A stretch of 54,164 bases of DNA from a virus, in the IMG/VR virus record IMGVR_UViG_3300022208_000005, positions 1 through 54,164 of that record. One strand, 5' to 3'. Position numbers and translations under genes: made by a program. The notes under the pieces are model-generated. The model made no database searches, was not told the DNA's origin, and saw only the letters and a program-made list of their open reading frames with translations. Positions 1 to 54,164 of the stretch are shown here, one piece after another (position 1 is the first letter of the stretch; each line of letters starts with the position of its first letter).

Positions 1-1287
1 GCTGTATGTTGAACTCCAATTTATAATCTTCTTATACCTCTTGAGCTTCTTTCTCACAGCTTTAAGCTTTAGATGTATATGAGCTTCTGCTTCTGTGAAT
101 TTCTCTCTTCTTATAGGTACCCCATGTTCCTCACTTTCCTCATATACCCTAGAGGCTGGCATATAGATATGATTGAAGATCTTTTCTATTGGGGGGTCTT
201 TTCTCAATTGTTTCTTTAGTACACCATACAGCTTAAAGGTATAATAGATATCATACCCCAAGTAAGTTAGATAATTATCATAGTCTTTCTTAGTCTTTAT
301 ATTTCCTTTCTTAAGGTTTTTATCTATATCCCAATCAATAGCATTACACAGCTTAACAGCATTCTCCTTAAGGCCATTTGGTGTATTCTCATCCAAGGCG
401 TGTGATGCTAACATAGTATCGAAAGTTATTATGGGTTTAACACCAAAATGGTACCCTAAGAATAGGTCATCAAACTTACCATTCTGAGCTATTCTCTCAT
501 GAGTTAATTCTTCAAACTTTTCCACCCATAGCCTTACAAGTTTTTTCTGAGCTATCCTCTTATTACGCAAGGGGCTGTACTTCACATTTAGAGGTATGAT
601 ATATTGTACTCTATCATTACCAAACCCCAATAGGTTCACATAATCTTTAAATCTATTTAAACCAGTTGTCTCTATGTCATAGGTTAATTTTTTGTACCCC
701 TTTAATTTTAAATATCTGAAAGCTGAGTTAAGTTGTTTTAGATTAGATATAATCTTTAAGTTTAACTCTGGTAATTCTCTAGTGCTACCATTAACCATGT
801 CAGCAAAGTTATTAAAGGCCTGTATTACATAAGGGGTTTTACCAACATCTCTGTATATAATCCCAGGAGCATATGAGGCCATATATTTAAAGTTTGGCCC
901 TTCCTTAGCAATACCATTAGTTCCTGTGATAGAATCATTAGAGAAGGCTTTTAAGGCCTGTGCTCCCAATAGTAATATAAACCTGGGTTTAACCTCATTG
1001 ATTTCTTTATCTAGATGTAACTTACATTTTTTAATCTCACTAATCTTTAATTTAGTGCCATAGGGGGTTCTACATTTTATCAGATTAGTATAGTATACTT
1101 TTTCTGGGTCAATGCCAACATCCATAAGATGTGATCTTAGAGCTTTATCCATAGTAGCTTCATGGTTGTTCTCATCAATATCTTTAGCATTGGAGTTTAC
1201 TATCATGATATCTGCTCGCTTATTTCCACTCCCCGGAATACAAGGAGGAGCAGAGTGGACATATAGTCCACACTCCTTGCAAGTCAT
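1..1287 (-). CDS. Family A DNA polymerase, N-terminal part (UDG-like + 3'-5' exonuclease domains), cut by window edge
   Basis: This is the N-terminal half of the replicative polymerase; the rest lies at 52880-54164. Joined across the repeated end (134 follows 54164) it is one frame of 812 aa. The ATG at 1287 follows AAGGAG and starts 3 nt after the upstream stop. Residues 1-~190 resemble family 4 uracil-DNA glycosylase: Cys3, Cys6, Cys72 and Cys88 (16-residue spacing of the last pair as in the family), YYTNLIKCRTP and LLLGAQALKAF. The usual GE(A/G)PG and HP motifs are degenerate (VNSNAKD, ASYAPG), so glycosylase activity is doubtful. A 3'-5' exonuclease domain follows: DIETTG (Asp204, Glu206), NGKFD and YLGYD. 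UDG-like fusions are known from SPO1-type phage polymerases. Confidence 0.93.
   Translation of the reverse strand, partial: MTCKECGLYVHSAPPCIPGSGNKRADIMIVNSNAKDIDENNHEATMDKALRSHLMDVGIDPEKVYYTNLIKCRTPYGTKLKISEIKKCKLHLDKEINEVKPRFILLLGAQALKAFSNDSITGTNGIAKEGPNFKYMASYAPGIIYRDVGKTPYVIQAFNNFADMVNGSTRELPELNLKIISNLKQLNSAFRYLKLKGYKKLTYDIETTGLNRFKDYVNLLGFGNDRVQYIIPLNVKYSPLRNKRIAQKKLVRLWVEKFEELTHERIAQNGKFDDLFLGYHFGVKPIITFDTMLASHALDENTPNGLKENAVKLCNAIDWDIDKNLKKGNIKTKKDYDNYLTYLGYDIYYTFKLYGVLKKQLRKDPPIEKIFNHIYMPASRVYEESEEHGVPIRREKFTEAEAHIHLKLKAVRKKLKRYKKIINWSSTYS
8..133. repeat. Terminal redundancy, left copy (126 bp, identical to 54039-54164)
   Basis: Bases 8-133 are identical to 54039-54164. The copy lies inside the polymerase gene, whose reading frame continues correctly when 134 is placed after 54164, so it marks circular closure of the assembly or a permuted genome. 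Bases 1-7 do not match the corresponding bases 54032-54038 and would replace a conserved part of the polymerase. Confidence 0.95.
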
Positions 1288-1289
1288 AA

Positions 1290-2036
1290 CTAAAATACTC
1301 CTTGTATATCTTTGTTGTACACATGTAGTGAGAAGATAGTATGTGTGAACATTCCAGGTGTGTAACCAGTTTTATCAGCTACATAATTAAGCAGCTTCAT
1401 GGCAAGATATACATCATTAGGGAAATGGGTAGCATAATCACAGCTTCTCATGATGTAGTGTATATTAATCTTACCTTCCCTTACTTGGAAATTATAACCC
1501 AGTGAGCAGGGAACTCTTGACATGCCACCCATGTTCTGTGGGTCTTTGTTTGGGTCCCATAGAGACAACCAAGTCTGCCTAGAGTCTGGGTCATTCCTAA
1601 GTCTTTTGATTATGCCCCATAGTTGATCTTTCCAGTTAATGCGTTCATTATATGAGTAAGCAAACTGTCCTTCATGTAAGAACTCACTCCATATGCTATC
1701 TCTAAGTAGATAAGCTCTTCCAGGATTAATATACTCCATGTTTTTATGGTATTCTTCTATAGGCCCATTCCTTATATCTAGGCTGTCTGGGATAAATGAT
1801 TGATCTACCCTTTCTTCAAATTCAGCATCGGCCCAAGGTTGTGTTACTCTTGGTACCTTCTTAGGGTCACAATCAAGAATACGATAAGAGTAATCCTGTA
1901 GCTCTTTAGTGAAGTAATCTTCATTACCCTCTATGTTTTTGTCCTGCATTGACTTAGGCTTTACTAGTATACCCATCTCACTAATATCTCTTTTGATTTC
2001 CTCAAACGCCTCTGTTGCTGATACATAAAATCTCAT
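1290..2036 (-). CDS. Thymidylate synthase-family protein, predicted dCMP hydroxymethylase
   Basis: 248 aa. The start chosen is the ATG at 2036, after GGGAGG and overlapping the upstream stop (TAATG). Family hallmarks: nucleophile Cys177 in RVPCSLG, the RSCD phosphate-binding motif at 197-200, and His238-x-Tyr240. From the Cys to the final Tyr the spacing equals that of E. coli thymidylate synthase without a gap. The residue at the position of E. coli Asn177, which selects dUMP, is Asp208. Asp there marks T4 dCMP hydroxymethylase (Asp179). Predicted reaction: 5-hydroxymethylation (or methylation) of dCMP with methylene-tetrahydrofolate. A pyrophosphatase and a dNMP kinase lie just upstream. 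dTMP synthesis is the alternative. Confidence 0.82.
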   Translation of the reverse strand: MRFYVSATEAFEEIKRDISEMGILVKPKSMQDKNIEGNEDYFTKELQDYSYRILDCDPKKVPRVTQPWADAEFEERVDQSFIPDSLDIRNGPIEEYHKNMEYINPGRAYLLRDSIWSEFLHEGQFAYSYNERINWKDQLWGIIKRLRNDPDSRQTWLSLWDPNKDPQNMGGMSRVPCSLGYNFQVREGKINIHYIMRSCDYATHFPNDVYLAMKLLNYVADKTGYTPGMFTHTIFSLHVYNKDIQGVF

Positions 2037-2233
2037 TAGTGTTGTCCTCCCTGGAATAGTGAAGTATGGCACCCACAGATGGGGCACCTAGTTTTGAATT
2101 TAATAATATAATAACACAAGTATGCTACTGATACAACTCCAGCCGTTAATAGTCCTAAAGTGAATATCAACCAATTAAAGCTAGTTTTCCTAGGAGATAC
2201 CCACTGCTTACATTGTTTACAATATCTAGACAT
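2036..2233 (-). CDS. Small membrane protein with zinc-ribbon halves on both sides of a TM segment
   Basis: 65 aa from the ATG at 2233 (AAAGGA 8 nt upstream). A CKQC pair near the N terminus and a CPIC pair near residue 50 flank a hydrophobic stretch of about 25 residues (LIFTLGLLTAGVVSVAYLCYY). This knuckle-membrane-knuckle layout recalls LITAF-type proteins, where two half zinc ribbons meet at the membrane face. It sits between the 249-aa unknown and the hydroxymethylase, translationally coupled to the latter. Function unknown. Confidence 0.7.
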   Translation of the reverse strand: MSRYCKQCKQWVSPRKTSFNWLIFTLGLLTAGVVSVAYLCYYIIKFKTRCPICGCHTSLFQGGQH

Positions 2234-2237
2234 AACA

Positions 2238-2987
2238 TCATCCTTTCTCAAAGTGATCTTTGATTGACAAAGACTCTATTGGTATAGCCGGGAACTTCTC
2301 AATCTTAAAATATAAATGTTGCATTCTCTGTAGTGCTTTGTAGCTGTGAATTTGATCTACTGTTTTGAAGAACCTTTCATAATTACTCATTAGCGACTTG
2401 TGCCAGGGGTGTTTACTTTTGCTTATCCCCTTTCTTGGTATACCAAAGAAGTCGAAGTAACCATTTATAAACATACCCGAACAGTAGATCTGATTAAAGT
2501 AGAATGCTATATCATCAATCTGACAACACTCAGGTAGTTCATTTATGAAGTGGTGTACCAGAACTAAGTCTGCTGCAAACCTTCTTTGAGATTCAGAGGT
2601 CCTCCAGTTCATATTGATCTTAGTCCAGGGGCCCTTCCTTTTCTTTCTGGTGATTACTACATTTAGTAAACAAGAGCCATTGTTTACCTGTTTCTGTTTA
2701 AAGTAGTAAGTCAATGACATACCCGAAGCTTTTGATAATTTAGCCTTGAATTGTTCTAATTGTTCCCAGTCAATGTAGGTTCTAAGTAGATGTGGCCATT
2801 TACCAGACTTATACCCAAACATGCCTAGATCAAGTGAGCATTTATGAGACTCACAAGTTAATAATACATTATCATTGTATCCCTGGATAGATTGGGTATA
2901 GGTTATATACTCATCAGGGTTCTCAAGAAACCCTTGGTTTAATTTCAGGAACAACTCATCTAGGTCTTTGTAGTGCTTAACCAACAT
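2238..2987 (-). CDS. Unrecognised 249-aa protein in the nucleotide-modification cassette
   Basis: I do not recognise this family. The protein is soluble, rich in aromatic residues and Lys, and has a central stretch with paired basic residues (TRKKRKGPW), several Cys (near 45, 50, 105 and 155) and a GYFDFFGIPRKG motif around 180. Its start overlaps the stop of the pyrophosphatase gene (TAATG), so the two are translated together. Position between pyrophosphatase and hydroxymethylase suggests a role in nucleotide or DNA modification, but that rests on context alone. Confidence 0.75.
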   Translation of the reverse strand: MLVKHYKDLDELFLKLNQGFLENPDEYITYTQSIQGYNDNVLLTCESHKCSLDLGMFGYKSGKWPHLLRTYIDWEQLEQFKAKLSKASGMSLTYYFKQKQVNNGSCLLNVVITRKKRKGPWTKINMNWRTSESQRRFAADLVLVHHFINELPECCQIDDIAFYFNQIYCSGMFINGYFDFFGIPRKGISKSKHPWHKSLMSNYERFFKTVDQIHSYKALQRMQHLYFKIEKFPAIPIESLSIKDHFEKG

Positions 2988-3637
2988 TAGTACTTGCTGC
3001 CTTGTCTAAAAGCATTAACCTGTGATTTCTTGAGATACACATTGGCTATATCTTCTGCTGGCATATTTGCAGCCTTAAAGAAAGTAAAATACTTAATCCA
3101 TACCTTAGACAGTTGTTCTTCGAAAGCCTTTACATCAGTTAGCATCTGACTTTGTTTCCATGGCTTATTCTTAAGCGTATTACACATCATTCCAAGTTCT
3201 TGGATGAACTCCTGAACATACATCCCATTCCAATAACCCTTTATGCCATTTGTTTGGGATAATAACAGATCCAGATAGTCATAGCCTTCTCTGGGATATA
3301 TGTCTAATATATCATCATGGTCCCAACCACATAGTAGAGTAAGTTCTGTTAAGAAGTGTAGGCCGTCTACAAGCTCTTCTTTGAAGTGTTCACTAATACC
3401 AGTATGTTCTAAAGCGTCAATTGCCTCCCCTAGCTCTTCTGTGATTCTCCAAGCAAAGTCCTTAATCCTAGCTTGTGACTTTTTACAGTTCAGATTAAGG
3501 GGGTTATCCTCCGTTTGACAAAGACCCGATAATGACTCAATGGGGTGGTACTTAACCATGAGTTCCCTCTGTCTGTCAAATATAGCTTGTAGTCTGTCAC
3601 CCGTTATCTCCTCATCTAATGCGTGTGTAATGTTCAT
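2987..3637 (-). CDS. All-alpha NTP pyrophosphatase (dUTPase/MazG-like, possibly dCTPase)
   Basis: 216 aa. The metal-binding pattern of all-alpha dUTPase/MazG enzymes is visible: EELGE around residue 70 and EELVDGLHF about 25 residues later (ExxE...ExxD). These enzymes hydrolyse dUTP or dCTP to the monophosphate and PPi. In T4 the related gp56 removes dCTP and dUTP so that only modified cytosine enters DNA. Here the gene lies directly upstream of a predicted dCMP hydroxymethylase and overlaps the dNMP kinase by 4 nt, so dCTPase/dUTPase activity is a reasonable inference. Substrate cannot be read from sequence. Confidence 0.8.
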   Translation of the reverse strand: MNITHALDEEITGDRLQAIFDRQRELMVKYHPIESLSGLCQTEDNPLNLNCKKSQARIKDFAWRITEELGEAIDALEHTGISEHFKEELVDGLHFLTELTLLCGWDHDDILDIYPREGYDYLDLLLSQTNGIKGYWNGMYVQEFIQELGMMCNTLKNKPWKQSQMLTDVKAFEEQLSKVWIKYFTFFKAANMPAEDIANVYLKKSQVNAFRQGSKY

Positions 3638-4152
3638 CTTTTGCCCTCCTCATAAGTTTTGATAATGTCTTCCACTAAGGTTTCTAAACTGCTGTTTTTA
3701 TAATTATATATCACTGTGTTCCAACCTTTATAGGTTAGTTCTTGATATACATTATCACATTGCTTTAATAGCTGTACTTTCTTATCTATAACTCCGGGGT
3801 ATTGTTCTCTATCGCCAAAGTTAAAAATAAATTGGTCTGGTATTCTAGTATAGATAATGTAGGGGTTTTGATTTTTCACAGACTCTACTACAAGATCATT
3901 GAAGCTAAATTTCGGTGTATCTCTTAATACATTACCATAGACCATTTCTTCTATGAAAGCAAAACGATCATATAGCAGTATGGTATCTTTAGTATTCTTA
4001 TTAAGTTGACTAAGCATCCACTGCTCTTGTTCAAATTTGCTTAGTGGTCCGGGTGATTTACCAATTACACTCACATCAGGTAATAATGAGGCTAACTCAG
4101 CAACAAGTGTAGTCTTACCAGTGTTATCCATTCCGGTACAGATAATAATCAT
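3634..4152 (-). CDS. Deoxynucleoside monophosphate kinase (thymidylate kinase-like)
   Basis: 172 aa P-loop kinase. Residues 7-14 read GMDNTGKT, the Walker A motif of thymidylate kinases; LLYDRF near residue 60 supplies the DR motif. Predicted to phosphorylate dTMP and/or a modified dNMP to the diphosphate, the job done by gp1 in T4 for hydroxymethyl-dCMP. It overlaps both neighbours by 4 nt and so belongs to one translational unit with the pyrophosphatase and the upstream zinc-finger gene. Slightly short for a thymidylate kinase (about 200 aa). Confidence 0.82.
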   Translation of the reverse strand: MIIICTGMDNTGKTTLVAELASLLPDVSVIGKSPGPLSKFEQEQWMLSQLNKNTKDTILLYDRFAFIEEMVYGNVLRDTPKFSFNDLVVESVKNQNPYIIYTRIPDQFIFNFGDREQYPGVIDKKVQLLKQCDNVYQELTYKGWNTVIYNYKNSSLETLVEDIIKTYEEGKR

Positions 4153-4577
4153 TTCTTCTTACCTCCTTTTGATGTAGTACTTCCTTCAACACTTCTTCCC
4201 CATGTATGATTATATTTCTTAAGCCAATAATCTTGATCTGATACCCCACATACTGGGCATTGCTTATGGGTTAATTTTTGGCTTTTGAATATTTGCCAAC
4301 TTTGACAGTATGGACACCATACTTGTCTAGCACTAGACCTGTGTTTTAACTCATCAATGGGACTGGCCTTGTAAACATCTACGAAATGCAATTCATAATG
4401 TATGCCCTCAAATTCTTTCATAAGCCTCTTTGAAAATATCTCCATCTGTTTCTTAGTATCAAACCTTTGAAACCCAGAATGGTATACAATTCCCCCTTTC
4501 CGATTCTTTATAATAAATACAACTAAGTTTCTTCTAAGGTAAAGTTTGTTGTTACTAAAGTCTAATGTGAATACCAT
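4149..4577 (-). CDS. Hypothetical protein with C-terminal zinc finger
   Basis: 142 aa, first gene after the promoter at 4599-4626. The N-terminal part is beta-rich and unrecognised (KNRKGGIVYHSGFQRF). From about residue 87 a zinc finger is clear: WCPYCQSW and, 20 residues on, CPVCG. The C terminus is basic (GGKKK). It overlaps the dNMP kinase by 4 nt (ATGA). A nucleic-acid-binding role is plausible, not shown. Confidence 0.75.
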   Translation of the reverse strand: MVFTLDFSNNKLYLRRNLVVFIIKNRKGGIVYHSGFQRFDTKKQMEIFSKRLMKEFEGIHYELHFVDVYKASPIDELKHRSSARQVWCPYCQSWQIFKSQKLTHKQCPVCGVSDQDYWLKKYNHTWGRSVEGSTTSKGGKKK

Positions 4578-4598
4578 AGGATAGACCTCCTTATCATC

Positions 4599-4626
4599 AT
4601 TATACCATATATAAGCTATGTGTCAA
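4599..4626 (-). promoter_or_regulatory. Sigma-A-type promoter for the nucleotide cassette
   Basis: Read on the minus strand: -35 TTGACA (4626-4621), 16-bp spacer ending in TGG, -10 TATAAT (4604-4599). It overlaps the end of the primase-helicase gene and lies about 22 bp upstream of the ATG at 4577. Confidence 0.8.
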
Positions 4627-6526
4627 TCCTATAGCGTCCATTTTTAAATAGTCTCATGTCATCTATTAGACTTGGGTTAAGTCCATGATCTTTAATCTCT
4701 TGTCTGGTTAAACCATTGGGATGTTGTTTCAGTAAAGTTATTATCTGTTCTCTGGCTTTAGTGGGGTCTTCACCAACCTTATTAACCTCAACATGGTAGT
4801 AGGGGTCACCAAATACACCCATCTTTATATCTAACTGAACCTGTGGAAATGTGCCAGCAAGTCTAAATTCTCTATCCATGATAACTTTAGATGGCATTGA
4901 GGATTGGGTATCTATGTCTTCTTCAGTTAGAGGTGTCTCTAAGTCTTCATCAGATCTCTTAAGATACCATGCTGATTCTATCCAGCCATGTAGTATACCA
5001 GAACCCATCATCTTTTGACCACCCCTAGTCTGTGTAGCATTCCCTCCTTTATTGTAGTGATGTATAACCATTACTCCAGTCTTATAATTATTTTTTAGGT
5101 GGAGCAACCACTGCAGTGCGGGATTAAGCTCAGAAGCTTTGTTTAGATCACCATCAAACATAAGGTAGAGGGGGTCAAATACCACAAGTACGGGTTTTAC
5201 TCTCTGCACTAATTCCTCTAATTGTTTCTTGTGGTCAATACTACTCATACTAAAACCCTGTTGGTTTATAAAATGTATAGGTAGGTTGGGTGGAAATTTT
5301 ATTTTCATTATATCTCTTTTCCTACTTACATTGCCAACTAAACCTCTATGAGATATGATCTTCTCTGTTCTGTCCTTCATTATCCAATCAGCATTCTCAT
5401 TCTGGACTACTATCACAGGTCCTGGTTCTAGTACTCTATACTTACCTAAGAATGGTGCTCCTGATGCAACTGACACCACTAAGTCTTGTGTAAAAGTAGA
5501 CTTGAATACCTTAGGTTGACCAGCTACAATACCATGGGACCTTCTACCCCAAAACCCTTCAATGAGCCAACCCGGAAATGACTTCATATTGGACATAACA
5601 TCATCATAAGAGTCTATGGTAAAGTCTCCTAAACTTTCGTCATTAGAGATATCATTATCAAGCTTACCCCCTATGATCTTATCTAACTCTTTCCTTAATC
5701 TTTTGTCTTCATCATTTCTACCTTTATATTTATTAAAGGCCGAGTTCTTAACCAGGAATATTACTTCATCCGGTGACATTCCTATATCTAATAACTTGTT
5801 CTCTATATACCAAATGGTAGAACTTCTATCAAGTGATGATATATCTCTTAAAGCTAGTAAGTCCATAACTTTCTTTGGCATACTATAATTTGCATATAGC
5901 TGCCTCTCTGTGAGACTAATGGTACTAAAGTCCATTTCAACCTTTTGGCTTGGTTTTGATTCCTTTACAGATACAAGCTTTCTTAGGTTCTTAGGTTTAT
6001 ATAGCTTCTTACCTACTTCAGGCATTTCTACTAAGGGTTTATTCTTATACTTATGGTTTGTAGTTCCCGGTATTCTATAGACATGGGTATAGTCGAAACA
6101 ATCATCACAACCTATAAATTCTGCCAGGCCCTTGTTCAGTGGTGTATATTCTGATTCTTCAATATATCTGTCTAGTTCCCATAATCCTTGATACTTACCT
6201 GGTGATGATTCCCAGAGTATCGTAGGTTTTGGGTCTAATGTTCCTACATCCTCAAACTCATCTATATCTTGTGCTAAATATTTTGATGGTAATGAGTTAT
6301 CTATTCTCCTATTAGGTTTACTGTAAGGCATTGGAGACCAATAGAGATCATATAGATTGTGAGGGTAATCCTTAAAAAACCTTTTGAGTCCTTTATCCAA
6401 ATTATTATATGGGATTGATACATCCTTCCACTTAATATTGGGGCCCTTAACGGACAAGATTATGTAGTCACCCTTTTCACATTGCTTGTGGTATATATCT
6501 TGTAGGAACTTTATACTTGGCTTCAT
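4616..6526 (-). CDS. Primase-helicase fusion (RepB/AEP-like primase + RepA-type ATPase)
   Basis: 636 aa. The N-terminal ~190 residues carry an archaeo-eukaryotic-type primase signature: AQDIDEFE (acidic pair, ~85), SSPGKYQGLWEL (~110) and YRIPGTTNHK (~155), as in RepB-like primases. The C-terminal half is a RepA/DnaB-like hexameric helicase ATPase: Walker A-like AGQPKVFKST (~340), Walker B-like LVVFDPLYLM (~455), HHYNKGG. The last ~60 residues look like a winged helix. Expected role: priming and unwinding at the fork, with the family A polymerase. It replaces separate primase and helicase genes, none of which I see elsewhere in the window. Confidence 0.85.
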   Translation of the reverse strand: MKPSIKFLQDIYHKQCEKGDYIILSVKGPNIKWKDVSIPYNNLDKGLKRFFKDYPHNLYDLYWSPMPYSKPNRRIDNSLPSKYLAQDIDEFEDVGTLDPKPTILWESSPGKYQGLWELDRYIEESEYTPLNKGLAEFIGCDDCFDYTHVYRIPGTTNHKYKNKPLVEMPEVGKKLYKPKNLRKLVSVKESKPSQKVEMDFSTISLTERQLYANYSMPKKVMDLLALRDISSLDRSSTIWYIENKLLDIGMSPDEVIFLVKNSAFNKYKGRNDEDKRLRKELDKIIGGKLDNDISNDESLGDFTIDSYDDVMSNMKSFPGWLIEGFWGRRSHGIVAGQPKVFKSTFTQDLVVSVASGAPFLGKYRVLEPGPVIVVQNENADWIMKDRTEKIISHRGLVGNVSRKRDIMKIKFPPNLPIHFINQQGFSMSSIDHKKQLEELVQRVKPVLVVFDPLYLMFDGDLNKASELNPALQWLLHLKNNYKTGVMVIHHYNKGGNATQTRGGQKMMGSGILHGWIESAWYLKRSDEDLETPLTEEDIDTQSSMPSKVIMDREFRLAGTFPQVQLDIKMGVFGDPYYHVEVNKVGEDPTKAREQIITLLKQHPNGLTRQEIKDHGLNPSLIDDMRLFKNGRYRIDT

Positions 6527-6541
6527 AGTCCTACCCCTTTA

Positions 6542-6712
6542 TTAGTCTTCTACAAATTTGAACTCATAACCTTTACAGCTTTTCCTTTTACCCTGTAAAA
6601 CTTTTCTTATGTTCTGAGCACTTATACCAAGTACTTTAGAACAGTTGCTGATAGATTGGTATACAGTACCATCATTCAGGCATACTATAGCTTTAGGTTT
6701 ATTAAAGCTCAC
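6542..6712 (-). CDS. 56-aa NUMOD1-like DNA-binding protein
   Basis: Starts with GTG at 6712, 10 nt after AGGAGG. The whole protein matches the pattern of the nuclease-associated modular domain NUMOD1: hydrophobic N-strand with Gly (AIVCLNDGT), YQSISNCSKVLGIS helix-turn-helix-like part, then IRKVLQGKRKSCKGYEF. NUMOD1 normally sits at the C terminus of homing endonucleases; here it stands alone with no nuclease domain beside it. Could be a relic of a homing endonuclease or a free DNA-binding protein. Confidence 0.7.
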   Translation of the reverse strand: MSFNKPKAIVCLNDGTVYQSISNCSKVLGISAQNIRKVLQGKRKSCKGYEFKFVED

Positions 6713-6730
6713 GACTGAGTCCTCCTAACT

Positions 6731-6760
6731 TAAAAGAAAGGAGTGTAACGATTACACCCC
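6731..6760 (-). terminator. Rho-independent terminator of the HeH-protein gene
   Basis: On the minus strand: GGGGTGTAA, TCG loop, TTACACTCC, then a T-rich stretch (TTTCTTTT). It follows the gene ending at 6784. Confidence 0.75.
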
Positions 6761-6783
6761 ATCCTGGATTTTATCATTTATGA

Positions 6784-7362
6784 TTATTCTTCGTCATCAG
6801 CCTCAAGCAGGGCGATCAACTTTTCTTTGGAATCTTTCTTTCCAGCCTTCAATCCTCTTTCCTTACATTCAGCTGCAAGTTCTTTCTTTGTCATGTCTTC
6901 ATAATCTGAAGCATCATCTTCTTCTTCCTCGTCATCAGAATCACCATCTGATTCTTCTAACAATTCAATGATCTCTTCTTTGCTCATCTTCTTAAGCTCT
7001 TTCTTTGTCACATCAGTTTCTTCTGCAGCGATGTTGATGAGTTCTTTCTTAGACATTGAATCATAATCTGAACCTTCTTCTTCGTCATCGTCTTCAGACT
7101 CTTCAGCATCTGGACCATCTTCATCCATTGCCTCTAGTTCAGCATCATAAGCAGACTTCACAGCATCAAGAGCAGTCTTAGCAGCTTCGATAGCTTCCTC
7201 TACTGATACATCACCATCTTCTGGGGTTCTTTCAATCAATTCATCGATAGCTTTCTCAGCTTTCTTAGAAGCTTTGTCATCCCCACCGAATCCTTCTTTT
7301 GCAAAACCCAGTAACTCTACATTTGTTGCTTCCTCTAACCACTTTGCTTTAGCTTTTGCCAT
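6784..7362 (-). CDS. Acidic protein with C-terminal HeH/SAP-like repeats
   Basis: 192 aa from the ATG at 7362 (MAKAKAKW), which is 8 nt after GAGGAGG; an earlier ATG at 7368 is too close to the ribosome-binding site. Residues ~1-80 are helical and unrecognised. Two acidic linkers alternate with HeH/Rho-N-like helix-extended-helix units: SMSKKELINIAAEE... and DMTKKELAAECKERG. The last ~35 residues are very similar to the end of the single-strand-binding-like protein at 50245-51030 (shared CKERG, KKD, LI-LLE, DDEE), so the two share a module. Flanked by its own promoter and terminator, suggesting high expression. Confidence 0.8.
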   Translation of the reverse strand: MAKAKAKWLEEATNVELLGFAKEGFGGDDKASKKAEKAIDELIERTPEDGDVSVEEAIEAAKTALDAVKSAYDAELEAMDEDGPDAEESEDDDEEEGSDYDSMSKKELINIAAEETDVTKKELKKMSKEEIIELLEESDGDSDDEEEEDDASDYEDMTKKELAAECKERGLKAGKKDSKEKLIALLEADDEE

Positions 7363-7425
7363 TTTCATTTCCTCCTCAGGATAGTTTAATATGTTTTTAA
7401 TCAACATTGTTTTGAGTACATTCTT

Positions 7426-7454
7426 ATATTACCATACCTAATGTCTAATGTCAA
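7426..7454 (-). promoter_or_regulatory. Promoter for the HeH-protein gene
   Basis: Minus strand: -35 TTGACA (7454-7449), 17-bp spacer ending TATGG, -10 TAATAT (7431-7426). Confidence 0.75.
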
Positions 7455-7459
7455 CGAAC

Positions 7460-8080
7460 TTAGTATAAAAATTCAGAATAATCTGTATATTGATTATATA
7501 TAAAGGCCAGACCCTTCCTAGAGCTAATATAATCACACATGTGGACAAACATTTCATCTGGTTTCTGAGGGATTGGGAACTCTATCTCTTCACCTTTCTT
7601 ATTATTCCATTGCCCCATGTGACAAGCTATTAGTCTACATACTTCTTTATATATAGTAGGGTACTCTTTCTTGAGTGGCTTTAGGATAGCTGCAGCCTTT
7701 ATAGGGTGGTCCCAATCTGGCTTACCAATATCATGTAATATTAAAGCAGCTTGTACCAGATCATGATCTAACTCTTTAACTACTATCTTCATTTCTGAAG
7801 CTATGTAGCATGCAGCCTTAACATGTCTTACTAAGCCACCAACTCCAGAACTAGGTTGTGGATGAAATTTACCTGTAGCCGAAGCAGGTAATATAAAGAA
7901 GGACTCATCTACACATTCCATCAATGCCCTTTTAACAAATAAAGCCACATCACCTTCTTTTATTCTTTGTATCTCTGGTTCCAGACTTTTTAACCCCATT
8001 CTTCTTACTAGGCTTAGTTCCTGTACTACCTCTGCCTTCTTTGACTTCTTTGACTTCCTTACTCTTTTTACCAACCTCAT
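7460..8080 (-). CDS. HD-domain metal-dependent phosphohydrolase
   Basis: Up to 206 aa from the ATG at 8080; an in-frame ATG at 7999 (MGLKSLEPE) would give 179 aa and neither has an ideal ribosome-binding site. HD motifs are clear: VRHVKAA, then ILHDIGKPDWDHP (the HD pair), and a late IACHMGQW His. HD enzymes cleave phosphate esters of nucleotides or nucleic acids; substrate unknown. The long start overlaps the upstream 110-aa gene by 131 nt, which favours the shorter form. Confidence 0.8.
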   Translation of the reverse strand: MRLVKRVRKSKKSKKAEVVQELSLVRRMGLKSLEPEIQRIKEGDVALFVKRALMECVDESFFILPASATGKFHPQPSSGVGGLVRHVKAACYIASEMKIVVKELDHDLVQAALILHDIGKPDWDHPIKAAAILKPLKKEYPTIYKEVCRLIACHMGQWNNKKGEEIEFPIPQKPDEMFVHMCDYISSRKGLAFIYNQYTDYSEFLY

Positions 8081-8282
8081 TACCCCCTATTTTATGTCCC
8101 CAACATTTCTCACAAGAGAATCCTTTCTTTAACTTTCCTGTGGGTGTTCTGCATTCCATTTCTGTTTTCGTATCCTGGAAGAACATATGGGGACAGAAAG
8201 TCCTTATTATGTTAGCCTCCACACATCCTAAAATAGGCTGTTTGTGCCATGTTTTTAATAGCTCCTTAAAATGATCTGCCAT
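7950..8282 (-). CDS. Hypothetical 110-aa protein with Cys pair and Lys-rich tail
   Basis: The first ~75 residues hold several Cys (near 20, 30 and 44) and a CEKCWGHK pair with His, a possible metal site. The tail is low-complexity Lys/Glu/Gly, encoded by short GAAGT-type repeats on the coding strand. The tail overlaps the possible N terminus of the HD protein in another frame. No family recognised. Confidence 0.6.
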   Translation of the reverse strand: MADHFKELLKTWHKQPILGCVEANIIRTFCPHMFFQDTKTEMECRTPTGKLKKGFSCEKCWGHKIGGNEVGKKSKEVKEVKEGRGSTGTKPSKKNGVKKSGTRDTKNKRR

Positions 8283-8284
8283 AA

Positions 8285-8662
8285 TTATTTGAAGTGTAAC
8301 TTAACTACACTCCTTTTCCTCCTCTCATAAGATATTAGTTGCATGGCTTTATTATTTATCCAAGGTAGTGTGAGTGGTAGATCAAAGCCGGTAGAACCAT
8401 CAAACTCTAAAAGGTAATTTGACTCTGGCATACTCATAGCTATCTTTGGGTACTTCCTTACAAGTTTTATAAGCTCTTTAGACCAATCATCCCATTGGTG
8501 GTCATTTATCAGAGATGTGTGGTGTCTATAGTATATGCAACTATGGACCAGTATTTGTAACCACCTTCTCTTCATCAACAGCCTTATATCAGTCTCACCC
8601 TTACCAAGAGTATTAAGCTTAATGGTCTTGCTGGGTTTTAGTTTCTTCTTTTTCTTGGTCAT
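8285..8662 (-). CDS. DNA ligase LigA-related small protein
   Basis: 125 aa. Residues ~40-75 (YYRHHTSLINDHQWDD, then ELIKL...YP) resemble the N-terminal Ia region of NAD-dependent DNA ligases, in which a tyrosine pair and an xSDxxYD segment bind NMN. The adenylation domain with its KxDG lysine is absent, so it cannot be a ligase alone. Small ligase-Ia-like phage proteins exist. It overlaps the next upstream gene by 44 nt. Basic N terminus (KKKKKLKPSK). Confidence 0.6.
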   Translation of the reverse strand: MTKKKKKLKPSKTIKLNTLGKGETDIRLLMKRRWLQILVHSCIYYRHHTSLINDHQWDDWSKELIKLVRKYPKIAMSMPESNYLLEFDGSTGFDLPLTLPWINNKAMQLISYERRKRSVVKLHFK

Positions 8663-8933
8663 ATGCTTTCCTCATTCTATTTATAAAGTCAACCCTACCC
8701 TCTGTGATCTTACTCCTTAGTGCTTTTAACTCTATACAGCTTTTCTCAATCCTACCTAATTGTATACCTATCATCTGCTTCTCAAATGTACTAAGCTGTG
8801 GGTATCTACTCTTTAGTATACTAAATGCTATAGCCATTGAGCTAGCTATCTCATGGTCCTTAACTTCCTGAGGATAGCTTTTAGCTATCCCCAAATATCT
8901 GGTGTATAATTTTGATTGTTCATATAAAGCCAT
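8619..8933 (-). CDS. Hypothetical 104-aa helical protein
   Basis: The start chosen is the ATG at 8933, preceded by GGGGG about 9 nt upstream; longer starts inside the upstream gene lack this. Mostly alpha-helical and charged (KLYTRYLGIAKSYPQEVKDHEI..., then a basic C-terminal helix). It begins 2 nt past the DUF2786 stop, so it is coupled to it. No recognised domain. Confidence 0.65.
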   Translation of the reverse strand: MALYEQSKLYTRYLGIAKSYPQEVKDHEIASSMAIAFSILKSRYPQLSTFEKQMIGIQLGRIEKSCIELKALRSKITEGRVDFINRMRKAYDQEKEETKTQQDH

Positions 8934-8934
8934 A

Positions 8935-9579
8935 TTATTCAATCCCCCTATTGAATGATGAGCCCAGATCTTTACCTGCATAGAAAGCCGATGTGTTTTT
9001 AACAGCATGATTCTTAACTTTAGTTTGGACTATGTCTGTATCATTAGTAAAGACTTCAGATACCTTCTGTGGTACATGTAACACCAATGCGAATTGTTCA
9101 TGGATACTATCAAAATTCCTAACCTGTTCCTTGAACCCTTCATAGAATCCTTTACTTACATCATTCCTAACACCTTTAGGGCATAATCCCTGTGATTTGA
9201 TTATTTTGTTTTGTCTTCTTCTTTCCTTCTCCATTACTTTTATAACACTTGTTATAATAGCTTCTGTTACTTCAACATCACAGCTAAAGCCCCAAATACT
9301 TACATAGTCAGTTCTGTTAATAGTTCTTAATGCAATTTTACATCTCAAGCTTTGTGCAACTTCTTGGAATATAATACCCCACACATGGTTCTTAACTATT
9401 ATATCAGTCCTTCTTGTGATGACTTCTTCTGGGTTAGACTTCTGTAATTCAGCTGAGTCTATGTTATATTTAGCCATCATTTCTCTTGCTCTCATCATTG
9501 CATTTTGTGCTTCTGCTGGAGTTCCTGCTCTTTCTGCCAAGTTCAATACCTTTTGGATTCTCTCTTTAATGTTGTTCAT
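8935..9579 (-). CDS. DUF2786-domain protein
   Basis: 214 aa, first gene after the promoter at 9625-9653. Residues 1-40 match DUF2786 (IKERIQKVLNLA, then TPAEAQNAMMRAREMMAKYNID), a small helical domain common in phage and bacterial proteins of unknown function. A longer C-terminal region with GF, RRRQ and SKGFYEGF motifs follows, as usual for the family. Function unknown. Confidence 0.8.
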   Translation of the reverse strand: MNNIKERIQKVLNLAERAGTPAEAQNAMMRAREMMAKYNIDSAELQKSNPEEVITRRTDIIVKNHVWGIIFQEVAQSLRCKIALRTINRTDYVSIWGFSCDVEVTEAIITSVIKVMEKERRRQNKIIKSQGLCPKGVRNDVSKGFYEGFKEQVRNFDSIHEQFALVLHVPQKVSEVFTNDTDIVQTKVKNHAVKNTSAFYAGKDLGSSFNRGIE

Positions 9580-9624
9580 GTTAACATCTCCTTCTCAGTT
9601 AGGGTAAGATCATTTATTAATTAA

Positions 9625-9653
9625 ATTATACCAGAACTAGAGAGTAGAGTCAA
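9625..9653 (-). promoter_or_regulatory. Promoter of the TTGA-N17-TCTGGTATAAT family
   Basis: Minus strand: -35 TTGACT (9653-9648), 17-bp spacer ending AGTTCTGG, -10 TATAAT (9630-9625). Drives the DUF2786 gene. Confidence 0.85.
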
Positions 9654-9668
9654 TAGAACTTAGAGAGT

Positions 9669-10037
9669 TTAATACTCTAATTCGTAATGTATCTCATAAA
9701 TGAATATACCACTTATAGCTTGTAATGGGGTTACTACTATATTTCTAATAGTATAATTCTCTATTAGTTCTATAATTTCACTATTCAATCTGGCAGCTAG
9801 ATTATTAATACTATTAGCTGTGACTATAGCAACCTGTGGAATCCAAGCAGGAGCATGTAGTTCTTCCTGTAATTCTTCTGCATAGTCTTGTAGTTGTACA
9901 GTAGTTCTAAAACTTATATTAGCCCCACACCCGTTGCATAAAATCTTTCCCATTATGAAATTCCCTTCATTAAAGTCTCTAGCTGTTACCCTTATGGATT
10001 CATCACATTTTGGGCACTTTATAAATATATTACTCAT
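9669..10037 (-). CDS. Hypothetical zinc-ribbon protein
   Basis: 122 aa. An N-terminal zinc ribbon is clear: CPKCDE at about residue 8 and CNGCGAN about 25 residues on. The remaining ~80 residues are helix/strand without recognisable motifs and end EIHYELEY. The ATG overlaps the stop of the 39-aa gene upstream (ATGA). Probably a nucleic-acid or protein binder. Confidence 0.7.
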   Translation of the reverse strand: MSNIFIKCPKCDESIRVTARDFNEGNFIMGKILCNGCGANISFRTTVQLQDYAEELQEELHAPAWIPQVAIVTANSINNLAARLNSEIIELIENYTIRNIVVTPLQAISGIFIYEIHYELEY

Positions 10038-10153
10038 CTACTATCTCTCCTTTTTGTATTAACATGTGACACATGAGACCATAATAGTCTTTGTTCTATA
10101 GGCCTATCTAGGAAATCTACCTTAGTGAATAGACTCTTTAACCATTTAAACAT
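10034..10153 (-). CDS. Small 39-aa protein
   Basis: ATG at 10153 follows AAAGGAGGAG. Begins MFKWLKSLFTKVDFLDRP, so it has an amphipathic or membrane-associating N terminus and a basic C terminus. It shares a 4-nt ATGA overlap with the zinc-ribbon gene, which supports it being real. No family recognised. Confidence 0.6.
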   Translation of the reverse strand: MFKWLKSLFTKVDFLDRPIEQRLLWSHVSHVNTKRRDSR

Positions 10154-10202
10154 TAGTAACTCCTCCTTTATAATAAATAATACCCTAATGTAGCCTGAAA
10201 GT

Positions 10203-10463
10203 CTATTGCTGTAGTTCTGATATTAATAGAGCTTGTGCCTGATTCTCCATTTTAAGTTCCTCTACAAGTTGGTATAGTTTGTTGATCTCATTCTGTTGAG
10301 AATGGTTCACAGTAGACTGAGCATATAACTTACCCTCCAATTCATCAATGCCATATGCTCTATTTCCATAGGCTATATCTAACTTAACTCCCACCACCGT
10401 AATTATACTGATACCAAATACTACTATCATACTTCTTAGCACTACCATTAAGCTTTTATTCAT
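10203..10463 (-). CDS. Small membrane-anchored coiled-coil protein
   Basis: 86 aa. One N-terminal transmembrane segment (about residues 5-25, VVLRSMIVVFGISIITVVGV), then a coiled coil of about 50 residues (QNEINKLYQLVEELKMENQ). This is the same layout as the protein at 13015-13275. Function unknown; perhaps a membrane-bound early accessory protein. Confidence 0.65.
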   Translation of the reverse strand: MNKSLMVVLRSMIVVFGISIITVVGVKLDIAYGNRAYGIDELEGKLYAQSTVNHSQQNEINKLYQLVEELKMENQAQALLISELQQ

Positions 10464-10474
10464 GTTATCCCTCC

Positions 10475-10741
10475 CTATAGTGTTTTACTCTTTTCCTTAC
10501 TATCTTTGATTCTTAATATCCTATCCCAGTTAAGGCCAAATCTTTCAACTACTCTCTCAATGTACAACAGTACATGTGCCATCTCCTCTTCCATATTGTT
10601 TCTTCTTACACTACCCATTATACCCTTACAGGCTTCAACTCCTAACTCATGGCATTCTTCTGATAATTTAGTAAGAAGCCCCTTCTTAGAGTATTTCAAG
10701 GGATCTCTGGGTTTACTTGTTACTATCTCAATTCTACCCAT
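10475..10741 (-). CDS. MazG-like nucleotide pyrophosphohydrolase
   Basis: 88 aa from the ATG at 10741, 8 nt after AGGAGG. The ExxE...ExxxD-type pattern of phage MazG-like proteins is present: LSEECHELGVEACK, then NNMEEEMAHVLLYIE and a terminal helix (GLNWDRILRIKDSKEK). The usual ExxD Asp is replaced by His (EEMAH), which may weaken metal binding. Predicted to hydrolyse (d)NTPs or stress nucleotides such as ppGpp. It overlaps the upstream gene by 8 nt. Confidence 0.7.
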   Translation of the reverse strand: MGRIEIVTSKPRDPLKYSKKGLLTKLSEECHELGVEACKGIMGSVRRNNMEEEMAHVLLYIERVVERFGLNWDRILRIKDSKEKSKTL

Positions 10742-11087
10742 GATCTGGTCCCTCCTTCCATATAAGTCTATTATCAATCTCACTACTTGGATTTACATAT
10801 AGCTGTATGTTATCGTGGTCTGTTTGTACATAAGGAGCATATGAGGCTTCATCCCTATGTATAACATCTCTCCACTTATCCTCACATGAGAAATACCTCC
10901 ATTGGTTCTTAACCCTTATTTGTTCATTAAACCTTTGTCTGTGATAAGCATTAAGCCTATCATATACTAGGTAGTCCATTCCTAATGGCCCATTCGGTAC
11001 ATGTGATATTCTAAGTTTTTTCTTTTTAGCATAAGCTATAGCTTCCTCTTCCTCATAACTCTTGTACCACTTCTCAATTCGTTTCAT
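10734..11087 (-). CDS. Hypothetical 117-aa protein
   Basis: First gene after the promoter at 11119-11147. Begins MKRIEKWYKSYEEEEAIAYAKKK and has many Tyr, Trp and Arg residues (NAYHRQRFNEQIRVKNQWRYF). It ends just inside the MazG-like gene. No domain recognised. Confidence 0.65.
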   Translation of the reverse strand: MKRIEKWYKSYEEEEAIAYAKKKKLRISHVPNGPLGMDYLVYDRLNAYHRQRFNEQIRVKNQWRYFSCEDKWRDVIHRDEASYAPYVQTDHDNIQLYVNPSSEIDNRLIWKEGPDHG

Positions 11088-11118
11088 TTAAGCCCCCTAG
11101 TATTATTTGATTGTTTAC

Positions 11119-11147
11119 ATTATATAAGAGATATCAATACATCTCAA
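11119..11147 (-). promoter_or_regulatory. Promoter for the 10734-11087 gene
   Basis: Minus strand: -35 TTGAGA (11147-11142), 17-bp spacer, -10 TATAAT (11124-11119). Confidence 0.8.
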
Positions 11148-11158
11148 TAGCATACTCT

Positions 11159-11180
11159 AAAAAAGACCCCGAAGGGTCTT
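11159..11180 (-). terminator. Terminator of the TerD-family gene
   Basis: Minus strand: AAGACCC, TTCG tetraloop, GGGTCTT, then TTTT. A strong hairpin right after the stop at 11189. Confidence 0.9.
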
Positions 11181-11188
11181 GGTTAGTT

Positions 11189-11734
11189 TTATAATCCTAG
11201 GTTAGTACAAATCTCGGTAAGGCCATTCTCAAAGCCATCACCCAAGGCAGCAAACTTCCATTCTCCATTATGTCTGTACATCTCACCGATGATAACACCA
11301 GTCTCAATACTGTAATCCTCAGATAGATCATATCTAAGCATCTCCTCATTGGTTACCTTGTTCACAACTCGGATGAAGGCATTTTGTACTTGTCCGAAGT
11401 TCTGTCTTCTGGACACAGCATCATAAATATTCACAATAAATTTAAGCTTGTGAACATCCTCTTGTATCTCAGGTAGATTGATGAAGATTTGTTCGTCATC
11501 CCCATCTCCTTCACCTGTGAGGTTATCACCAGAGTGTTTTACCCCAGGGGCAGATTGTTTACCAAAATATACAAGAGTAAGGCCCTTGTCATTTTCATCC
11601 ACTAGAGCAACCGATGCGTCTAGATCAATGGATACACCATTTCCAACATCCCAACCCAAGCCTATTGTTACCTCTGTCATACCTGGTGCTGCTTTTGTTA
11701 AATCTACCTTTTGTCCTTTTACTAAGTTTACCAT
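11189..11734 (-). CDS. terD: TerD-family protein (tellurium resistance/stress family)
   Basis: 181 aa, full length for TerD. Family features: N-terminal LVKGQKVDLTK, IGLGWDV, DLDASV, then GDGDDEQIFINL (Asp cluster that binds Ca2+ in the family) and NFGQVQNAFIRVVN. TerD proteins are cytosolic Ca2+-binding beta-sandwich proteins tied to tellurite, phage-resistance and stress phenotypes. No other ter genes lie nearby. The gene has its own promoter and a strong terminator, so it is an independent, probably well-expressed early unit. The role in this phage is not known. Confidence 0.9.
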   Translation of the reverse strand: MVNLVKGQKVDLTKAAPGMTEVTIGLGWDVGNGVSIDLDASVALVDENDKGLTLVYFGKQSAPGVKHSGDNLTGEGDGDDEQIFINLPEIQEDVHKLKFIVNIYDAVSRRQNFGQVQNAFIRVVNKVTNEEMLRYDLSEDYSIETGVIIGEMYRHNGEWKFAALGDGFENGLTEICTNLGL

Positions 11735-11770
11735 CTACAATTCCTCCTTAAGTATATTAGTTACATTATT

Positions 11771-11799
11771 AAATTATCATAGTTCTTTCTGGATGTCAA
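11771..11799 (-). promoter_or_regulatory. Promoter for the TerD gene
   Basis: Minus strand: -35 TTGACA (11799-11794), 17-bp spacer, -10-like TAATTT (11776-11771). The -10 is weaker than in the other units. Confidence 0.65.
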
Positions 11800-11802
11800 A
11801 GG

Positions 11803-12027
11803 TTATTTCTTTAATATGATCTTAGGGAACACCAGACATTCATTATTCTTAAGCCTCCTTAACTTTCCTTGATCTAGTAGTTCTTGAATCACAGGTACAT
11901 TCCAGTAAGATGATACTCCCCCTTTACTAGTTAGGGTTATTACTTTGTTATAATACTCTGTGATCTCATGTTCAGAGGTTCCAGTCTCTAGGTCTAATTC
12001 TATTACATCTCCAATAGATAATATCAT
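11803..12027 (-). CDS. Hypothetical 74-aa protein
   Basis: Small basic/mixed protein, MILSIGDVIELDLETG at the start and a C terminus rich in Lys, Leu and Arg. Looks like a compact beta/helix domain (HEITEYYNKVITLTSKGG). Follows the 191-aa gene closely. Not recognised. Confidence 0.6.
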   Translation of the reverse strand: MILSIGDVIELDLETGTSEHEITEYYNKVITLTSKGGVSSYWNVPVIQELLDQGKLRRLKNNECLVFPKIILKK

Positions 12028-12048
12028 TACATCTCACTCCCTCTTTCT

Positions 12049-12624
12049 TTAGCCTTCCTCAATGCCAAAATTAGCTAGTATCCTATCATATATGTTCTTC
12101 TTTGTTCCACCAGACTCCAAAGCCATAACCTTACAGATACTAAGTAATAATTCCTTATCACATGATTTCAGGTGATGGGTATTACCCTCTATAATATCTA
12201 ATAAGCTATCCTCAATATAACACTTTTCAAGATAACACTTTTCAAGTATTCCACTCTTATTTATTGTCTTATTAAGCCAGTGAACAAATTCATCAAACTC
12301 CATTTCCTCAACCTCTTTTAGGTCATCCTCATCTAACTCCATAAGCTTGTAGCCCATTCTCTTAAGGACTAGTTGGTTCATTTCCTCAATTGAATCACAT
12401 TTCTCATCATCCCCATCTCTGAAGTACCCATAGAACTTATCAATAAACTCCTGCTCTTGTTTCAACTTCTGTGCCTCTCTATATTCCTTAGCTTCTTCTT
12501 GATCTGCAACTGCTCTTAATATATCAGATTTATTGTGGGGATTAATCCACTTGGGTAGTTCTTCTAGTAAGATTGTAACCTTCAATAGGTTATTAACTCT
12601 CTCTATATCATACTCTCTAATCAT
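12049..12624 (-). CDS. Hypothetical 191-aa acidic helical protein
   Basis: Highly charged, Glu-rich and helical. The central part contains a perfect 15-bp duplication (12217-12246) that repeats the residues LEKCY/LEKCY. The C terminus (LLSICKVMALESGGTKKNIYDRILANFGI) resembles a SAP/HeH-type helix-extended-helix end, in keeping with similar modules elsewhere here. Function unknown. Confidence 0.65.
   Translation of the reverse strand: MIREYDIERVNNLLKVTILLEELPKWINPHNKSDILRAVADQEEAKEYREAQKLKQEQEFIDKFYGYFRDGDDEKCDSIEEMNQLVLKRMGYKLMELDEDDLKEVEEMEFDEFVHWLNKTINKSGILEKCYLEKCYIEDSLLDIIEGNTHHLKSCDKELLLSICKVMALESGGTKKNIYDRILANFGIEEG
12217..12246. repeat. Tandem duplication 2 x 15 bp inside the 191-aa gene
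   Basis: ATAACACTTTTCAAG occurs twice back to back without mismatch, adding five residues in frame. A recent slippage event. Confidence 0.9.
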
Positions 12625-12636
12625 TTTATAGTCCTC

Positions 12637-12987
12637 CTATCTACTAAACGTGTGATTACCAACTTGTAATACTTCTCTATTAGTCATGCTGTACACAAAC
12701 TCTTTATCTGTGGATATTGCCTTGTTGTAGAAGTACAGTAGTTCATCATAACCTTCTAGATCATATGCTTCCTTTACTGCTTGCATGTCCTCTTCTGTAT
12801 ACTCTCCCCTCTTAAAGCATCCTCTACTTATTGCATTGAACTGGCTGCCATTACCCTTGTAGATAACTTCTGGTATTGTATTACCAAACCAACTATCCCC
12901 CTCTACTCTATTCAATATTACCTTAGCTACCAGTACTTTCCCCATGTAAGGTTGATTCTCTGCTTCGGCATGTACAATCCTAGCCAA
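12637..12987 (-). CDS. SleB/CwlJ-type cell-wall hydrolase domain, separated from its N terminus by an in-frame TGA
   Basis: The Hydrolase_2 fold is clear: ARIVHAEAE (catalytic Glu), GKVLVAKVILNRVEG, NTIPEVIY, GSQFNAI. These enzymes cut the glycan strands of peptidoglycan. The only start after the TGA at 13015-13017 that leaves a near-complete domain is TTG at 12987, with a weak ribosome-binding site; it would lose part of the first helix (REELRLL). The reading frame is open and in phase from the upstream 86-aa gene through the TGA, so the intact protein would be about 212 aa with a membrane anchor, a typical layout. Recoding, nonsense mutation or internal start are all possible. Confidence 0.75.
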   Translation of the reverse strand: MARIVHAEAENQPYMGKVLVAKVILNRVEGDSWFGNTIPEVIYKGNGSQFNAISRGCFKRGEYTEEDMQAVKEAYDLEGYDELLYFYNKAISTDKEFVYSMTNREVLQVGNHTFSR

Positions 12988-13014
12988 CAGCCTTAGTTCT
13001 TCTCTCCGTTGAGT

Positions 13015-13275
13015 TCATTCTTCAAGTTCTACCTGCATGACTCCAATTTCTTCATGTAGAGCACTAAGATCATCACTCATCACATCCTCTAAGTTACATA
13101 ACTTATCCTCTATGATCTCATTCTGCATGGTCATCTTCTCAGCTGTAATCATAATGAACTCCTGGTTCTTCTGCATCAATCTGTAAGCACACATAGCGAA
13201 TATGCTAAAGGCTATTGACATTATTACCATAGATATCATTAAACCTCTTATCTGTCTTTGTTCTCTACTCATCAT
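13015..13275 (-). CDS. Membrane anchor + coiled coil, N-terminal part of an interrupted SleB-type hydrolase
   Basis: 86 aa up to TGA (13015-13017). A transmembrane helix at about 12-33 (MISMVIMSIAFSIFAMCAY) is followed by a long helical/coiled segment ending VMQVELEE. Directly after the TGA the same frame reads TQREELRLLARIVHAEA, the start of the hydrolase domain. It overlaps the upstream gene by 11 nt. If no read-through occurs this is a separate small anchor protein. Confidence 0.7.
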   Translation of the reverse strand: MMSREQRQIRGLMISMVIMSIAFSIFAMCAYRLMQKNQEFIMITAEKMTMQNEIIEDKLCNLEDVMSDDLSALHEEIGVMQVELEE

Positions 13276-13522
13276 AACCTCCTGTTATGTCCTTCATTAT
13301 ATGCTGTAAATCACCATAAGATTCATCAAAGAGAGCTTGTATTAATTCCTCATGGTATTCTGACCATTCTTCTCCCATATGTTCTTCTACCAATTCGTCA
13401 AGCCCTGGTCCAGTACATTTTCTGATACCCTCTTGATGTACCCATTCCTCTGTGAATACCTCACCTTCAATTTCTAGTGTTCTTACATCAGTTGTCTCTG
13501 TGATCTCCCAATTAAACTTCAT
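13265..13522 (-). CDS. Hypothetical 85-aa acidic protein
   Basis: ATG at 13522 follows AAGGAGGAG. Acidic throughout, with Trp/Glu-rich segments (EVFTEEWVHQEG, EEHMGEEWSEYHEEL). No recognised domain. It lies in a tightly packed run of small early genes. Confidence 0.65.
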   Translation of the reverse strand: MKFNWEITETTDVRTLEIEGEVFTEEWVHQEGIRKCTGPGLDELVEEHMGEEWSEYHEELIQALFDESYGDLQHIMKDITGGYDE

Positions 13523-13525
13523 CTA

Positions 13526-13741
13526 CTACTCCTCCTTCAATCTTTCATTTAGTAGGGTTATAAACTTAGCTTGTCTCTTAGGACCAAAACCAAACTCATC
13601 ATGTAGTACCTTCATAGCCTCTACTAAGATTGTATCAGCATAGCTCCCTGCAAACACATGCAGGAACTCATTAAGCTTATTAGCACTCATCTTCTTGATC
13701 TCTTTATGTCTGGCCTTAAGTACATCTCTTTCCTTACTCAT
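13526..13741 (-). CDS. Hypothetical 71-aa basic helical protein
   Basis: The start at 13741 (MSKERDVLKARHKE) is 6 nt after AGGAGG and is preferred over the upstream in-frame ATG at 13762. Helical; its second half (LHDEFGFGPKRQAKFITLLNERL) resembles small phage helix-turn-helix-type proteins. Overlaps the upstream gene by 8 nt. Confidence 0.65.
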   Translation of the reverse strand: MSKERDVLKARHKEIKKMSANKLNEFLHVFAGSYADTILVEAMKVLHDEFGFGPKRQAKFITLLNERLKEE

Positions 13742-14084
13742 CACAATCCTCCTCATCCTCATTCTCTTCTTCCCAACTTATATATTGAATAAATCCTAAC
13801 CCCAGGTCTATATTTTGGAATCCAACTACATATCCCAGATTCTCTAGGTAATGACTTAAGCTAGAACCAACCTTTTTAGTCATCCTAGGTAGATGTCTAC
13901 CATTTATACTATAATCACCTGTATTAGCTGCATCTCTAATGGTGTTAAATACAATAGCAAGTAGTTGTTCATTCTCAAGCTCAAACTTTCTATTCATAGT
14001 ATCCTTAGATATCTTAGATATTTCTCTAGCCTCATCAACTGTAATAGATAACTTAATAATGCTCTTTTCTAAGTCTGCCATCAT
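13734..14084 (-). CDS. Hypothetical 116-aa protein
   Basis: Begins MMADLEKSIIKLSITVDEA and carries a central helical region (SKDTMNRKFELENEQLLAIVFNTI) and an acidic C terminus (EEENEDEEDCDE). Contains RHLPRMTKKVGSSLSHYLENLGY, perhaps a DNA- or protein-binding helix. Not recognised. Confidence 0.6.
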   Translation of the reverse strand: MMADLEKSIIKLSITVDEAREISKISKDTMNRKFELENEQLLAIVFNTIRDAANTGDYSINGRHLPRMTKKVGSSLSHYLENLGYVVGFQNIDLGLGFIQYISWEEENEDEEDCDE

Positions 14085-14093
14085 AATTCTCCT

Positions 14094-14267
14094 TTACTTG
14101 AATATACTTCCATCTACATAGTCTACACAGTTTCTTAGCTTTATTACCAGCTGTTGTACTTCCTCAAACTCATCATAAGTTAGTGGGTTATTGATTACAT
14201 GTTCGTCTTCTTCAAAATCATTCTCACACATCTTAATAAATGTTTCTAGTCTACCAATGATCTTCAT
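14094..14267 (-). CDS. Hypothetical 57-aa protein
   Basis: ATG at 14267 follows GAGGAGG and overlaps the upstream stop (ATGA). Sequence MKIIGRLETFIKMCENDFEE, then EVQQLVIKLRNCVDYVDG. Helical and acidic. The coupling and the good ribosome-binding site support it as a real gene. Confidence 0.65.
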   Translation of the reverse strand: MKIIGRLETFIKMCENDFEEDEHVINNPLTYDEFEEVQQLVIKLRNCVDYVDGSIFK

Positions 14268-14680
14268 AAGCTTACTACCTCCTCAATTAACTTCCATTCC
14301 TCATCCGATACTATACCACAATCATACTTCTCTTGTAGATTGTAATAACACTGCCTTAGGTATCTATCATTATGCCATAGATCATAAATGTATACTAACA
14401 TAGACATATGCCATTTTGGGAAGTAAGGACTATACCAATTCATTACAGAGTTATACTTGATCTCACTTGGCTGGTATCCTCTTCTTATCATTTCCTCATA
14501 TACCAATTGGGTATAGGCCTTAAAGTGTAACAATGAGTAGTCTAGTACTTTATTCACTAATCTGTGGTTGGGTGTGCCATTCTTATCAATTGCTCCTTTG
14601 ATTGCCAGTAATTCTCTCCATTGTGCAACTAGTTGTTTCTGTGGTAGTACTGGTATTAAGTCCTTGTGCCATAGTCTCAT
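14264..14680 (-). CDS. Conserved-looking phage protein, pyrimidine dimer DNA glycosylase-like
   Basis: 138 aa, first gene after the promoter at 14708-14736. MRLWHKDLIPVLPQKQLVAQWRELLAI is very like the start of T4 endonuclease V-type proteins (MRLWHxxLIPxLPRxQLxGQHRExxA), and the tail YIYDLWHNDRYLRQCYYNL fits the small proteins of that family found in Bacillota. In T4 endonuclease V the Thr2 amine is the nucleophile; here residue 2 is Arg, so catalysis by that route is unlikely. Function: possibly DNA binding/repair, uncertain. Confidence 0.65.
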   Translation of the reverse strand: MRLWHKDLIPVLPQKQLVAQWRELLAIKGAIDKNGTPNHRLVNKVLDYSLLHFKAYTQLVYEEMIRRGYQPSEIKYNSVMNWYSPYFPKWHMSMLVYIYDLWHNDRYLRQCYYNLQEKYDCGIVSDEEWKLIEEVVSL

Positions 14681-14707
14681 ATCATTACCTCCTCAATTAT
14701 TAGTTCT

Positions 14708-14736
14708 ATTGTACCACAGACTCAGGCACATCTCAA
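14708..14736 (-). promoter_or_regulatory. Promoter for the 14264-14680 gene
   Basis: Minus strand: -35 TTGAGA (14736-14731), 17-bp spacer ending GTCTGTGG, -10 TACAAT (14713-14708). Confidence 0.8.
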
Positions 14737-14741
14737 CGAAA

Positions 14742-14771
14742 AAAGAAAGAAGCCAACTATTGTTGGCCTTC
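14742..14771 (-). terminator. Terminator of the 110-aa gene
   Basis: Minus strand: GAAGGCCAAC, loop AATA, GTTGGCTTC, then a T-rich run. Overlaps the end of the gene at 14757. Confidence 0.85.
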
Positions 14772-15089
14772 TAATTTTGGGCATCTTATACAGTTTCTAT
14801 AGGAGCAGTTTATACATTCCTGCATAGGAGGATCTATATCGTCATAGGTAAATAGAAATATAGCCCACTGTATTAGATCATATTCTTCCCTAAAGTCTTC
14901 ATTTGTTGTGGTTTGATATAATTTATCATAGACCTTAAAGCCTTCAATAAACTCTTCCAGTTCAACACATTTTAATCCAGAATCCATACCAATATAAAAC
15001 TTAGATTCTATAAGATCATGGGGGCCTAAACCAATTTCAATTCTTAACTGTTCTACACCATTTACGAATAATTGAATCTTATCTAACAT
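14757..15089 (-). CDS. Hypothetical protein with C-terminal Cys cluster
   Basis: 110 aa with its own promoter and terminator. The last 25 residues hold four Cys (MQECINCSYRNCIRCPKLE), probably a zinc or Fe-S site. The rest is acidic and unrecognised (HDLIESKFYIGMDSGLKCVELEEFIEGF). A single-gene early unit. Confidence 0.7.
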   Translation of the reverse strand: MLDKIQLFVNGVEQLRIEIGLGPHDLIESKFYIGMDSGLKCVELEEFIEGFKVYDKLYQTTTNEDFREEYDLIQWAIFLFTYDDIDPPMQECINCSYRNCIRCPKLEGQQ

Positions 15090-15131
15090 ATTAATCTCTC
15101 CTCCTCAGTAGTGGTTGTTGTTTATATACTA

Positions 15132-15160
15132 ATTATACCAGACTCTGATAGATATCTCAA
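15132..15160 (-). promoter_or_regulatory. Promoter of the TTGA-N17-TCTGGTATAAT family
   Basis: Minus strand: -35 TTGAGA (15160-15155), 17-bp spacer ending AGTCTGG, -10 TATAAT (15137-15132). Confidence 0.87.
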
Positions 15161-15191
15161 CGAAAAAGAAAAGAGACTTTACTCAGTCTCT
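15161..15191 (-). terminator. Terminator of the 130-aa gene
   Basis: Minus strand: AGAGACT, GAGTAA loop, AGTCTCT, then TTTTCTTTTT. The hairpin spans the stop codon at 15179. Confidence 0.85.
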
Positions 15192-15571
15192 AATTCTCCT
15201 TTTGCTATGAGTACCTGTTTCTGTGTTTCTTCAAAAGGTAGGTTCTCCTGTTCAATTACAAAGGCTTTCATCTCTTCGAAAGATTTTATAATATCATTCA
15301 TGTAGTAAGTATAGTCCCAAAGGCTAACTCTTTTTATATACCTATTATAGTTTTTAGACTGAACAGCTTTAGAGGTAATATCAGATAGCATCCTAGCCCC
15401 ATACCATTTGTAGAAATCATGGATGTAGTATCTTGCACCTGTGGTTATTCTGTCCTGTTCCATTAGTACATCTATTCTTTGGTCAAAATCTTTAAACTCA
15501 TCTGTATTAGTAAAATCGAAGTAGTAAGTTCTTATTATCTGCATCTTAGTCATGTTAGTACCACCTTTCAA
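15179..15571 (-). CDS. Hypothetical 130-aa protein
   Basis: Single-gene unit with its own promoter and terminator. The ATG at 15556 (MTKMQIIRTYYFD) is an alternative to that at 15571, which coincides with the ribosome-binding site AAAGG. Aromatic-rich, helical (RYYIHDFYKWYGARML, RVSLWDYTYYMNDIIKSFEE). Not recognised. Confidence 0.65.
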   Translation of the reverse strand: MKGGTNMTKMQIIRTYYFDFTNTDEFKDFDQRIDVLMEQDRITTGARYYIHDFYKWYGARMLSDITSKAVQSKNYNRYIKRVSLWDYTYYMNDIIKSFEEMKAFVIEQENLPFEETQKQVLIAKGELETE

Positions 15572-15602
15572 GTTCTAGTAGAGTAATTGTTTTATTAATT
15601 CT

Positions 15603-15631
15603 ATTATACCAGAACTCCCGAACTATCTCAA
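15603..15631 (-). promoter_or_regulatory. Promoter of the TTGA-N17-TCTGGTATAAT family
   Basis: Minus strand: -35 TTGAGA (15631-15626), 17-bp spacer ending GAGTTCTGG, -10 TATAAT (15608-15603). Confidence 0.87.
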
Positions 15632-15644
15632 TAGTCTACGCTAA

Positions 15645-15666
15645 GAAAAAGGCCCCTAAAGGCCTA
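15645..15666 (-). terminator. Terminator of the 144-aa gene
   Basis: Minus strand: AGGCC, loop, GGCCT, then TTTTTC. Follows the stop at 15671. Confidence 0.8.
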
Positions 15667-15670
15667 AATT

Positions 15671-16105
15671 TTAAATAAGACAATAATGGTAGATAGCTCC
15701 TTCTGGTAGCTGGCTTGTTAATTTCCATTCACCATTATCTAGATAACAATTCTCAGGTATTCTTTGATTATACCCACCTTGTAGTCCTAATATAGTACCC
15801 CCAATAGTCACAATCTTAAAGCAGTTAGAGATTCTATCCTGATACCACTTAGCATATGTCTCAGTACCATCCTCAAATTGTACACCTGATATAGAGTAGA
15901 ATTGTGGAGACCCACTCATACATAACATCTTAAAAGCATTCTGTCTGTGGATATACACTTTACTACTTACACCATAATCTTCAAAGTATACATCAAATAT
16001 TACATTCTTAACATGACTTCCACAGATTGGGAACCATTTAGAGCATTTAATTGGTAGTTCTTGTTCCTTCCAGCTTTTAGTATTATCAAATTTCATCATT
16101 TTCAA
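15671..16105 (-). CDS. Hypothetical 144-aa protein, first gene of the leftward arm
   Basis: ATG at 16105 (a second ATG, MMKFDNTK, lies at 16099). Beta-rich: KCSKWFPICGSHVKNVIFDVYF, ISGVQFEDGTETYAKWYQDR, GTILGLQGGYNQRIPENC. No family recognised. Being the gene nearest the putative origin with its own promoter and terminator, it is probably expressed very early and may act on the host. Confidence 0.65.
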   Translation of the reverse strand: MKMMKFDNTKSWKEQELPIKCSKWFPICGSHVKNVIFDVYFEDYGVSSKVYIHRQNAFKMLCMSGSPQFYSISGVQFEDGTETYAKWYQDRISNCFKIVTIGGTILGLQGGYNQRIPENCYLDNGEWKLTSQLPEGAIYHYCLI

Positions 16106-16141
16106 TTCCCCCTTAGAATGGGTAAGTGATTTATTACTTCT

Positions 16142-16170
16142 ATTGTATCACAGGTTCTAGAGGACTACAA
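16142..16170 (-). promoter_or_regulatory. First promoter of the leftward arm
   Basis: Minus strand: -35 TTGTAG (16170-16165), 17-bp spacer ending CTGTGA, -10 TACAAT (16147-16142). Upstream of the gene at 16105. Confidence 0.7.
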
Positions 16171-16226
16171 TAGAAACTTCTGTTACATGGTAAGTTATTC
16201 ATTTATAAGGTGTATAAAACGTAGTG

Positions 16227-16311
16227 TTTTAAGGCCGTTTTTAGGCTCGTACGCAATAGTTTAGTCATAAGTTACATATTTTCTCAGGTGTAACTGTCAG
16301 AGGCCTTAAAA
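16227..16311. repeat. 10-bp inverted repeat TTTTAAGGCC / GGCCTTAAAA
   Basis: Arms at 16227-16236 and 16302-16311, perfect, 65 bp apart. Possible protein-binding pair or weak stem. Confidence 0.7.
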
Positions 16312-16352
16312 AGGAAGAGTTTTAGTGAGAAAGTAGATAAATCGTACGTCTA

Positions 16353-16695
16353 AGTAAACGATATGTGAGTATAAGGATAATTCCTAGTAAACGATAGCTG
16401 CGTTGTACTAAAAGTATGGTGGCTAGTACTCATCTATCGATTACTGGTAAAACGATCGTAGAGAGCGCATATTAAGCGCTGACGCGGCTAGTTTGCTGCC
16501 AGAGCTAAAAGAAAAAGTCGTTGTATCACAAGTTTGATCTTCTTACACTCATCTATCGTTTACTACGAAATTGATTCCTTACACTCATGTATCGTTTACT
16601 GGTGATTTTACAGTACTCATGTATCGTTTACTGGCATCCATACTTTTTTGTTGTTTCACAAGTATGGCTTTAGTACAACTCATCTATTGCGTACT
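16353..16695. repeat. Iteron-like repeats, consensus ACTCAT(C/G)TATCGTTTACT
   Basis: Direct copies: 16428-16445 (one change), 16547-16564, 16583-16600, 16615-16632, 16678-16695 (three changes). Inverted copies: 16353-16370 and a half copy at 16386-16397; a further degenerate inverted copy may lie at 16248-16265. Irregular spacing (about 32-120 bp) and both orientations suit binding sites for an initiator or regulator rather than CRISPR or satellite DNA. Confidence 0.85.
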
Positions 16696-16791
16696 AGCAC
16701 TTTTACAGTACTCCGTGCTTTTGAGTCTAGGTGAAATCAAGGTTTTTAATTCTCAAAGCATTGCAAACACTCATTCGTAGGCCCTGCTGTG

Positions 16792-16841
16792 AGTATACTG
16801 TTGAAAACCATCGAAGATGGAGTTTTCTAACTAAGTATACT
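16792..16841. other. Long imperfect hairpin
   Basis: AGTATAC / GTATACT at the base, then GTT/AAC, GAAAAC/GTTTTC, CATC/GATG and a GAA loop, with two small bulges: about 20 paired bases in 50. A second, weaker foldback (TTGC-TTC-GCAA) follows at 16863-16880. Could be an RNA structure or a single-strand origin. Confidence 0.7.
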
Positions 16842-16952
16842 ACACTACACATACTGCGTATTGCTTCGCAACTTGTATGCTCGCTCACTGCAATGCGGTG
16901 CCATTCGAAAGCATGAAAGTGTTAAGGGTTCTCTCTATTCTCCCCAACCCTA

Positions 16953-16965
16953 TTAATAGTATTAA
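16953..16965. promoter_or_regulatory. Palindrome TTAATA-G-TATTAA, possible operator
   Basis: Perfect 6-bp arms around a central G, ending 7 bp before the -35 box of the rightward promoter. Confidence 0.5.
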
Positions 16966-16972
16966 CTGGACT

Positions 16973-17001
16973 TTGACCTACTTCTACAATTGTGATATAA
17001 T
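16973..17001 (+). promoter_or_regulatory. First promoter of the rightward arm
   Basis: -35 TTGACC (16973-16978), 17-bp spacer, -10 TATAAT (16996-17001). Predicted start near 17008 would leave a leader of about 15 nt that begins with the ribosome-binding site. Confidence 0.85.
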
Positions 17002-17022
17002 AGACTGAAAGGAGTGATTCAA

Positions 17023-18024
17023 ATGGTTACAGGCAAAGACTTACACCATCTAGAAGCTAAGTACATAGCCAGAACTACACTGGACCCAGAAGTATACCAT
17101 GCTCTGTTTCCAAAATACCAACGACCTCTGGTTCTTAAACTTGTGAATGGTGTTCTAAAGTACGCGAGCAGTAAGGATAAGAAAGCTATAAGCAAGTGGC
17201 TGATAAGTGATATTGAGTTTCCTTATAATGAGACGATGGCGAAAGAGATAGTATCAGACTATTATAATGAGATCAACTATACTGGGAGGAGCTATCAGAT
17301 CACAGAAGAATACTATCGAAGTATTAGAGAAGATCTCTATAAAATATGGCATAATAAGGCCTTTTGGCAGAACTTCCTAGGACTTATCAAGCAAATAGGC
17401 TTAACTATTAACCTAGGTGCCTTCTATCGCCTTTTACGGCTATATAAATACATACACAAGGAGGCAAAAATCAAGCAAGTATACACTAAAGGTGAGAAGT
17501 ATATAAAAGTAGGCATTAATCGTAGTGGAGATGATGTATATCTGTTTAATATTCATAAACTCCATGAGCTCTTAACAGAGATAGGTATCTATACTTCAGA
17601 GAAAGAAGAACCTGTGAAGTTAGAACTATTGAGCATTGAGCAATTACTATCTAAGTTCCTTAATTATAATGCTGACAGTAGTGGTAAAGATAGATTGGTT
17701 AGATCTTTCTACACAATTCTAAAGAATTGGGATATAATGGATAGAGACTCAGATAGACCCATGTTATCTGTATGGGCTCTAGAGGAGAAGTTTGGTGATA
17801 ATGTAAAAGGTAAGAGTAGGAAGAAACCACTATTCTCTTATAAGTTAATCAACTACTTACTAGAAGAAGCATGTTGGGATGATTCAGATCTATATTATCT
17901 ACTTGATCTTGTGATAGGTAAGTCTAATAGTAAGGAGGCTGCTCAGGAATTACTTAGTAAGTTTGGAAGTAAAGAGATGAGGGTGAAGGTCAACAACTAC
18001 CTAGTAGAGAAAGGATTGATGTAG
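17023..18024 (+). CDS. Unrecognised 333-aa protein beside the repeat region
   Basis: The start chosen is the ATG at 17023, 8 nt after AAAGGAG; the GTG at 17014 overlaps the ribosome-binding site. Charged and alpha-helical, with many Lys, Tyr and Leu (HEAKIKQVYTKGEKYIKVG) and no motif I know. First gene of the rightward arm, driven by a strong promoter and lying next to the iterons, so an initiator or regulator that binds them is an attractive guess, supported only by position. Confidence 0.7.
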   Translation: MVTGKDLHHLEAKYIARTTLDPEVYHALFPKYQRPLVLKLVNGVLKYASSKDKKAISKWLISDIEFPYNETMAKEIVSDYYNEINYTGRSYQITEEYYRSIREDLYKIWHNKAFWQNFLGLIKQIGLTINLGAFYRLLRLYKYIHKEAKIKQVYTKGEKYIKVGINRSGDDVYLFNIHKLHELLTEIGIYTSEKEEPVKLELLSIEQLLSKFLNYNADSSGKDRLVRSFYTILKNWDIMDRDSDRPMLSVWALEEKFGDNVKGKSRKKPLFSYKLINYLLEEACWDDSDLYYLLDLVIGKSNSKEAAQELLSKFGSKEMRVKVNNYLVEKGLM

Positions 18025-18025
18025 A

Positions 18026-18082
18026 GTGAACTTAGTATTACTATTAGTACTGTTCTATATATTAGTTATTAGTGATGATTAA
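18026..18082 (+). CDS. Possible 18-residue hydrophobic peptide
   Basis: GTG start about 11 nt after AAAGGA, then an almost wholly hydrophobic stretch (NLVLLLVLFYILVIS) and DD. It fills the gap between two genes. Too short to be sure; could be chance. Confidence 0.25.
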   Translation: MNLVLLLVLFYILVISDD

Positions 18083-18099
18083 GAAGGAGATGGTTAAGG

Positions 18100-18327
18100 A
18101 TGATGAAGGCTATGGTAATACCGTTTAAGTTAGATTCAGAAGGAAGTAGGTATCTACAATCACTATGTAAGAAGTGGCCACCAATGGAACCTATTACCCT
18201 AGATTTAACTTTTAATAATGGGGAGTTCAATTTTAAGCAAGAGTTTTGTATCACCAAGATAGAGACCTTTAGAAATGTAAGAGGGATTAATGAGAAGCTA
18301 GAGGTAACATTTATACCATATAGGTAA
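18100..18327 (+). CDS. Hypothetical 75-aa protein
   Basis: ATG at 18100, 10 nt after AAGGAG. Compact beta-rich protein (SRYLQSLCKKWPPMEPITLDLTFNNGEF), mildly basic. Not recognised; member of the rightward run of small early genes. Confidence 0.6.
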   Translation: MMKAMVIPFKLDSEGSRYLQSLCKKWPPMEPITLDLTFNNGEFNFKQEFCITKIETFRNVRGINEKLEVTFIPYR

Positions 18328-18341
18328 AGGAGTGAAACCAT

Positions 18342-18707
18342 ATGAAAGAACAAGGTAAGCCTTATGTACCAGCAAGACCTATATTTAAAGAAGGAGCAAA
18401 GAAGAAGTTAAATATCAAACCAGATCTTATGAGTAGACTGACAGAAGCTATCTCCAAACCACCACCTACCCAGGATATTATAGCATGGGGGAACCTACAG
18501 AGGCTATCTGAATTAAAGCATATATTCCCGGAGTTCTCTATAGTATTTGATATGAGTCCAACAGCTAAGTCTGCCTTCTATTCTTATTCCCAAAGAATGA
18601 ATTTCGAACAGGTATTAGCTATGGTTATTGTAGAACAATATAAAGAGAATAGAGAACTAAGAGCAAAACTAAAGGAAGCTATAGAGAATGTTGGGGGCTT
18701 GGTATAA
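18342..18707 (+). CDS. Hypothetical 121-aa protein
   Basis: ATG after AAAGGAG. Pro/Lys-rich N terminus (KPYVPARPIFKEGAKKK), then a helical region with FDMSPTAKSAFYSYSQRMNFEQVLAMV and a coiled C terminus. No domain recognised. Confidence 0.6.
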   Translation: MKEQGKPYVPARPIFKEGAKKKLNIKPDLMSRLTEAISKPPPTQDIIAWGNLQRLSELKHIFPEFSIVFDMSPTAKSAFYSYSQRMNFEQVLAMVIVEQYKENRELRAKLKEAIENVGGLV

Positions 18708-18914
18708 ATGATATTCTGGAATAAGCATCCCATATTGCTTTGGGTAATTTGTTGTGTGTTGTTACCCCTTGTTAGTTCATTAGCCGGTTTTGTAGCACTT
18801 AAGGATATAGAGCTTAAGCATATAGTGATATCATTATATTGTATAGACTATTGGTTCAGGGCATATAAAGATATTAAGTTGACAACTACTAAGGATACTG
18901 ATAATATAAACTAA
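18708..18914 (+). CDS. Small membrane protein, 68 aa
   Basis: Two hydrophobic stretches: about residues 6-28 (ILLWVICCVLLPLVSSLAGFV) and 35-50. Starts immediately after the previous stop. Function unknown; early phage membrane proteins often act on host envelope or exclusion systems, but nothing here says which. Confidence 0.6.
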   Translation: MIFWNKHPILLWVICCVLLPLVSSLAGFVALKDIELKHIVISLYCIDYWFRAYKDIKLTTTKDTDNIN

Positions 18915-18928
18915 AGGAGTGTGATAAC

Positions 18929-19111
18929 ATGATTGGAATAGCTTTATGTATTACTATATCTTTAACAGTAGGTTTCATATTTGGACATGCTGCTGCTTCA
19001 AAAGTAATAGAGGATAGAATATTTAATTATCTCACAAACAATGACTACCCGAGATATCTATCAAGAGTAAATTCTAGAAGGATTGTAAGGGGAAGAGAGG
19101 ATGGTCTGTAA
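18929..19111 (+). CDS. Small single-TM protein, 60 aa
   Basis: ATG 6-7 nt after AAAGGAGTG. One N-terminal transmembrane segment (ALCITISLTVGFIFGHAAA), then a basic C terminus (SRVNSRRIVRGRED). The stop overlaps the next start by one base (TAATG). Confidence 0.6.
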   Translation: MIGIALCITISLTVGFIFGHAAASKVIEDRIFNYLTNNDYPRYLSRVNSRRIVRGREDGL

Positions 19112-19476
19112 TGAGAGATATAACTCCTAATGGATTTATATTAACTGGCGAATGTAACATGTGTGGTATGTGTTGTATAGAAGCTTGGAGATTTAATGCC
19201 ATGGTAGATAAAGGTGTAGACTCTGGGGGGAGACCTACCCTTGAAGTATTAGAATATGCTCAGGAACCTATAGATGCTAAGGTAGAGCTAAGCAATGAAT
19301 GTATTGAAGGAGACAATCCTGGTTGTATAGGATACGTAGATGGATTATGTATACAACATGGACCGGATAAAAGATTTATATGCTCAGGATACCCACATCT
19401 ACCAGAACAAGATGTTATATTCCCAAAGTGTGGCTATACCCTTAGACATACCTTTGACATGAATTGGAAAGACTAA
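19111..19476 (+). CDS. YkgJ-like Cys-cluster protein
   Basis: 121 aa. Contains the CNMCGMCC motif at about residue 15, typical of YkgJ-family zinc/iron-chelating proteins, plus later Cys in CIEGDNPGCIGYVDGLC and FICSGYP, giving about ten Cys in all. A bound Fe-S or zinc centre is likely. Biological role unknown. Confidence 0.75.
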   Translation: MRDITPNGFILTGECNMCGMCCIEAWRFNAMVDKGVDSGGRPTLEVLEYAQEPIDAKVELSNECIEGDNPGCIGYVDGLCIQHGPDKRFICSGYPHLPEQDVIFPKCGYTLRHTFDMNWKD

Positions 19477-19504
19477 TATAATAAAAATAAAAGGAGACAA
19501 TAAA

Positions 19505-19552
19505 ATGAAGGTATGTAAAAAATGTAATGGTACAGGCAAAAGGCTGAAGTAG
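19505..19552 (+). CDS. 15-residue CxxCxGxG peptide
   Basis: ATG 8 nt after AAGGAGA, product MKVCKKCNGTGKRLK then TAG. It is one DnaJ-type zinc half-motif and little else. The excellent ribosome-binding site and the two stop codons in a row argue it is a real mini-gene or the remnant of a longer zinc protein. Confidence 0.5.
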   Translation: MKVCKKCNGTGKRLK

Positions 19553-19568
19553 TAGGAGGTGATCTATA

Positions 19569-19766
19569 ATGGTTATGACTCAAAGAAATAACATACCAAG
19601 AAAGAAACTACAGGGACATTGTCACAACTGTAGACATTGGTATAGATTGACACCAAAGAACAATAAAGGGTACTGTGAAGAGATTGAGAAGATGGTAGAG
19701 GCTAATGATAATATGATAACCACAGCTAACTTCTACTGCCCATTACATTCCTATAAGGAGGACTAG
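19569..19766 (+). CDS. Small zinc-binding protein, 65 aa
   Basis: ATG after AGGAGGTGAT. Four Cys and several His spread through the chain (GHCHNCRHWYR, GYCEEIE, FYCPLHS) match small phage zinc proteins that resemble rubredoxin-like folds. Function unknown. Confidence 0.65.
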   Translation: MVMTQRNNIPRKKLQGHCHNCRHWYRLTPKNNKGYCEEIEKMVEANDNMITTANFYCPLHSYKED

Positions 19767-19769
19767 ATC

Positions 19770-20081
19770 ATGTGTACAGATAGACCATACAATAACTCTA
19801 TGGAGTGTAGCCCTAAAAGTTGGTTTGCCTATACTACAACAGTAAGACTCAATGACTACTTAAACCACTCAGAAAAGATCATAGAAGATAGTAAGTTAGA
19901 ACTATTCATACAAATATTTAAAGAGATCAATCTTAATCACTACAAGGTGACAATAGTAGAGGTTGAATGTACTCTTCTGTTTAACCCCTGTTCCCATATG
20001 GTCCGCATTAAACAAGAAGCCACATTAATGATAGAGTCTAAGTTAGATAAACTAACCATAACTGTAAGGGTATTAAAATAA
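19770..20081 (+). CDS. Hypothetical 103-aa protein
   Basis: ATG after AAGGAGGA. Mixed alpha/beta: a helical middle (EKIIEDSKLELFIQIFKEI) and two C-terminal strands (TIVEVECTLLF, KLTITVRVLK). Coupled to the next gene by TAATG. Not recognised. Confidence 0.6.
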   Translation: MCTDRPYNNSMECSPKSWFAYTTTVRLNDYLNHSEKIIEDSKLELFIQIFKEINLNHYKVTIVEVECTLLFNPCSHMVRIKQEATLMIESKLDKLTITVRVLK

Positions 20082-20284
20082 TGATCTCAGTGAAGGCTCC
20101 ATGCTTTAAGGCATGTCCTAATAAGGGAACAGTACACGAGAGGTGTGATGAGTATAAGCAATGGTCTAAAGAATATAGGAATATAATGGACAACAAGAAG
20201 AGTGATGCTGAACTCTTCAACTGTGAACAATCTGAGATGGGATACTATAAACACCTTAAGAGATATGGGAGGTTATTGAAATAA
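20081..20284 (+). CDS. Hypothetical 67-aa protein with Cys residues
   Basis: Contains CFKACPNKGTVHERCDEYKQWSKEY, a Cys/His-rich N-terminal half that could bind zinc, and a charged C-terminal helix. Last gene of the first rightward unit; a terminator follows. Confidence 0.6.
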   Translation: MISVKAPCFKACPNKGTVHERCDEYKQWSKEYRNIMDNKKSDAELFNCEQSEMGYYKHLKRYGRLLK

Positions 20285-20328
20285 GCCCTTAAGTTGGGTC
20301 CAAGGTTTTTCTACTTGGGCTCTTTTTT
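20284..20328 (+). terminator. Terminator ending the first rightward unit
   Basis: AGCCC-TT-AAGT / ACTT-GGGCT stem, long loop, then TTTTTT. Confidence 0.75.
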
Positions 20329-20342
20329 CTTTGGTAAAAGAC

Positions 20343-20372
20343 CTGACAGAGTCTGGGTTTCTATGGTATAAT
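20343..20372 (+). promoter_or_regulatory. Promoter for the 60-aa gene
   Basis: -35 CTGACA (20343-20348), 18-bp spacer ending CTATGG, -10 TATAAT (20367-20372), of the same extended -10 type as the leftward promoters. Confidence 0.75.
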
Positions 20373-20422
20373 TACTTAACAAATCAAATACAACTACTTA
20401 CCCACTACAGGAGGAATACAAA

Positions 20423-20605
20423 ATGAAAACTATGACACTTGAGGCTTATCAGGCTATTGAAAACAACACTAATCCACTAAACACTGACAAACTTAATTTT
20501 CTATACAAAACAGCAAGATACCACATATTCGAAAAAGTTACCTCAGGTCTTAATGGTAGAAAGGTATACACTAATGTAAAGGTATTATCATCATCCCTCA
20601 AATAA
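20423..20605 (+). CDS. Hypothetical 60-aa protein, monocistronic
   Basis: ATG after AGGAGG. Own promoter and terminator. Sequence has Thr/Asn-rich and basic parts (MKTMTLEAYQAIENN, KVTSGLNGRKVYTNVKVL). Not recognised. Confidence 0.65.
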   Translation: MKTMTLEAYQAIENNTNPLNTDKLNFLYKTARYHIFEKVTSGLNGRKVYTNVKVLSSSLK

Positions 20606-20630
20606 GAAGCTTAATTGCTTCTTTTTTTTT
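20604..20630 (+). terminator. Terminator of the 60-aa gene
   Basis: AAGAAGC, TTAATT loop, GCTTCTT, then an unbroken T run. It begins at the stop codon. Confidence 0.9.
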
Positions 20631-20644
20631 CGGGAGTATAGTAG

Positions 20645-20673
20645 TTGTATGCCAGTTTATGTAGTGATATAAT
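20645..20673 (+). promoter_or_regulatory. Promoter for the dCMP-deaminase unit
   Basis: -35 TTGTAT (20645-20650), 17-bp spacer ending AGTGA, -10 TATAAT (20668-20673). Confidence 0.78.
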
Positions 20674-20697
20674 ATCAATATAAGGAGGAGATAAAGC

Positions 20698-20847
20698 ATG
20701 TTAAATATGAAAGAGCTTAGAGAGTATATCAGGCTATTCTTAATGTGTATCATAGACTGTGGTTTCAATCTTAAAGAATCCCACAATATAGCAATGTTAT
20801 TCTATAAGGAGGTTCCACCATGGAGAGACCAAGTAGAGATCAAGTGA
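20698..20847 (+). CDS. Small 49-aa protein
   Basis: ATG 7 nt after AAGGAGGAG. MLNMKELREYIRLFLMCIIDCGFNL is a helical, partly hydrophobic start. Its 3' end carries the ribosome-binding site of the dCMP deaminase and overlaps it by 28 nt, so it may act as a coupled leader gene. Not recognised. Confidence 0.6.
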   Translation: MLNMKELREYIRLFLMCIIDCGFNLKESHNIAMLFYKEVPPWRDQVEIK

Positions 20848-21236
20848 ATATGGAGATAGCCTTCACAATGTCAGGTAGATCTACATGTATGAGAAAGCAA
20901 GTAGGTGTAGTGATTGTCAAAGACAATAGGATTATAGCAACAGGGTATAATGGGGTAGCATCAGGAAGACCACACTGTACAGAATGCGAGGGTCCTGGAT
21001 GCAGCAATTCAATGCACGCAGAGGCTGGTGTAATATCATTCTGTGCTAAGCATGGTATTGCTCTTAAAGATTCTACCATGTATGTAACCATGAACCCATG
21101 CGAAGCATGTGCTAATCTTATTATTAACTCAGGAATCAAGGAAGTGGTATTCCTAGAACAATATAGATACTCAATAGGAATACAATTATTAGAATCAAGT
21201 GGTATAAAAGTTAGGAGGCCAGAACAATGCAAATAG
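20820..21236 (+). CDS. dCMP deaminase
   Basis: 138 aa. Cytidine/deoxycytidylate deaminase motifs: HAEAGVISF (zinc His and catalytic Glu, about residue 68) and TMNPCEACANLI (zinc Cys pair, about 96), plus RSTCMRKQVGVVIVKD near the start and an additional HCTEC zinc site, as in T4-like dCMP deaminases. Converts dCMP to dUMP, feeding dTMP synthesis. In this genome dCMP is also the predicted hydroxymethylase substrate, so this enzyme sits at a branch point. Start: ATG after AAGGAGG. Confidence 0.93.
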   Translation: MERPSRDQVNMEIAFTMSGRSTCMRKQVGVVIVKDNRIIATGYNGVASGRPHCTECEGPGCSNSMHAEAGVISFCAKHGIALKDSTMYVTMNPCEACANLIINSGIKEVVFLEQYRYSIGIQLLESSGIKVRRPEQCK

Positions 21237-21766
21237 TACCAGAGTGTTGTAACAAATGTCTTAGAATCACAATCACTAACCTTGGAGTACTTACCCATAG
21301 CTGTGAGGCATTTAAGGAACTACAAGAGAACTGCACCAATGCTCAATATAGTAAGAGAGACAGGTTGAAGGAACTAAGAGACCTTGAACTTTACTATAGA
21401 AACAAAGGACAGAATGGCAATAAGACCTATGTTACCATTAAGAAACAAATAAAAGAATTAAAGTCACAGGTTAGCAAAGAGGATGCAGATCATATAAAGG
21501 AAGCTCTACTTGAGGATAAGCGAAGAGGAGAACCAGGTGGAGGAGAGAAACAAAAGGGTAATACTACAGGCATTAAGCAACGCATGAAGGACAACAGGCC
21601 ACAGGACAACAAACTTACAAGAGAACAAAGAGAGGCCTATCAAGAGGCTGTGAATGAGTTTGAAGAGAAACATGGTAAGCTACCACAACATAAATCAATT
21701 GGCTATGGTATTAACAGATCTAACATTGATAGTTATACGGGTGATGAGATCAAGGAGGAGAAATAA
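21227..21766 (+). CDS. Hypothetical 179-aa charged protein with N-terminal Cys cluster
   Basis: Overlaps the deaminase by 10 nt. CCNKC, a later HSC and an ENC suggest an N-terminal metal site; the rest is a highly charged coil (KRDRLKELRDLELYY...). The C terminus (NEFEEKHGKLPQHKSIGYGIN) recalls small phage helical proteins. Function unknown. Confidence 0.65.
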   Translation: MQIVPECCNKCLRITITNLGVLTHSCEAFKELQENCTNAQYSKRDRLKELRDLELYYRNKGQNGNKTYVTIKKQIKELKSQVSKEDADHIKEALLEDKRRGEPGGGEKQKGNTTGIKQRMKDNRPQDNKLTREQREAYQEAVNEFEEKHGKLPQHKSIGYGINRSNIDSYTGDEIKEEK

Positions 21767-21768
21767 AA

Positions 21769-22044
21769 ATGGCTAAGTATGAAGTAACTCAGAGAGTATA
21801 TGCCTTTCAATGGCTAGGGGATGATGAAACTAAGGACAAACCACTCTGGTTCACTAAAGCAGTTGATGATGGTATTATAGATATAATAAGTAATCAGAAC
21901 TTAATTATATCTGAACCCTCTTCAAGAGGTAATCAATGGGTTAATGTAAATGACTACATTGTATTAGGTGTGACAGGACACATCTTCTCTGTAGAAGAAC
22001 CCCAATTTGAATGTACCTACCACTTAGTGGAGGAGGAGAAATGA
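21769..22044 (+). CDS. Hypothetical 91-aa protein (phage small beta protein)
   Basis: ATG after AAGGAGGAG. MAKYEVTQRVYAFQWLGDDETKD with a later NDYIVLGVTGHIFSVEEPQFE matches a common phage family of about 90 residues (YxxxPxxVxAxQW...GDYIVxxxxGExxxxxxxxF). Role not established. Confidence 0.7.
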   Translation: MAKYEVTQRVYAFQWLGDDETKDKPLWFTKAVDDGIIDIISNQNLIISEPSSRGNQWVNVNDYIVLGVTGHIFSVEEPQFECTYHLVEEEK

Positions 22045-22355
22045 ATATCATAGCTATGGTGGATAATGAAGAGTATCATGTTATAGGACTAAGCCAGACT
22101 GGGTTATTATTCAGAGACCAACAGGGTTACCATGTACATAATGACCTACACTGTGTACAAGACCTTATTATTGAAGGACAGCCAGACAATGATGATGAGC
22201 AGGAACTAATAGAACTTACTCATTACATGTTTATAGATCATTATGATAATATGTTACAAAAGCCAGTATTTGATTCAGTTAATTTACATCATACAAACCA
22301 GATATTGAGGAAATTAAACCTTTTTCAATTGACTCCATGTACAAACCCCCAATGA
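22041..22355 (+). CDS. Hypothetical 104-aa protein
   Basis: The ATG at 22041 overlaps the upstream stop (ATGA) after GGAGGAGGAG. Acidic beta-rich start (MNIIAMVDNEEYHVIGLSQTG), helical C terminus. Last gene before the terminator that separates early and virion genes. Confidence 0.6.
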   Translation: MNIIAMVDNEEYHVIGLSQTGLLFRDQQGYHVHNDLHCVQDLIIEGQPDNDDEQELIELTHYMFIDHYDNMLQKPVFDSVNLHHTNQILRKLNLFQLTPCTNPQ

Positions 22356-22410
22356 TTTGGTACAATAAACCTATCAAATAGTAGATAAAACCCCATAAAA
22401 TGTCCTCCAA

Positions 22411-22456
22411 AGCCTTGGTAATACTGGATTATATCCTATATGCCAAGGTGTTTTTA
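22411..22456 (+). terminator. Terminator between early and virion genes
   Basis: CCTTGG (22413-22418) pairs with CCAAGG (22443-22448) and an inner GGAT/ATCC stem forms between them; TTTTT follows. Confidence 0.7.
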
Positions 22457-22474
22457 TTGGTCAAAATAGACATC

Positions 22475-22507
22475 TTTATGTAAATTATTTACAATCTGGT
22501 ACATAAA
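22475..22507 (+). promoter_or_regulatory. Inverted repeat upstream of the virion genes, possible late control site
   Basis: TTTATGTA (22475-22482) and TACATAAA (22500-22507) are perfect inverted arms 17 bp apart; inside lies GTAAAT-T-ATTTAC (22480-22492), itself a palindrome. No good -35/-10 pair is visible here, so a phage-specific late factor may act. Confidence 0.5.
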
Positions 22508-22533
22508 AATCTAAAAATAGGAGGTGATAACAA

Positions 22534-23346
22534 ATGAAATCAGACCTTATTAAAGCAAAAGCCAGAGTTAAGAAACGGTACATTAAAGATAAAGGCATTG
22601 TATCAGTTAAGATTCTAGCTCGTGTAGGTAAAGTTGAGCAGAAACAAGTGAGAGCTTGGATAAAAGATGAGAACTGGAAAGATTTAGTAGTTGAAGAGCC
22701 TGGTGATGTAGTCACCCTATCAGATAAGACTAAGAATGCCATCCATAAGGCCGAAGATGATTTTAACCTGACAGAAGAAGAAAGATTATTTTGTTATCAC
22801 TACCTCAAAACTCATAATGCTACAACAGCTGCCGCAAGAGCAGGGTACCCATCAACAAGATGTTACCAACGTGGCTATGATATGTTGAATCATAACGAAG
22901 AAGTCAAGGCCTTCCTTAGGTATATCAGAGGCTTAAGAGATGAGGAGCTCATGATTGACGCTATTGATATTCTCAATCAATACATGAGAATAGCATTTAT
23001 GGACATCACAGATTTTGTGGCGTTCAAGAATGGAACAGTAGCGGCTAAGTCATCAATTGAGGTAGATGGGCAACTCATCTCTGAGATCTCTGAAGGTCCT
23101 AATGGCATAAAGATCAAATTCCATAATAAGCTAGATGCTCTTAAAAGGTTAGAGGAATACATTGACATGCCAAAGAATTGGAAGAAAGGCATAGAAGAGA
23201 AGAAGCTTGAGCTAATGGAAAGAAGACTTGAGCTACAAAGAGACTTTAATGATAAAGTTGAAAAGCTTAGTCCTTTAGATGGTCTTACTAAGGAAGAGCT
23301 GTTTGCTATATTAGCTCAGACTGAGGACTTAGAAGATGAAGAATAA
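22534..23346 (+). CDS. terS: Terminase small subunit
   Basis: 270 aa. The first ~55 residues form a helix-turn-helix of the PBSX-type terminase small subunit (IVSVKILARVGKVEQKQVRAWIKDENW). From ~85 the Terminase_2 pattern follows (LTEEERLFCYHYLKTHNATTAAARAGY..., RGYDMLNHNEEVKAFL). Recognises phage DNA and loads the large subunit for packaging. Charged C-terminal tail. Overlaps terL by 11 nt. Confidence 0.92.
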   Translation: MKSDLIKAKARVKKRYIKDKGIVSVKILARVGKVEQKQVRAWIKDENWKDLVVEEPGDVVTLSDKTKNAIHKAEDDFNLTEEERLFCYHYLKTHNATTAAARAGYPSTRCYQRGYDMLNHNEEVKAFLRYIRGLRDEELMIDAIDILNQYMRIAFMDITDFVAFKNGTVAAKSSIEVDGQLISEISEGPNGIKIKFHNKLDALKRLEEYIDMPKNWKKGIEEKKLELMERRLELQRDFNDKVEKLSPLDGLTKEELFAILAQTEDLEDEE

Positions 23347-24742
23347 TCTAAGGTATAGACTCAGAAGAGCAGCAATGGCAAAACTTGCTAAGATAGATTT
23401 CTGGCAGTTTTGTTTATTTGTAGATAAGAAGTTCTTCAAGAAAAGGGAAAATGTATTAAAGCCCATAGCTAAAGAGTTACAGGATATGATAGACTCTGAT
23501 CTAGAGATTATCTTCCTATCATTACCACCTAGAACTGGTAAGAGTTATATAGTTACTCTGTTTGCTGCATGGGTGTTAGGCTTATACCCTGAAGAAAGTA
23601 TCATGAGAAACACCTATGCTTCTACTCTAGCTGAGAAGTTCAGCAATGACATTAAGAAGATCATAAAGAGTGAAGGTTACCAAGAAGTATTTGGCTACAT
23701 TAAATTCACAAGAGATAAGGTTAACAACTGGGAACTTGAGAAGAGTAGACATGGTGTATCTTACTTCTGTGCTGGTGTAGGTGGTGCTATAACTGGTTTT
23801 GGTGCTAGTAAGTTTGCTATACTAGATGACTCTATTAAGAATGCTGAAGAAGCATTATCTGAAGGAGTACTAGAGAAGAAGTGGGATTGGTACACATCTA
23901 CCCATATGTCTCGTATGGAAAAGGGTTGTAAGGAGATACATATTGCTACTCGTTGGTCTAAGAGAGATATTATAGGTAGATTACTTGAAGATGAGGAGAA
24001 CTTATCTCAAAGAAAATACAAAGTTATAAATGTACCAGCTTTAGTAGATGATGGTCATGGTAATGAGATATCTTTCTGTGAAGAAGTAAAGAGCACAAGA
24101 GAGTACTTATATCTTAAGAGTATTACTGATGAGCTTATATGGGAAGCAGAATTTATGCAGAATCCTGTCGAAGCTAAAGGCCGTTTATACATTAGAGAAG
24201 ATATGAAGTGGTTTGAAATGAAGAACATAGAGAAGACCATCCCTGATGCTGTGATATCAGTTGGTGATATAGCAGATGAAGGTAGTGACTCTCTATGTGT
24301 ACCTATAGGGTATGTATTTGGTGATGAGGTATATATAGTAGATGTTGTATTTACTAGAGAAGCGATAGAGTTATCATCACCAGAGGTAGTAGGTAAACTT
24401 ATTGAGCATAAGGTAGATAGTATTCAGTTCGAGTCTAACAATGGTGGTAAGGGTTATGCTCTTGAAATAAAAAGACAACTTAAAGCCGAAGGTGCTAGAA
24501 CTACTGTTACATGGAAGCCAACTGTTCAGAATAAACATACTCGTATCATAATGAATAGTGGCCAGATTAAAGAAAGATTTAGATTTAGAAAAGATGTAAG
24601 GGTTGGAAGTGAGTATGATCGTTACATTAAAGAAATACTGAAGTATAATAAGAATGGTAAAGCTAAGCATGATGATGCATTGGATGGAACCACTATGTTG
24701 AATGAATTTATACAACAGGATTCAGAAATTCAAGTATGGTAG
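23336..24742 (+). CDS. terL: Terminase large subunit
   Basis: 468 aa. ATPase: LPPRTGKSY Walker A (~65), FAILDDSI Walker B (~160), and THMSRMEKGCKEIHIATRW coupling region. Nuclease: VGDIADEGSD (~310), QFESNNGG (~365) and KHDDALDGTTML (~447), giving the acidic metal site. Drives DNA packaging through the portal and cuts the concatemer. The start at 23336 has GAGGAC upstream; a second ATG at 23372 (MAKLAKIDFW) is possible. Length is typical. Confidence 0.95.
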   Translation: MKNNLRYRLRRAAMAKLAKIDFWQFCLFVDKKFFKKRENVLKPIAKELQDMIDSDLEIIFLSLPPRTGKSYIVTLFAAWVLGLYPEESIMRNTYASTLAEKFSNDIKKIIKSEGYQEVFGYIKFTRDKVNNWELEKSRHGVSYFCAGVGGAITGFGASKFAILDDSIKNAEEALSEGVLEKKWDWYTSTHMSRMEKGCKEIHIATRWSKRDIIGRLLEDEENLSQRKYKVINVPALVDDGHGNEISFCEEVKSTREYLYLKSITDELIWEAEFMQNPVEAKGRLYIREDMKWFEMKNIEKTIPDAVISVGDIADEGSDSLCVPIGYVFGDEVYIVDVVFTREAIELSSPEVVGKLIEHKVDSIQFESNNGGKGYALEIKRQLKAEGARTTVTWKPTVQNKHTRIIMNSGQIKERFRFRKDVRVGSEYDRYIKEILKYNKNGKAKHDDALDGTTMLNEFIQQDSEIQVW

Positions 24743-24758
24743 GAGGTGAAGATGAGGA

Positions 24759-26048
24759 ATGAATGTTTTAGATTGGATTCTGGGTAAGAATGACACTAAG
24801 GAAGTAAAGGAAAGCAAGATATTTGCCACTATCACTAACACACGTAGTGCTATCTTAACAGAACAGAATTATGAGGCCTACTCTAGGGAAGGGTACTTAC
24901 TTAACCCATACGTGTTTGCTTGTATTGACAAGATAGCAAAGGCAGTAAACAGTATAGAGTGGGAGTTATATGTAGTAGACAAGGATGGTGATGAGCAAGA
25001 AGTAAGAGTCCATCCAATACTTGACTTATTACAAAACCCAAACCCCTATCAATCTTTTAATGATCTAATTGAGAGTTATGTGTGTTACTTTGCCTTAGAT
25101 GGTAATACCTTCACAGAGAAGGTTAAGGATGGCACCAAAAAGACCAAAGAGCTATACTCACTCAGACCTGACAAAGTAGATATTATCTTTAATACAAATG
25201 CTAGTACTAGGTCTGTAAGTCCTGTATCAGGCTATGAGTACAAGATGGGTTCTATAGTTCCATTCCTATTTGAAGATATTATACATGCTAAGAACTTTAA
25301 CCCCCTAGATATGAATGGTAGTTTGGGTAAAGGGCAACCACTCATGTCAGCTGTTGCTTCTTCAGGAGACCAAAACAATGCTTCTAGAAGACACAATATC
25401 AGCTTATTACAGAACTCAGCAACACCTTCTGGAATATTAGAGGTTAACAAAGAATCTGCAGGTTGGATGGATGAGGATAAAGTAGAAGCTTTGAAGTCTA
25501 GATTTAGAGATAAGTACCAAGGTGTAGACAAAGCTGGTGAACCTATAGTAGTCCAATATGTGAGTTGGAAGCAAATGGGTATGAGTAACAAAGACCTTGA
25601 CTGGGAGAAAGGCATACAACAGTCAGCCAGAGAGATCTGTGAAGGTTTAGGAGTACCGAGTATTCTAGTGGGAGACCCAGCATCTAAGACCTTTAACAAC
25701 TATAAGGAAGCTAAGAAGGGTTTATACATTGATACAGCTATACCCTTAGCAATGAAGATAGTTAGATCATTTAATCAGGGGTTAGTTAGACCTGAGTATG
25801 GTAAACAATTCAAACTAAAACTAAACTTAGACTCCATTGATGTTATTAGAGAAGAAAGAATGTCACTATGGGACCATGTTTCTAAGGCTACTTTCTTAAC
25901 TGAGAATGAAAAGAGAGAGACAGTTGGTTTTGGTACAAAAGAGGGCCTTGATATTTATAGGATACCCTCTAACCTAATTGATATACCAGAAAATGGCATT
26001 ATTGATATTGATGCTATAGCAGAAGAGATTAAAAAAAAACGTTTCTAG
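24759..26048 (+). CDS. Portal protein
   Basis: 429 aa HK97-type portal: NPYVFACIDKIAKAVNSIEWELY, HPILDLLQNPNPYQSFNDLIE, LDGNTFTEK and LRPDKV are standard; the LGVPSILVGDP segment and a C-terminal dodecamer helix follow. Forms the ring through which DNA enters and leaves. The gene ends with a run of nine A (26031-26039), three codons before its TAG, at which a -1 shift would join it to the MuF-type frame. The C terminus in zero frame is short. Confidence 0.95.
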   Translation: MNVLDWILGKNDTKEVKESKIFATITNTRSAILTEQNYEAYSREGYLLNPYVFACIDKIAKAVNSIEWELYVVDKDGDEQEVRVHPILDLLQNPNPYQSFNDLIESYVCYFALDGNTFTEKVKDGTKKTKELYSLRPDKVDIIFNTNASTRSVSPVSGYEYKMGSIVPFLFEDIIHAKNFNPLDMNGSLGKGQPLMSAVASSGDQNNASRRHNISLLQNSATPSGILEVNKESAGWMDEDKVEALKSRFRDKYQGVDKAGEPIVVQYVSWKQMGMSNKDLDWEKGIQQSAREICEGLGVPSILVGDPASKTFNNYKEAKKGLYIDTAIPLAMKIVRSFNQGLVRPEYGKQFKLKLNLDSIDVIREERMSLWDHVSKATFLTENEKRETVGFGTKEGLDIYRIPSNLIDIPENGIIDIDAIAEEIKKKRF

Positions 26049-26821
26049 TTGAGACTAAAGCTAGCAAACGGGAGAAAGCAGAAGTAGCCTTTAATAGGTT
26101 ACTTAATATTCTAGAGAGAAATGCTTATAAGAGGCTTAACCCATACTTTAATAAACAGGCTAGAAGGTTGATTAAGAATCTACTTAGTGTAGACTTAACA
26201 CTTGATGCTAGTGATATCCTGAATAAATTAACAGATTGGGATAAGGATAAGTTGGAGTTAGCTGGCATTGTGGCAATAAATCTAGAAGCTGCCTATGGCT
26301 CGGGTGTTAAGTTTGTACAAGGAACTAATACCAATGCCCTACTTGTGAACATCAAGACTATAAACCATAACTCTAGAAACTATATAGAGACACAGACTGC
26401 CTCGGAGATTAGGGACATAACAGAAACTACACAGAAGCAGATAAGGAATGACATTGTGAGTGGTTTACAAGCGGGTGAGACTAGGAGACAGATGGCAGAA
26501 AGAATAAAAACCACAATGGGTATCACAAGTACTTCAAGGGCAGAGATGATTGCTGAGACAGAATCACATAATGCCTTAAGTGCTGGTAGTTTTGAGACAG
26601 CAGTAAGTGCTGAACTTGGTTCTAAGACTTGGAATACCGTTGGAGATGAAGCAGTTAGGGGTAACAAACCTAAAGACAGAGCTAACCATGTAATGTTAAA
26701 TGGTAATACTGTTCCAATTAATGATTTCTTCGACAATGGATTATTATTCCCAGGTGATAGTGCTAATGGTAGTGCTGCTGATGTAATTAGATGTAGGTGT
26801 TTCTTAACCTATGATAATTAG
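26039..26821 (+). CDS. MuF/SPP1 gp7-type head morphogenesis protein, in the -1 frame of the portal
   Basis: The frame is open from 26033 (just after a stop within the A run) and codes at once for a sensible sequence (KASKREKAEVAFNRLL, NPYFNKQARRLIKNLL). The C-terminal ~110 residues match the Mu gpF domain: TRAEMIAETESHNALSAG..., RGNKPKDRANHVMLNG, DVIRCRCFL. No ATG, GTG or TTG lies in frame before TTG 26168, which has no usable ribosome-binding site. A -1 shift on A_AAA_AAA gives a portal-MuF fusion of about 687 aa. Alternative: sequencing error or true indel in the A run; then portal and MuF are one gene. Confidence 0.8.
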   Translation, partial: TFLVETKASKREKAEVAFNRLLNILERNAYKRLNPYFNKQARRLIKNLLSVDLTLDASDILNKLTDWDKDKLELAGIVAINLEAAYGSGVKFVQGTNTNALLVNIKTINHNSRNYIETQTASEIRDITETTQKQIRNDIVSGLQAGETRRQMAERIKTTMGITSTSRAEMIAETESHNALSAGSFETAVSAELGSKTWNTVGDEAVRGNKPKDRANHVMLNGNTVPINDFFDNGLLFPGDSANGSAADVIRCRCFLTYDN

Positions 26822-26832
26822 GAGGTGATATA

Positions 26833-28179
26833 GTGTCTAAGGAGCAACAGAACAAGATGGGGGCTGATTCGGGTAAAACCTTTGATAGTCAGGGTAACCT
26901 AATCTATACCGGGGATGGCTATGACAATATTGGCGGAGAATATATAAAGTCTGAGGGACTTAAAGACCTAGCTAATCAGAATGCCAGTATAAGTGTATTT
27001 GGTGATATAGTAACTGCTAAGAGGGTAGCTACAATTGCCTCACAGTTTGTATATGGTATAAATGAACCAGAATCTAAGTCTACAGTAGTAGGTAGTGGTA
27101 CAGCAGCTATAGAGAATGGTAACATGCTTGTGGTAAGGACTGGTACAACTCCAGGAAGTGTAATGAGTATAGAGACTATTGACCCCCTACAATATATACC
27201 GGGATATGAGGCTCAGATCTGGTTTACTCCTGTATATACAAAACCCAACAGTCTTACTGGTTACTGTAGAGCCGGTCTATTCGATGATGATGATGGCTTC
27301 TACATTGGGTTTGCTCCTGATATGGTGGTATGTAGAAGAAGAGCTGGAGTAGAATACCCAGTACCTCGTGCTGAGTGGAATGTGGATAAGTTAGATGGTG
27401 AAGGACCCAGTGGAGTACTATTTGATGATTCTAACCCAATGGGTAATATATTTAGAATTAGATATGGCTTCTTAGGGTTTGCGGGTATAATATTTGAGAT
27501 ACTAAATGAGAACTCTACTATATTCCCATTCCACATAATTAAGTACCCTAATACTTCTAAGTTAACTCATATAGCTAATACTTACCTGCCAGGTAGGATT
27601 GAAGTTGCTAATGGTGATGTAGCTGAGGATATATCTCTAGGCCTGGGGTCGTTTAATATGACTGTGGTGAATGGTGATAATGAGAAAGCTACTAATAGAA
27701 ATTTTAGTTTAGGAGTAACAGGTGAAACTCTTACGGGAGCATATAGTAGAAGACCACTAATTGCCTTTAGAAACAAGACCACATTCCAGGGGCCTTTAAT
27801 GCCATCGGCAAAGATTAATAGGATTGGAGCTATACTACAATACCTAAACCTACAGTTAAGTGGCCAGAATAAGGGGGTATTGGTTGAATTAATATCCATA
27901 GACTCAACTAGTGAAGTTGGGGGTGCACCCTTTATTGACAAGGCAACTACTTCTGTATTACAATACTCTACAAGTAATTTATTGGATTATGGCACCTATG
28001 TGGGAGGAGAGGTATTATTCACCTTTGGCTTAAGACCATCGTTAGATAAGTTTGATGAGTTTCTAGAATCACTTAATATGAACCTAAGGCCAAGTAAAGA
28101 TGTTGTATTTGCTCTAACCTCAACCACAACACTAGCAATAGAGTATATATTTACCAATGCCTGGAGAGAGAAGTATTAA
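26833..28179 (+). CDS. Virion structural protein, possibly head fibre or decoration
   Basis: 448 aa from GTG 26833 (GGAGGTGATATA before it). After a Gly/Asp-rich N terminus comes a beta-rich body with motifs I associate with widespread phage virion proteins: GLFDDDDGFYIGF, EWNVDKLDGEGPSGVLFD and IRYGFLGFAGI. These often sit among head genes. It lies between MuF and the prohead protease, an unusual place for a fibre. Function inferred from place and beta content. Confidence 0.65.
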   Translation: MSKEQQNKMGADSGKTFDSQGNLIYTGDGYDNIGGEYIKSEGLKDLANQNASISVFGDIVTAKRVATIASQFVYGINEPESKSTVVGSGTAAIENGNMLVVRTGTTPGSVMSIETIDPLQYIPGYEAQIWFTPVYTKPNSLTGYCRAGLFDDDDGFYIGFAPDMVVCRRRAGVEYPVPRAEWNVDKLDGEGPSGVLFDDSNPMGNIFRIRYGFLGFAGIIFEILNENSTIFPFHIIKYPNTSKLTHIANTYLPGRIEVANGDVAEDISLGLGSFNMTVVNGDNEKATNRNFSLGVTGETLTGAYSRRPLIAFRNKTTFQGPLMPSAKINRIGAILQYLNLQLSGQNKGVLVELISIDSTSEVGGAPFIDKATTSVLQYSTSNLLDYGTYVGGEVLFTFGLRPSLDKFDEFLESLNMNLRPSKDVVFALTSTTTLAIEYIFTNAWREKY

Positions 28180-28195
28180 AAAGGAGGTGAGATGA

Positions 28196-29203
28196 TTGCA
28201 AATAAAACACATGACCGTTCCATTTGATCTTAAGGAGTTTGATGAAGAGAAAGGTATATTCAGAGGCTATGGTTCAGTATTTAATAATGTAGATGCTGGT
28301 AAAGATAGAATGTTACCAGGAGCATTTACCAAGACACTGATTACTAACTTTAACCGAATTAAGATTCTTGTAATGCACAAGTCTGAGTGGTTGCCAATTG
28401 GCATACCTGTGACAGTAAGAGAAGATGCTAAGGGCTTATTTGTAGAGGGTAAGATATCAGATACCTCTATGGGTAAAGATGTTAAGATCTTGATTAAGGA
28501 TGGTGTATTCACAGAGTTAAGTATTGGATATGTGGCACTAGACTTCGATTACGATGGTCAAGGAGTAAGAAACCTAAAGGAAGTACAACTCTATGAGGTA
28601 AGCCCAGTTATATGGGCTATGAATGACCAAGCTAATATAACTGATTTTAAAAATCATGATCTAGGAGGTGAAGAACCAATGAAGTTTGATATTGGAATTA
28701 AAGCTTTATCATTTGATGAGGTTATGTCGTTAGATCAGTTAGATGATATGAAATGGAAGCTTCAATCGGCACTAAGAGAGGCTACCTACAGCATACTTTC
28801 TGATGACAATATGAATGGCATACAGAAGGTTGCTGCTATCGACACAACGCTTAACCAGTTCCACTTAGCAATGATGGAGGTATATAAGAGAATCATTGAT
28901 ATTATGGACAACCAACAGAAGTCCTACTTGAATGATGATCTACTCTTGAAGGCTAAGACCTTAATATGTGGACTTAAGGCTAGTGAGTTATCAGCTGAAA
29001 CCCAAGCTATCCTAGATGATATGGCAGAACCTTTAACAGGTCTTGTATCTGAGCCGGAACAAGGTGAGGAAGAAGAATCTGATGAGGATAAAGAAAAATT
29101 AACAGAAGAGCAAGAAGCGGAATTAATCAATGAATTGAAGTCCCTATCAATAGGGATAAAGAACCCATCAGGGTCAGAAGGAGGAAACAAAGATGAGTGT
29201 TAA
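28196..29203 (+). CDS. HK97-type prohead protease with scaffold-like C terminus
   Basis: 335 aa from TTG 28196, 8 nt after AGGAGG; the ATG at 28192 is out of frame. Protease domain (~1-150): FRGYGSVFNNVDAGKDRMLPGAF, MHKSEWLPIG (catalytic His), TELSIGYVA (catalytic Ser), VSPVIWAMND. The last ~170 residues are helical and acidic (PEQGEEEESDEDKEKLTEEQ), typical of a fused scaffold. Cleaves the capsid N terminus and itself. Overlaps the capsid gene by 11 nt. Confidence 0.9.
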   Translation: MQIKHMTVPFDLKEFDEEKGIFRGYGSVFNNVDAGKDRMLPGAFTKTLITNFNRIKILVMHKSEWLPIGIPVTVREDAKGLFVEGKISDTSMGKDVKILIKDGVFTELSIGYVALDFDYDGQGVRNLKEVQLYEVSPVIWAMNDQANITDFKNHDLGGEEPMKFDIGIKALSFDEVMSLDQLDDMKWKLQSALREATYSILSDDNMNGIQKVAAIDTTLNQFHLAMMEVYKRIIDIMDNQQKSYLNDDLLLKAKTLICGLKASELSAETQAILDDMAEPLTGLVSEPEQGEEEESDEDKEKLTEEQEAELINELKSLSIGIKNPSGSEGGNKDEC

Positions 29204-30329
29204 GTTATTCGAGGAAATGCAGAAACTTACAAATGAATTGAAAGGCCTGGTGGATGGTCAGGATGGTCAATTCAAAGATTTTTCTGGTGAGACTAAAGGT
29301 AGTATTGATGCTATCAACACTAGAATCTCTGAGATTGAGGTAGCAATGAACCGAAAGTCTGTTGGTGTGGAGACTGGTGCTGCTCAGATGACAGAAGAAG
29401 AGATTCAAGAGAAGAAGAATTTCCAGACATTCCTAACTACGGGTGAAGTCAAAGCTATGGCTACTGACAGTGACCCAGACGGTGGTTACCTGGTACCTAA
29501 GGCATTTAACAACCGAGTTATCGCTAGACTAAGAGACATGTCACCCATTAGACAAATTGCTGGAAGCCAGGTTATTACACTTGGTAGTAGTTTCCCATTC
29601 CCTATCGAGACTGTGGATGACATGGGTTCCGGTTGGGTAGGAGAACGTGAGTCACGTCCTAACACAGCTACAGGTAAGATTGATATCATTGATATTCCAC
29701 TACACGAGATGTATGGTCAACCACCAGTTACTCGTCGTATGATTGAAGATAGTGGTATTGATATTGAGTCTTGGTTGGTTAACAAGTTGGGTGATCGCTT
29801 TAGTAGACTTGAAGGTGCTGCATTCGTAAATGGTGATGGCCATAAGAAGCCTATTGGTTTACTTGTGTCTGAAAGAGTGGCTGAGTATGAGGGTACTCTT
29901 GGTAGTACTACTCAGTTTGATGATCTTATCATGATGATGGCAAACATTCGCCAAGGTTTACAGGCTAATGCTGGTTGGTTGATGAACAGATTCTCTCTAG
30001 CATTCCTTAGAACTTTGAAAGATCAGGAAGGTTCATACTTATGGCAACCATCAGTACAGCCAGGTGTTCCTGCTACGATCTTAGGAAAGGGCTATACCAT
30101 TGCTGATGACATGCCAAACGCTATTGATGGAACTGGTACTTTGATTACAGGTAATACTCCAATCATGTATGGTGACTTTAGAGAAGGCTACATGGTTGTA
30201 GATAAAGGTAGCATCACAATGCTAAGAGATGAGTTCACTCAGAAGCCTTTCATCCTGTTCTACAGTACTAAACGCACAGGCGGAGATGTTGTAAACGATC
30301 AAGCTCTTACAAAGCTTAAGTTAGTATAG
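29193..30329 (+). CDS. Major capsid protein (HK97 fold)
   Basis: 378 aa. N-terminal ~90 residues form a coiled delta domain that the protease would remove, then the HK97 signature DPDGGYLVPKAFNNRVI and RDMSPIRQIAG, EMYGQPPVTRRMIEDSGIDIESWL, GDGHKKPIGLL, and a DFREGYMVVDKG P-domain/C-terminal part. Forms the icosahedral shell. Higher GC and better codon use than its neighbours, as expected for a highly expressed gene. Confidence 0.96.
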   Translation: MSVKLFEEMQKLTNELKGLVDGQDGQFKDFSGETKGSIDAINTRISEIEVAMNRKSVGVETGAAQMTEEEIQEKKNFQTFLTTGEVKAMATDSDPDGGYLVPKAFNNRVIARLRDMSPIRQIAGSQVITLGSSFPFPIETVDDMGSGWVGERESRPNTATGKIDIIDIPLHEMYGQPPVTRRMIEDSGIDIESWLVNKLGDRFSRLEGAAFVNGDGHKKPIGLLVSERVAEYEGTLGSTTQFDDLIMMMANIRQGLQANAGWLMNRFSLAFLRTLKDQEGSYLWQPSVQPGVPATILGKGYTIADDMPNAIDGTGTLITGNTPIMYGDFREGYMVVDKGSITMLRDEFTQKPFILFYSTKRTGGDVVNDQALTKLKLV

Positions 30330-30340
30330 GGGGTATAGAT

Positions 30341-30784
30341 ATGAGTGTAAAAGATCTTCACAATAACATAGAGCAAAAAGTCCTATTAGCACAGACTGAG
30401 ATCACCAGCAATACTGACACATTATCAGCCATCATTGATACTACTGCTTACATGGGACATGAGTTCATTGTAATTGCCAGTGAGATCTCAGATGGTGTCT
30501 ATGATATTGCTATCAATGAAGGCGATGTTGTAGATGATGTAGCTGCTCCTACAACTATTACTGATGCAGCCGAAGCTGCCTCAGATGACTTACTAGTAAC
30601 GGCTGCAAACCTACAATTGGTAGTGGCTGATAGTGGTAAGTCAGTAAGAGTTGGTTACATCGGTACAAAGAGATGGCTACAGGTTAAGCTTACATCTACA
30701 GCTGTTACTGGTGGAGCCTTCTTCAATGTATTATCAGTTCAGGGTATTGCTAAATTTGCTAGAACTCCGGATGCAAAGGCATAG
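30341..30784 (+). CDS. Putative head decoration or accessory capsid protein
   Basis: 147 aa, beta-rich, directly after the capsid gene and ended by a terminator, so probably made in similar amounts. Motifs IIDTTAYMGHEFIVIASEISDGVYDIAINEGD, LLVTAANLQLVVADSGKSVRVGYIG and a C-terminal KFARTPDAKA are like small phage proteins encoded after HK97-type capsids. No firm family name. Confidence 0.7.
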   Translation: MSVKDLHNNIEQKVLLAQTEITSNTDTLSAIIDTTAYMGHEFIVIASEISDGVYDIAINEGDVVDDVAAPTTITDAAEAASDDLLVTAANLQLVVADSGKSVRVGYIGTKRWLQVKLTSTAVTGGAFFNVLSVQGIAKFARTPDAKA

Positions 30785-30805
30785 TCTTCTGACTATGCTT
30801 TTCTT
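30779..30805 (+). terminator. Intra-operon terminator after the capsid pair
   Basis: GCATAGTC, TTCT loop, GACTATGC, then TTTTCTT. A perfect 8-bp stem starting at the stop codon. Likely attenuates transcription past the capsid genes. Confidence 0.9.
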
Positions 30806-30826
30806 CTAAGATGATAGGAGGATATA

Positions 30827-31120
30827 ATGAAAGACTATAAAGTAATTAGATCAGGCCCTATCTCTCTTGATGGTAGAACTCCACAATATGTTACTGTTGG
30901 CCAAGATATAAGTCTTGATGCTAAGAATGGCATGTTCTTTACTAGAGCTGGTGTGGTTAAACTTGCTACAGAAGAGAATAAGAAGCCTGTTTTTGTAGAA
31001 CAAAAGTCAGAAAAGGTTGAGATTGAGAATAAAGCTCAGAAGGTAGACCAAGAAGACAAAGATGTTAGTATACAAACTAACAATCACAGGAAACCAAACC
31101 GAAATAAGAGACCAAAATAA
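30827..31120 (+). CDS. Small head protein with charged disordered tail
   Basis: 97 aa. The first ~55 residues (MKDYKVIRSGPISLDGRTPQYV, MFFTRAGVVKLAT) look like a small beta domain; the rest is Lys/Glu/Gln/Asn-rich and ends in a basic NHRKPNRNKRPK. Placed between decoration protein and connector. Function unknown. Confidence 0.65.
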   Translation: MKDYKVIRSGPISLDGRTPQYVTVGQDISLDAKNGMFFTRAGVVKLATEENKKPVFVEQKSEKVEIENKAQKVDQEDKDVSIQTNNHRKPNRNKRPK

Positions 31121-31140
31121 GGAAGGTAAGGTGATTACTA

Positions 31141-31773
31141 ATGCCTTGTGATTTACAAGACAATGCTTTGACAACACCCAATAGGGTAAAATTAGAGCTT
31201 GGGATTGATGAGTCTGATACTTCCAAGGATACTATGATATGTGAACTTATAAATGCCTACTCTGATAGCATTGAGACTCTAACTGGTAGATCTTTTAAGT
31301 TACAGAATTATAGTGAGAAATATCCAGGCACTGGTAATCAGCTACTATTCCCAAAGAATTACCCCATTACTGATATAAGTTCAATAATGGTGGGTGATTA
31401 TGTTTTAGAATCCACAGAGTATGAAGTTAAGGGTAGATTATTGGATAGAGTATTTAAAAACAATGGTTGGCCCAAGAGTAACTATACTACTGGTATGTCT
31501 AGGTATCCTGTATTCACTGATAACAATATATCTATTGATTACAGTGCTGGTTATGTATTACCCAATGATGCTAACCCCCCAGATAGGCCTAGAACACTAC
31601 CCTATGACTTAGAGAAGGTGATCTTAAATCTCATTAGTATGGACCAGGCTCAAGAAGGTACTTCTAAAGGATTAAAGAGCTTTTCCATATCTGATGTAAA
31701 ATGGGACTTCCTAAATGAGGTAAGACCTCAGGATGCCATGACTCTTAAAAAATATGGGAGCTCATGGATATAA
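31141..31773 (+). CDS. Head-tail connector (adaptor, gp6/gp15-like)
   Basis: 210 aa. Opens with helix motifs TPNRVKLELGIDESDTSKDTMICELINAYSDSIETLTGRSF, the mark of phage DNA-packaging adaptors, then a strand with YPITDISSIMVGDYVL and a C-terminal helix (LPYDLEKVILNLISMD). Docks under the portal ring. Coupled to the next gene. Confidence 0.85.
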   Translation: MPCDLQDNALTTPNRVKLELGIDESDTSKDTMICELINAYSDSIETLTGRSFKLQNYSEKYPGTGNQLLFPKNYPITDISSIMVGDYVLESTEYEVKGRLLDRVFKNNGWPKSNYTTGMSRYPVFTDNNISIDYSAGYVLPNDANPPDRPRTLPYDLEKVILNLISMDQAQEGTSKGLKSFSISDVKWDFLNEVRPQDAMTLKKYGSSWI

Positions 31774-32300
31774 TGGCTAGGAATACCATTACCATAAGGG
31801 ATAATAACCAACACACTGAGTGGTTAAAAAAGCAGCTTAAGATACTAAGTAAGAGTGTAATCAATATTGGGATACTTGGTAGTGAAGATGCTAAGATAAT
31901 TATGATAGCTTCTGTGAATGAGTTTGGTGCTGAGATAAATGTAACTGATAAGATGCGTGGTTTTCTTGCATCACAGGGTCTTTATCTTAAGAGGAGTACA
32001 ACCGAGATAAAGATACCAGAAAGGTCATTCATTAGAAGAACAGCTGATGAGAAGCAAAGGATGATAGTTACTTTCATACAGAAACAATATGACAAGTTGT
32101 TCAGAGGGGAAATCAATGCTAACCAACTTCTAGATGCTATAGGAGTATATTGTGAAGGTATAACTAAGAAGACCCTAGTAGATCTAACTGAACCTGCTAA
32201 CCATCCTTTTACTCTTGCCAGGAAAAGTCCTAAAACCAATCCACTTGTTAATACTGGAACATTAGTTGGAAGAATAAGTTTTGAGGTGAAGAAGAGATGA
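31764..32300 (+). CDS. Neck/virion morphogenesis protein (HK97 gp10-like)
   Basis: 178 aa from ATG 31764, or 175 from ATG 31773 (TAATG coupling). Shows VINIGILGSEDAK, VNEFGAEI, MRGFLASQGLYL and IPERSFIRRTADEK, the standard order in gp10-type head-tail joining proteins, then a C-terminal NTGTLVGRISFEV strand. Needed to join head and tail. Confidence 0.8.
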   Translation: MDIMARNTITIRDNNQHTEWLKKQLKILSKSVINIGILGSEDAKIIMIASVNEFGAEINVTDKMRGFLASQGLYLKRSTTEIKIPERSFIRRTADEKQRMIVTFIQKQYDKLFRGEINANQLLDAIGVYCEGITKKTLVDLTEPANHPFTLARKSPKTNPLVNTGTLVGRISFEVKKR

Positions 32301-32668
32301 ACTTTCCAATACCAAAATTACCAAATGGTATACCCCAAGTATCTCTACAACTTTTAGTAGATGATGGTGGTTATGATGAGGAGACTGGTGGTTGGGTTGA
32401 TAGTCTCCAAGAACCAATAGACTTTAAAGGAGCTGTATTGCCCATACAAGATAAGTTAGCCTATTCTGGTGGTACTTACTCAAGAGAAGATAGAAAAGTC
32501 TATACAGATGATTCTAGGCTTGATGGAGTAGTAATTACTGAGAACATGCTAGTGCTTAACACTGTAGATGGTAGTATATATACCATTGATGCTAAAAACC
32601 CATATGGAGACATAAGCTCTAGATTCAAAAGACTGTTCTTAAAAAGGAGGGAGGATACTAATAGATGA
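32297..32668 (+). CDS. Putative head-closure protein
   Basis: 123 aa, overlaps both neighbours by 4 nt. Beta-rich: QVSLQLLVDDGGYDEETGGWVD, IDFKGAVLPIQDKLAY, VLNTVDGSIYTID. Size, gene order (adaptor, neck, this, terminator) and beta content fit a stopper/head-closure protein; the family is not certain. Confidence 0.65.
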   Translation: MNFPIPKLPNGIPQVSLQLLVDDGGYDEETGGWVDSLQEPIDFKGAVLPIQDKLAYSGGTYSREDRKVYTDDSRLDGVVITENMLVLNTVDGSIYTIDAKNPYGDISSRFKRLFLKRREDTNR

Positions 32669-33150
32669 TTAATTTCCAAGCTATAAGAAATGAGATCATA
32701 GGCTCACTTAGTTCCTTCCTTGAAATACCAGTAATAGATGGCAACACAGTGAATAAGAAACCCAACTACCCATATGGCTCATATGTAGTAACTACATTGA
32801 GTAGTAAAGAATTTGAGAACCCAAGGGAAATTGATTTTACTAACACTGTGAATACCAGAAAAGAAGATTTGACAATGACCATCTCTTTCAATTTCTATGG
32901 CCTATCTTTAGATGATGCTAACCTTAAAGCTTTTAAGGCTCTGGAGTACTTTGAATTTTATGAGACTCTTAGTGAGAGTGATAGTAAGATAGTAGTAGTT
33001 AATACTACTGATGTACAGAACAGGGATGTCCTATTAGTAGATCAAAGAGAGAGAAGAGCTGGATTTGATGTTATTTTTAGAGTAGAGAGTGTACTCACTA
33101 AGGCTATTACTAACATCGATGATTTTGAGTATACACTAACTACTAAATAA
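32665..33150 (+). CDS. Neck/tail terminator protein (gp12-like)
   Basis: 161 aa. MINFQAIRNEIIGSLSSFLEIPVI and the NYPYGSYVVTTLSS motif, then TMTISFNFYGLSLDDANLKAFKALEYF, match phage neck-terminator (gp12-like) proteins. Caps the sheath/tube at the head end. Confidence 0.8.
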   Translation: MINFQAIRNEIIGSLSSFLEIPVIDGNTVNKKPNYPYGSYVVTTLSSKEFENPREIDFTNTVNTRKEDLTMTISFNFYGLSLDDANLKAFKALEYFEFYETLSESDSKIVVVNTTDVQNRDVLLVDQRERRAGFDVIFRVESVLTKAITNIDDFEYTLTTK

Positions 33151-33166
33151 AGGAGGTATTACTTCT

Positions 33167-34177
33167 ATGGTAAGAGATGTTAATGTTACCGTTAACCGTT
33201 TTACCCAAGCAATAACTCAAGCTGGCTTTGGTTTACCATTAATCCTATCAACAACTGGTGGGGTTAAGGCCTATGCTGAGTACACAGACATAGCAGATGT
33301 AGCACTTGACTATATCTCTACTACTAATGCCTACAAGATGGCAGCTGCCTTATTTGCTCAAGGACTGGCAAAGATAGCTATAGTTGGTATAGCTTTCACT
33401 CAAGGAGTAGACCCAGCTAGTGATCTTACTGATGCTCTTAACCTGTTAAGGCAGACAAACGATGATTGGTATTTCCTACTCTGTGAAGAGCAAGGAGATG
33501 CAGAAATCACCGAGTTAGCAACTAACTTTATAAACTCTGTACAGAAGATCTACTTTGCTGATACTGAAACTATTGGTCTAGCTGCTACTCTCACAAGTGA
33601 TAGAGCTGTTATTATGTACAAAGGCGATATCAGTGACTGGCCTTCCGCAGCTTGGGTTGGTTTAGGTGCTAAATATGACCCAGGTACAATCACTTGGAAG
33701 TTCAAGACCCTAAATGGTGTGGCAAAGGTAGACTTAACTGAAACTCAGATAAGTACTCTACACACTGATGGTGGTAATACTTACATCTCAGCTTTGGGTA
33801 TTAATTACACTAGTGAGGGGCAAGTAAGCAATAATGAGTTTATTGACATTATCAGATCTGCAGACTTTTTAGATGCTCGTATTACTGAGTCTGTATTTGG
33901 TTTACTTGTTAGAACTAAGAAAGTTCCTTACACACAAGAAGGTATCAACCAGGTAGCTGCTGCCATGAACAGTGTACTACTCTCAGCTGTGAATCTTGGA
34001 ATTATTGCTACTAATCCAGCGGGTAAAGGTGAGTACACACTTACTATACCAGATATAAACAGCATATCTGATAATGATAAGGCCAATCGTATTCTTACTG
34101 GCATATCAGCAGATGTGGTATTGGCTGGAGCTATCCATAGTGTTAACCTCACAGTTAACCTAGTATTATCACTATAG
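33167..34177 (+). CDS. Contractile tail sheath protein (DUF3383-like)
   Basis: 336 aa. MVRDVNVTVNRFTQAITQAGFG, a repeated ATPase-free alpha/beta body (DLTDALNLLRQTNDDWYFLL) and a C-terminal handshake strand (HSVNLTVNLVLSL) are typical of DUF3383 sheath proteins. Its presence identifies the phage as a myovirus. About 70-100 fewer residues than T4-like sheaths, normal for the compact class. Confidence 0.9.
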   Translation: MVRDVNVTVNRFTQAITQAGFGLPLILSTTGGVKAYAEYTDIADVALDYISTTNAYKMAAALFAQGLAKIAIVGIAFTQGVDPASDLTDALNLLRQTNDDWYFLLCEEQGDAEITELATNFINSVQKIYFADTETIGLAATLTSDRAVIMYKGDISDWPSAAWVGLGAKYDPGTITWKFKTLNGVAKVDLTETQISTLHTDGGNTYISALGINYTSEGQVSNNEFIDIIRSADFLDARITESVFGLLVRTKKVPYTQEGINQVAAAMNSVLLSAVNLGIIATNPAGKGEYTLTIPDINSISDNDKANRILTGISADVVLAGAIHSVNLTVNLVLSL

Positions 34178-34190
34178 GAGGTGAGAATTA

Positions 34191-34604
34191 ATGCCAGCTT
34201 ATGATTTTAAAAAAGTAACTCTAGCCATTGAAAACTTGGCAATTGGTAATGTAATAATCACCGGATTTGGCGAAGGTGATGATGTAATAAATGTAGTTCG
34301 TAATGACGATGGTATTTCTATGGCAACTGGTGCTAAAGGATTTGTTACCACTAGTAAGATAGCAAACCCAACTGGTACCATTAGTGTTACACTCCAAGCT
34401 CAATCTCCTAGTAACTCAGTATTTAACTCGCTAGCAAACACTAAAGAAAGCGTATCTGTGAGTATTATAGAAAACAATTCACAGAAGCTTCAAGCTGGTG
34501 GAGCTGTTGCTTATGTAGTTAAAGAGGCTGACAATGGCCGGGGTAAGAATGCTGGGGAAAGATCTTGGGATATCATGGTAGAAGAACTAAACATATCTGA
34601 GTAG
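34191..34604 (+). CDS. Tail tube protein (DUF3277-like)
   Basis: 137 aa. YDFKKVTLAIENLAIGNVIITGFGEGDDVINVVRNDDG and ANPTGTISVTLQAQSPSN are the hallmarks of DUF3277 tail tube proteins. Follows the sheath, as usual. Forms the inner tube through which DNA passes. Confidence 0.9.
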   Translation: MPAYDFKKVTLAIENLAIGNVIITGFGEGDDVINVVRNDDGISMATGAKGFVTTSKIANPTGTISVTLQAQSPSNSVFNSLANTKESVSVSIIENNSQKLQAGGAVAYVVKEADNGRGKNAGERSWDIMVEELNISE

Positions 34605-34627
34605 TAAACCTGAGGAGGTAGTAGTGA

Positions 34628-34906
34628 ATGAAACAACAAAAAATTAAGATAGGTGATAAGGTCATAGTATTACAAGACCTAGATAACAGACATAAACTTG
34701 AGTTCCAATCTACCATGGTGGATGCTGGTATGAATCTAAAACTAGCAGAATCAGTAGACTATATTCTCAAGTATGTGGTAGTACAACCCCAAGGAATGAA
34801 GATGGATGACTTCTCATGGCCTGAGTTACAGGCACTTAATACACATGCTAAGGTGTTCTTAGGGTTGGGGGAGGACTCACAAGTAACTGTGGAAATACTA
34901 GATTAG
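34628..34906 (+). CDS. Tail assembly chaperone, short form
   Basis: 92 aa from ATG 34628 (GGAGGTAGTAGTG upstream). Small alpha/beta protein (KIKIGDKVIVLQDLDN, AESVDYILKYVVVQPQGM). Position between tube and tape measure plus the overlapping -1 frame identifies it as the G-type chaperone. Confidence 0.8.
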   Translation: MKQQKIKIGDKVIVLQDLDNRHKLEFQSTMVDAGMNLKLAESVDYILKYVVVQPQGMKMDDFSWPELQALNTHAKVFLGLGEDSQVTVEILD

Positions 34907-35049
34907 AGGCACTACTACCCTTCTATAGACCAATACTAGAGGGCTATGTCACTATAGACTATAAAGACTATCTTGATATGCCCCTAGAACAGGTCTATGA
35001 ACTAAACAAGGTAGCTGAGTATTATCACAATCTCAGTAAGAAAGGTTAG
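34867..35049 (+). CDS. Tail assembly chaperone extension, -1 frame (GT-type product)
   Basis: A -1 frame, open across the end of the short chaperone and lacking an early start codon, encodes LEALLPFYRPILEGYVTIDYKD..., ending at TAG 35047-35049. The predicted fusion is made by a -1 shift somewhere upstream of the TAG at 34904; the G-run GGGGG at 34867-34871 (zero frame TTG GGG GAG) is the best slip site I see, though not a textbook heptamer. The G/GT arrangement before the tape measure is nearly universal in long-tailed phages. Confidence 0.7.
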   Translation, partial: GGGLTSNCGNTRLEALLPFYRPILEGYVTIDYKDYLDMPLEQVYELNKVAEYYHNLSKKG

Positions 35050-35060
35050 GGGGTGTATAA

Positions 35061-37328
35061 ATGTCCACTAGGTCAGTTACCTATTCTGTAAGTCCTACCA
35101 ATGTAGATCTCACGGGAATAACTAAGATGGACTCCGGTATTAAGGGAGTTGGTAAAACTGCATTAGGGGTATCTAAAGATGTAGTAAAGGGTCTTGGTGA
35201 TATTTCTAAAAAGGCAGTTCTTGTGGGTATTGCTCTATCAGGTGTAGCCCTCAAGGTATTTGGTGATTTTGAACAGAGTATGGCAGAAGTAAGAGCCACG
35301 ATGGGGAATCTTACTGATGAACAATTTAAAGTACTTACCGAAGAGGCCAAGAGGTTAGGAGCTACAACATCATTCTCAGCTAAGCAAGCTGCTGATGCCC
35401 TAAACTTCTTGGCTCTTGCTGGTTTTAATGTAGAAAAATCAGTAGCTGCCTTGCCACATATTTTGAGCTTAGCAGCTGCTGGTAGTATGGACCTAGCTTT
35501 AGCATCTGACTTGGTAACTGATAGTATGAGTGCTCTTGGTCTAGAATCTAAAGATCTAGAGGGTTTTGTAAATCAGTTAGTAAAAACAAGCCAAAGGTCT
35601 AATACAAATGTACAGCAACTTGGAGAGGGTATACTATCAGTTGGTGGATTGGCAAAAGATGTTGGCTTAGAAGTATCAGAACTAAACACTTTCCTTGGTA
35701 TACTAGCAAATAATGGTATCAAAGGAGCAGAAGGTGGGGTAAAACTTAGAAATGCTCTATTATCTCTTAGTGTTCCAACCGATAATGCCGCTAAGATCAT
35801 AAAAGACTTGGGTGTTAATGTTGTTAATGCTACTACTGGTGAATTTGAGAACATGGGTAAAGTGTTCATGGAATTTAGTCAGGCTCTAGATGGTATGGGT
35901 GGGGCTGAGAAAACCAAGATACTAAGTGAGATATTCAATAAGCAAGACTTAAAAGCTATTAATGCTTTATTAAAAGATGTTACTACTAACTTCGATATCC
36001 TTAACAAGGAAATCATAGACTCTGTTGGAGCAGCAGCATCTGCCGCTAATATCAAATTAGATACCCTACAGGGCTCATTCAAGTTATTACAGAGTGCTGG
36101 TTCTAGTTTAGCCATAACATTTGGTGAGGCTATATCTCCGGCTATAAGAGACTTAGCAGGGTTCACAACTGAGATGTTGCCAAAAGTAGAGGAATTGCTT
36201 AAGGTCATTTCTATAGGTCTTCGTATGTCAGCTTATATTGGAGATCAGGTTTTACTTGCTTTTGGGATTAAGAAGTTTAGTTTTGGTGAGGCTATAAGCA
36301 ATGGGCTGGATGGAGCTATATCCGGGCTTACTAATTTTGTAACTTTTGTATCAGATAATAAGGAAAGGATTGTATCTGATATAGTAGCTTTCAAGGATAG
36401 CTTTGTCTCCTTTGGTCTTGGTGTTAAGGAGTATTTTCAACCCGCTCTTGATGCATTATCTCCACTATTTGGTATTATCAGTAAGGAAATGGGACCACTA
36501 GGTGAACTATTCTCTGATATATTTGAGAGCATGGCAACTGATGTGCTACCTGTATTTATTGATATTATTAATCAAATAACCCAGGAAGTTCTTCCCGCAA
36601 TGATTACTTCATTTGTGAAGATAGCTTCTGTAGCTTTACCCGTAATAGTAAAAGGTTTCCAGTTTGTGTGGGGTGAGTTAGAACCCATTATACAATCTAT
36701 AATGCAGTTGGTTGGTGGGTTATTCCCCTGGTTTAAGAATACTTTCTTATTCATCAATGATATTATAACTAAGTTTTCTGTGAACCTTTACTCCATATTT
36801 AGTGGCATTATTGATTTTATTGGTGGAGCTTTCTCAGCAGATTGGGGATTAGTATGGCAGGGCATAGTTCAAATATTTAATGGTATCATGGGTAGCTTGA
36901 GTACAGTACTATTAGCACCACTGAATGCTGTTATAGCTTTATTGAATAGTACTATAGATAATGTCAATAGAATAAATATAAAGATACCAGACTTTGTTCC
37001 AGGTATTGGTGGTAAGAACTTCAATGCTAATATACCCAAGATACCATTCTTAGCGGATGGGGGTATAGTAGATAAACCAACCTTAGCTATGATTGGTGAG
37101 GGTAGAGAGAATGAAGTGGTTGCACCGCTTAGTAAATTTAATCAAATGATTAATGACAGGGCTTCCAACAAAAGTGGTGGTTCTAAGTTTGAATTTAATT
37201 TTCACATCTCAGTTGAGGGAGCTACTGGCAGTAATAGTGAACAGATAGCCCAATCACTAAAACAGCCAATAAGGAGAGAAGTAGAGAAAGTTTTCAGATC
37301 ACTTATTGGTGAGATGGGTCTTAGTTAA
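35061..37328 (+). CDS. Tape measure protein
   Basis: 755 aa. N-terminal TP901-type core: FEQSMAEVRATMGNLTDEQFK, EEAKRLGATTSFSAKQAADALNFLALAGF, then a long helical/hydrophobic middle with membrane-like stretches (~490-620) and a GGIVDKPTLAMIGEGRENEVVAPLSKF motif near residue 675. Sets tail length and may enter the host membrane. At roughly 1.5 Å per residue this predicts a tail near 110 nm. Confidence 0.93.
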   Translation: MSTRSVTYSVSPTNVDLTGITKMDSGIKGVGKTALGVSKDVVKGLGDISKKAVLVGIALSGVALKVFGDFEQSMAEVRATMGNLTDEQFKVLTEEAKRLGATTSFSAKQAADALNFLALAGFNVEKSVAALPHILSLAAAGSMDLALASDLVTDSMSALGLESKDLEGFVNQLVKTSQRSNTNVQQLGEGILSVGGLAKDVGLEVSELNTFLGILANNGIKGAEGGVKLRNALLSLSVPTDNAAKIIKDLGVNVVNATTGEFENMGKVFMEFSQALDGMGGAEKTKILSEIFNKQDLKAINALLKDVTTNFDILNKEIIDSVGAAASAANIKLDTLQGSFKLLQSAGSSLAITFGEAISPAIRDLAGFTTEMLPKVEELLKVISIGLRMSAYIGDQVLLAFGIKKFSFGEAISNGLDGAISGLTNFVTFVSDNKERIVSDIVAFKDSFVSFGLGVKEYFQPALDALSPLFGIISKEMGPLGELFSDIFESMATDVLPVFIDIINQITQEVLPAMITSFVKIASVALPVIVKGFQFVWGELEPIIQSIMQLVGGLFPWFKNTFLFINDIITKFSVNLYSIFSGIIDFIGGAFSADWGLVWQGIVQIFNGIMGSLSTVLLAPLNAVIALLNSTIDNVNRINIKIPDFVPGIGGKNFNANIPKIPFLADGGIVDKPTLAMIGEGRENEVVAPLSKFNQMINDRASNKSGGSKFEFNFHISVEGATGSNSEQIAQSLKQPIRREVEKVFRSLIGEMGLS

Positions 37329-37342
37329 GGGGGAGGGTTAGG

Positions 37343-37903
37343 TTGAAGGAGAGAGCAAAATTAACAGATGGTATAACTACTGTAGAGTTCGATGTGTTAC
37401 TAAGTGAAGATGTTAGTAGAAGCTCTGTGATAACTGATAAGACAGTAGAGTCTGGTGCTAATGTTAGCGATCACATACAGACTAACCCCCTTTATGTCTC
37501 TATAACTGGTATAATGACCAAACAGGCCTTTACCAGTTATCAGAGGTTAGTTGCTTTCCATGATAGTAAAAGTCTTCTAAACTATGTTGGTAGAAATGGG
37601 GTAAGTTCAGTAGCAATAGAGACACTTGATACCAAACACCCCCGTACTAACATTGGTGGGTTTGACTTTAGTATGGTACTTAAACTTATAAGTACCACCC
37701 AAACTCAGCAAGTAGAGATTGTACCAGCAGCTAATAACAAATTAGGTTTTAGTAATAGAACTGCAGCCACCAAGAATGAAGGTACCCAACAACAGGAATC
37801 TTCTGACTTAGATAGCACTACTGAAGGAGCTCTGGTGGAAGAAGTAAAGGAATTATCACAGTTAGATAAGATAGATCAATTTTTGAAGGAGAGGGGGTAC
37901 TAA
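37343..37903 (+). CDS. Baseplate Dit-like protein
   Basis: 186 aa from TTG 37343 (GGGGGAGGG upstream). The start KERAKLTDGITTVEFDVLLSED and the middle VSDHIQTNPLYVSITGIMTKQAFTSYQRLVAFHDSKSLLNYV match Dit-like tail proteins of small myoviruses; the C terminus is a charged helix. Sits under the tape measure in the hub. Confidence 0.8.
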   Translation: MKERAKLTDGITTVEFDVLLSEDVSRSSVITDKTVESGANVSDHIQTNPLYVSITGIMTKQAFTSYQRLVAFHDSKSLLNYVGRNGVSSVAIETLDTKHPRTNIGGFDFSMVLKLISTTQTQQVEIVPAANNKLGFSNRTAATKNEGTQQQESSDLDSTTEGALVEEVKELSQLDKIDQFLKERGY

Positions 37904-37905
37904 CA

Positions 37906-38244
37906 GTGGCAATAAATAAGATAGATATCAAAACTGATAAGGTACCCTACCTTTTCAATATTAAACTTACTAATTTTGGTAAAGTGAAGACCTATATAAT
38001 TAAGGTTGCTTATAATGATGTTAATGACTTCTTTACCTTAGATATATCAGATGATGTGGGTATAATAATACGTGGTGTTAAGTTAGTATATGGTAACCCC
38101 GTATTTAGTAGAATAGTTAACACCCGATTACCAGATGAAGTACTTATACCACTAGACCCAAACAATATTGAAGATACCATAACTCTTGAAAATCTTAATA
38201 CCACAGTATTCTTATACTCAATAACACCAGGTACTTTTCTATGA
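37906..38244 (+). CDS. Baseplate plug protein (Pam3 gp18-like)
   Basis: 112 aa, GTG start. Two-fold beta pattern with YLFNIKLTNFGKVKTYIIKVAYNDVNDFFTLDI and IIRGVKLVYGNPVFSRI, as in the small plug proteins of Pam3-like baseplates. Overlaps the hub gene (ATGA). Confidence 0.75.
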   Translation: MAINKIDIKTDKVPYLFNIKLTNFGKVKTYIIKVAYNDVNDFFTLDISDDVGIIIRGVKLVYGNPVFSRIVNTRLPDEVLIPLDPNNIEDTITLENLNTTVFLYSITPGTFL

Positions 38245-39053
38245 GTCAGAACTTTAATAGGGTTATAGAGGTGATAGTGGGTAATAAGAAAATTTCTTCT
38301 GTGGGTATTAATAACACTAGAGGTACTTATATTGAGTTTGATGTACAAAAGACTGAGAAATCTAACTTGAACCGGGCCGAGGTACTGGTATATAATCTTG
38401 GCGTTACCACTAGGGAAGACATAGTAAAGGGTCAATCTTTAATATTAAATGCTGGCTATGAGAATGATATTGGTGCCATATTTATAGGTTCAATCCAAAG
38501 TACTTTTACTGAGAAAAGAGGTAGTGATTTCATAACTACCTTAGTTGCTTTGGATGGTAATTTTACCATAGGGCAGACTGTAAATAAGTCTTATGCCCCT
38601 GGTATCACATCAAAACAGTTAATATCTGACCTAGTAAAGCAGACTGGGTTAGAAGCTAATAGTATAGTACTAGTTAAGAATCTAGTTTATAGTAATGGTA
38701 GAACAATTTATGGTAAGCTTAAGGATGAATTAATTAAGGTAGTTAATGAGACTGGTAGTAGATTTAACATTAAGAATAACATTATAAACATAAATGTACC
38801 CGGATTTGGTAAAAGTATTGTCTACCTTTTAAGCTCATCAACTGGCCTACTTAGTACACCAAAGAAGTTAGATGATAGTTCAGAATCAAATAAGTTATAC
38901 ACATTCAAGGCCTTACTAAACCATAACCTAGATGTGGATAATATAATACAAGTACAGTCCCAAAGCATTAATGGTAATTTCAGAATATCAGGTATAACAC
39001 ACCTTGGTAGTTTAGATGGTGAGTTCATATCAGAAGTGGAGGTGAGTATATGA
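38241..39053 (+). CDS. Baseplate hub protein (gp27/gpD-like)
   Basis: 270 aa. RVIEVIVGNKKISSVGINN, VQKTEKSNLNRAEVLVYNLG, SLILNAGYENDIGAIFIGSIQ and the C-terminal NHNLDVDNIIQVQSQSINGNFRISGITHLGS are diagnostic of the hub/late control D fold. Forms the trimer that carries the spike. Coupled to the spike gene (ATGA). Confidence 0.88.
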   Translation: MSQNFNRVIEVIVGNKKISSVGINNTRGTYIEFDVQKTEKSNLNRAEVLVYNLGVTTREDIVKGQSLILNAGYENDIGAIFIGSIQSTFTEKRGSDFITTLVALDGNFTIGQTVNKSYAPGITSKQLISDLVKQTGLEANSIVLVKNLVYSNGRTIYGKLKDELIKVVNETGSRFNIKNNIININVPGFGKSIVYLLSSSTGLLSTPKKLDDSSESNKLYTFKALLNHNLDVDNIIQVQSQSINGNFRISGITHLGSLDGEFISEVEVSI

Positions 39054-39667
39054 GTGAAGGAGCTAGATTATTCCAAGAGTTACAAGCTAAGTTTAGTGCA
39101 GAACTACATACTTTGGTATTAGCTACTGTACTTAGCTATGACTCAACTCTCTTAAAGGCTAGTGTACAACCACTAGCATCTAAGAATGGCATCTCCTACC
39201 CAGTAATAAATAATATACCACTAAGTTATATAGGTAGTGGTGATTGGATAATACATGCCCCATTGAAAATCGGAGACATAGTATGTGTATCATTAGCTGA
39301 GCATGATATAGATAATATATTGGGAGGTAGGGCTGAGACAAATGTAAATACGGATAGGTGCCATACTTTAGATGATGCTGTAATAGTAGGTGTGGTTTCA
39401 CCCTTTACTGAACCCCAATCAATGAGTAGCGATGATCTATACATTGGTACCAAAGATGGTCTTGTTAGCATAACCCTGAAGCCAGGTGGTATAATAGAAA
39501 TAGAGGCTGGAACTATAAAGCTAGGAGCAGGAGCAACTGAAGCAGTAGCTTTAGGTGATAGTCTTAAATCATGGCTAGATAACCATAAACATACTGGTAG
39601 GGATGGTGACCCACAACTCTCGTCAACCGTTAGTCCAAACCCATCTACAAAGGTGGTGGTAGAATGA
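39050..39667 (+). CDS. Baseplate central spike (Gp138/phage spike-like)
   Basis: 205 aa. N-terminal OB-type Gp138 domain (LATVLSYDSTLLKASVQPLASKN, DWIIHAPLKIGDIVCVSLAEHDID), then a short beta-helix (ISITLKPGGIIEIEAGTIKLGAGA-type repeats) and a C-terminal LDNHKHTG motif whose His probably hold a metal ion at the tip, as in membrane-piercing spikes. Confidence 0.87.
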   Translation: MSEGARLFQELQAKFSAELHTLVLATVLSYDSTLLKASVQPLASKNGISYPVINNIPLSYIGSGDWIIHAPLKIGDIVCVSLAEHDIDNILGGRAETNVNTDRCHTLDDAVIVGVVSPFTEPQSMSSDDLYIGTKDGLVSITLKPGGIIEIEAGTIKLGAGATEAVALGDSLKSWLDNHKHTGRDGDPQLSSTVSPNPSTKVVVE

Positions 39668-40044
39668 GCCTAAAGGATTTTAAATTAGCCAATACCCTAG
39701 AGGGTGAGGATATTACCTTTAGCCCCCAGAATGATTGGGAATTAGTTAGTGAAGAGGATGAGTTAGCCCAATCATTAAGTAACCTACTGAGGATAGCTAC
39801 TTTTGAATGGTTCCTTAATACTAAATTAGGAACTCAGTGGTTTAGTGTTTTGGGCAAGTCAGTAGATAGAGAGACTATAGAGTTAGTTATTGTGGAGGCT
39901 ATCACTCAGGATATTAGGGTACAATCTGTAGAGAACATAAATATTGGTACAATTGATAGCGAACGTACTATGGCTATAACTGTTGAGGTTATAGCTAAAC
40001 TAAGTGGGGTTAGTAAAACAATATCAGTAGAGGTGGTGGTATAA
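39664..40044 (+). CDS. Baseplate wedge protein (gp25/W-like)
   Basis: 126 aa. WELVSEEDELAQSLSNLLRIATFEWFLNTKLGTQW followed by a strand/helix pair (TIELVIVEAITQDIRVQSVENINIG) has the gp25-like order of lysozyme-like wedge proteins. Connects the wedge to the sheath. ATGA overlap with the spike, TAATG with baseplate J. Confidence 0.83.
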   Translation: MSLKDFKLANTLEGEDITFSPQNDWELVSEEDELAQSLSNLLRIATFEWFLNTKLGTQWFSVLGKSVDRETIELVIVEAITQDIRVQSVENINIGTIDSERTMAITVEVIAKLSGVSKTISVEVVV

Positions 40045-41189
40045 TGTCATTTGGTATAGATGTTAGTGGTTTTAACCGTAAGACTTTTAATGATCTAATA
40101 GTAGAAGCAGAGAATAGAGCTAAGTCCTTGTATGGTCCTGACATACAGCTTAGTGAAAACTCCTTCTTTGGTCTATTACTACAGCTGTATATCTTCTTTC
40201 AGGATGAATCTTGGCAACTGGCTGAACAAGTATATAACGGGGCCTATGTAGACACGGCCACAGGTGTTCAATTGGATGCAGCTGTTAAATATGCTCAGAT
40301 CACAAGAAACCAAGCTACAAAAGCTGTGGGTGTTGAGACCTTCAATGGGGTAGATGGTACTTTCATACCAGTTGGAACTCTAATAGCTTCGGGAGATATA
40401 CAATTTGAGACCTTGGCCGACATTACTATTGTGGGTGGAACCACTGATGTTAGTATTAGAGCTATTGATCTTGGTTCTGGGGGTAATGTAACTTCTAATA
40501 CCATAATAACCCTAGTTAATCCAATAGCTGGGGTTACTTCTATAACTAATGCCAATCCAACCATAGATGGCCAAGATGAGGAGACAGACCCTCAGCTTCG
40601 TAGCAGATATTATCAAACTTTACAGATATCTGGTAAATCTACTGTAGATGCCATAAGGTCAGATATATTAAGTGTGTCTGGTGTAAGAGCTGTTACACTA
40701 ATAGAGAATGATACCGATGCTATAGTTGGTAGTATACCACCCCACCACTTTGAGTCCATAATAGATGGTGGTTCAGACACGGCTGTAGCAGAGGCTATCC
40801 TGAGTTCTAAGGCATTTGGTATAGGAACTTATGGGACAATTAGTGTTATAGTACAAGACTCTGCTGGTGTATATAGAACCATAAACTTCAGTAGGCCTGT
40901 AATAGTAGACATATGGGTTAATGTAGATATAACCAAAGATTTAAACTACCCTGTTGATGGAGATACACAGATTCAAACACTTATAGTAGACTTTATAAAT
41001 GCTTTAATTATAGGGTCTAGTGTAATAGTGTCTAAGCTATCATCCGAGACCTTTAAGGTTGCTGGGGTTATAGACTCACATGTTGAGGTTAGTATTGATG
41101 GTATAATCTTTAATACCAATAATATTATCATAGGCTCTGGTGAAAAGGCCCAAACCAATAGTATCAAGGTGGTGGTAGTAAGTGTCTAA
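40044..41189 (+). CDS. Baseplate J-like wedge protein
   Basis: 381 aa. FNDLIVEAENRAKSLYGPDIQLSENSFFGLLLQLYI, VYNGAYVDTATGVQLDAAVKYAQITRNQAT, GTFIPVGTLIASGDIQF and EETDPQLRSRYYQTLQISGKSTVDAIRSDILSVSGV are the standard baseplate J motifs. Central part of the wedge, triggers sheath contraction. Very low CpG here. Confidence 0.94.
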   Translation: MSFGIDVSGFNRKTFNDLIVEAENRAKSLYGPDIQLSENSFFGLLLQLYIFFQDESWQLAEQVYNGAYVDTATGVQLDAAVKYAQITRNQATKAVGVETFNGVDGTFIPVGTLIASGDIQFETLADITIVGGTTDVSIRAIDLGSGGNVTSNTIITLVNPIAGVTSITNANPTIDGQDEETDPQLRSRYYQTLQISGKSTVDAIRSDILSVSGVRAVTLIENDTDAIVGSIPPHHFESIIDGGSDTAVAEAILSSKAFGIGTYGTISVIVQDSAGVYRTINFSRPVIVDIWVNVDITKDLNYPVDGDTQIQTLIVDFINALIIGSSVIVSKLSSETFKVAGVIDSHVEVSIDGIIFNTNNIIIGSGEKAQTNSIKVVVVSV

Positions 41190-41760
41190 CATAACTGAAG
41201 CTAAGGATAGATTACCATCATTTCTAAACCTAGAGGATACTAGTAATATTAGTAAGATGATAGAACTAATGTTTACAGAGCTGGACAATTTAGAATTACT
41301 ATATCAAGAGATTGTGGATAATTTTGATATAGACAAGGCTACACTTAATGGGTTAGACAAAATAGGGGCTAATCTGAATTTAGTTAGGAATGGCTTAACT
41401 GATACTGACTATAGAAATGCCCTTAAAGGTCAACAAGCTATAAACCAAGCTGATGGAACATTAGGAAAGATTATAGAAATACTACAAATACAATTAGGGA
41501 TTTTAGACCCAACAGACATAGAACTAACTGAGTTAGGTAATGCTAACATATTTGTGGAGGTTCCAATTGATGTAGCATTATTATCAACATTTGACTACTA
41601 TAAGTCATTGGTAGATAAAATAACTTCAGCCGGTATAGGCTCACAAGTTTCTGTGAAGGGTACATTTAGACTAGGAACTATTGATGGTGAGGTAGACCCC
41701 AACAAGGGTCTTGGCAATAACTTAGAGACAACTGGTGGAAAGTTAGGGGGTATAATATGA
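41182..41760 (+). CDS. Baseplate tail protein I-like (DUF2612-like)
   Basis: 192 aa, GTG start at 41182. LDKIGANLNLVRNGLTDTDYRNALKGQQAINQADGTLGKIIEIL is typical of DUF2612/gpI-like wedge proteins; the C terminus carries a Gly/Asn-rich linker to the fibre. ATGA overlap with the fibre gene. Confidence 0.8.
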   Translation: MSNITEAKDRLPSFLNLEDTSNISKMIELMFTELDNLELLYQEIVDNFDIDKATLNGLDKIGANLNLVRNGLTDTDYRNALKGQQAINQADGTLGKIIEILQIQLGILDPTDIELTELGNANIFVEVPIDVALLSTFDYYKSLVDKITSAGIGSQVSVKGTFRLGTIDGEVDPNKGLGNNLETTGGKLGGII

Positions 41761-43466
41761 GCTTGAATGATTTAGTATTAGATAAACTAAGGTGGGATGC
41801 TCCAGGCATAGAACCTACTTCAGGTAGGAAAGATATAGGTAGGGCACCGGATGATGTAGTACCAGTAGAAGAATACAACTGGTACAGAAATCAGATGGAA
41901 TTGTTTACTACCGCAATGCTTAATGCCATGCGTGATTCATTCAGTATGGACTTACCAGCCTACTACGGGAATACAAAACTTGCTGATGATTTCCAAGATG
42001 CTAGTTTGTGGTCAAACATTGCAGGAACACAAAGCACAGACACTGTTAATGTAGTTTTAGGCAATCAAGCATTGAGAATTACGGAAAATGATGGGGTTGG
42101 AGGTTTGTTATACTCTAATAAAAATAACGCACCGTTAGACTTTACAATCTTAACAAATAGTGAAACAGCTACAGACAATGACATAATTGTAATAGACATA
42201 TTTGTATCAAATGTGGCAGCTGTAAATCTTTTGGGGTCTGGGGTTAGAGTAATATTTGACAAAAGCGTTAATAACGCAGGAACTGATTATAAATTTCATA
42301 TATTTGACAATCTAGTAACAGGAAAAAATAGGGTGTATTTAGCTAAAACAGCATGGACTACAGTAGGAAGTATAAATTGGAACGAAATAGGTTCTATGCA
42401 ATTCGGATGGGAGTCTAATGCCGGATTTTCTGGCGAATATGTCACAGCTCAACTAATCCAACTAGTAAAGAAAGACCCTGTACTTGACATTCCGAATCCG
42501 TTACAGCGATTTGGTGTTGTAGATTTTAATATCACGGATGGTGATTGGTTTGTAGGTATAGAGTTTGGGGAGCTTGTACTTGCCAATTTGCAAAATGTAG
42601 GGTCAGAAGCCTCTTTAATTGGGACCGAGGGGTTTAGGGATTTTACTATATACTCAAAAGTTACATCTAGGGTGGATGAAAATGCTATGAGGACAGCGCC
42701 TTCATGGGTTGTGGATGGGGCTAACTACATCCGGACATTAATAGATGGCGATACCTTGTATCTAATTACATCTGTCAGTGGTGTAGCCACAAGTATCACT
42801 GTTCCTTTAACTACGTCACTGGGAGATAGTTTTGATTTTAAGCTTGTAAAGTCTGGTACGATAGTAAGTTTGACCACTGTGAAAAATGGGGATATTAACA
42901 ACCCCATAACCTTATTGGGTTCGTTTACTAATGACTCTATAGGGTATCTTGGAGTGACAACAACCACCTATGGCCAAGGGAAAGTAGAAGCTCTATCAAT
43001 CACCGAAATAACCCACGCGCACCACGCTGACATTGCTGAGGTTGCTAAGAGTTTGGTGGAACAAGCTAGAGTGGAAGTTAAAAAAACAGCAACGCAGTCG
43101 ATACCACATAATACGCCTACCGTTTTGGTTTGGGTTGATAATGACAACGATAATCGTGCACATTTTAATCCTGATTTTCCTACCAGATTATATGCTAGAG
43201 AAACCGGTCTCTATCTTCTGGAGTCTCCTGTTGAGTGGATATCAAATCCCACAGGCAGGAGGTACAGTGTATTCGATAAAAATGGAGTTATAGTTTTACC
43301 ACCATCAAATCATCAAGCTGTTTCTACCGGAAATACAGGATATTCACACTCCAGAACCTTATCTTTATCCGCTGGTGATTATGTAGAGGTTACTGTTTTT
43401 CAAGATTCAGGGGTTGCAATCAACGTTGCCGATGTGTGCTTTTTTGCCATGACAAAGATAGGGTAG
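41757..43466 (+). CDS. Tail fibre / receptor-binding protein
   Basis: 569 aa. The first ~65 residues (LNDLVLDKLRWDAPGIEPTSGRKDIGRAPDDVVPVEEYNWYRNQM) are the conserved attachment domain. The rest is beta-rich with lectin-like parts (SVDF-type strands) and a TNF/C1q-like C-terminal domain (IPHNTPTVLVWVDNDNDN..., GLYLLESPVEW, YSHSRTLSLSAGDYVEVTVFQDSG). From about 41960 base use changes sharply: CpG is common and codons differ from the N-terminal part, a sign that the receptor-binding part was acquired by exchange. Confidence 0.85.
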   Translation: MSLNDLVLDKLRWDAPGIEPTSGRKDIGRAPDDVVPVEEYNWYRNQMELFTTAMLNAMRDSFSMDLPAYYGNTKLADDFQDASLWSNIAGTQSTDTVNVVLGNQALRITENDGVGGLLYSNKNNAPLDFTILTNSETATDNDIIVIDIFVSNVAAVNLLGSGVRVIFDKSVNNAGTDYKFHIFDNLVTGKNRVYLAKTAWTTVGSINWNEIGSMQFGWESNAGFSGEYVTAQLIQLVKKDPVLDIPNPLQRFGVVDFNITDGDWFVGIEFGELVLANLQNVGSEASLIGTEGFRDFTIYSKVTSRVDENAMRTAPSWVVDGANYIRTLIDGDTLYLITSVSGVATSITVPLTTSLGDSFDFKLVKSGTIVSLTTVKNGDINNPITLLGSFTNDSIGYLGVTTTTYGQGKVEALSITEITHAHHADIAEVAKSLVEQARVEVKKTATQSIPHNTPTVLVWVDNDNDNRAHFNPDFPTRLYARETGLYLLESPVEWISNPTGRRYSVFDKNGVIVLPPSNHQAVSTGNTGYSHSRTLSLSAGDYVEVTVFQDSGVAINVADVCFFAMTKIG

Positions 43467-43476
43467 GGGGTGTATC

Positions 43477-43887
43477 ATGTTAAAACTTAATTACACGAAT
43501 GTTTGCGTAAATAAATTCCATCAAGAACTGATTAATGCGGATATTGCACCAAATGCTGTAACGACACTACAAGATTGCTCGTGCGAGCTTCAATTTCACA
43601 ATGTATTTGAGTATCAAATCACAGATGAAGAAGGAAATGTAACAGGCCAATACTACAAAGAAAGAATAACCGTCATAATCGATGAAGGGCTCGAAACCGA
43701 ACACACGGAAGAACAGTATATTGATTTTGATTATGATTCTCTGATTGAGAAAATTAAATGTGTTCTAGATTGCCATGATCCAACTCCACTACCAGTACCA
43801 CTAACAATCGAAGAACGTATAGCGCAGATGGATGCGGATATACAGATTAATTATGAGCTGAACTTAGAAGCTCTGGGGGTATGCTAA
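43477..43887 (+). CDS. Hypothetical fibre-associated protein
   Basis: 136 aa. CpG-rich like the fibre 3' end, so acquired with it. Beta-strand N-terminal half (FEYQITDEEGNVTGQYYKERITVIIDEG), a Pro-rich hinge (DPTPLPVPLTIEE) and a helical end (RIAQMDADIQINYELNLEALG) resemble small tail accessory proteins. May be a fibre chaperone or collar. Confidence 0.65.
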   Translation: MLKLNYTNVCVNKFHQELINADIAPNAVTTLQDCSCELQFHNVFEYQITDEEGNVTGQYYKERITVIIDEGLETEHTEEQYIDFDYDSLIEKIKCVLDCHDPTPLPVPLTIEERIAQMDADIQINYELNLEALGVC

Positions 43888-44063
43888 TGAGTAAAGATAG
43901 ATTGATACGTTTTATAGTCAAGTTAAATATCGCTAGACTTACAACCTTAAGAGACACAGGACTAGGAATGCTTATAGATAGAGGAGACATATTGGAAGAG
44001 GATAAGGCAGAACTAGTAACCCTCATAGATGAAAGGATTATAATATTGGGGGGTAATGTATGA
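43887..44063 (+). CDS. Small helical protein, 58 aa
   Basis: The ATG at 43887 lies 7 nt after GGGGG and overlaps the upstream stop (TAATG). MSKDRLIRFIVKLNIARLTTL, then DRGDILEEDKAELVTLIDERIIIL. Looks like a small phage helical accessory (XkdX-like size). Coupled to the next gene (ATGA). Confidence 0.6.
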   Translation: MSKDRLIRFIVKLNIARLTTLRDTGLGMLIDRGDILEEDKAELVTLIDERIIILGGNV

Positions 44064-44611
44064 TATTAAAAGAGAAATTATTAGGTGGGCTTATTGCCCT
44101 CCTGATACTATTAAGTTTAACTTTCCTATACTTAACAAGAGCCTTCAATGAATTGTCACTAGCTGTGATAATTATGAGTATGGGTGGTACATTTTTGGGA
44201 TTTAAGGAGATCAAGGTAATAAGGAATATAAATTTACTGGATGGTGATAGCGTGAATGAGGGTGAAAAAAATATATATAATACTAGCCTGGTCACTACAT
44301 TAACTTTATCAATGTTAATACTTATTCTAGTACTACTATTGGTATCAATTACCAACCCGCTAGAGCTATCTATAAGTCAAAATGTTAATATCCATAATTC
44401 TACACCAGTAGTAGAGACTATACTAATAGATCTTAATGATTCAACACTAGAGGAGTTAATGTCATTACCAAGTATAGGTGAGGTAACAGCTAAGAAAATT
44501 ATTAATAGTAGGCCCTTTAGTAATATAAGTGAGCTTTTAAACCTAATGGGTGAAACTAAGTATAATAATGTTAAGGGTTTAGTAACCATTGATAAGGTTG
44601 GTGATAGCTAA
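44060..44611 (+). CDS. Membrane protein with ComEA-like helix-hairpin-helix domain
   Basis: 183 aa. Three hydrophobic stretches (about 7-27, 33-50, 78-102) are followed by a DNA-binding helix-hairpin-helix pair (LIDLNDSTLEELMSLPSIGEVTAKKII and the ~40 residues after). The final domain is like that of ComEA, which binds DNA at the membrane in competence. Here the gene is between fibre and holin genes. Possible jobs: anchoring phage DNA at the membrane, superinfection control, or a lysis function; none is established. Confidence 0.75.
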   Translation: MILKEKLLGGLIALLILLSLTFLYLTRAFNELSLAVIIMSMGGTFLGFKEIKVIRNINLLDGDSVNEGEKNIYNTSLVTTLTLSMLILILVLLLVSITNPLELSISQNVNIHNSTPVVETILIDLNDSTLEELMSLPSIGEVTAKKIINSRPFSNISELLNLMGETKYNNVKGLVTIDKVGDS

Positions 44612-45162
44612 TGTATATATTAGGGGCCTTTAATAGCATTAACTTTAAGGATAAAATTATAGTGGTATTAGTTACATGGTTAAATTATCTACTATTTCCT
44701 ACAGATGTATTTAAGGTAGCAGCATCTTCATGGGTAATAGCTGTTATATTAGATATAGTTACCAAATATTATGCCCTTTCTATGTCTTGTAGGGATAGAC
44801 CAGTACATAGGCCAAGTAACATATTATTACTATTAATCTACAAGCTATCTAGAAACTTTTATTGTGCTTTATGGCATAGAGATATAAACTCACAAACCCT
44901 GTGGAATCAAACCTCTAAGAAGTTTTTTGAGTTTCTAGTACTTATGGTGTTATCAGGGGCAGCTTATAGGTTTCCTTATGTAAGTAAAGCTACTGAGCCC
45001 ATAGCATTGGGTGTATTCTTTTTGGCATTTATGAGAGAAGTACATAGTATCTTCGAGAACTTAAGAGATGCTGGACATGACATGTCAATGATAACACTAT
45101 TTATTGATAAGAAGAAGCAGCAGATCATAGATGAGTTGATAGGAGGAGAAGAAGATGAATAA
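44611..45162 (+). CDS. Holin-like membrane protein (class 4-type)
   Basis: 183 aa with about four hydrophobic segments (IIVVLVTWLNYLLF, SSWVIAVILDIVTKYYAL, NILLLLIYKL, FFEFLVLMVLSGAAY, ALGVFFLAFM) and the terminal REVHSIFENLRDAG, which is like the SIxEN...G end of phage holin family 4. The gap before the segment is longer than usual for a holin. Coupled to the preceding gene (TAATG). Confidence 0.68.
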   Translation: MYILGAFNSINFKDKIIVVLVTWLNYLLFPTDVFKVAASSWVIAVILDIVTKYYALSMSCRDRPVHRPSNILLLLIYKLSRNFYCALWHRDINSQTLWNQTSKKFFEFLVLMVLSGAAYRFPYVSKATEPIALGVFFLAFMREVHSIFENLRDAGHDMSMITLFIDKKKQQIIDELIGGEEDE

Positions 45163-46360
45163 TATAGATATATCAAAGTACCTATTACCATTATCTGAGA
45201 TACCAGAAACTGAGATATTAGAGAGTGGTGGTTTCACAGACAAGTTACCATGGTTTCAGGGGGGTTTAGGGTCTTGTGGTGCTATGGCTACAGCAAGAGC
45301 TCTAAGCAGAGTCTTTGGTTTCCCAGTCTCAACCTTGTGGATATTCATATTGGCTAAATTAGCTGAAGACTCATTCCATACAGAAGGGCTGACCTTCAAT
45401 TCTTTAGTTTATGTTTCATGTGAGTTTGGTGTTATACCAGAGTGGATGCTAACTTATAGAGATGACATAGATTGGTCTAATAAGCAGGCACTTAAAAACA
45501 TGCTGACTCCAGAGATGTATGAGTTTGCTGCTAACCATAGAGTAAGAGGTGCTATAAAACTAAGTAGCTCTCTAGAAATACGCAAAGCTCTATCCGCTAA
45601 ACATCCAGTTATATGGGGAGCTACTATTAGCAAAGATTTTAGAAATGATGAAGATGGCCATGTACTTCTTAGCGGTATCTCAGCTGGAGGCCATGCAATG
45701 AATTTGCCCAATTTCGATACCAATTGGGTTTATAAGTTTGATGAGTATTCTCAACCTGATGTAGGTTTTCAGCACATAGACCAAACATGGGACATAGAAA
45801 ACAGGGTATGGGGTGATGACTCAAAAGGTCATATATCTTTTAGAGCCCTAGACTCAGAAATAACCATCATACCAGGTCAACCTGGATTTAAACTATGGAA
45901 TGAGTGTTACGCTTTTGTGCCATTCAAGAGAGACTATGGTAATATGATAATACCACAGCGGGTGGTAAAGCTATTCATTGGGAGAACTGATTATGAGGTA
46001 GATGGTATATCCATGATTTCTGATGTAGCTCCATATATCAAAGATGGTCGTACTATGATTCCCCTAAGAGTAGTTAGTGAGGGTCTGGACTTTGATGTTG
46101 AGTGGTTGGAAAGTACTAGGGATATTGTTATTGGTGATACCTTTGGTAAGATCAAGCTACGTGTTGGCTCTACAAATATATATATGAAATCCATAGTACA
46201 GAAGCTTGATTGGGTAAAATCAGAGATGGTTATGGATGTCCCTGTTGAGATTATTAGCGGTAGGAGTTTTGTGCCAGCAAGATTCATATCTAATAAGATG
46301 AGTTGTGAGGTAGAATGGGATGCCCTAGGGAGAAGTGTAACCATCAAATATTATCAGTAG
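45155..46360 (+). CDS. Papain-like (C1) cysteine peptidase + copper amine oxidase-N-type domain
   Basis: 401 aa. Gln35 and Cys41 (FQGGLGSCGAMATA) are at the papain oxyanion/nucleophile spacing of 6; His180 (GGHAMNL) is the general base. The usual Asn position appears as Gln (DQTWD). From ~260 a copper amine oxidase N-type domain: FIGRTDYEVDG, DVAPYIKDGRTMIPLRVVSEGL and GRSFVPARFISNKM. No copper ligands needed; such domains bind walls in Bacillota. Likely a peptide-cutting endolysin or tail-associated wall enzyme. Next to holins and amidase. Confidence 0.85.
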   Translation: MNNIDISKYLLPLSEIPETEILESGGFTDKLPWFQGGLGSCGAMATARALSRVFGFPVSTLWIFILAKLAEDSFHTEGLTFNSLVYVSCEFGVIPEWMLTYRDDIDWSNKQALKNMLTPEMYEFAANHRVRGAIKLSSSLEIRKALSAKHPVIWGATISKDFRNDEDGHVLLSGISAGGHAMNLPNFDTNWVYKFDEYSQPDVGFQHIDQTWDIENRVWGDDSKGHISFRALDSEITIIPGQPGFKLWNECYAFVPFKRDYGNMIIPQRVVKLFIGRTDYEVDGISMISDVAPYIKDGRTMIPLRVVSEGLDFDVEWLESTRDIVIGDTFGKIKLRVGSTNIYMKSIVQKLDWVKSEMVMDVPVEIISGRSFVPARFISNKMSCEVEWDALGRSVTIKYYQ

Positions 46361-46374
46361 GAGGTAAGAATACT

Positions 46375-47004
46375 ATGTCATATGAGAATGTAGAAGTATT
46401 TATAGTACACTGTAGTGATACTGTAGATAGCTTAATATTAGAAGATCAAGATGCTATTGCTAAATATCATTATTATAATAAGGGTTGGTTGCAGGGAGGA
46501 CCCGATACTGGTGGATACAATGTATATGTTGAATATGTAAATAATAAACCTGAGATCATATGGGGAAGGCCTCTCTGGATGGATGGTGCCCACACAGAAG
46601 GTATGAATCATAAATCTATAGGATTCTGTATGGTTGGTAAGTTTGATAAGGTAGCTCCTCCTCAAGCCTTATTAGCTAAACTTGCAGAGGCTATAAAACT
46701 GGTAGCTGTAGAGATAGGGGGTATGAGACCACTAGAGCCTCATTCTAAATACAACAAGAGTAAGACATGCCCGGGTTTAAAATTTCCTATGGATAAACTT
46801 AGAGATATGGTTACCAAGCCACAGTTCAATGGTACTTTTAGGGACGATGATGGCTTGTGGTCTGAGGAGGATATAGAAAAGGCAGTTAAGTATGGCTTGT
46901 TGACAGGTTATGGCGATGATAACTTTAAACCTGAGAACTTTGTAAAACGTGGTGAGTTAGCAAGTGCGCTTGTTAGACTCTATGAGAAAATGGGGGGTAG
47001 TTAA
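46375..47004 (+). CDS. N-acetylmuramoyl-L-alanine amidase with SLH domain (endolysin)
   Basis: 209 aa from ATG 46375 (AGGAGG upstream); an upstream in-frame start exists but has no ribosome-binding site. Amidase_2 motifs: VEVFIVHCSDT (zinc His), GWLQGGPDTGGYNVYVE, GAHTEGMNHKSIGFCMVG (zinc His) and PHSKYNKSKTCPG (zinc His/Cys). The C-terminal ~50 residues are one SLH unit (EDIEKAVKYGLLTGYGDDNFKP...RGELASALVRL). Cuts the amide between MurNAc and L-Ala; the SLH unit tethers it to secondary cell-wall polymer. Confidence 0.93.
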   Translation: MSYENVEVFIVHCSDTVDSLILEDQDAIAKYHYYNKGWLQGGPDTGGYNVYVEYVNNKPEIIWGRPLWMDGAHTEGMNHKSIGFCMVGKFDKVAPPQALLAKLAEAIKLVAVEIGGMRPLEPHSKYNKSKTCPGLKFPMDKLRDMVTKPQFNGTFRDDDGLWSEEDIEKAVKYGLLTGYGDDNFKPENFVKRGELASALVRLYEKMGGS

Positions 47005-47005
47005 T

Positions 47006-47197
47006 ATGAACAATATGTTAAAGAGGTTGAAAAGTCCATCCACTATTATTGGCATTACTTCTGCAGTTATTATTGTAGCTCAGAATTTAGGACACAAAGT
47101 ACCTGTTGAGAACGTAGAAAATATTGTAAATGCACTATGTACCATTGGTATCTTATTGGGTATAATGAACAACCCCGATACCAAGGGATTACTATAA
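47006..47197 (+). CDS. Holin, phi-LC3/Phage_holin_1-like
   Basis: 63 aa from ATG 47006 after GGGGGTAG. Starts MNNMLKRLKSPSTIIG, one or two hydrophobic stretches (ITSAVIIVAQNL, VNALCTIGILLGIM), and the end NNPDTKGLL matches the (D/N)PTTKGLxDS tail of the phi-LC3 holin family. Likely the main holin, the last gene of the rightward arm. Confidence 0.85.
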   Translation: MNNMLKRLKSPSTIIGITSAVIIVAQNLGHKVPVENVENIVNALCTIGILLGIMNNPDTKGLL

Positions 47198-47204
47198 AGG
47201 AAAG

Positions 47205-47230
47205 AAAGGGCCTACTTGAGTAGGTCCTTT
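47205..47230. terminator. Bidirectional terminator where the two arms meet
   Basis: AAAGGGCCTAC, TTGA loop, GTAGGTCCTTT: an 11-bp stem with A and T tracts on both sides, overlapping the last codons of the leftward gene at 47212. Stops both convergent arms. Confidence 0.9.
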
Positions 47231-47778
47231 ATCTTTTGGATTAGTTTGGTATCAGTCTTATCCCAAGCCCATTGTTTAGAGGGTTTGTCAATTTTGGCAT
47301 TTCTTAGTATTCTTCTGGCCTTCTTACCTGACATGTTACCCATCAATTCCTTAAGTGTGATTAAGTTATCAGTAGTAGCAGGTTCATTTGAGATGTGTTT
47401 GTCCTTGGCTGGCTTTGATTTATTAGTAGTTTTAACTGGGAGCATTTCATCTACAGCCTTAAGTTTTCCAAACTCAATTTCTTTATTTAAGTAATCATAT
47501 TCTTCACCAAAGCTAATGCCCTCCTCAATCATTTCTTTCATTGAAGCCTTAAGTTGTTTTAGGGTCATTCCTTTATAGTGCTCTATGAATCTTTCTTGAT
47601 TTGTCCTTTTTGGAGTTAGTGTTTCTTCAACATCTGGTGTGAGGGATGGTTGAAGTTTCTCAATTTCAGTTATTAGGTCAGATTTTTTAAGGTTCCACCA
47701 ATTAGATACCTTCATTTCCTTCGCAATTGATTTGAGTTCAGAAGCCTTCATTTCAGAATAATTAGTCATGTTTGACAT
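47212..47778 (-). CDS. DNA-binding-type protein: SAP-like N terminus + LRxA C-terminal domain
   Basis: 188 aa. MKASELKSIAKEMKVSNWWNLKKSDLITEIEKL at the N terminus is SAP/Rho-N-like; the last ~50 residues (LKELMGNMSGKKARRILRNAKIDKP) resemble the C-terminal domain of the next gene, ending with a W and LIQKIKDLLK. Both look like small nucleoid- or helicase-linked DNA-binding proteins. Own promoter at 47814-47842. Confidence 0.75.
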   Translation of the reverse strand: MSNMTNYSEMKASELKSIAKEMKVSNWWNLKKSDLITEIEKLQPSLTPDVEETLTPKRTNQERFIEHYKGMTLKQLKASMKEMIEEGISFGEEYDYLNKEIEFGKLKAVDEMLPVKTTNKSKPAKDKHISNEPATTDNLITLKELMGNMSGKKARRILRNAKIDKPSKQWAWDKTDTKLIQKIKDLLK

Positions 47779-47813
47779 CTCCTTTTTTCTGGTGTAGTTG
47801 ATTTGTTAATTAT

Positions 47814-47842
47814 ATTATACCAGAGAACCAGATACATCTCAA
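47814..47842 (-). promoter_or_regulatory. Promoter of the TTGA-N17-TCTGGTATAAT family
   Basis: Minus strand: -35 TTGAGA (47842-47837), 17-bp spacer ending GTTCTCTGG, -10 TATAAT (47819-47814). Confidence 0.88.
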
Positions 47843-47857
47843 TAGAAACCCTAGGGA

Positions 47858-48154
47858 TTATTTTAGGAGTTTCTTTATTTCCTCAGCTTGAACTTTAGAC
47901 CACATGTATGGCTTATTGATATCAGCTTTTCTAAGCCTTCCTCTAGCCTTACCAGCACTAACCTTCAACTCTTTGCATAGATCATCTAATGATATCAATT
48001 TATTTTGTGTCTTCTTCTTAACCTTGGGTACTCTTTTCTTTCTAGGTTCAACTACCTTAACCTTGTCCTCCTTACCCTTTATTGATTTTCTAGCTTTTCT
48101 TATTATGTTGTCTGCTCTCCTATTTGCTACTTTCTCTTCCTTTAATGTTGTCAT
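47858..48154 (-). CDS. Basic DNA-binding-type protein, paralogue of the 47212 C-terminal domain
   Basis: 98 aa. Very basic N-terminal half (RKSIKGKEDKVKVVEPRKKRVPKVKKK) and a C-terminal domain LDDLCKELKVSAGKARGRLRKADINKP-MW, then KKLLK. The latter has the same frame as in the neighbour, pointing to a duplicated module. Probably binds DNA. Confidence 0.75.
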   Translation of the reverse strand: MTTLKEEKVANRRADNIIRKARKSIKGKEDKVKVVEPRKKRVPKVKKKTQNKLISLDDLCKELKVSAGKARGRLRKADINKPYMWSKVQAEEIKKLLK

Positions 48155-48155
48155 A

Positions 48156-49742
48156 TCATCTCAACCTTTCAGCTCTTTTAGCTTTTGATCTTATGGTTTC
48201 CAGTATATGAAAATCAATACTATTCTCTATCTCACACATTACATGTATAACTTGGCAACGTTTCTTTTGACCATTCCTCAATATTCTTGCTACAGCCTGT
48301 TTAAATTCCTCATAGCTAGCAGTCTGTGAATAAAACATAACCTTGGAAGCTCTTTGTAGGTTAAGACCCACACTTCCAGCTGATATCTGTAGTATTAACA
48401 CATCTATCTTACCAGCTTGGAAATCAAGATTAATTTTATCCTTATTCTTAGTTTTACCATGATAAGTTCTAATTTTTAATGACTTCTTATTCTTCTTGAT
48501 CTTAGCTAATTCCTTTTGTAGGCCCTCAATTTCTGGTAGATACTTACAGAATATAATGATGGGTTCATGATAATCTTTTACAAAGTCAACTACAGTATTT
48601 ATACCAGCCTTACTCACTTGTCTTATAGTACCATCCTCAGCCTTTACAAAGCCACCGGTTATTTGTTGTAACCTTAAAGCTTTTGTGATAGCTAACTCAG
48701 CAGAGGCTACATTCTCTAATAGGTCTGCAGCTTTGAATAGTAGTTGTCTATATGAATCTCTCTTATTTATCCTTATATCATTTGCTTTTAATAACTTCTT
48801 CAATTCATTCCTACTGAGCTCTTGTGATACTTCATCTAATATAGCTACCATTTCTTTGTCCATATCTCTATATAGCTTTGCTGCTTTTGGTTCTAACTCA
48901 TAGGTAATATATAGATCATCTAATTGCTTAGGTAGGTCTATACAGTCCTCAAGCTTAACTAGGTAGGATGTATCCTTCACAACCTTTTCTAGTAAGTCCT
49001 CATCTACATATCCCATTATCTCCGGATATCCTTTGTAGTTTCTTATAATCATGTGTTCTTCTCTAAAGTCTTTGAATTTAGTACCAAATGGTGATTCACT
49101 GCCATAGATGATATTATATGGCATAAATATATCTTCCCAACCATTAGACATGGGTGTACCTGTCATACCTATCCTATACTCACATCCTCTAGTAAGTTGT
49201 AGTACCTTTTTAGATATGGCAGCATCTGGGTTTTTGAGTTTGTGTATCTCATCCACAACTAGTACTTGGGGCTTAAACTTCCTTATCTCTTTAAACATTA
49301 CCCGGGATTTCTCATAATTCACAAGTAGTATCTGTAGTCTTGGAGTGCTTATACTATCTATGATATCTGATTTCTTCCCCTTATGACCTTGAGCTTTTAA
49401 TTCCTTCAATGTTAGATTGTTTAGATCTTCTTTTAGGAAATCAATGTAGGCTTCATGTCTTTGAGCTTTTGATCTTTGATCTAAGGATTCAATAATATAC
49501 TCTTTACGTTTCAGGTTCTGGAACCTATTTATCTCTCTCATCCAATTATAGATAAGATTCTTAGGGACTACAATCATAACACGAGTAATTCCCTGTTCTT
49601 TATATAACTTCTCTGCCAACCTTACTATTGTTGGGGTCTTACCAGTTCCCATGTCCATGAATAAGGGAAAGTGCTTATGTTTTAATACCAAATTTATAGC
49701 TTTCTCTTGATGTTTATATAACTTATACCTTTTCTTCTTCAT
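48156..49742 (-). CDS. SNF2/DEAD-type helicase
   Basis: 528 aa. Motif I MDMGTGKT (~30), Ia VVPKNLIYNW, II VDEIHKL (DEIH), III GMTGTPMSNG, V LLQISAGSVGLNL, VI QAVARILRNGQKK (Arg finger). SNF2-type phage helicases use ATP to translocate on dsDNA, in replication, recombination or repair. Coupled to a VRR-NUC nuclease by ATGA, as is common in phages. Confidence 0.93.
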   Translation of the reverse strand: MKKKRYKLYKHQEKAINLVLKHKHFPLFMDMGTGKTPTIVRLAEKLYKEQGITRVMIVVPKNLIYNWMREINRFQNLKRKEYIIESLDQRSKAQRHEAYIDFLKEDLNNLTLKELKAQGHKGKKSDIIDSISTPRLQILLVNYEKSRVMFKEIRKFKPQVLVVDEIHKLKNPDAAISKKVLQLTRGCEYRIGMTGTPMSNGWEDIFMPYNIIYGSESPFGTKFKDFREEHMIIRNYKGYPEIMGYVDEDLLEKVVKDTSYLVKLEDCIDLPKQLDDLYITYELEPKAAKLYRDMDKEMVAILDEVSQELSRNELKKLLKANDIRINKRDSYRQLLFKAADLLENVASAELAITKALRLQQITGGFVKAEDGTIRQVSKAGINTVVDFVKDYHEPIIIFCKYLPEIEGLQKELAKIKKNKKSLKIRTYHGKTKNKDKINLDFQAGKIDVLILQISAGSVGLNLQRASKVMFYSQTASYEEFKQAVARILRNGQKKRCQVIHVMCEIENSIDFHILETIRSKAKRAERLR

Positions 49743-50032
49743 AGCAATTTACCTAATTGCTCCATGCTGTGTTTTACATTAGTGGACATAAATGCTATAC
49801 CCCCTGCTCTATTTATTTTCATTATAACCTGTTCCTGTTTTAGTGTCAAGGTATCCTCCTTCCCAGGGACTTTTACTTCTATACCAATAAACCTACCATG
49901 TATACATCCTACTAAATCAGGTAGGCCTACTGCTTGGAATATACTCCCATGTGTTTTGAATACATATGATTTCTTTCTGTAGTGTTTCTGTATTGCTTTC
50001 CTTATATTATCTACAACTGTGTTTTCTCTCAT
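49739..50032 (-). CDS. VRR-NUC domain nuclease
   Basis: 97 aa: GLPDLVGCIHGRFIGIEVKVPGKEDTLT is the PDxx...ExK nuclease motif (Asp and Glu-x-Lys), with VVDNIRKAIQKHY before and QEQVIMKINRAGGIAFM after. A Mg2+-dependent structure-specific endonuclease, often fused or next to SNF2 helicases. No good ribosome-binding site precedes the ATG at 50032; a terminator lies just upstream. Confidence 0.9.
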   Translation of the reverse strand: MRENTVVDNIRKAIQKHYRKKSYVFKTHGSIFQAVGLPDLVGCIHGRFIGIEVKVPGKEDTLTLKQEQVIMKINRAGGIAFMSTNVKHSMEQLGKLL

Positions 50033-50033
50033 A

Positions 50034-50066
50034 TAAAAAAAGAAGAGGAGCCTAAGCCCCTCTATT
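50034..50066 (-). terminator. Terminator of the 53-aa gene
   Basis: Minus strand: AGAGGGGC, TTAG loop, GCTCCTCT (one mismatch), then TTCTTTTTTT. Confidence 0.8.
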
Positions 50067-50070
50067 CCCC

Positions 50071-50232
50071 CTAGTCTCTTAATTTAAAAGGTACACCAAT
50101 CTCCCCAGTTTTAAACTCAGCACCAGATTGAGTTATAATTACTGTATCATGAGGGCAACCCCATTTGTTGATAAACTCTTCCATAGGTTTACATGCGGCT
50201 TTAAAATCATTTGCTCTTTCTTGATTGACCAT
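50071..50232 (-). CDS. Small 53-aa protein
   Basis: ATG at 50232 after a GGGGGTAAT motif. CKPMEEFINKWGCPHDTVIITQSG, then EIGVPFKL, a small alpha/beta protein of a type common in Bacillota phages; function unknown. Lies between the SSB-like gene and the VRR-NUC. Confidence 0.7.
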   Translation of the reverse strand: MVNQERANDFKAACKPMEEFINKWGCPHDTVIITQSGAEFKTGEIGVPFKLRD

Positions 50233-50244
50233 ATTTATTACCCC

Positions 50245-51030
50245 CTATTCCTCATCATCTTCTTCTAACAGTTCAATTAATGCTGGTTTCTTATCCTTCT
50301 TCTTGTTGAATTTAATACCCCGTTCTTTACACTCAGCTTGTAGATCTTTTAGATCCCAGTCTTCATAGTCATCGTCATCATCTGAGTCATCATCGCCATC
50401 ATCAGAATCCTCTAATAAGTCTAATTCTTCAAGAGCTTCTGTGATATCTTCTTCATCTTCACCCATAATCTTTTTAATCAGGGCAGACTCCTTATCCTTA
50501 GACTTATATTTAATGTCTAATTCATCACAGACCTCCTTTAGGTCGTCTATGTCTAGTCCTTTTAGGACCTCCTCAACATCTACATCATCATCATCAGAGT
50601 CATCATCTTCTGAGTCATCTTCAGGGTTGATAAATTCTACAATGCGGGATTTTTTCTTCCCCTCATAGGTCTCATGTGCTACTTCCACATTACATTCTAA
50701 ACCTATGAGGTCATTGATATCCAACTCAAATTCATCTGTTGGTATATCAAACCCTAGGGCTTCAAGTAAGGCCTTAATACTGAATAATGCCTGTGGTTGA
50801 AGTGAACATGTGTGGAAGAGTTTACTACCCTTATTCTTTCCTTCAGCTATCTCAAAAGTAAAATCGATTTTAGGTTTATCATTTTTAGATTCACCAGCTT
50901 CAGCCTCTGTTAATGTTACTTGATAAACACCCTCTGGTATAACCTTAAATCCTGAACTTACTTCTGATAAATTACCTACCTTTACGGTGTTGCCCTTCTT
51001 ACTACCTCTTCTTGATGATTTCTTAGCCAT
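50245..51030 (-). CDS. Single-strand DNA-binding-like protein (DUF669-type) with HeH tail
   Basis: 261 aa. The first ~140 residues match the DUF669 OB-fold type protein (FKVIPEGVYQVTLTEAEAGESKNDKPKIDFTFEIAEGKNKGSKLFHTCSLQ...). Then acidic linkers alternate with two HeH units (ValEEVLKGLDIDDLKEVCDELDIK..., DWDLKDLQAECKERGIKF). The end is very similar to that of the 6784-7362 protein. Sits beside Sak4-like ATPase, in the replication/recombination arm, so an SSB function is likely. Confidence 0.85.
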   Translation of the reverse strand: MAKKSSRRGSKKGNTVKVGNLSEVSSGFKVIPEGVYQVTLTEAEAGESKNDKPKIDFTFEIAEGKNKGSKLFHTCSLQPQALFSIKALLEALGFDIPTDEFELDINDLIGLECNVEVAHETYEGKKKSRIVEFINPEDDSEDDDSDDDDVDVEEVLKGLDIDDLKEVCDELDIKYKSKDKESALIKKIMGEDEEDITEALEELDLLEDSDDGDDDSDDDDDYEDWDLKDLQAECKERGIKFNKKKDKKPALIELLEEDDEE

Positions 51031-51032
51031 TG

Positions 51033-51911
51033 TTATTTCCTCCTCTTTTTCTTCTTAGTATTTTTAACTTTGGGTTCTGACCAATCACCTTTCATGATGG
51101 TCTGTATATCATCCCAAATGTCTTTACCATCATTTCTGGATAGATCATTTACCAGATACATTGGACAGGGTGAACCTTTAGGTCTGGTGAATTTAGTAAT
51201 ATAATAGGGGTTAGGTCCTATCCTAAGCCTATACTCAATCTCCCTCTTTACTTTGAGGTCACTAGTTTTCTCAATGGTTTCATAGAGATAAGTATGCCCT
51301 ATTATTCTTGAGGCAGAACCTAGGAATGTAGCAACAGATGGCATTAAGCCAGGACCAACCTCTGGCATTAGTTGTTCATCTCCTTCACCATCACCACCCT
51401 CCATTCTAGTTTGTGCAATAAAGCAAACAGTAACTCCATGGTCAGCTAAGTCCTTATACATTTGTATAATTTCTTTTAAGTTACCAGATGAAAAGCCATA
51501 GAGTTGTTGTGACATCTTATTCTTATTATTCTCTTCCATAGTTTCTTGATGTGAGATCTCTTGTGCTATTGTAAGATGATCTAACACCACAGAACCTGTA
51601 GAATAGATATCAAGATTGTCCATAATATATTCATGAACATCATAGATATCATCTAAACTAGTAACCCTTAATACTTTTATGTCTCCCTTCTTAACACCAA
51701 TACCCTTAGCTGATTCTGTCCCCTTGTCTTTAATATCAAGGAATAGTTGTGGCTTAGGTAATGTAGATGCTACAGTAGTTTTACCAGTTCCACCTCTACC
51801 ATAAAGTGTGATTATCTTTGGGGCATCTAAATCGTAAAGATCAACCATCCTTTCTTCTATTGCGTGCTTTTTCTTTTCTTGTGCTTTTGGTTTCTTCTTT
51901 ACCTTTGCCAT
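51033..51911 (-). CDS. Sak4-like RecA-fold ATPase (AAA_24)
   Basis: 292 aa from the ATG at 51911 (after AGGAGG, MAKVKKKPK). Walker A LYGRGGTGKTTVAS (~40), Walker B SVVLDHL, FIAQTR sensor and ...PEVGPGLMPSVATFLGSASRI are the standard AAA_24 order. A single-strand-annealing-type or RecA-like recombinase working with SSB next door. Overlaps the RecB-like nuclease by 71 nt. Confidence 0.9.
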   Translation of the reverse strand: MAKVKKKPKAQEKKKHAIEERMVDLYDLDAPKIITLYGRGGTGKTTVASTLPKPQLFLDIKDKGTESAKGIGVKKGDIKVLRVTSLDDIYDVHEYIMDNLDIYSTGSVVLDHLTIAQEISHQETMEENNKNKMSQQLYGFSSGNLKEIIQMYKDLADHGVTVCFIAQTRMEGGDGEGDEQLMPEVGPGLMPSVATFLGSASRIIGHTYLYETIEKTSDLKVKREIEYRLRIGPNPYYITKFTRPKGSPCPMYLVNDLSRNDGKDIWDDIQTIMKGDWSEPKVKNTKKKKRRK

Positions 51912-52848
51912 TATTTTCCCTCCTTTCATATAGTTTCTTTATCACAAAGTCAACATCTAAGCCCCTTAAATCAGCTTGACATATTGGCTTATATGAACAC
52001 CAAGAACAATCTTTACTGAAATTTCTTATTTTGTTTTTGTGCCCTTCCTTATGGATTAACTTAGCTAGGTCTATAGTTTCTCCCATGTATTGCTTAACTG
52101 TATTCTTAGGTATCCTTACCTGGTGTCTTAGGAAGAAGCTATCATATTCAAAGCTATTGATATAGTCTTCATGATCTTTAGGGTCAAGGCCTAATTCAAT
52201 TATTCCTTTCCTAACCGTTAATGGGGTAGATGCAAGTTTTGCTTTTGATAATACACCTTTGGTAGTTAGTGTAGGTTTGGATGGGGGCTTACCTGCAATA
52301 ATGTTCCATAATATTCCAGGGGGTTCATAACCCAATTGATTCATGGCCCAGATATACCTAAAACCCTGGGGATTAAATATCATGAAATCCAGGTCGGGCC
52401 ATCTAGCAAATACCTTAGTCTCAAGGGGCCATACAATACTTTTAGAATCTTCTACTATACCATCAATATAACCTTCCATATCAATATCTTTAGTTAGTGG
52501 TAACATGAAGTGTAGTTCAGTTTCTAGATATGTTAGATCATCATCATTACCATAATACTCAAAATAGTTATCACAGATTATTTCTACAATCTCGGGTACA
52601 TCTCCTATTTCTTGTATCTCTGAGGGTATGTGTTTCTCATTGAACTCCTTCCTAAAAGTGGCTACTGATTTTTTCCAAGACTTCCCTTTATGGAAAGTGT
52701 CTATAGCATCATGTACACCAGAACCTCTTTGTAATGGCATGGCTTTTAGTTTCTTAACCAAACCACCATAGTACTTCACATGATGCGCATAGGGACATCT
52801 AAGATATAGAGTTAATCTGGAGTTTGAAACTTTGAACTTATCACTCAT
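51841..52848 (-). CDS. RecB/Cas4-like PD-(D/E)xK nuclease with C-terminal Cys cluster
   Basis: 335 aa. KVSNSRLTLYLRCPYAHHVKYYGGLVKKL and RGSGVHDAIDTFHKGK are the Cas4/AddB-like opening; MEGYIDGIVEDSKSIVWPLETKVFARWP holds the D...E-x-K active site; a C-terminal CSWCSYKPICQADL cluster, with the first Cys (LRCPY), can hold an Fe-S centre. Processes DNA ends in recombination. The tail after it is basic and disordered. Confidence 0.9.
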   Translation of the reverse strand: MSDKFKVSNSRLTLYLRCPYAHHVKYYGGLVKKLKAMPLQRGSGVHDAIDTFHKGKSWKKSVATFRKEFNEKHIPSEIQEIGDVPEIVEIICDNYFEYYGNDDDLTYLETELHFMLPLTKDIDMEGYIDGIVEDSKSIVWPLETKVFARWPDLDFMIFNPQGFRYIWAMNQLGYEPPGILWNIIAGKPPSKPTLTTKGVLSKAKLASTPLTVRKGIIELGLDPKDHEDYINSFEYDSFFLRHQVRIPKNTVKQYMGETIDLAKLIHKEGHKNKIRNFSKDCSWCSYKPICQADLRGLDVDFVIKKLYERRENNGKGKEETKSTRKEKARNRRKDG

Positions 52849-52870
52849 ATAATATATCTCCTTTCAATAG

Positions 52871-52899
52871 ATTATACCATTAGTATTTCCCCAAGTCAA
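52871..52899 (-). promoter_or_regulatory. Promoter for the nuclease/Sak4/SSB unit
   Basis: Minus strand: -35 TTGACT (52899-52894), 17-bp spacer ending TAATGG, -10 TATAAT (52876-52871). Overlaps the polymerase stop at 52880. Confidence 0.85.
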
Positions 52900-54164
52900 T
52901 AGGCTTAATGCCAGCCTGTTTAAAGTAATCTTCCCAACCTATTGTATCTCCCCAGGCATCACCAATCTCTATATCTACTACAATTGGAATATCAGTTTTA
53001 AAATTGAATACCTCAACCAGAGCTTTTGGGTTTTCCATTATAGCTTTTACCTTAGGCACAAATTCTGATAGGTAATCTTCTTGGACCAACCATAATACCG
53101 CATCATGTACTGTGCCAATACTTACACATTTATCCCTATTAAGTTTCAATTTCTTGTGGTAGTATTTAGCGTACCCCATAGACTCTATCAGTCCTAGTAA
53201 AGTTAAATCACTACCAAAGCCTTGTACTGGGGAGTTTATGCTTTGTCTTTCTGCCTCAGCTCTCTTTCCCTGATCTGATGAGTTTATATCTGGTAATCTC
53301 CTTAATCTACCAATTAATGATCTAACCTGACCCTGTGCTTTTACTATCCTCCTTTGCCTTATATGCCAATCAGCAAGATCACCATAGGTATCAAAGAATC
53401 TAGCTCTGTATTGTTTAGCCTCAGCCTCTGTGAGTTTAATTCCATAGGTGTCCCTAGCATAATCTTTAAACTTCTTCCAACCCATACCATATAGGAACCC
53501 AAAATTAACAGCTTTAGCTTTCTTTCTTTTCTCCTTTTTAACTGCTGGGTCTTTCTCATCATTAATATCTTCTCCGGATACAATATTGTAAGTGGCATCA
53601 TGTATATCCCCACCCTCTACATATATCCTCCTCATTTCTCTTTCCCCACTCATCATGGTAGCTATCCTTAACTCAGCTTGTGAATAGTCAGCCTCCACAA
53701 ATTTCCAACCTGGCCTTACATTGCCTATTAGGGTCCTTATAGCTTTATCTCTAGGTACCTGTTGAAGGTTTGGGTCAGTACATGAAGTTCTACCTGTTAC
53801 AGTGCCATTAAGCTTGAATTTTGGGTATATCTTACCATCGAACATTCTATCTATCCAACCTTCAATAAAATGAGTAAGCTGGATTTTAATTCCACGATAA
53901 TCTAAGATTAGTTGTGCTATGGGGTGTAAATCTCTTAGTCTCATTAATGCTGATTCTGCTGTAGATGGGTTACCAGTATCAGTCTCCTCCATGACCGGTA
54001 ACTTTAACTCCTCAAATAATAATTTTCCAACCTGTTGGGTTGAACTCCAATTTATAATCTTCTTATACCTCTTGAGCTTCTTTCTCACAGCTTTAAGCTT
54101 TAGATGTATATGAGCTTCTGCTTCTGTGAATTTCTCTCTTCTTATAGGTACCCCATGTTCCTCA
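52880..54164 (-). CDS. Family A DNA polymerase, C-terminal part (polymerase domain), cut by window edge
   Basis: Continues the gene at 1-1287. Motif A VEADYSQAELRIA (catalytic Asp), motif B KAKAVNFGFLYG (O-helix Lys and Phe), motif C IGTVHDAVLW: the second catalytic Asp is there but the usual Glu of HDE is Ala. TGRTSCTDPNLQQVP (the template grip) and ERQSINSPVQGFGSDL are also standard. Together with the exonuclease and UDG-like domain it gives an 812-aa replicative polymerase. The sequence at the right edge (TQQVGKLLFEELKLP) is the natural continuation; the first 7 bases of the window are not. Confidence 0.95.
   Translation of the reverse strand, partial: EEHGVPIRREKFTEAEAHIHLKLKAVRKKLKRYKKIINWSSTQQVGKLLFEELKLPVMEETDTGNPSTAESALMRLRDLHPIAQLILDYRGIKIQLTHFIEGWIDRMFDGKIYPKFKLNGTVTGRTSCTDPNLQQVPRDKAIRTLIGNVRPGWKFVEADYSQAELRIATMMSGEREMRRIYVEGGDIHDATYNIVSGEDINDEKDPAVKKEKRKKAKAVNFGFLYGMGWKKFKDYARDTYGIKLTEAEAKQYRARFFDTYGDLADWHIRQRRIVKAQGQVRSLIGRLRRLPDINSSDQGKRAEAERQSINSPVQGFGSDLTLLGLIESMGYAKYYHKKLKLNRDKCVSIGTVHDAVLWLVQEDYLSEFVPKVKAIMENPKALVEVFNFKTDIPIVVDIEIGDAWGDTIGWEDYFKQAGIKPIDLGKY
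54039..54164. repeat. Terminal redundancy, right copy (126 bp, identical to 8-133)
   Basis: Identical to the left copy. Either assembler overlap of a circular or permuted genome, or true redundancy. Confidence 0.95.

What the first reader, a model, noticed from the sequence alone, without database searches (positions are those of the whole stretch)
1290..4152. Predicted cytosine-modification cassette: dCMP hydroxymethylase + dCTPase-like + dNMP kinase
The thymidylate-synthase homologue aligns with E. coli enzyme from Cys177 to Tyr240 without a gap, and its residue at the dUMP-selecting Asn177 position is Asp208. Asp there is the hallmark of T4 dCMP hydroxymethylase. Upstream, overlapping by 1-4 nt, lie an all-alpha NTP pyrophosphatase (like T4 gp56) and a dNMP kinase (like gp1). 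Together these are the three steps T4 needs to replace dC. The predicted product is hydroxymethyl- or methyl-cytosine DNA. I find no glucosyltransferase and the 249-aa partner is unrecognised, so a new modification is possible.
Basis: partly seen in the sequence, partly recalled or inferred. Interest (0 to 1): 0.8.

Follow-up and report, generated by a model that had tools for sequence, protein, structure and literature searches.

The report
Phage cytosine-replacement operon, two TS-fold enzymes
This phage carries a five-gene operon that very probably makes a modified form of cytosine for its DNA, and the previously unrecognised 249-aa protein in it is a second, very divergent member of the thymidylate-synthase family that, wherever we searched for it, comes together with the first.

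Summary
The 248-aa protein (1290-2036, -) is a thymidylate-synthase (TS) homologue with catalytic Cys177 and Asp208 at the dUMP-selecting Asn177 position, in register with T4 dCMP hydroxymethylase. A gp56-like pyrophosphatase and a thymidylate-kinase-type dNMP kinase lie upstream in a coupled operon.

(1) Asp at 177 marks cytosine specificity, not hydroxymethylation. The solved protein with the best profile match, AfhB (RB69/HY126), also has Asp there, but its PDB entries call it an FAD-binding dCMP hydroxylase. This family keeps Trp80 and Asp169 (79/79 each), which AfhB lost, so a folate-type dCMP hydroxymethylase is the best call. (2) The 'unrecognised 249-aa partner' is a second TS-superfamily protein (AlphaFold pLDDT 95.5; top PDB matches AfhB, MilA, T4 dCH). 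Its Cys and Asp are invariant in 80/80 relatives. All 55 loci found through it also encode the TS homologue.

The module is widespread and occurs in cultured phages (Muddy, PMBT14, Triscuit), where the partner is annotated 'hypothetical'. I infer it acts after, or together with, the first enzyme on cytosine nucleotides. Its chemistry and the final base are untested.

The parts
1290..2036 (-). TS-D: Asp177-class thymidylate-synthase homologue, predicted folate-type dCMP 5-hydroxymethylase (248 aa; Cys177 codon 1506-1508, Asp208 codon 1413-1415)
   Evidence: PF00303 1.8e-20; T4 gp42 alignment; residues in 79 relatives; AlphaFold pLDDT 93.3, VIA Z 22.7 to MilA and AfhB
2036..2233 (-). 65-aa protein with CxxC pairs and one hydrophobic segment, between X249 and TS-D, coupled to TS-D by TAATG
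   Evidence: no significant family match
2238..2987 (-). X249: second, divergent TS-superfamily protein (249 aa; Tyr71, Cys106, Arg129, Asp140 match E. coli Tyr94, Cys146, Arg166, Asn177->Asp)
   Evidence: AlphaFold pLDDT 95.5/pTM 0.92; Foldseek top hits AfhB, MilA, T4 dCH, TS; VIA Z 15.3; hhalign with negative controls; C106 and D140 80/80
2987..3637 (-). all-alpha NTP pyrophosphatase, gp56-like, predicted dCTPase (216 aa)
   Evidence: PF08761 4.9e-10; phrog_12184 7.5e-39 and phrog_173 2.4e-12; T4 gp56 matches phrog_173 best; family present in 79/84 loci
3634..4152 (-). thymidylate-kinase-type dNMP kinase (172 aa), predicted to phosphorylate the modified dCMP
   Evidence: phrog_761 8.6e-15, same family as RB69 ORF045c; kinase in 51 loci, usually just upstream of the pyrophosphatase
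20820..21236 (+). dCMP deaminase, distant from the operon but part of the same nucleotide economy
   Evidence: phrog_174 8.2e-54; a dCMP deaminase family lies near TS-D in 30 loci
1..1287 (-). one part of the phage family A DNA polymerase gene, directly downstream of TS-D; the rest is at 52880-54164 because the contig is circular
   Evidence: 126-bp identical terminal repeat

Best explanation
The operon replaces deoxycytidine in phage DNA. The gp56-like pyrophosphatase removes dCTP and yields dCMP. TS-D, using methylene-tetrahydrofolate, converts dCMP to 5-hydroxymethyl-dCMP. X249, a second TS-fold protein that keeps the Cys nucleophile and the cytosine-reading Asp but not the partner-subunit Arg pair or Trp80, acts on the same cytosine ring as a separate, later step (most likely elaborating the 5-hydroxymethyl group) or as an accessory catalyst. 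The thymidylate-kinase-type enzyme and host kinases raise the product to a triphosphate for the phage family A polymerase. Shown by computation: the gene set, the Asp177 class of TS-D, the TS fold of X249 with conserved Tyr/Cys/Arg/Asp, and the one-way dependence of X249 on TS-D. Inferred: folate use, hydroxymethyl product, dCTP specificity, the substrate and chemistry of X249, the final base.
For: TS-D: Asp at E. coli 177 in 79/79, Trp80 79/79, Asp169 79/79, Arg126 79/79, Ser167 79/79; Arg plus Ser there mark deoxyribo- over ribo-substrates in the MilA study (PMC5175136). No C-terminal tail, as in T4 dCH, whose very short tail cannot seal the site (PMC6400193). MetaGPA found Asp177 TS homologues on environmental contigs selected experimentally for modified cytosine, co-occurring with a pyrophosphohydrolase and dCMP deaminase (PMC8670742). 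Microbacterium phage Triscuit encodes an ordinary TS (Glu58/His147/Asn177) right beside a TS-D, so TS-D is unlikely to be its dTMP synthase. X249: pLDDT 95.5 model, best PDB matches all TS superfamily, led by dCMP/CMP-acting enzymes; hhalign 82% to TS-D and 72% to AfhB against at most 0.3% for four controls; Cys106 and Asp140 the only columns invariant in all 80. 55/55 loci found through X249 encode TS-D. An AsnB-like amidotransferase is present in 4 X249-lacking records and absent from 16 others tested.
Against: The PDB sequence with the best match to the TS-D profile is AfhB (7e-22), a dCMP hydroxylase by its entry title, ahead of TS; T4 dCH is not among the 60 listed. The catalytic Glu58 cannot be placed: one alignment puts Glu72 there, another does not, and Muddy-type TS-D has His at that column. 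Residues R174, C177, S178 and E72 lay in the search patterns, so their conservation is partly selected. No glycosyltransferase or other known decorating enzyme was seen among the families listed for the window (25 of 28 shown, structural genes only sampled). No assay or mass spectrum exists.
Confidence: 0.6

Rival explanations
1. X249 is not a separate enzyme but the second subunit of a TS-D:X249 heterodimer. TS enzymes are dimers whose active sites borrow Arg126/Arg127 from the other subunit; X249 lacks that Arg pair, so TS-D Arg153 would complete the X249 site.
For: X249 has no conserved Arg at the strand matching SRR; TS-D Arg153 is 79/79; adjacent coupled genes in most loci; 55/55 X249 loci have TS-D.
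Against: TS-D keeps its own site residues and occurs in records with no X249 found (8 of 12 records at E 1e-3; records may be fragments). In two jumbo phage records X249 lies far from TS-D. No fusion of the two was found.
Confidence: 0.25
2. TS-D is a dCMP methylase giving 5-methyl-dC instead of 5-hydroxymethyl-dC.
For: The N177D change alone lets canonical TS methylate dCMP (cited in PMC8670742); Trp80 is kept.
Against: TS-D ends 8 residues after Tyr240 and lacks the C-terminal tail that seals the TS site (PMC6400193); the nearest folate-type structure is MilA, a CMP hydroxymethylase.
Confidence: 0.15
3. TS-D (or X249) is an AfhB-like flavin-dependent dCMP 5-hydroxylase, giving 5-hydroxycytosine that may carry a sugar.
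For: AfhB is the best profile match of TS-D and the best fold match of X249; X249 shares the AfhB N-terminus in the profile alignment; the window kinase is of the RB69 type; Thanatos DNA has a deoxypentose O-linked directly to cytosine, and its genome encodes a 237-aa TS homologue (PMC12838424).
Against: AfhB relatives have a gap at Trp80 and Asn at Asp169 (17/17), TS-D keeps both. Relatives occur in MAGs of Lachnospiraceae and Dysosmobacter, anaerobic groups where an oxygen-using monooxygenase is unlikely (inference), though cultured carriers infect aerobes. For X249 itself this reading is open.
Confidence: 0.15
4. TS-D is an ordinary thymidylate synthase for dTMP supply and the cassette is plain nucleotide metabolism.
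For: Family models and most records name it thymidylate synthase; a dCMP deaminase could supply dUMP.
Against: Asp at 177 in 79/79; NCBIfam TS models all score far under cut-off; Triscuit carries both a true TS and a TS-D.
Confidence: 0.03

Closest known systems
T4 gp42 dCMP hydroxymethylase with gp56 dCTPase and gp1 kinase
   Same: Asp at the Asn177 position, Cys nucleophile, Trp80, Asp169, no sealing C-terminal tail; gp56-family pyrophosphatase in the same genome
   Different: no X249 counterpart known to me in T4; kinase of the thymidylate-kinase type; low identity (27% in the alignment); genes here form one coupled operon next to a family A polymerase
AfhB of phage HY126 / RB69 ORF048c (PDB 9iqu, 9iqc), dCMP hydroxylase
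   Same: Asp177 class, TS fold, top profile hit of TS-D and top fold hit of X249, same kinase PHROG nearby
   Different: lacks Trp80 and Asp169 that TS-D keeps; single TS-fold gene in the RB69 stretch read; T4-like genome with sugar genes
MilA CMP hydroxymethylase (mildiomycin)
   Same: closest structure to TS-D together with AfhB (VIA Z 22.7, rmsd 1.7), Asp at 177
   Different: Lys/Ala at two positions select ribose; TS-D has Arg/Ser; MilA has an extra C-terminal domain
MetaGPA cytosine-modified environmental phages with 5hmC carbamoyltransferase (PMC8670742)
   Same: Asp177 TS homologue, pyrophosphohydrolase and dCMP deaminase on contigs selected for modified cytosine
   Different: second-step gene there is a carbamoyltransferase; here it would be X249, which is not mentioned in the passages read

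Membership tests
dCMP hydroxymethylase (T4 gp42-like), for 1290-2036 | Cys nucleophile and Asp at E. coli 177 | tested here: met
   Cys177 and Asp208, 79/79; the cysteine was partly selected by the search pattern, the Asp was not
dCMP hydroxymethylase (T4 gp42-like), for 1290-2036 | cofactor-site residues Trp80 and Asp169 | tested here: met
   Trp116 and Asp200, 79/79 each; AfhB relatives 0/17
dCMP hydroxymethylase (T4 gp42-like), for 1290-2036 | catalytic Glu (E. coli 58, T4 60) | tested here: inconclusive
   Glu72 in one alignment, not in another; His in Muddy-type relatives; Glu75-Arg76 conserved one helical turn on
dCMP hydroxymethylase (T4 gp42-like), for 1290-2036 | dCMP to 5-hydroxymethyl-dCMP activity | not testable with these tools
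   needs an enzyme assay
AfhB dCMP hydroxylase, for 1290-2036 | loss of Trp80 and Asn in place of Asp169 (features seen in 17 AfhB relatives) | tested here: not met
thymidylate synthase superfamily, for 2238-2987 (X249) | TS fold | tested here: met
   AlphaFold pLDDT 95.5; Foldseek and VIA top rows are TS superfamily
thymidylate synthase superfamily, for 2238-2987 (X249) | Tyr94, Cys146, Arg166 core and a residue-177 equivalent | tested here: met
   Tyr71 79/80 (one gap), Cys106 80/80, Arg129 77/80, Asp140 80/80; also 7/7 cultured phages
catalytically complete TS or dCMP hydroxymethylase, for 2238-2987 (X249) | partner-subunit Arg126/127 (SRR) and the Trp80 segment | tested here: not met
   no conserved Arg at strand 91-97; the segment before Tyr71 is shortened
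gp56-like dCTPase (dUTPase_2), for 2987-3637 | family profile shared with T4 gp56 | tested here: met
   PF08761, phrog_173
gp56-like dCTPase (dUTPase_2), for 2987-3637 | dCTP as substrate | not testable with these tools
   sequence does not separate dCTP from dUTP
T4 gp1 dNMP kinase, for 3634-4152 | match to the family of T4 gp1 | tested here: inconclusive
   phrog_761 thymidylate kinase matched, phrog_139 dNMP kinase did not; T4 gp1 itself was not scanned

The most novel reading that the evidence does not exclude
X249 founds an unrecognised class of TS-fold enzyme that does new chemistry on 5-hydroxymethyl-dC nucleotides or DNA (for example Cys-assisted loss of water and addition of a nucleophile at the 5-methylene, or a flavin reaction), so that a large set of phages, cultured ones such as Muddy and PMBT14 included, carries an as yet undetected hypermodified cytosine.
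Probability: 0.4. Interest if true: 0.82.

Novelty: new variant of a known kind. Interest (0 to 1): 0.6.

Why it matters
A protein family filed as 'hypothetical' in cultured phages, among them Muddy, gets a fold, an active site and a pathway. It predicts that the virion DNA of such phages holds modified cytosine, which bears on restriction and CRISPR escape and on sequencing of phage DNA, and it can be tested by one mass spectrum on phages already in collections. It also corrects the shortcut 'Asp177 means hydroxymethylase'.

Tried and rejected
Single-sequence scan of viral contigs with X249 found nothing; the broad alignment had no conserved stretch to search with; tight sub-alignments worked. 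The first profile comparison with 16 rows gave only 7.5%; it rose to about 80% with 80 rows. I first read 12 loci as lacking X249; two jumbo records carry it elsewhere and two further records have weak matches, so 'lost in jumbo phages' was dropped. Glu72 as proof of folate use was dropped after the realignment. Gene fusions between X249 and TS-D: none. No relative of X249 by sequence in the PDB beyond a weak AfhB N-terminal match. Rfam and tRNA scans of the window: nothing. Papers on AfhB itself or on PDB 9iqc/9iqu were not found in the held library. No coordinates could be inspected, so distances in the active site of X249 were not measured.
Full report
The observation. The window is a 54,164-base virus record with a 126-bp identical terminal repeat, so probably a complete circular map; the DNA polymerase gene runs across the ends. 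On the minus strand, kinase (3634-4152), pyrophosphatase (2987-3637), a 249-aa ORF (X249, 2238-2987), a 65-aa zinc-ribbon/membrane ORF (2036-2233) and the TS homologue (TS-D, 1290-2036) follow with overlaps of 4 and 1 nt, a 4-nt gap and a further 1-nt overlap. TS-D matches PF00303 at 1.8e-20 and the pyrophosphatase PF08761 at 4.9e-10; X249 has no Pfam match and only PHROGs of unknown function.

TS-D is an Asp177-class enzyme. Alignment with T4 gp42 puts Asp208 on Asp179 and Cys177 on Cys148. Among 79 relatives from IMG/VR and phage records Asp208 is invariant. Work on T4 dCH shows this Asp reads the cytosine ring (PMC6400193), and environmental contigs selected for modified cytosine mostly carry Asp at 177 where unmodified ones mostly carry Asn (PMC8670742). 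TS-D has Arg and Ser at the positions where MilA has Lys and Ala for ribose, so a deoxynucleotide is expected. In Microbacterium phage Triscuit a TS-D (Asp177) and an ordinary TS (Glu58, His147, Asn177) are neighbours, which argues against dTMP synthesis as the job of TS-D.

Hydroxymethylase, methylase or hydroxylase. The Asp alone does not decide. PDB entries 9iqu and 9iqc are a phage HY126 TS homologue, AfhB, with dCMP and with FAD, titled dCMP hydroxylase and riboflavin-dependent monooxygenase; the 116-residue stretch printed is identical in RB69 ORF048c. AfhB is the best profile match of TS-D (7e-22). I therefore compared cofactor-site residues. TS-D keeps Trp80 and Asp169 in 79/79; 17 AfhB sequences have a gap and Asn there. 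This favours folate. The catalytic Glu58 could not be placed with confidence. TS-D lacks the C-terminal tail that closes the TS site, as T4 dCH does, which favours attack by water, that is hydroxymethylation. I hold dCMP as substrate at about 0.9 and 5-hydroxymethyl as product at about 0.7.

X249 is a second TS-superfamily protein. With a 73-row alignment AlphaFold gave pLDDT 95.5 and pTM 0.92. Foldseek against the PDB lists AfhB first (2.2e-7), then MilA, T4 dCH and TS; VIA-align gives Z 15.3 over 176 residues for AfhB and 14.0 for MilA. Profile comparison gives 82% to TS-D and 72% to AfhB, against at most 0.3% for the pyrophosphatase, the kinase and two reversed alignments; single members of each family also hit the profile of the other over the Cys-Arg-Asp stretch. 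In 80 members Cys106 and Asp140 are invariant, Tyr71 is invariant where not gapped, Arg129 is 77/80. Spacing and alignment equate them with E. coli Tyr94, Cys146, Arg166 and 177. The partner-subunit Arg pair and the Trp80 segment are missing. So X249 keeps the parts that attack C6 and read a cytosine, and lacks those that TS uses for the neighbouring subunit's phosphate grip and part of the folate site.

Linkage. 84 loci were compared: TS-D in all by construction, pyrophosphatase in 79, X249 in 72 after iteration, kinase in 51. Starting from X249 alone, 55 of 55 loci hold TS-D and 49 the pyrophosphatase. The loci include near-copies and contig fragments, so these are counts of loci, not independent events. 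On the TS-D tree X249 is fixed in one large group, nearly fixed in another and patchy in a third. Of 12 loci without X249 near TS-D, two jumbo records carry it elsewhere and two have weak matches. Four others (L049, L054, L056, L076) carry an asparagine-synthase-like amidotransferase, which was not found in the 16 other records tested. A gene that needs TS-D, while TS-D can occur with something else in its place, is what a second-step enzyme would look like; a heterodimer subunit that can be dispensed with is not excluded.

Cultured carriers. The order kinase, pyrophosphatase, X249, TS-D, then often dCMP deaminase and polymerase I, is in phages PMBT14, Almagne, Muddy, SheckWes, Triscuit and KimJongPhill, and in Polewnik with an unnamed gene at the pyrophosphatase place. 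Their X249 homologues, annotated hypothetical, match the profile (9e-19 to 2e-37) and keep Tyr, Cys, Arg and Asp in 7/7; their TS-D has Asp177. I found no report of modified cytosine in these phages in the held library, which lacks most subscription papers.

Mechanism. Shown: gene set, Asp class, fold and conserved core of X249, linkage. Inferred: dCTP is cut to dCMP; TS-D makes 5-hydroxymethyl-dCMP; the kinase lifts the product; X249 works on the same ring after or with TS-D. The window shows no glycosyltransferase among the families listed, which leaves X249 as the one candidate in the operon for a further step.

Limits. R174, C177, S178 and E72 of TS-D lay in search patterns, so Asp208, Asp200, Trp116 and Arg153 are the residues whose conservation counts as unselected. 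The models are monomers and their coordinates were not inspected. Substrate and product are untested.

Noticed in passing
L049:7693-9048, L054:7706-9019, L056:7650-9239, L076:2999-4738: Asparagine-synthase-like amidotransferase (PF00733 with GATase_7 where scanned), beside TS-D in the first three and about 2 kb from it in L076, in loci without X249; possibly another second-step enzyme for modified cytosine.
   Followed up: partly
L172, L173, L176 (two jumbo phage records of about 245 kb): X249 homologues far from TS-D, two in tandem in one record.
   Followed up: partly
L064:5892-7001: C5-cytosine DNA methylase gene directly upstream of TS-D in a locus without X249.
   Followed up: no
L182:4746-6451 (Microbacterium phage Triscuit): TS-D and an ordinary thymidylate synthase as neighbours, a natural contrast pair.
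   Followed up: yes
L098:11498-12214: Kin of RB69 ORF048c are annotated 'dCMP hydroxymethylase' or 'thymidylate synthase' in many records although the PDB entries of the HY126 homologue call it a dCMP hydroxylase.
   Followed up: partly
window 2036-2233: Small zinc-ribbon protein with one hydrophobic segment between X249 and TS-D, coupled to TS-D; role unknown.
   Followed up: no
window 11189-11734: TerD-domain protein (PF02342, 4.1e-67) on the phage.
   Followed up: no
window ends: 126-bp identical terminal repeat; the polymerase gene is split by the contig ends.
   Followed up: yes
15 loci, e.g. L016, L030, L088: Two X249 copies, mostly side by side, suggesting a paired or heteromeric X249 in some phages.
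   Followed up: no
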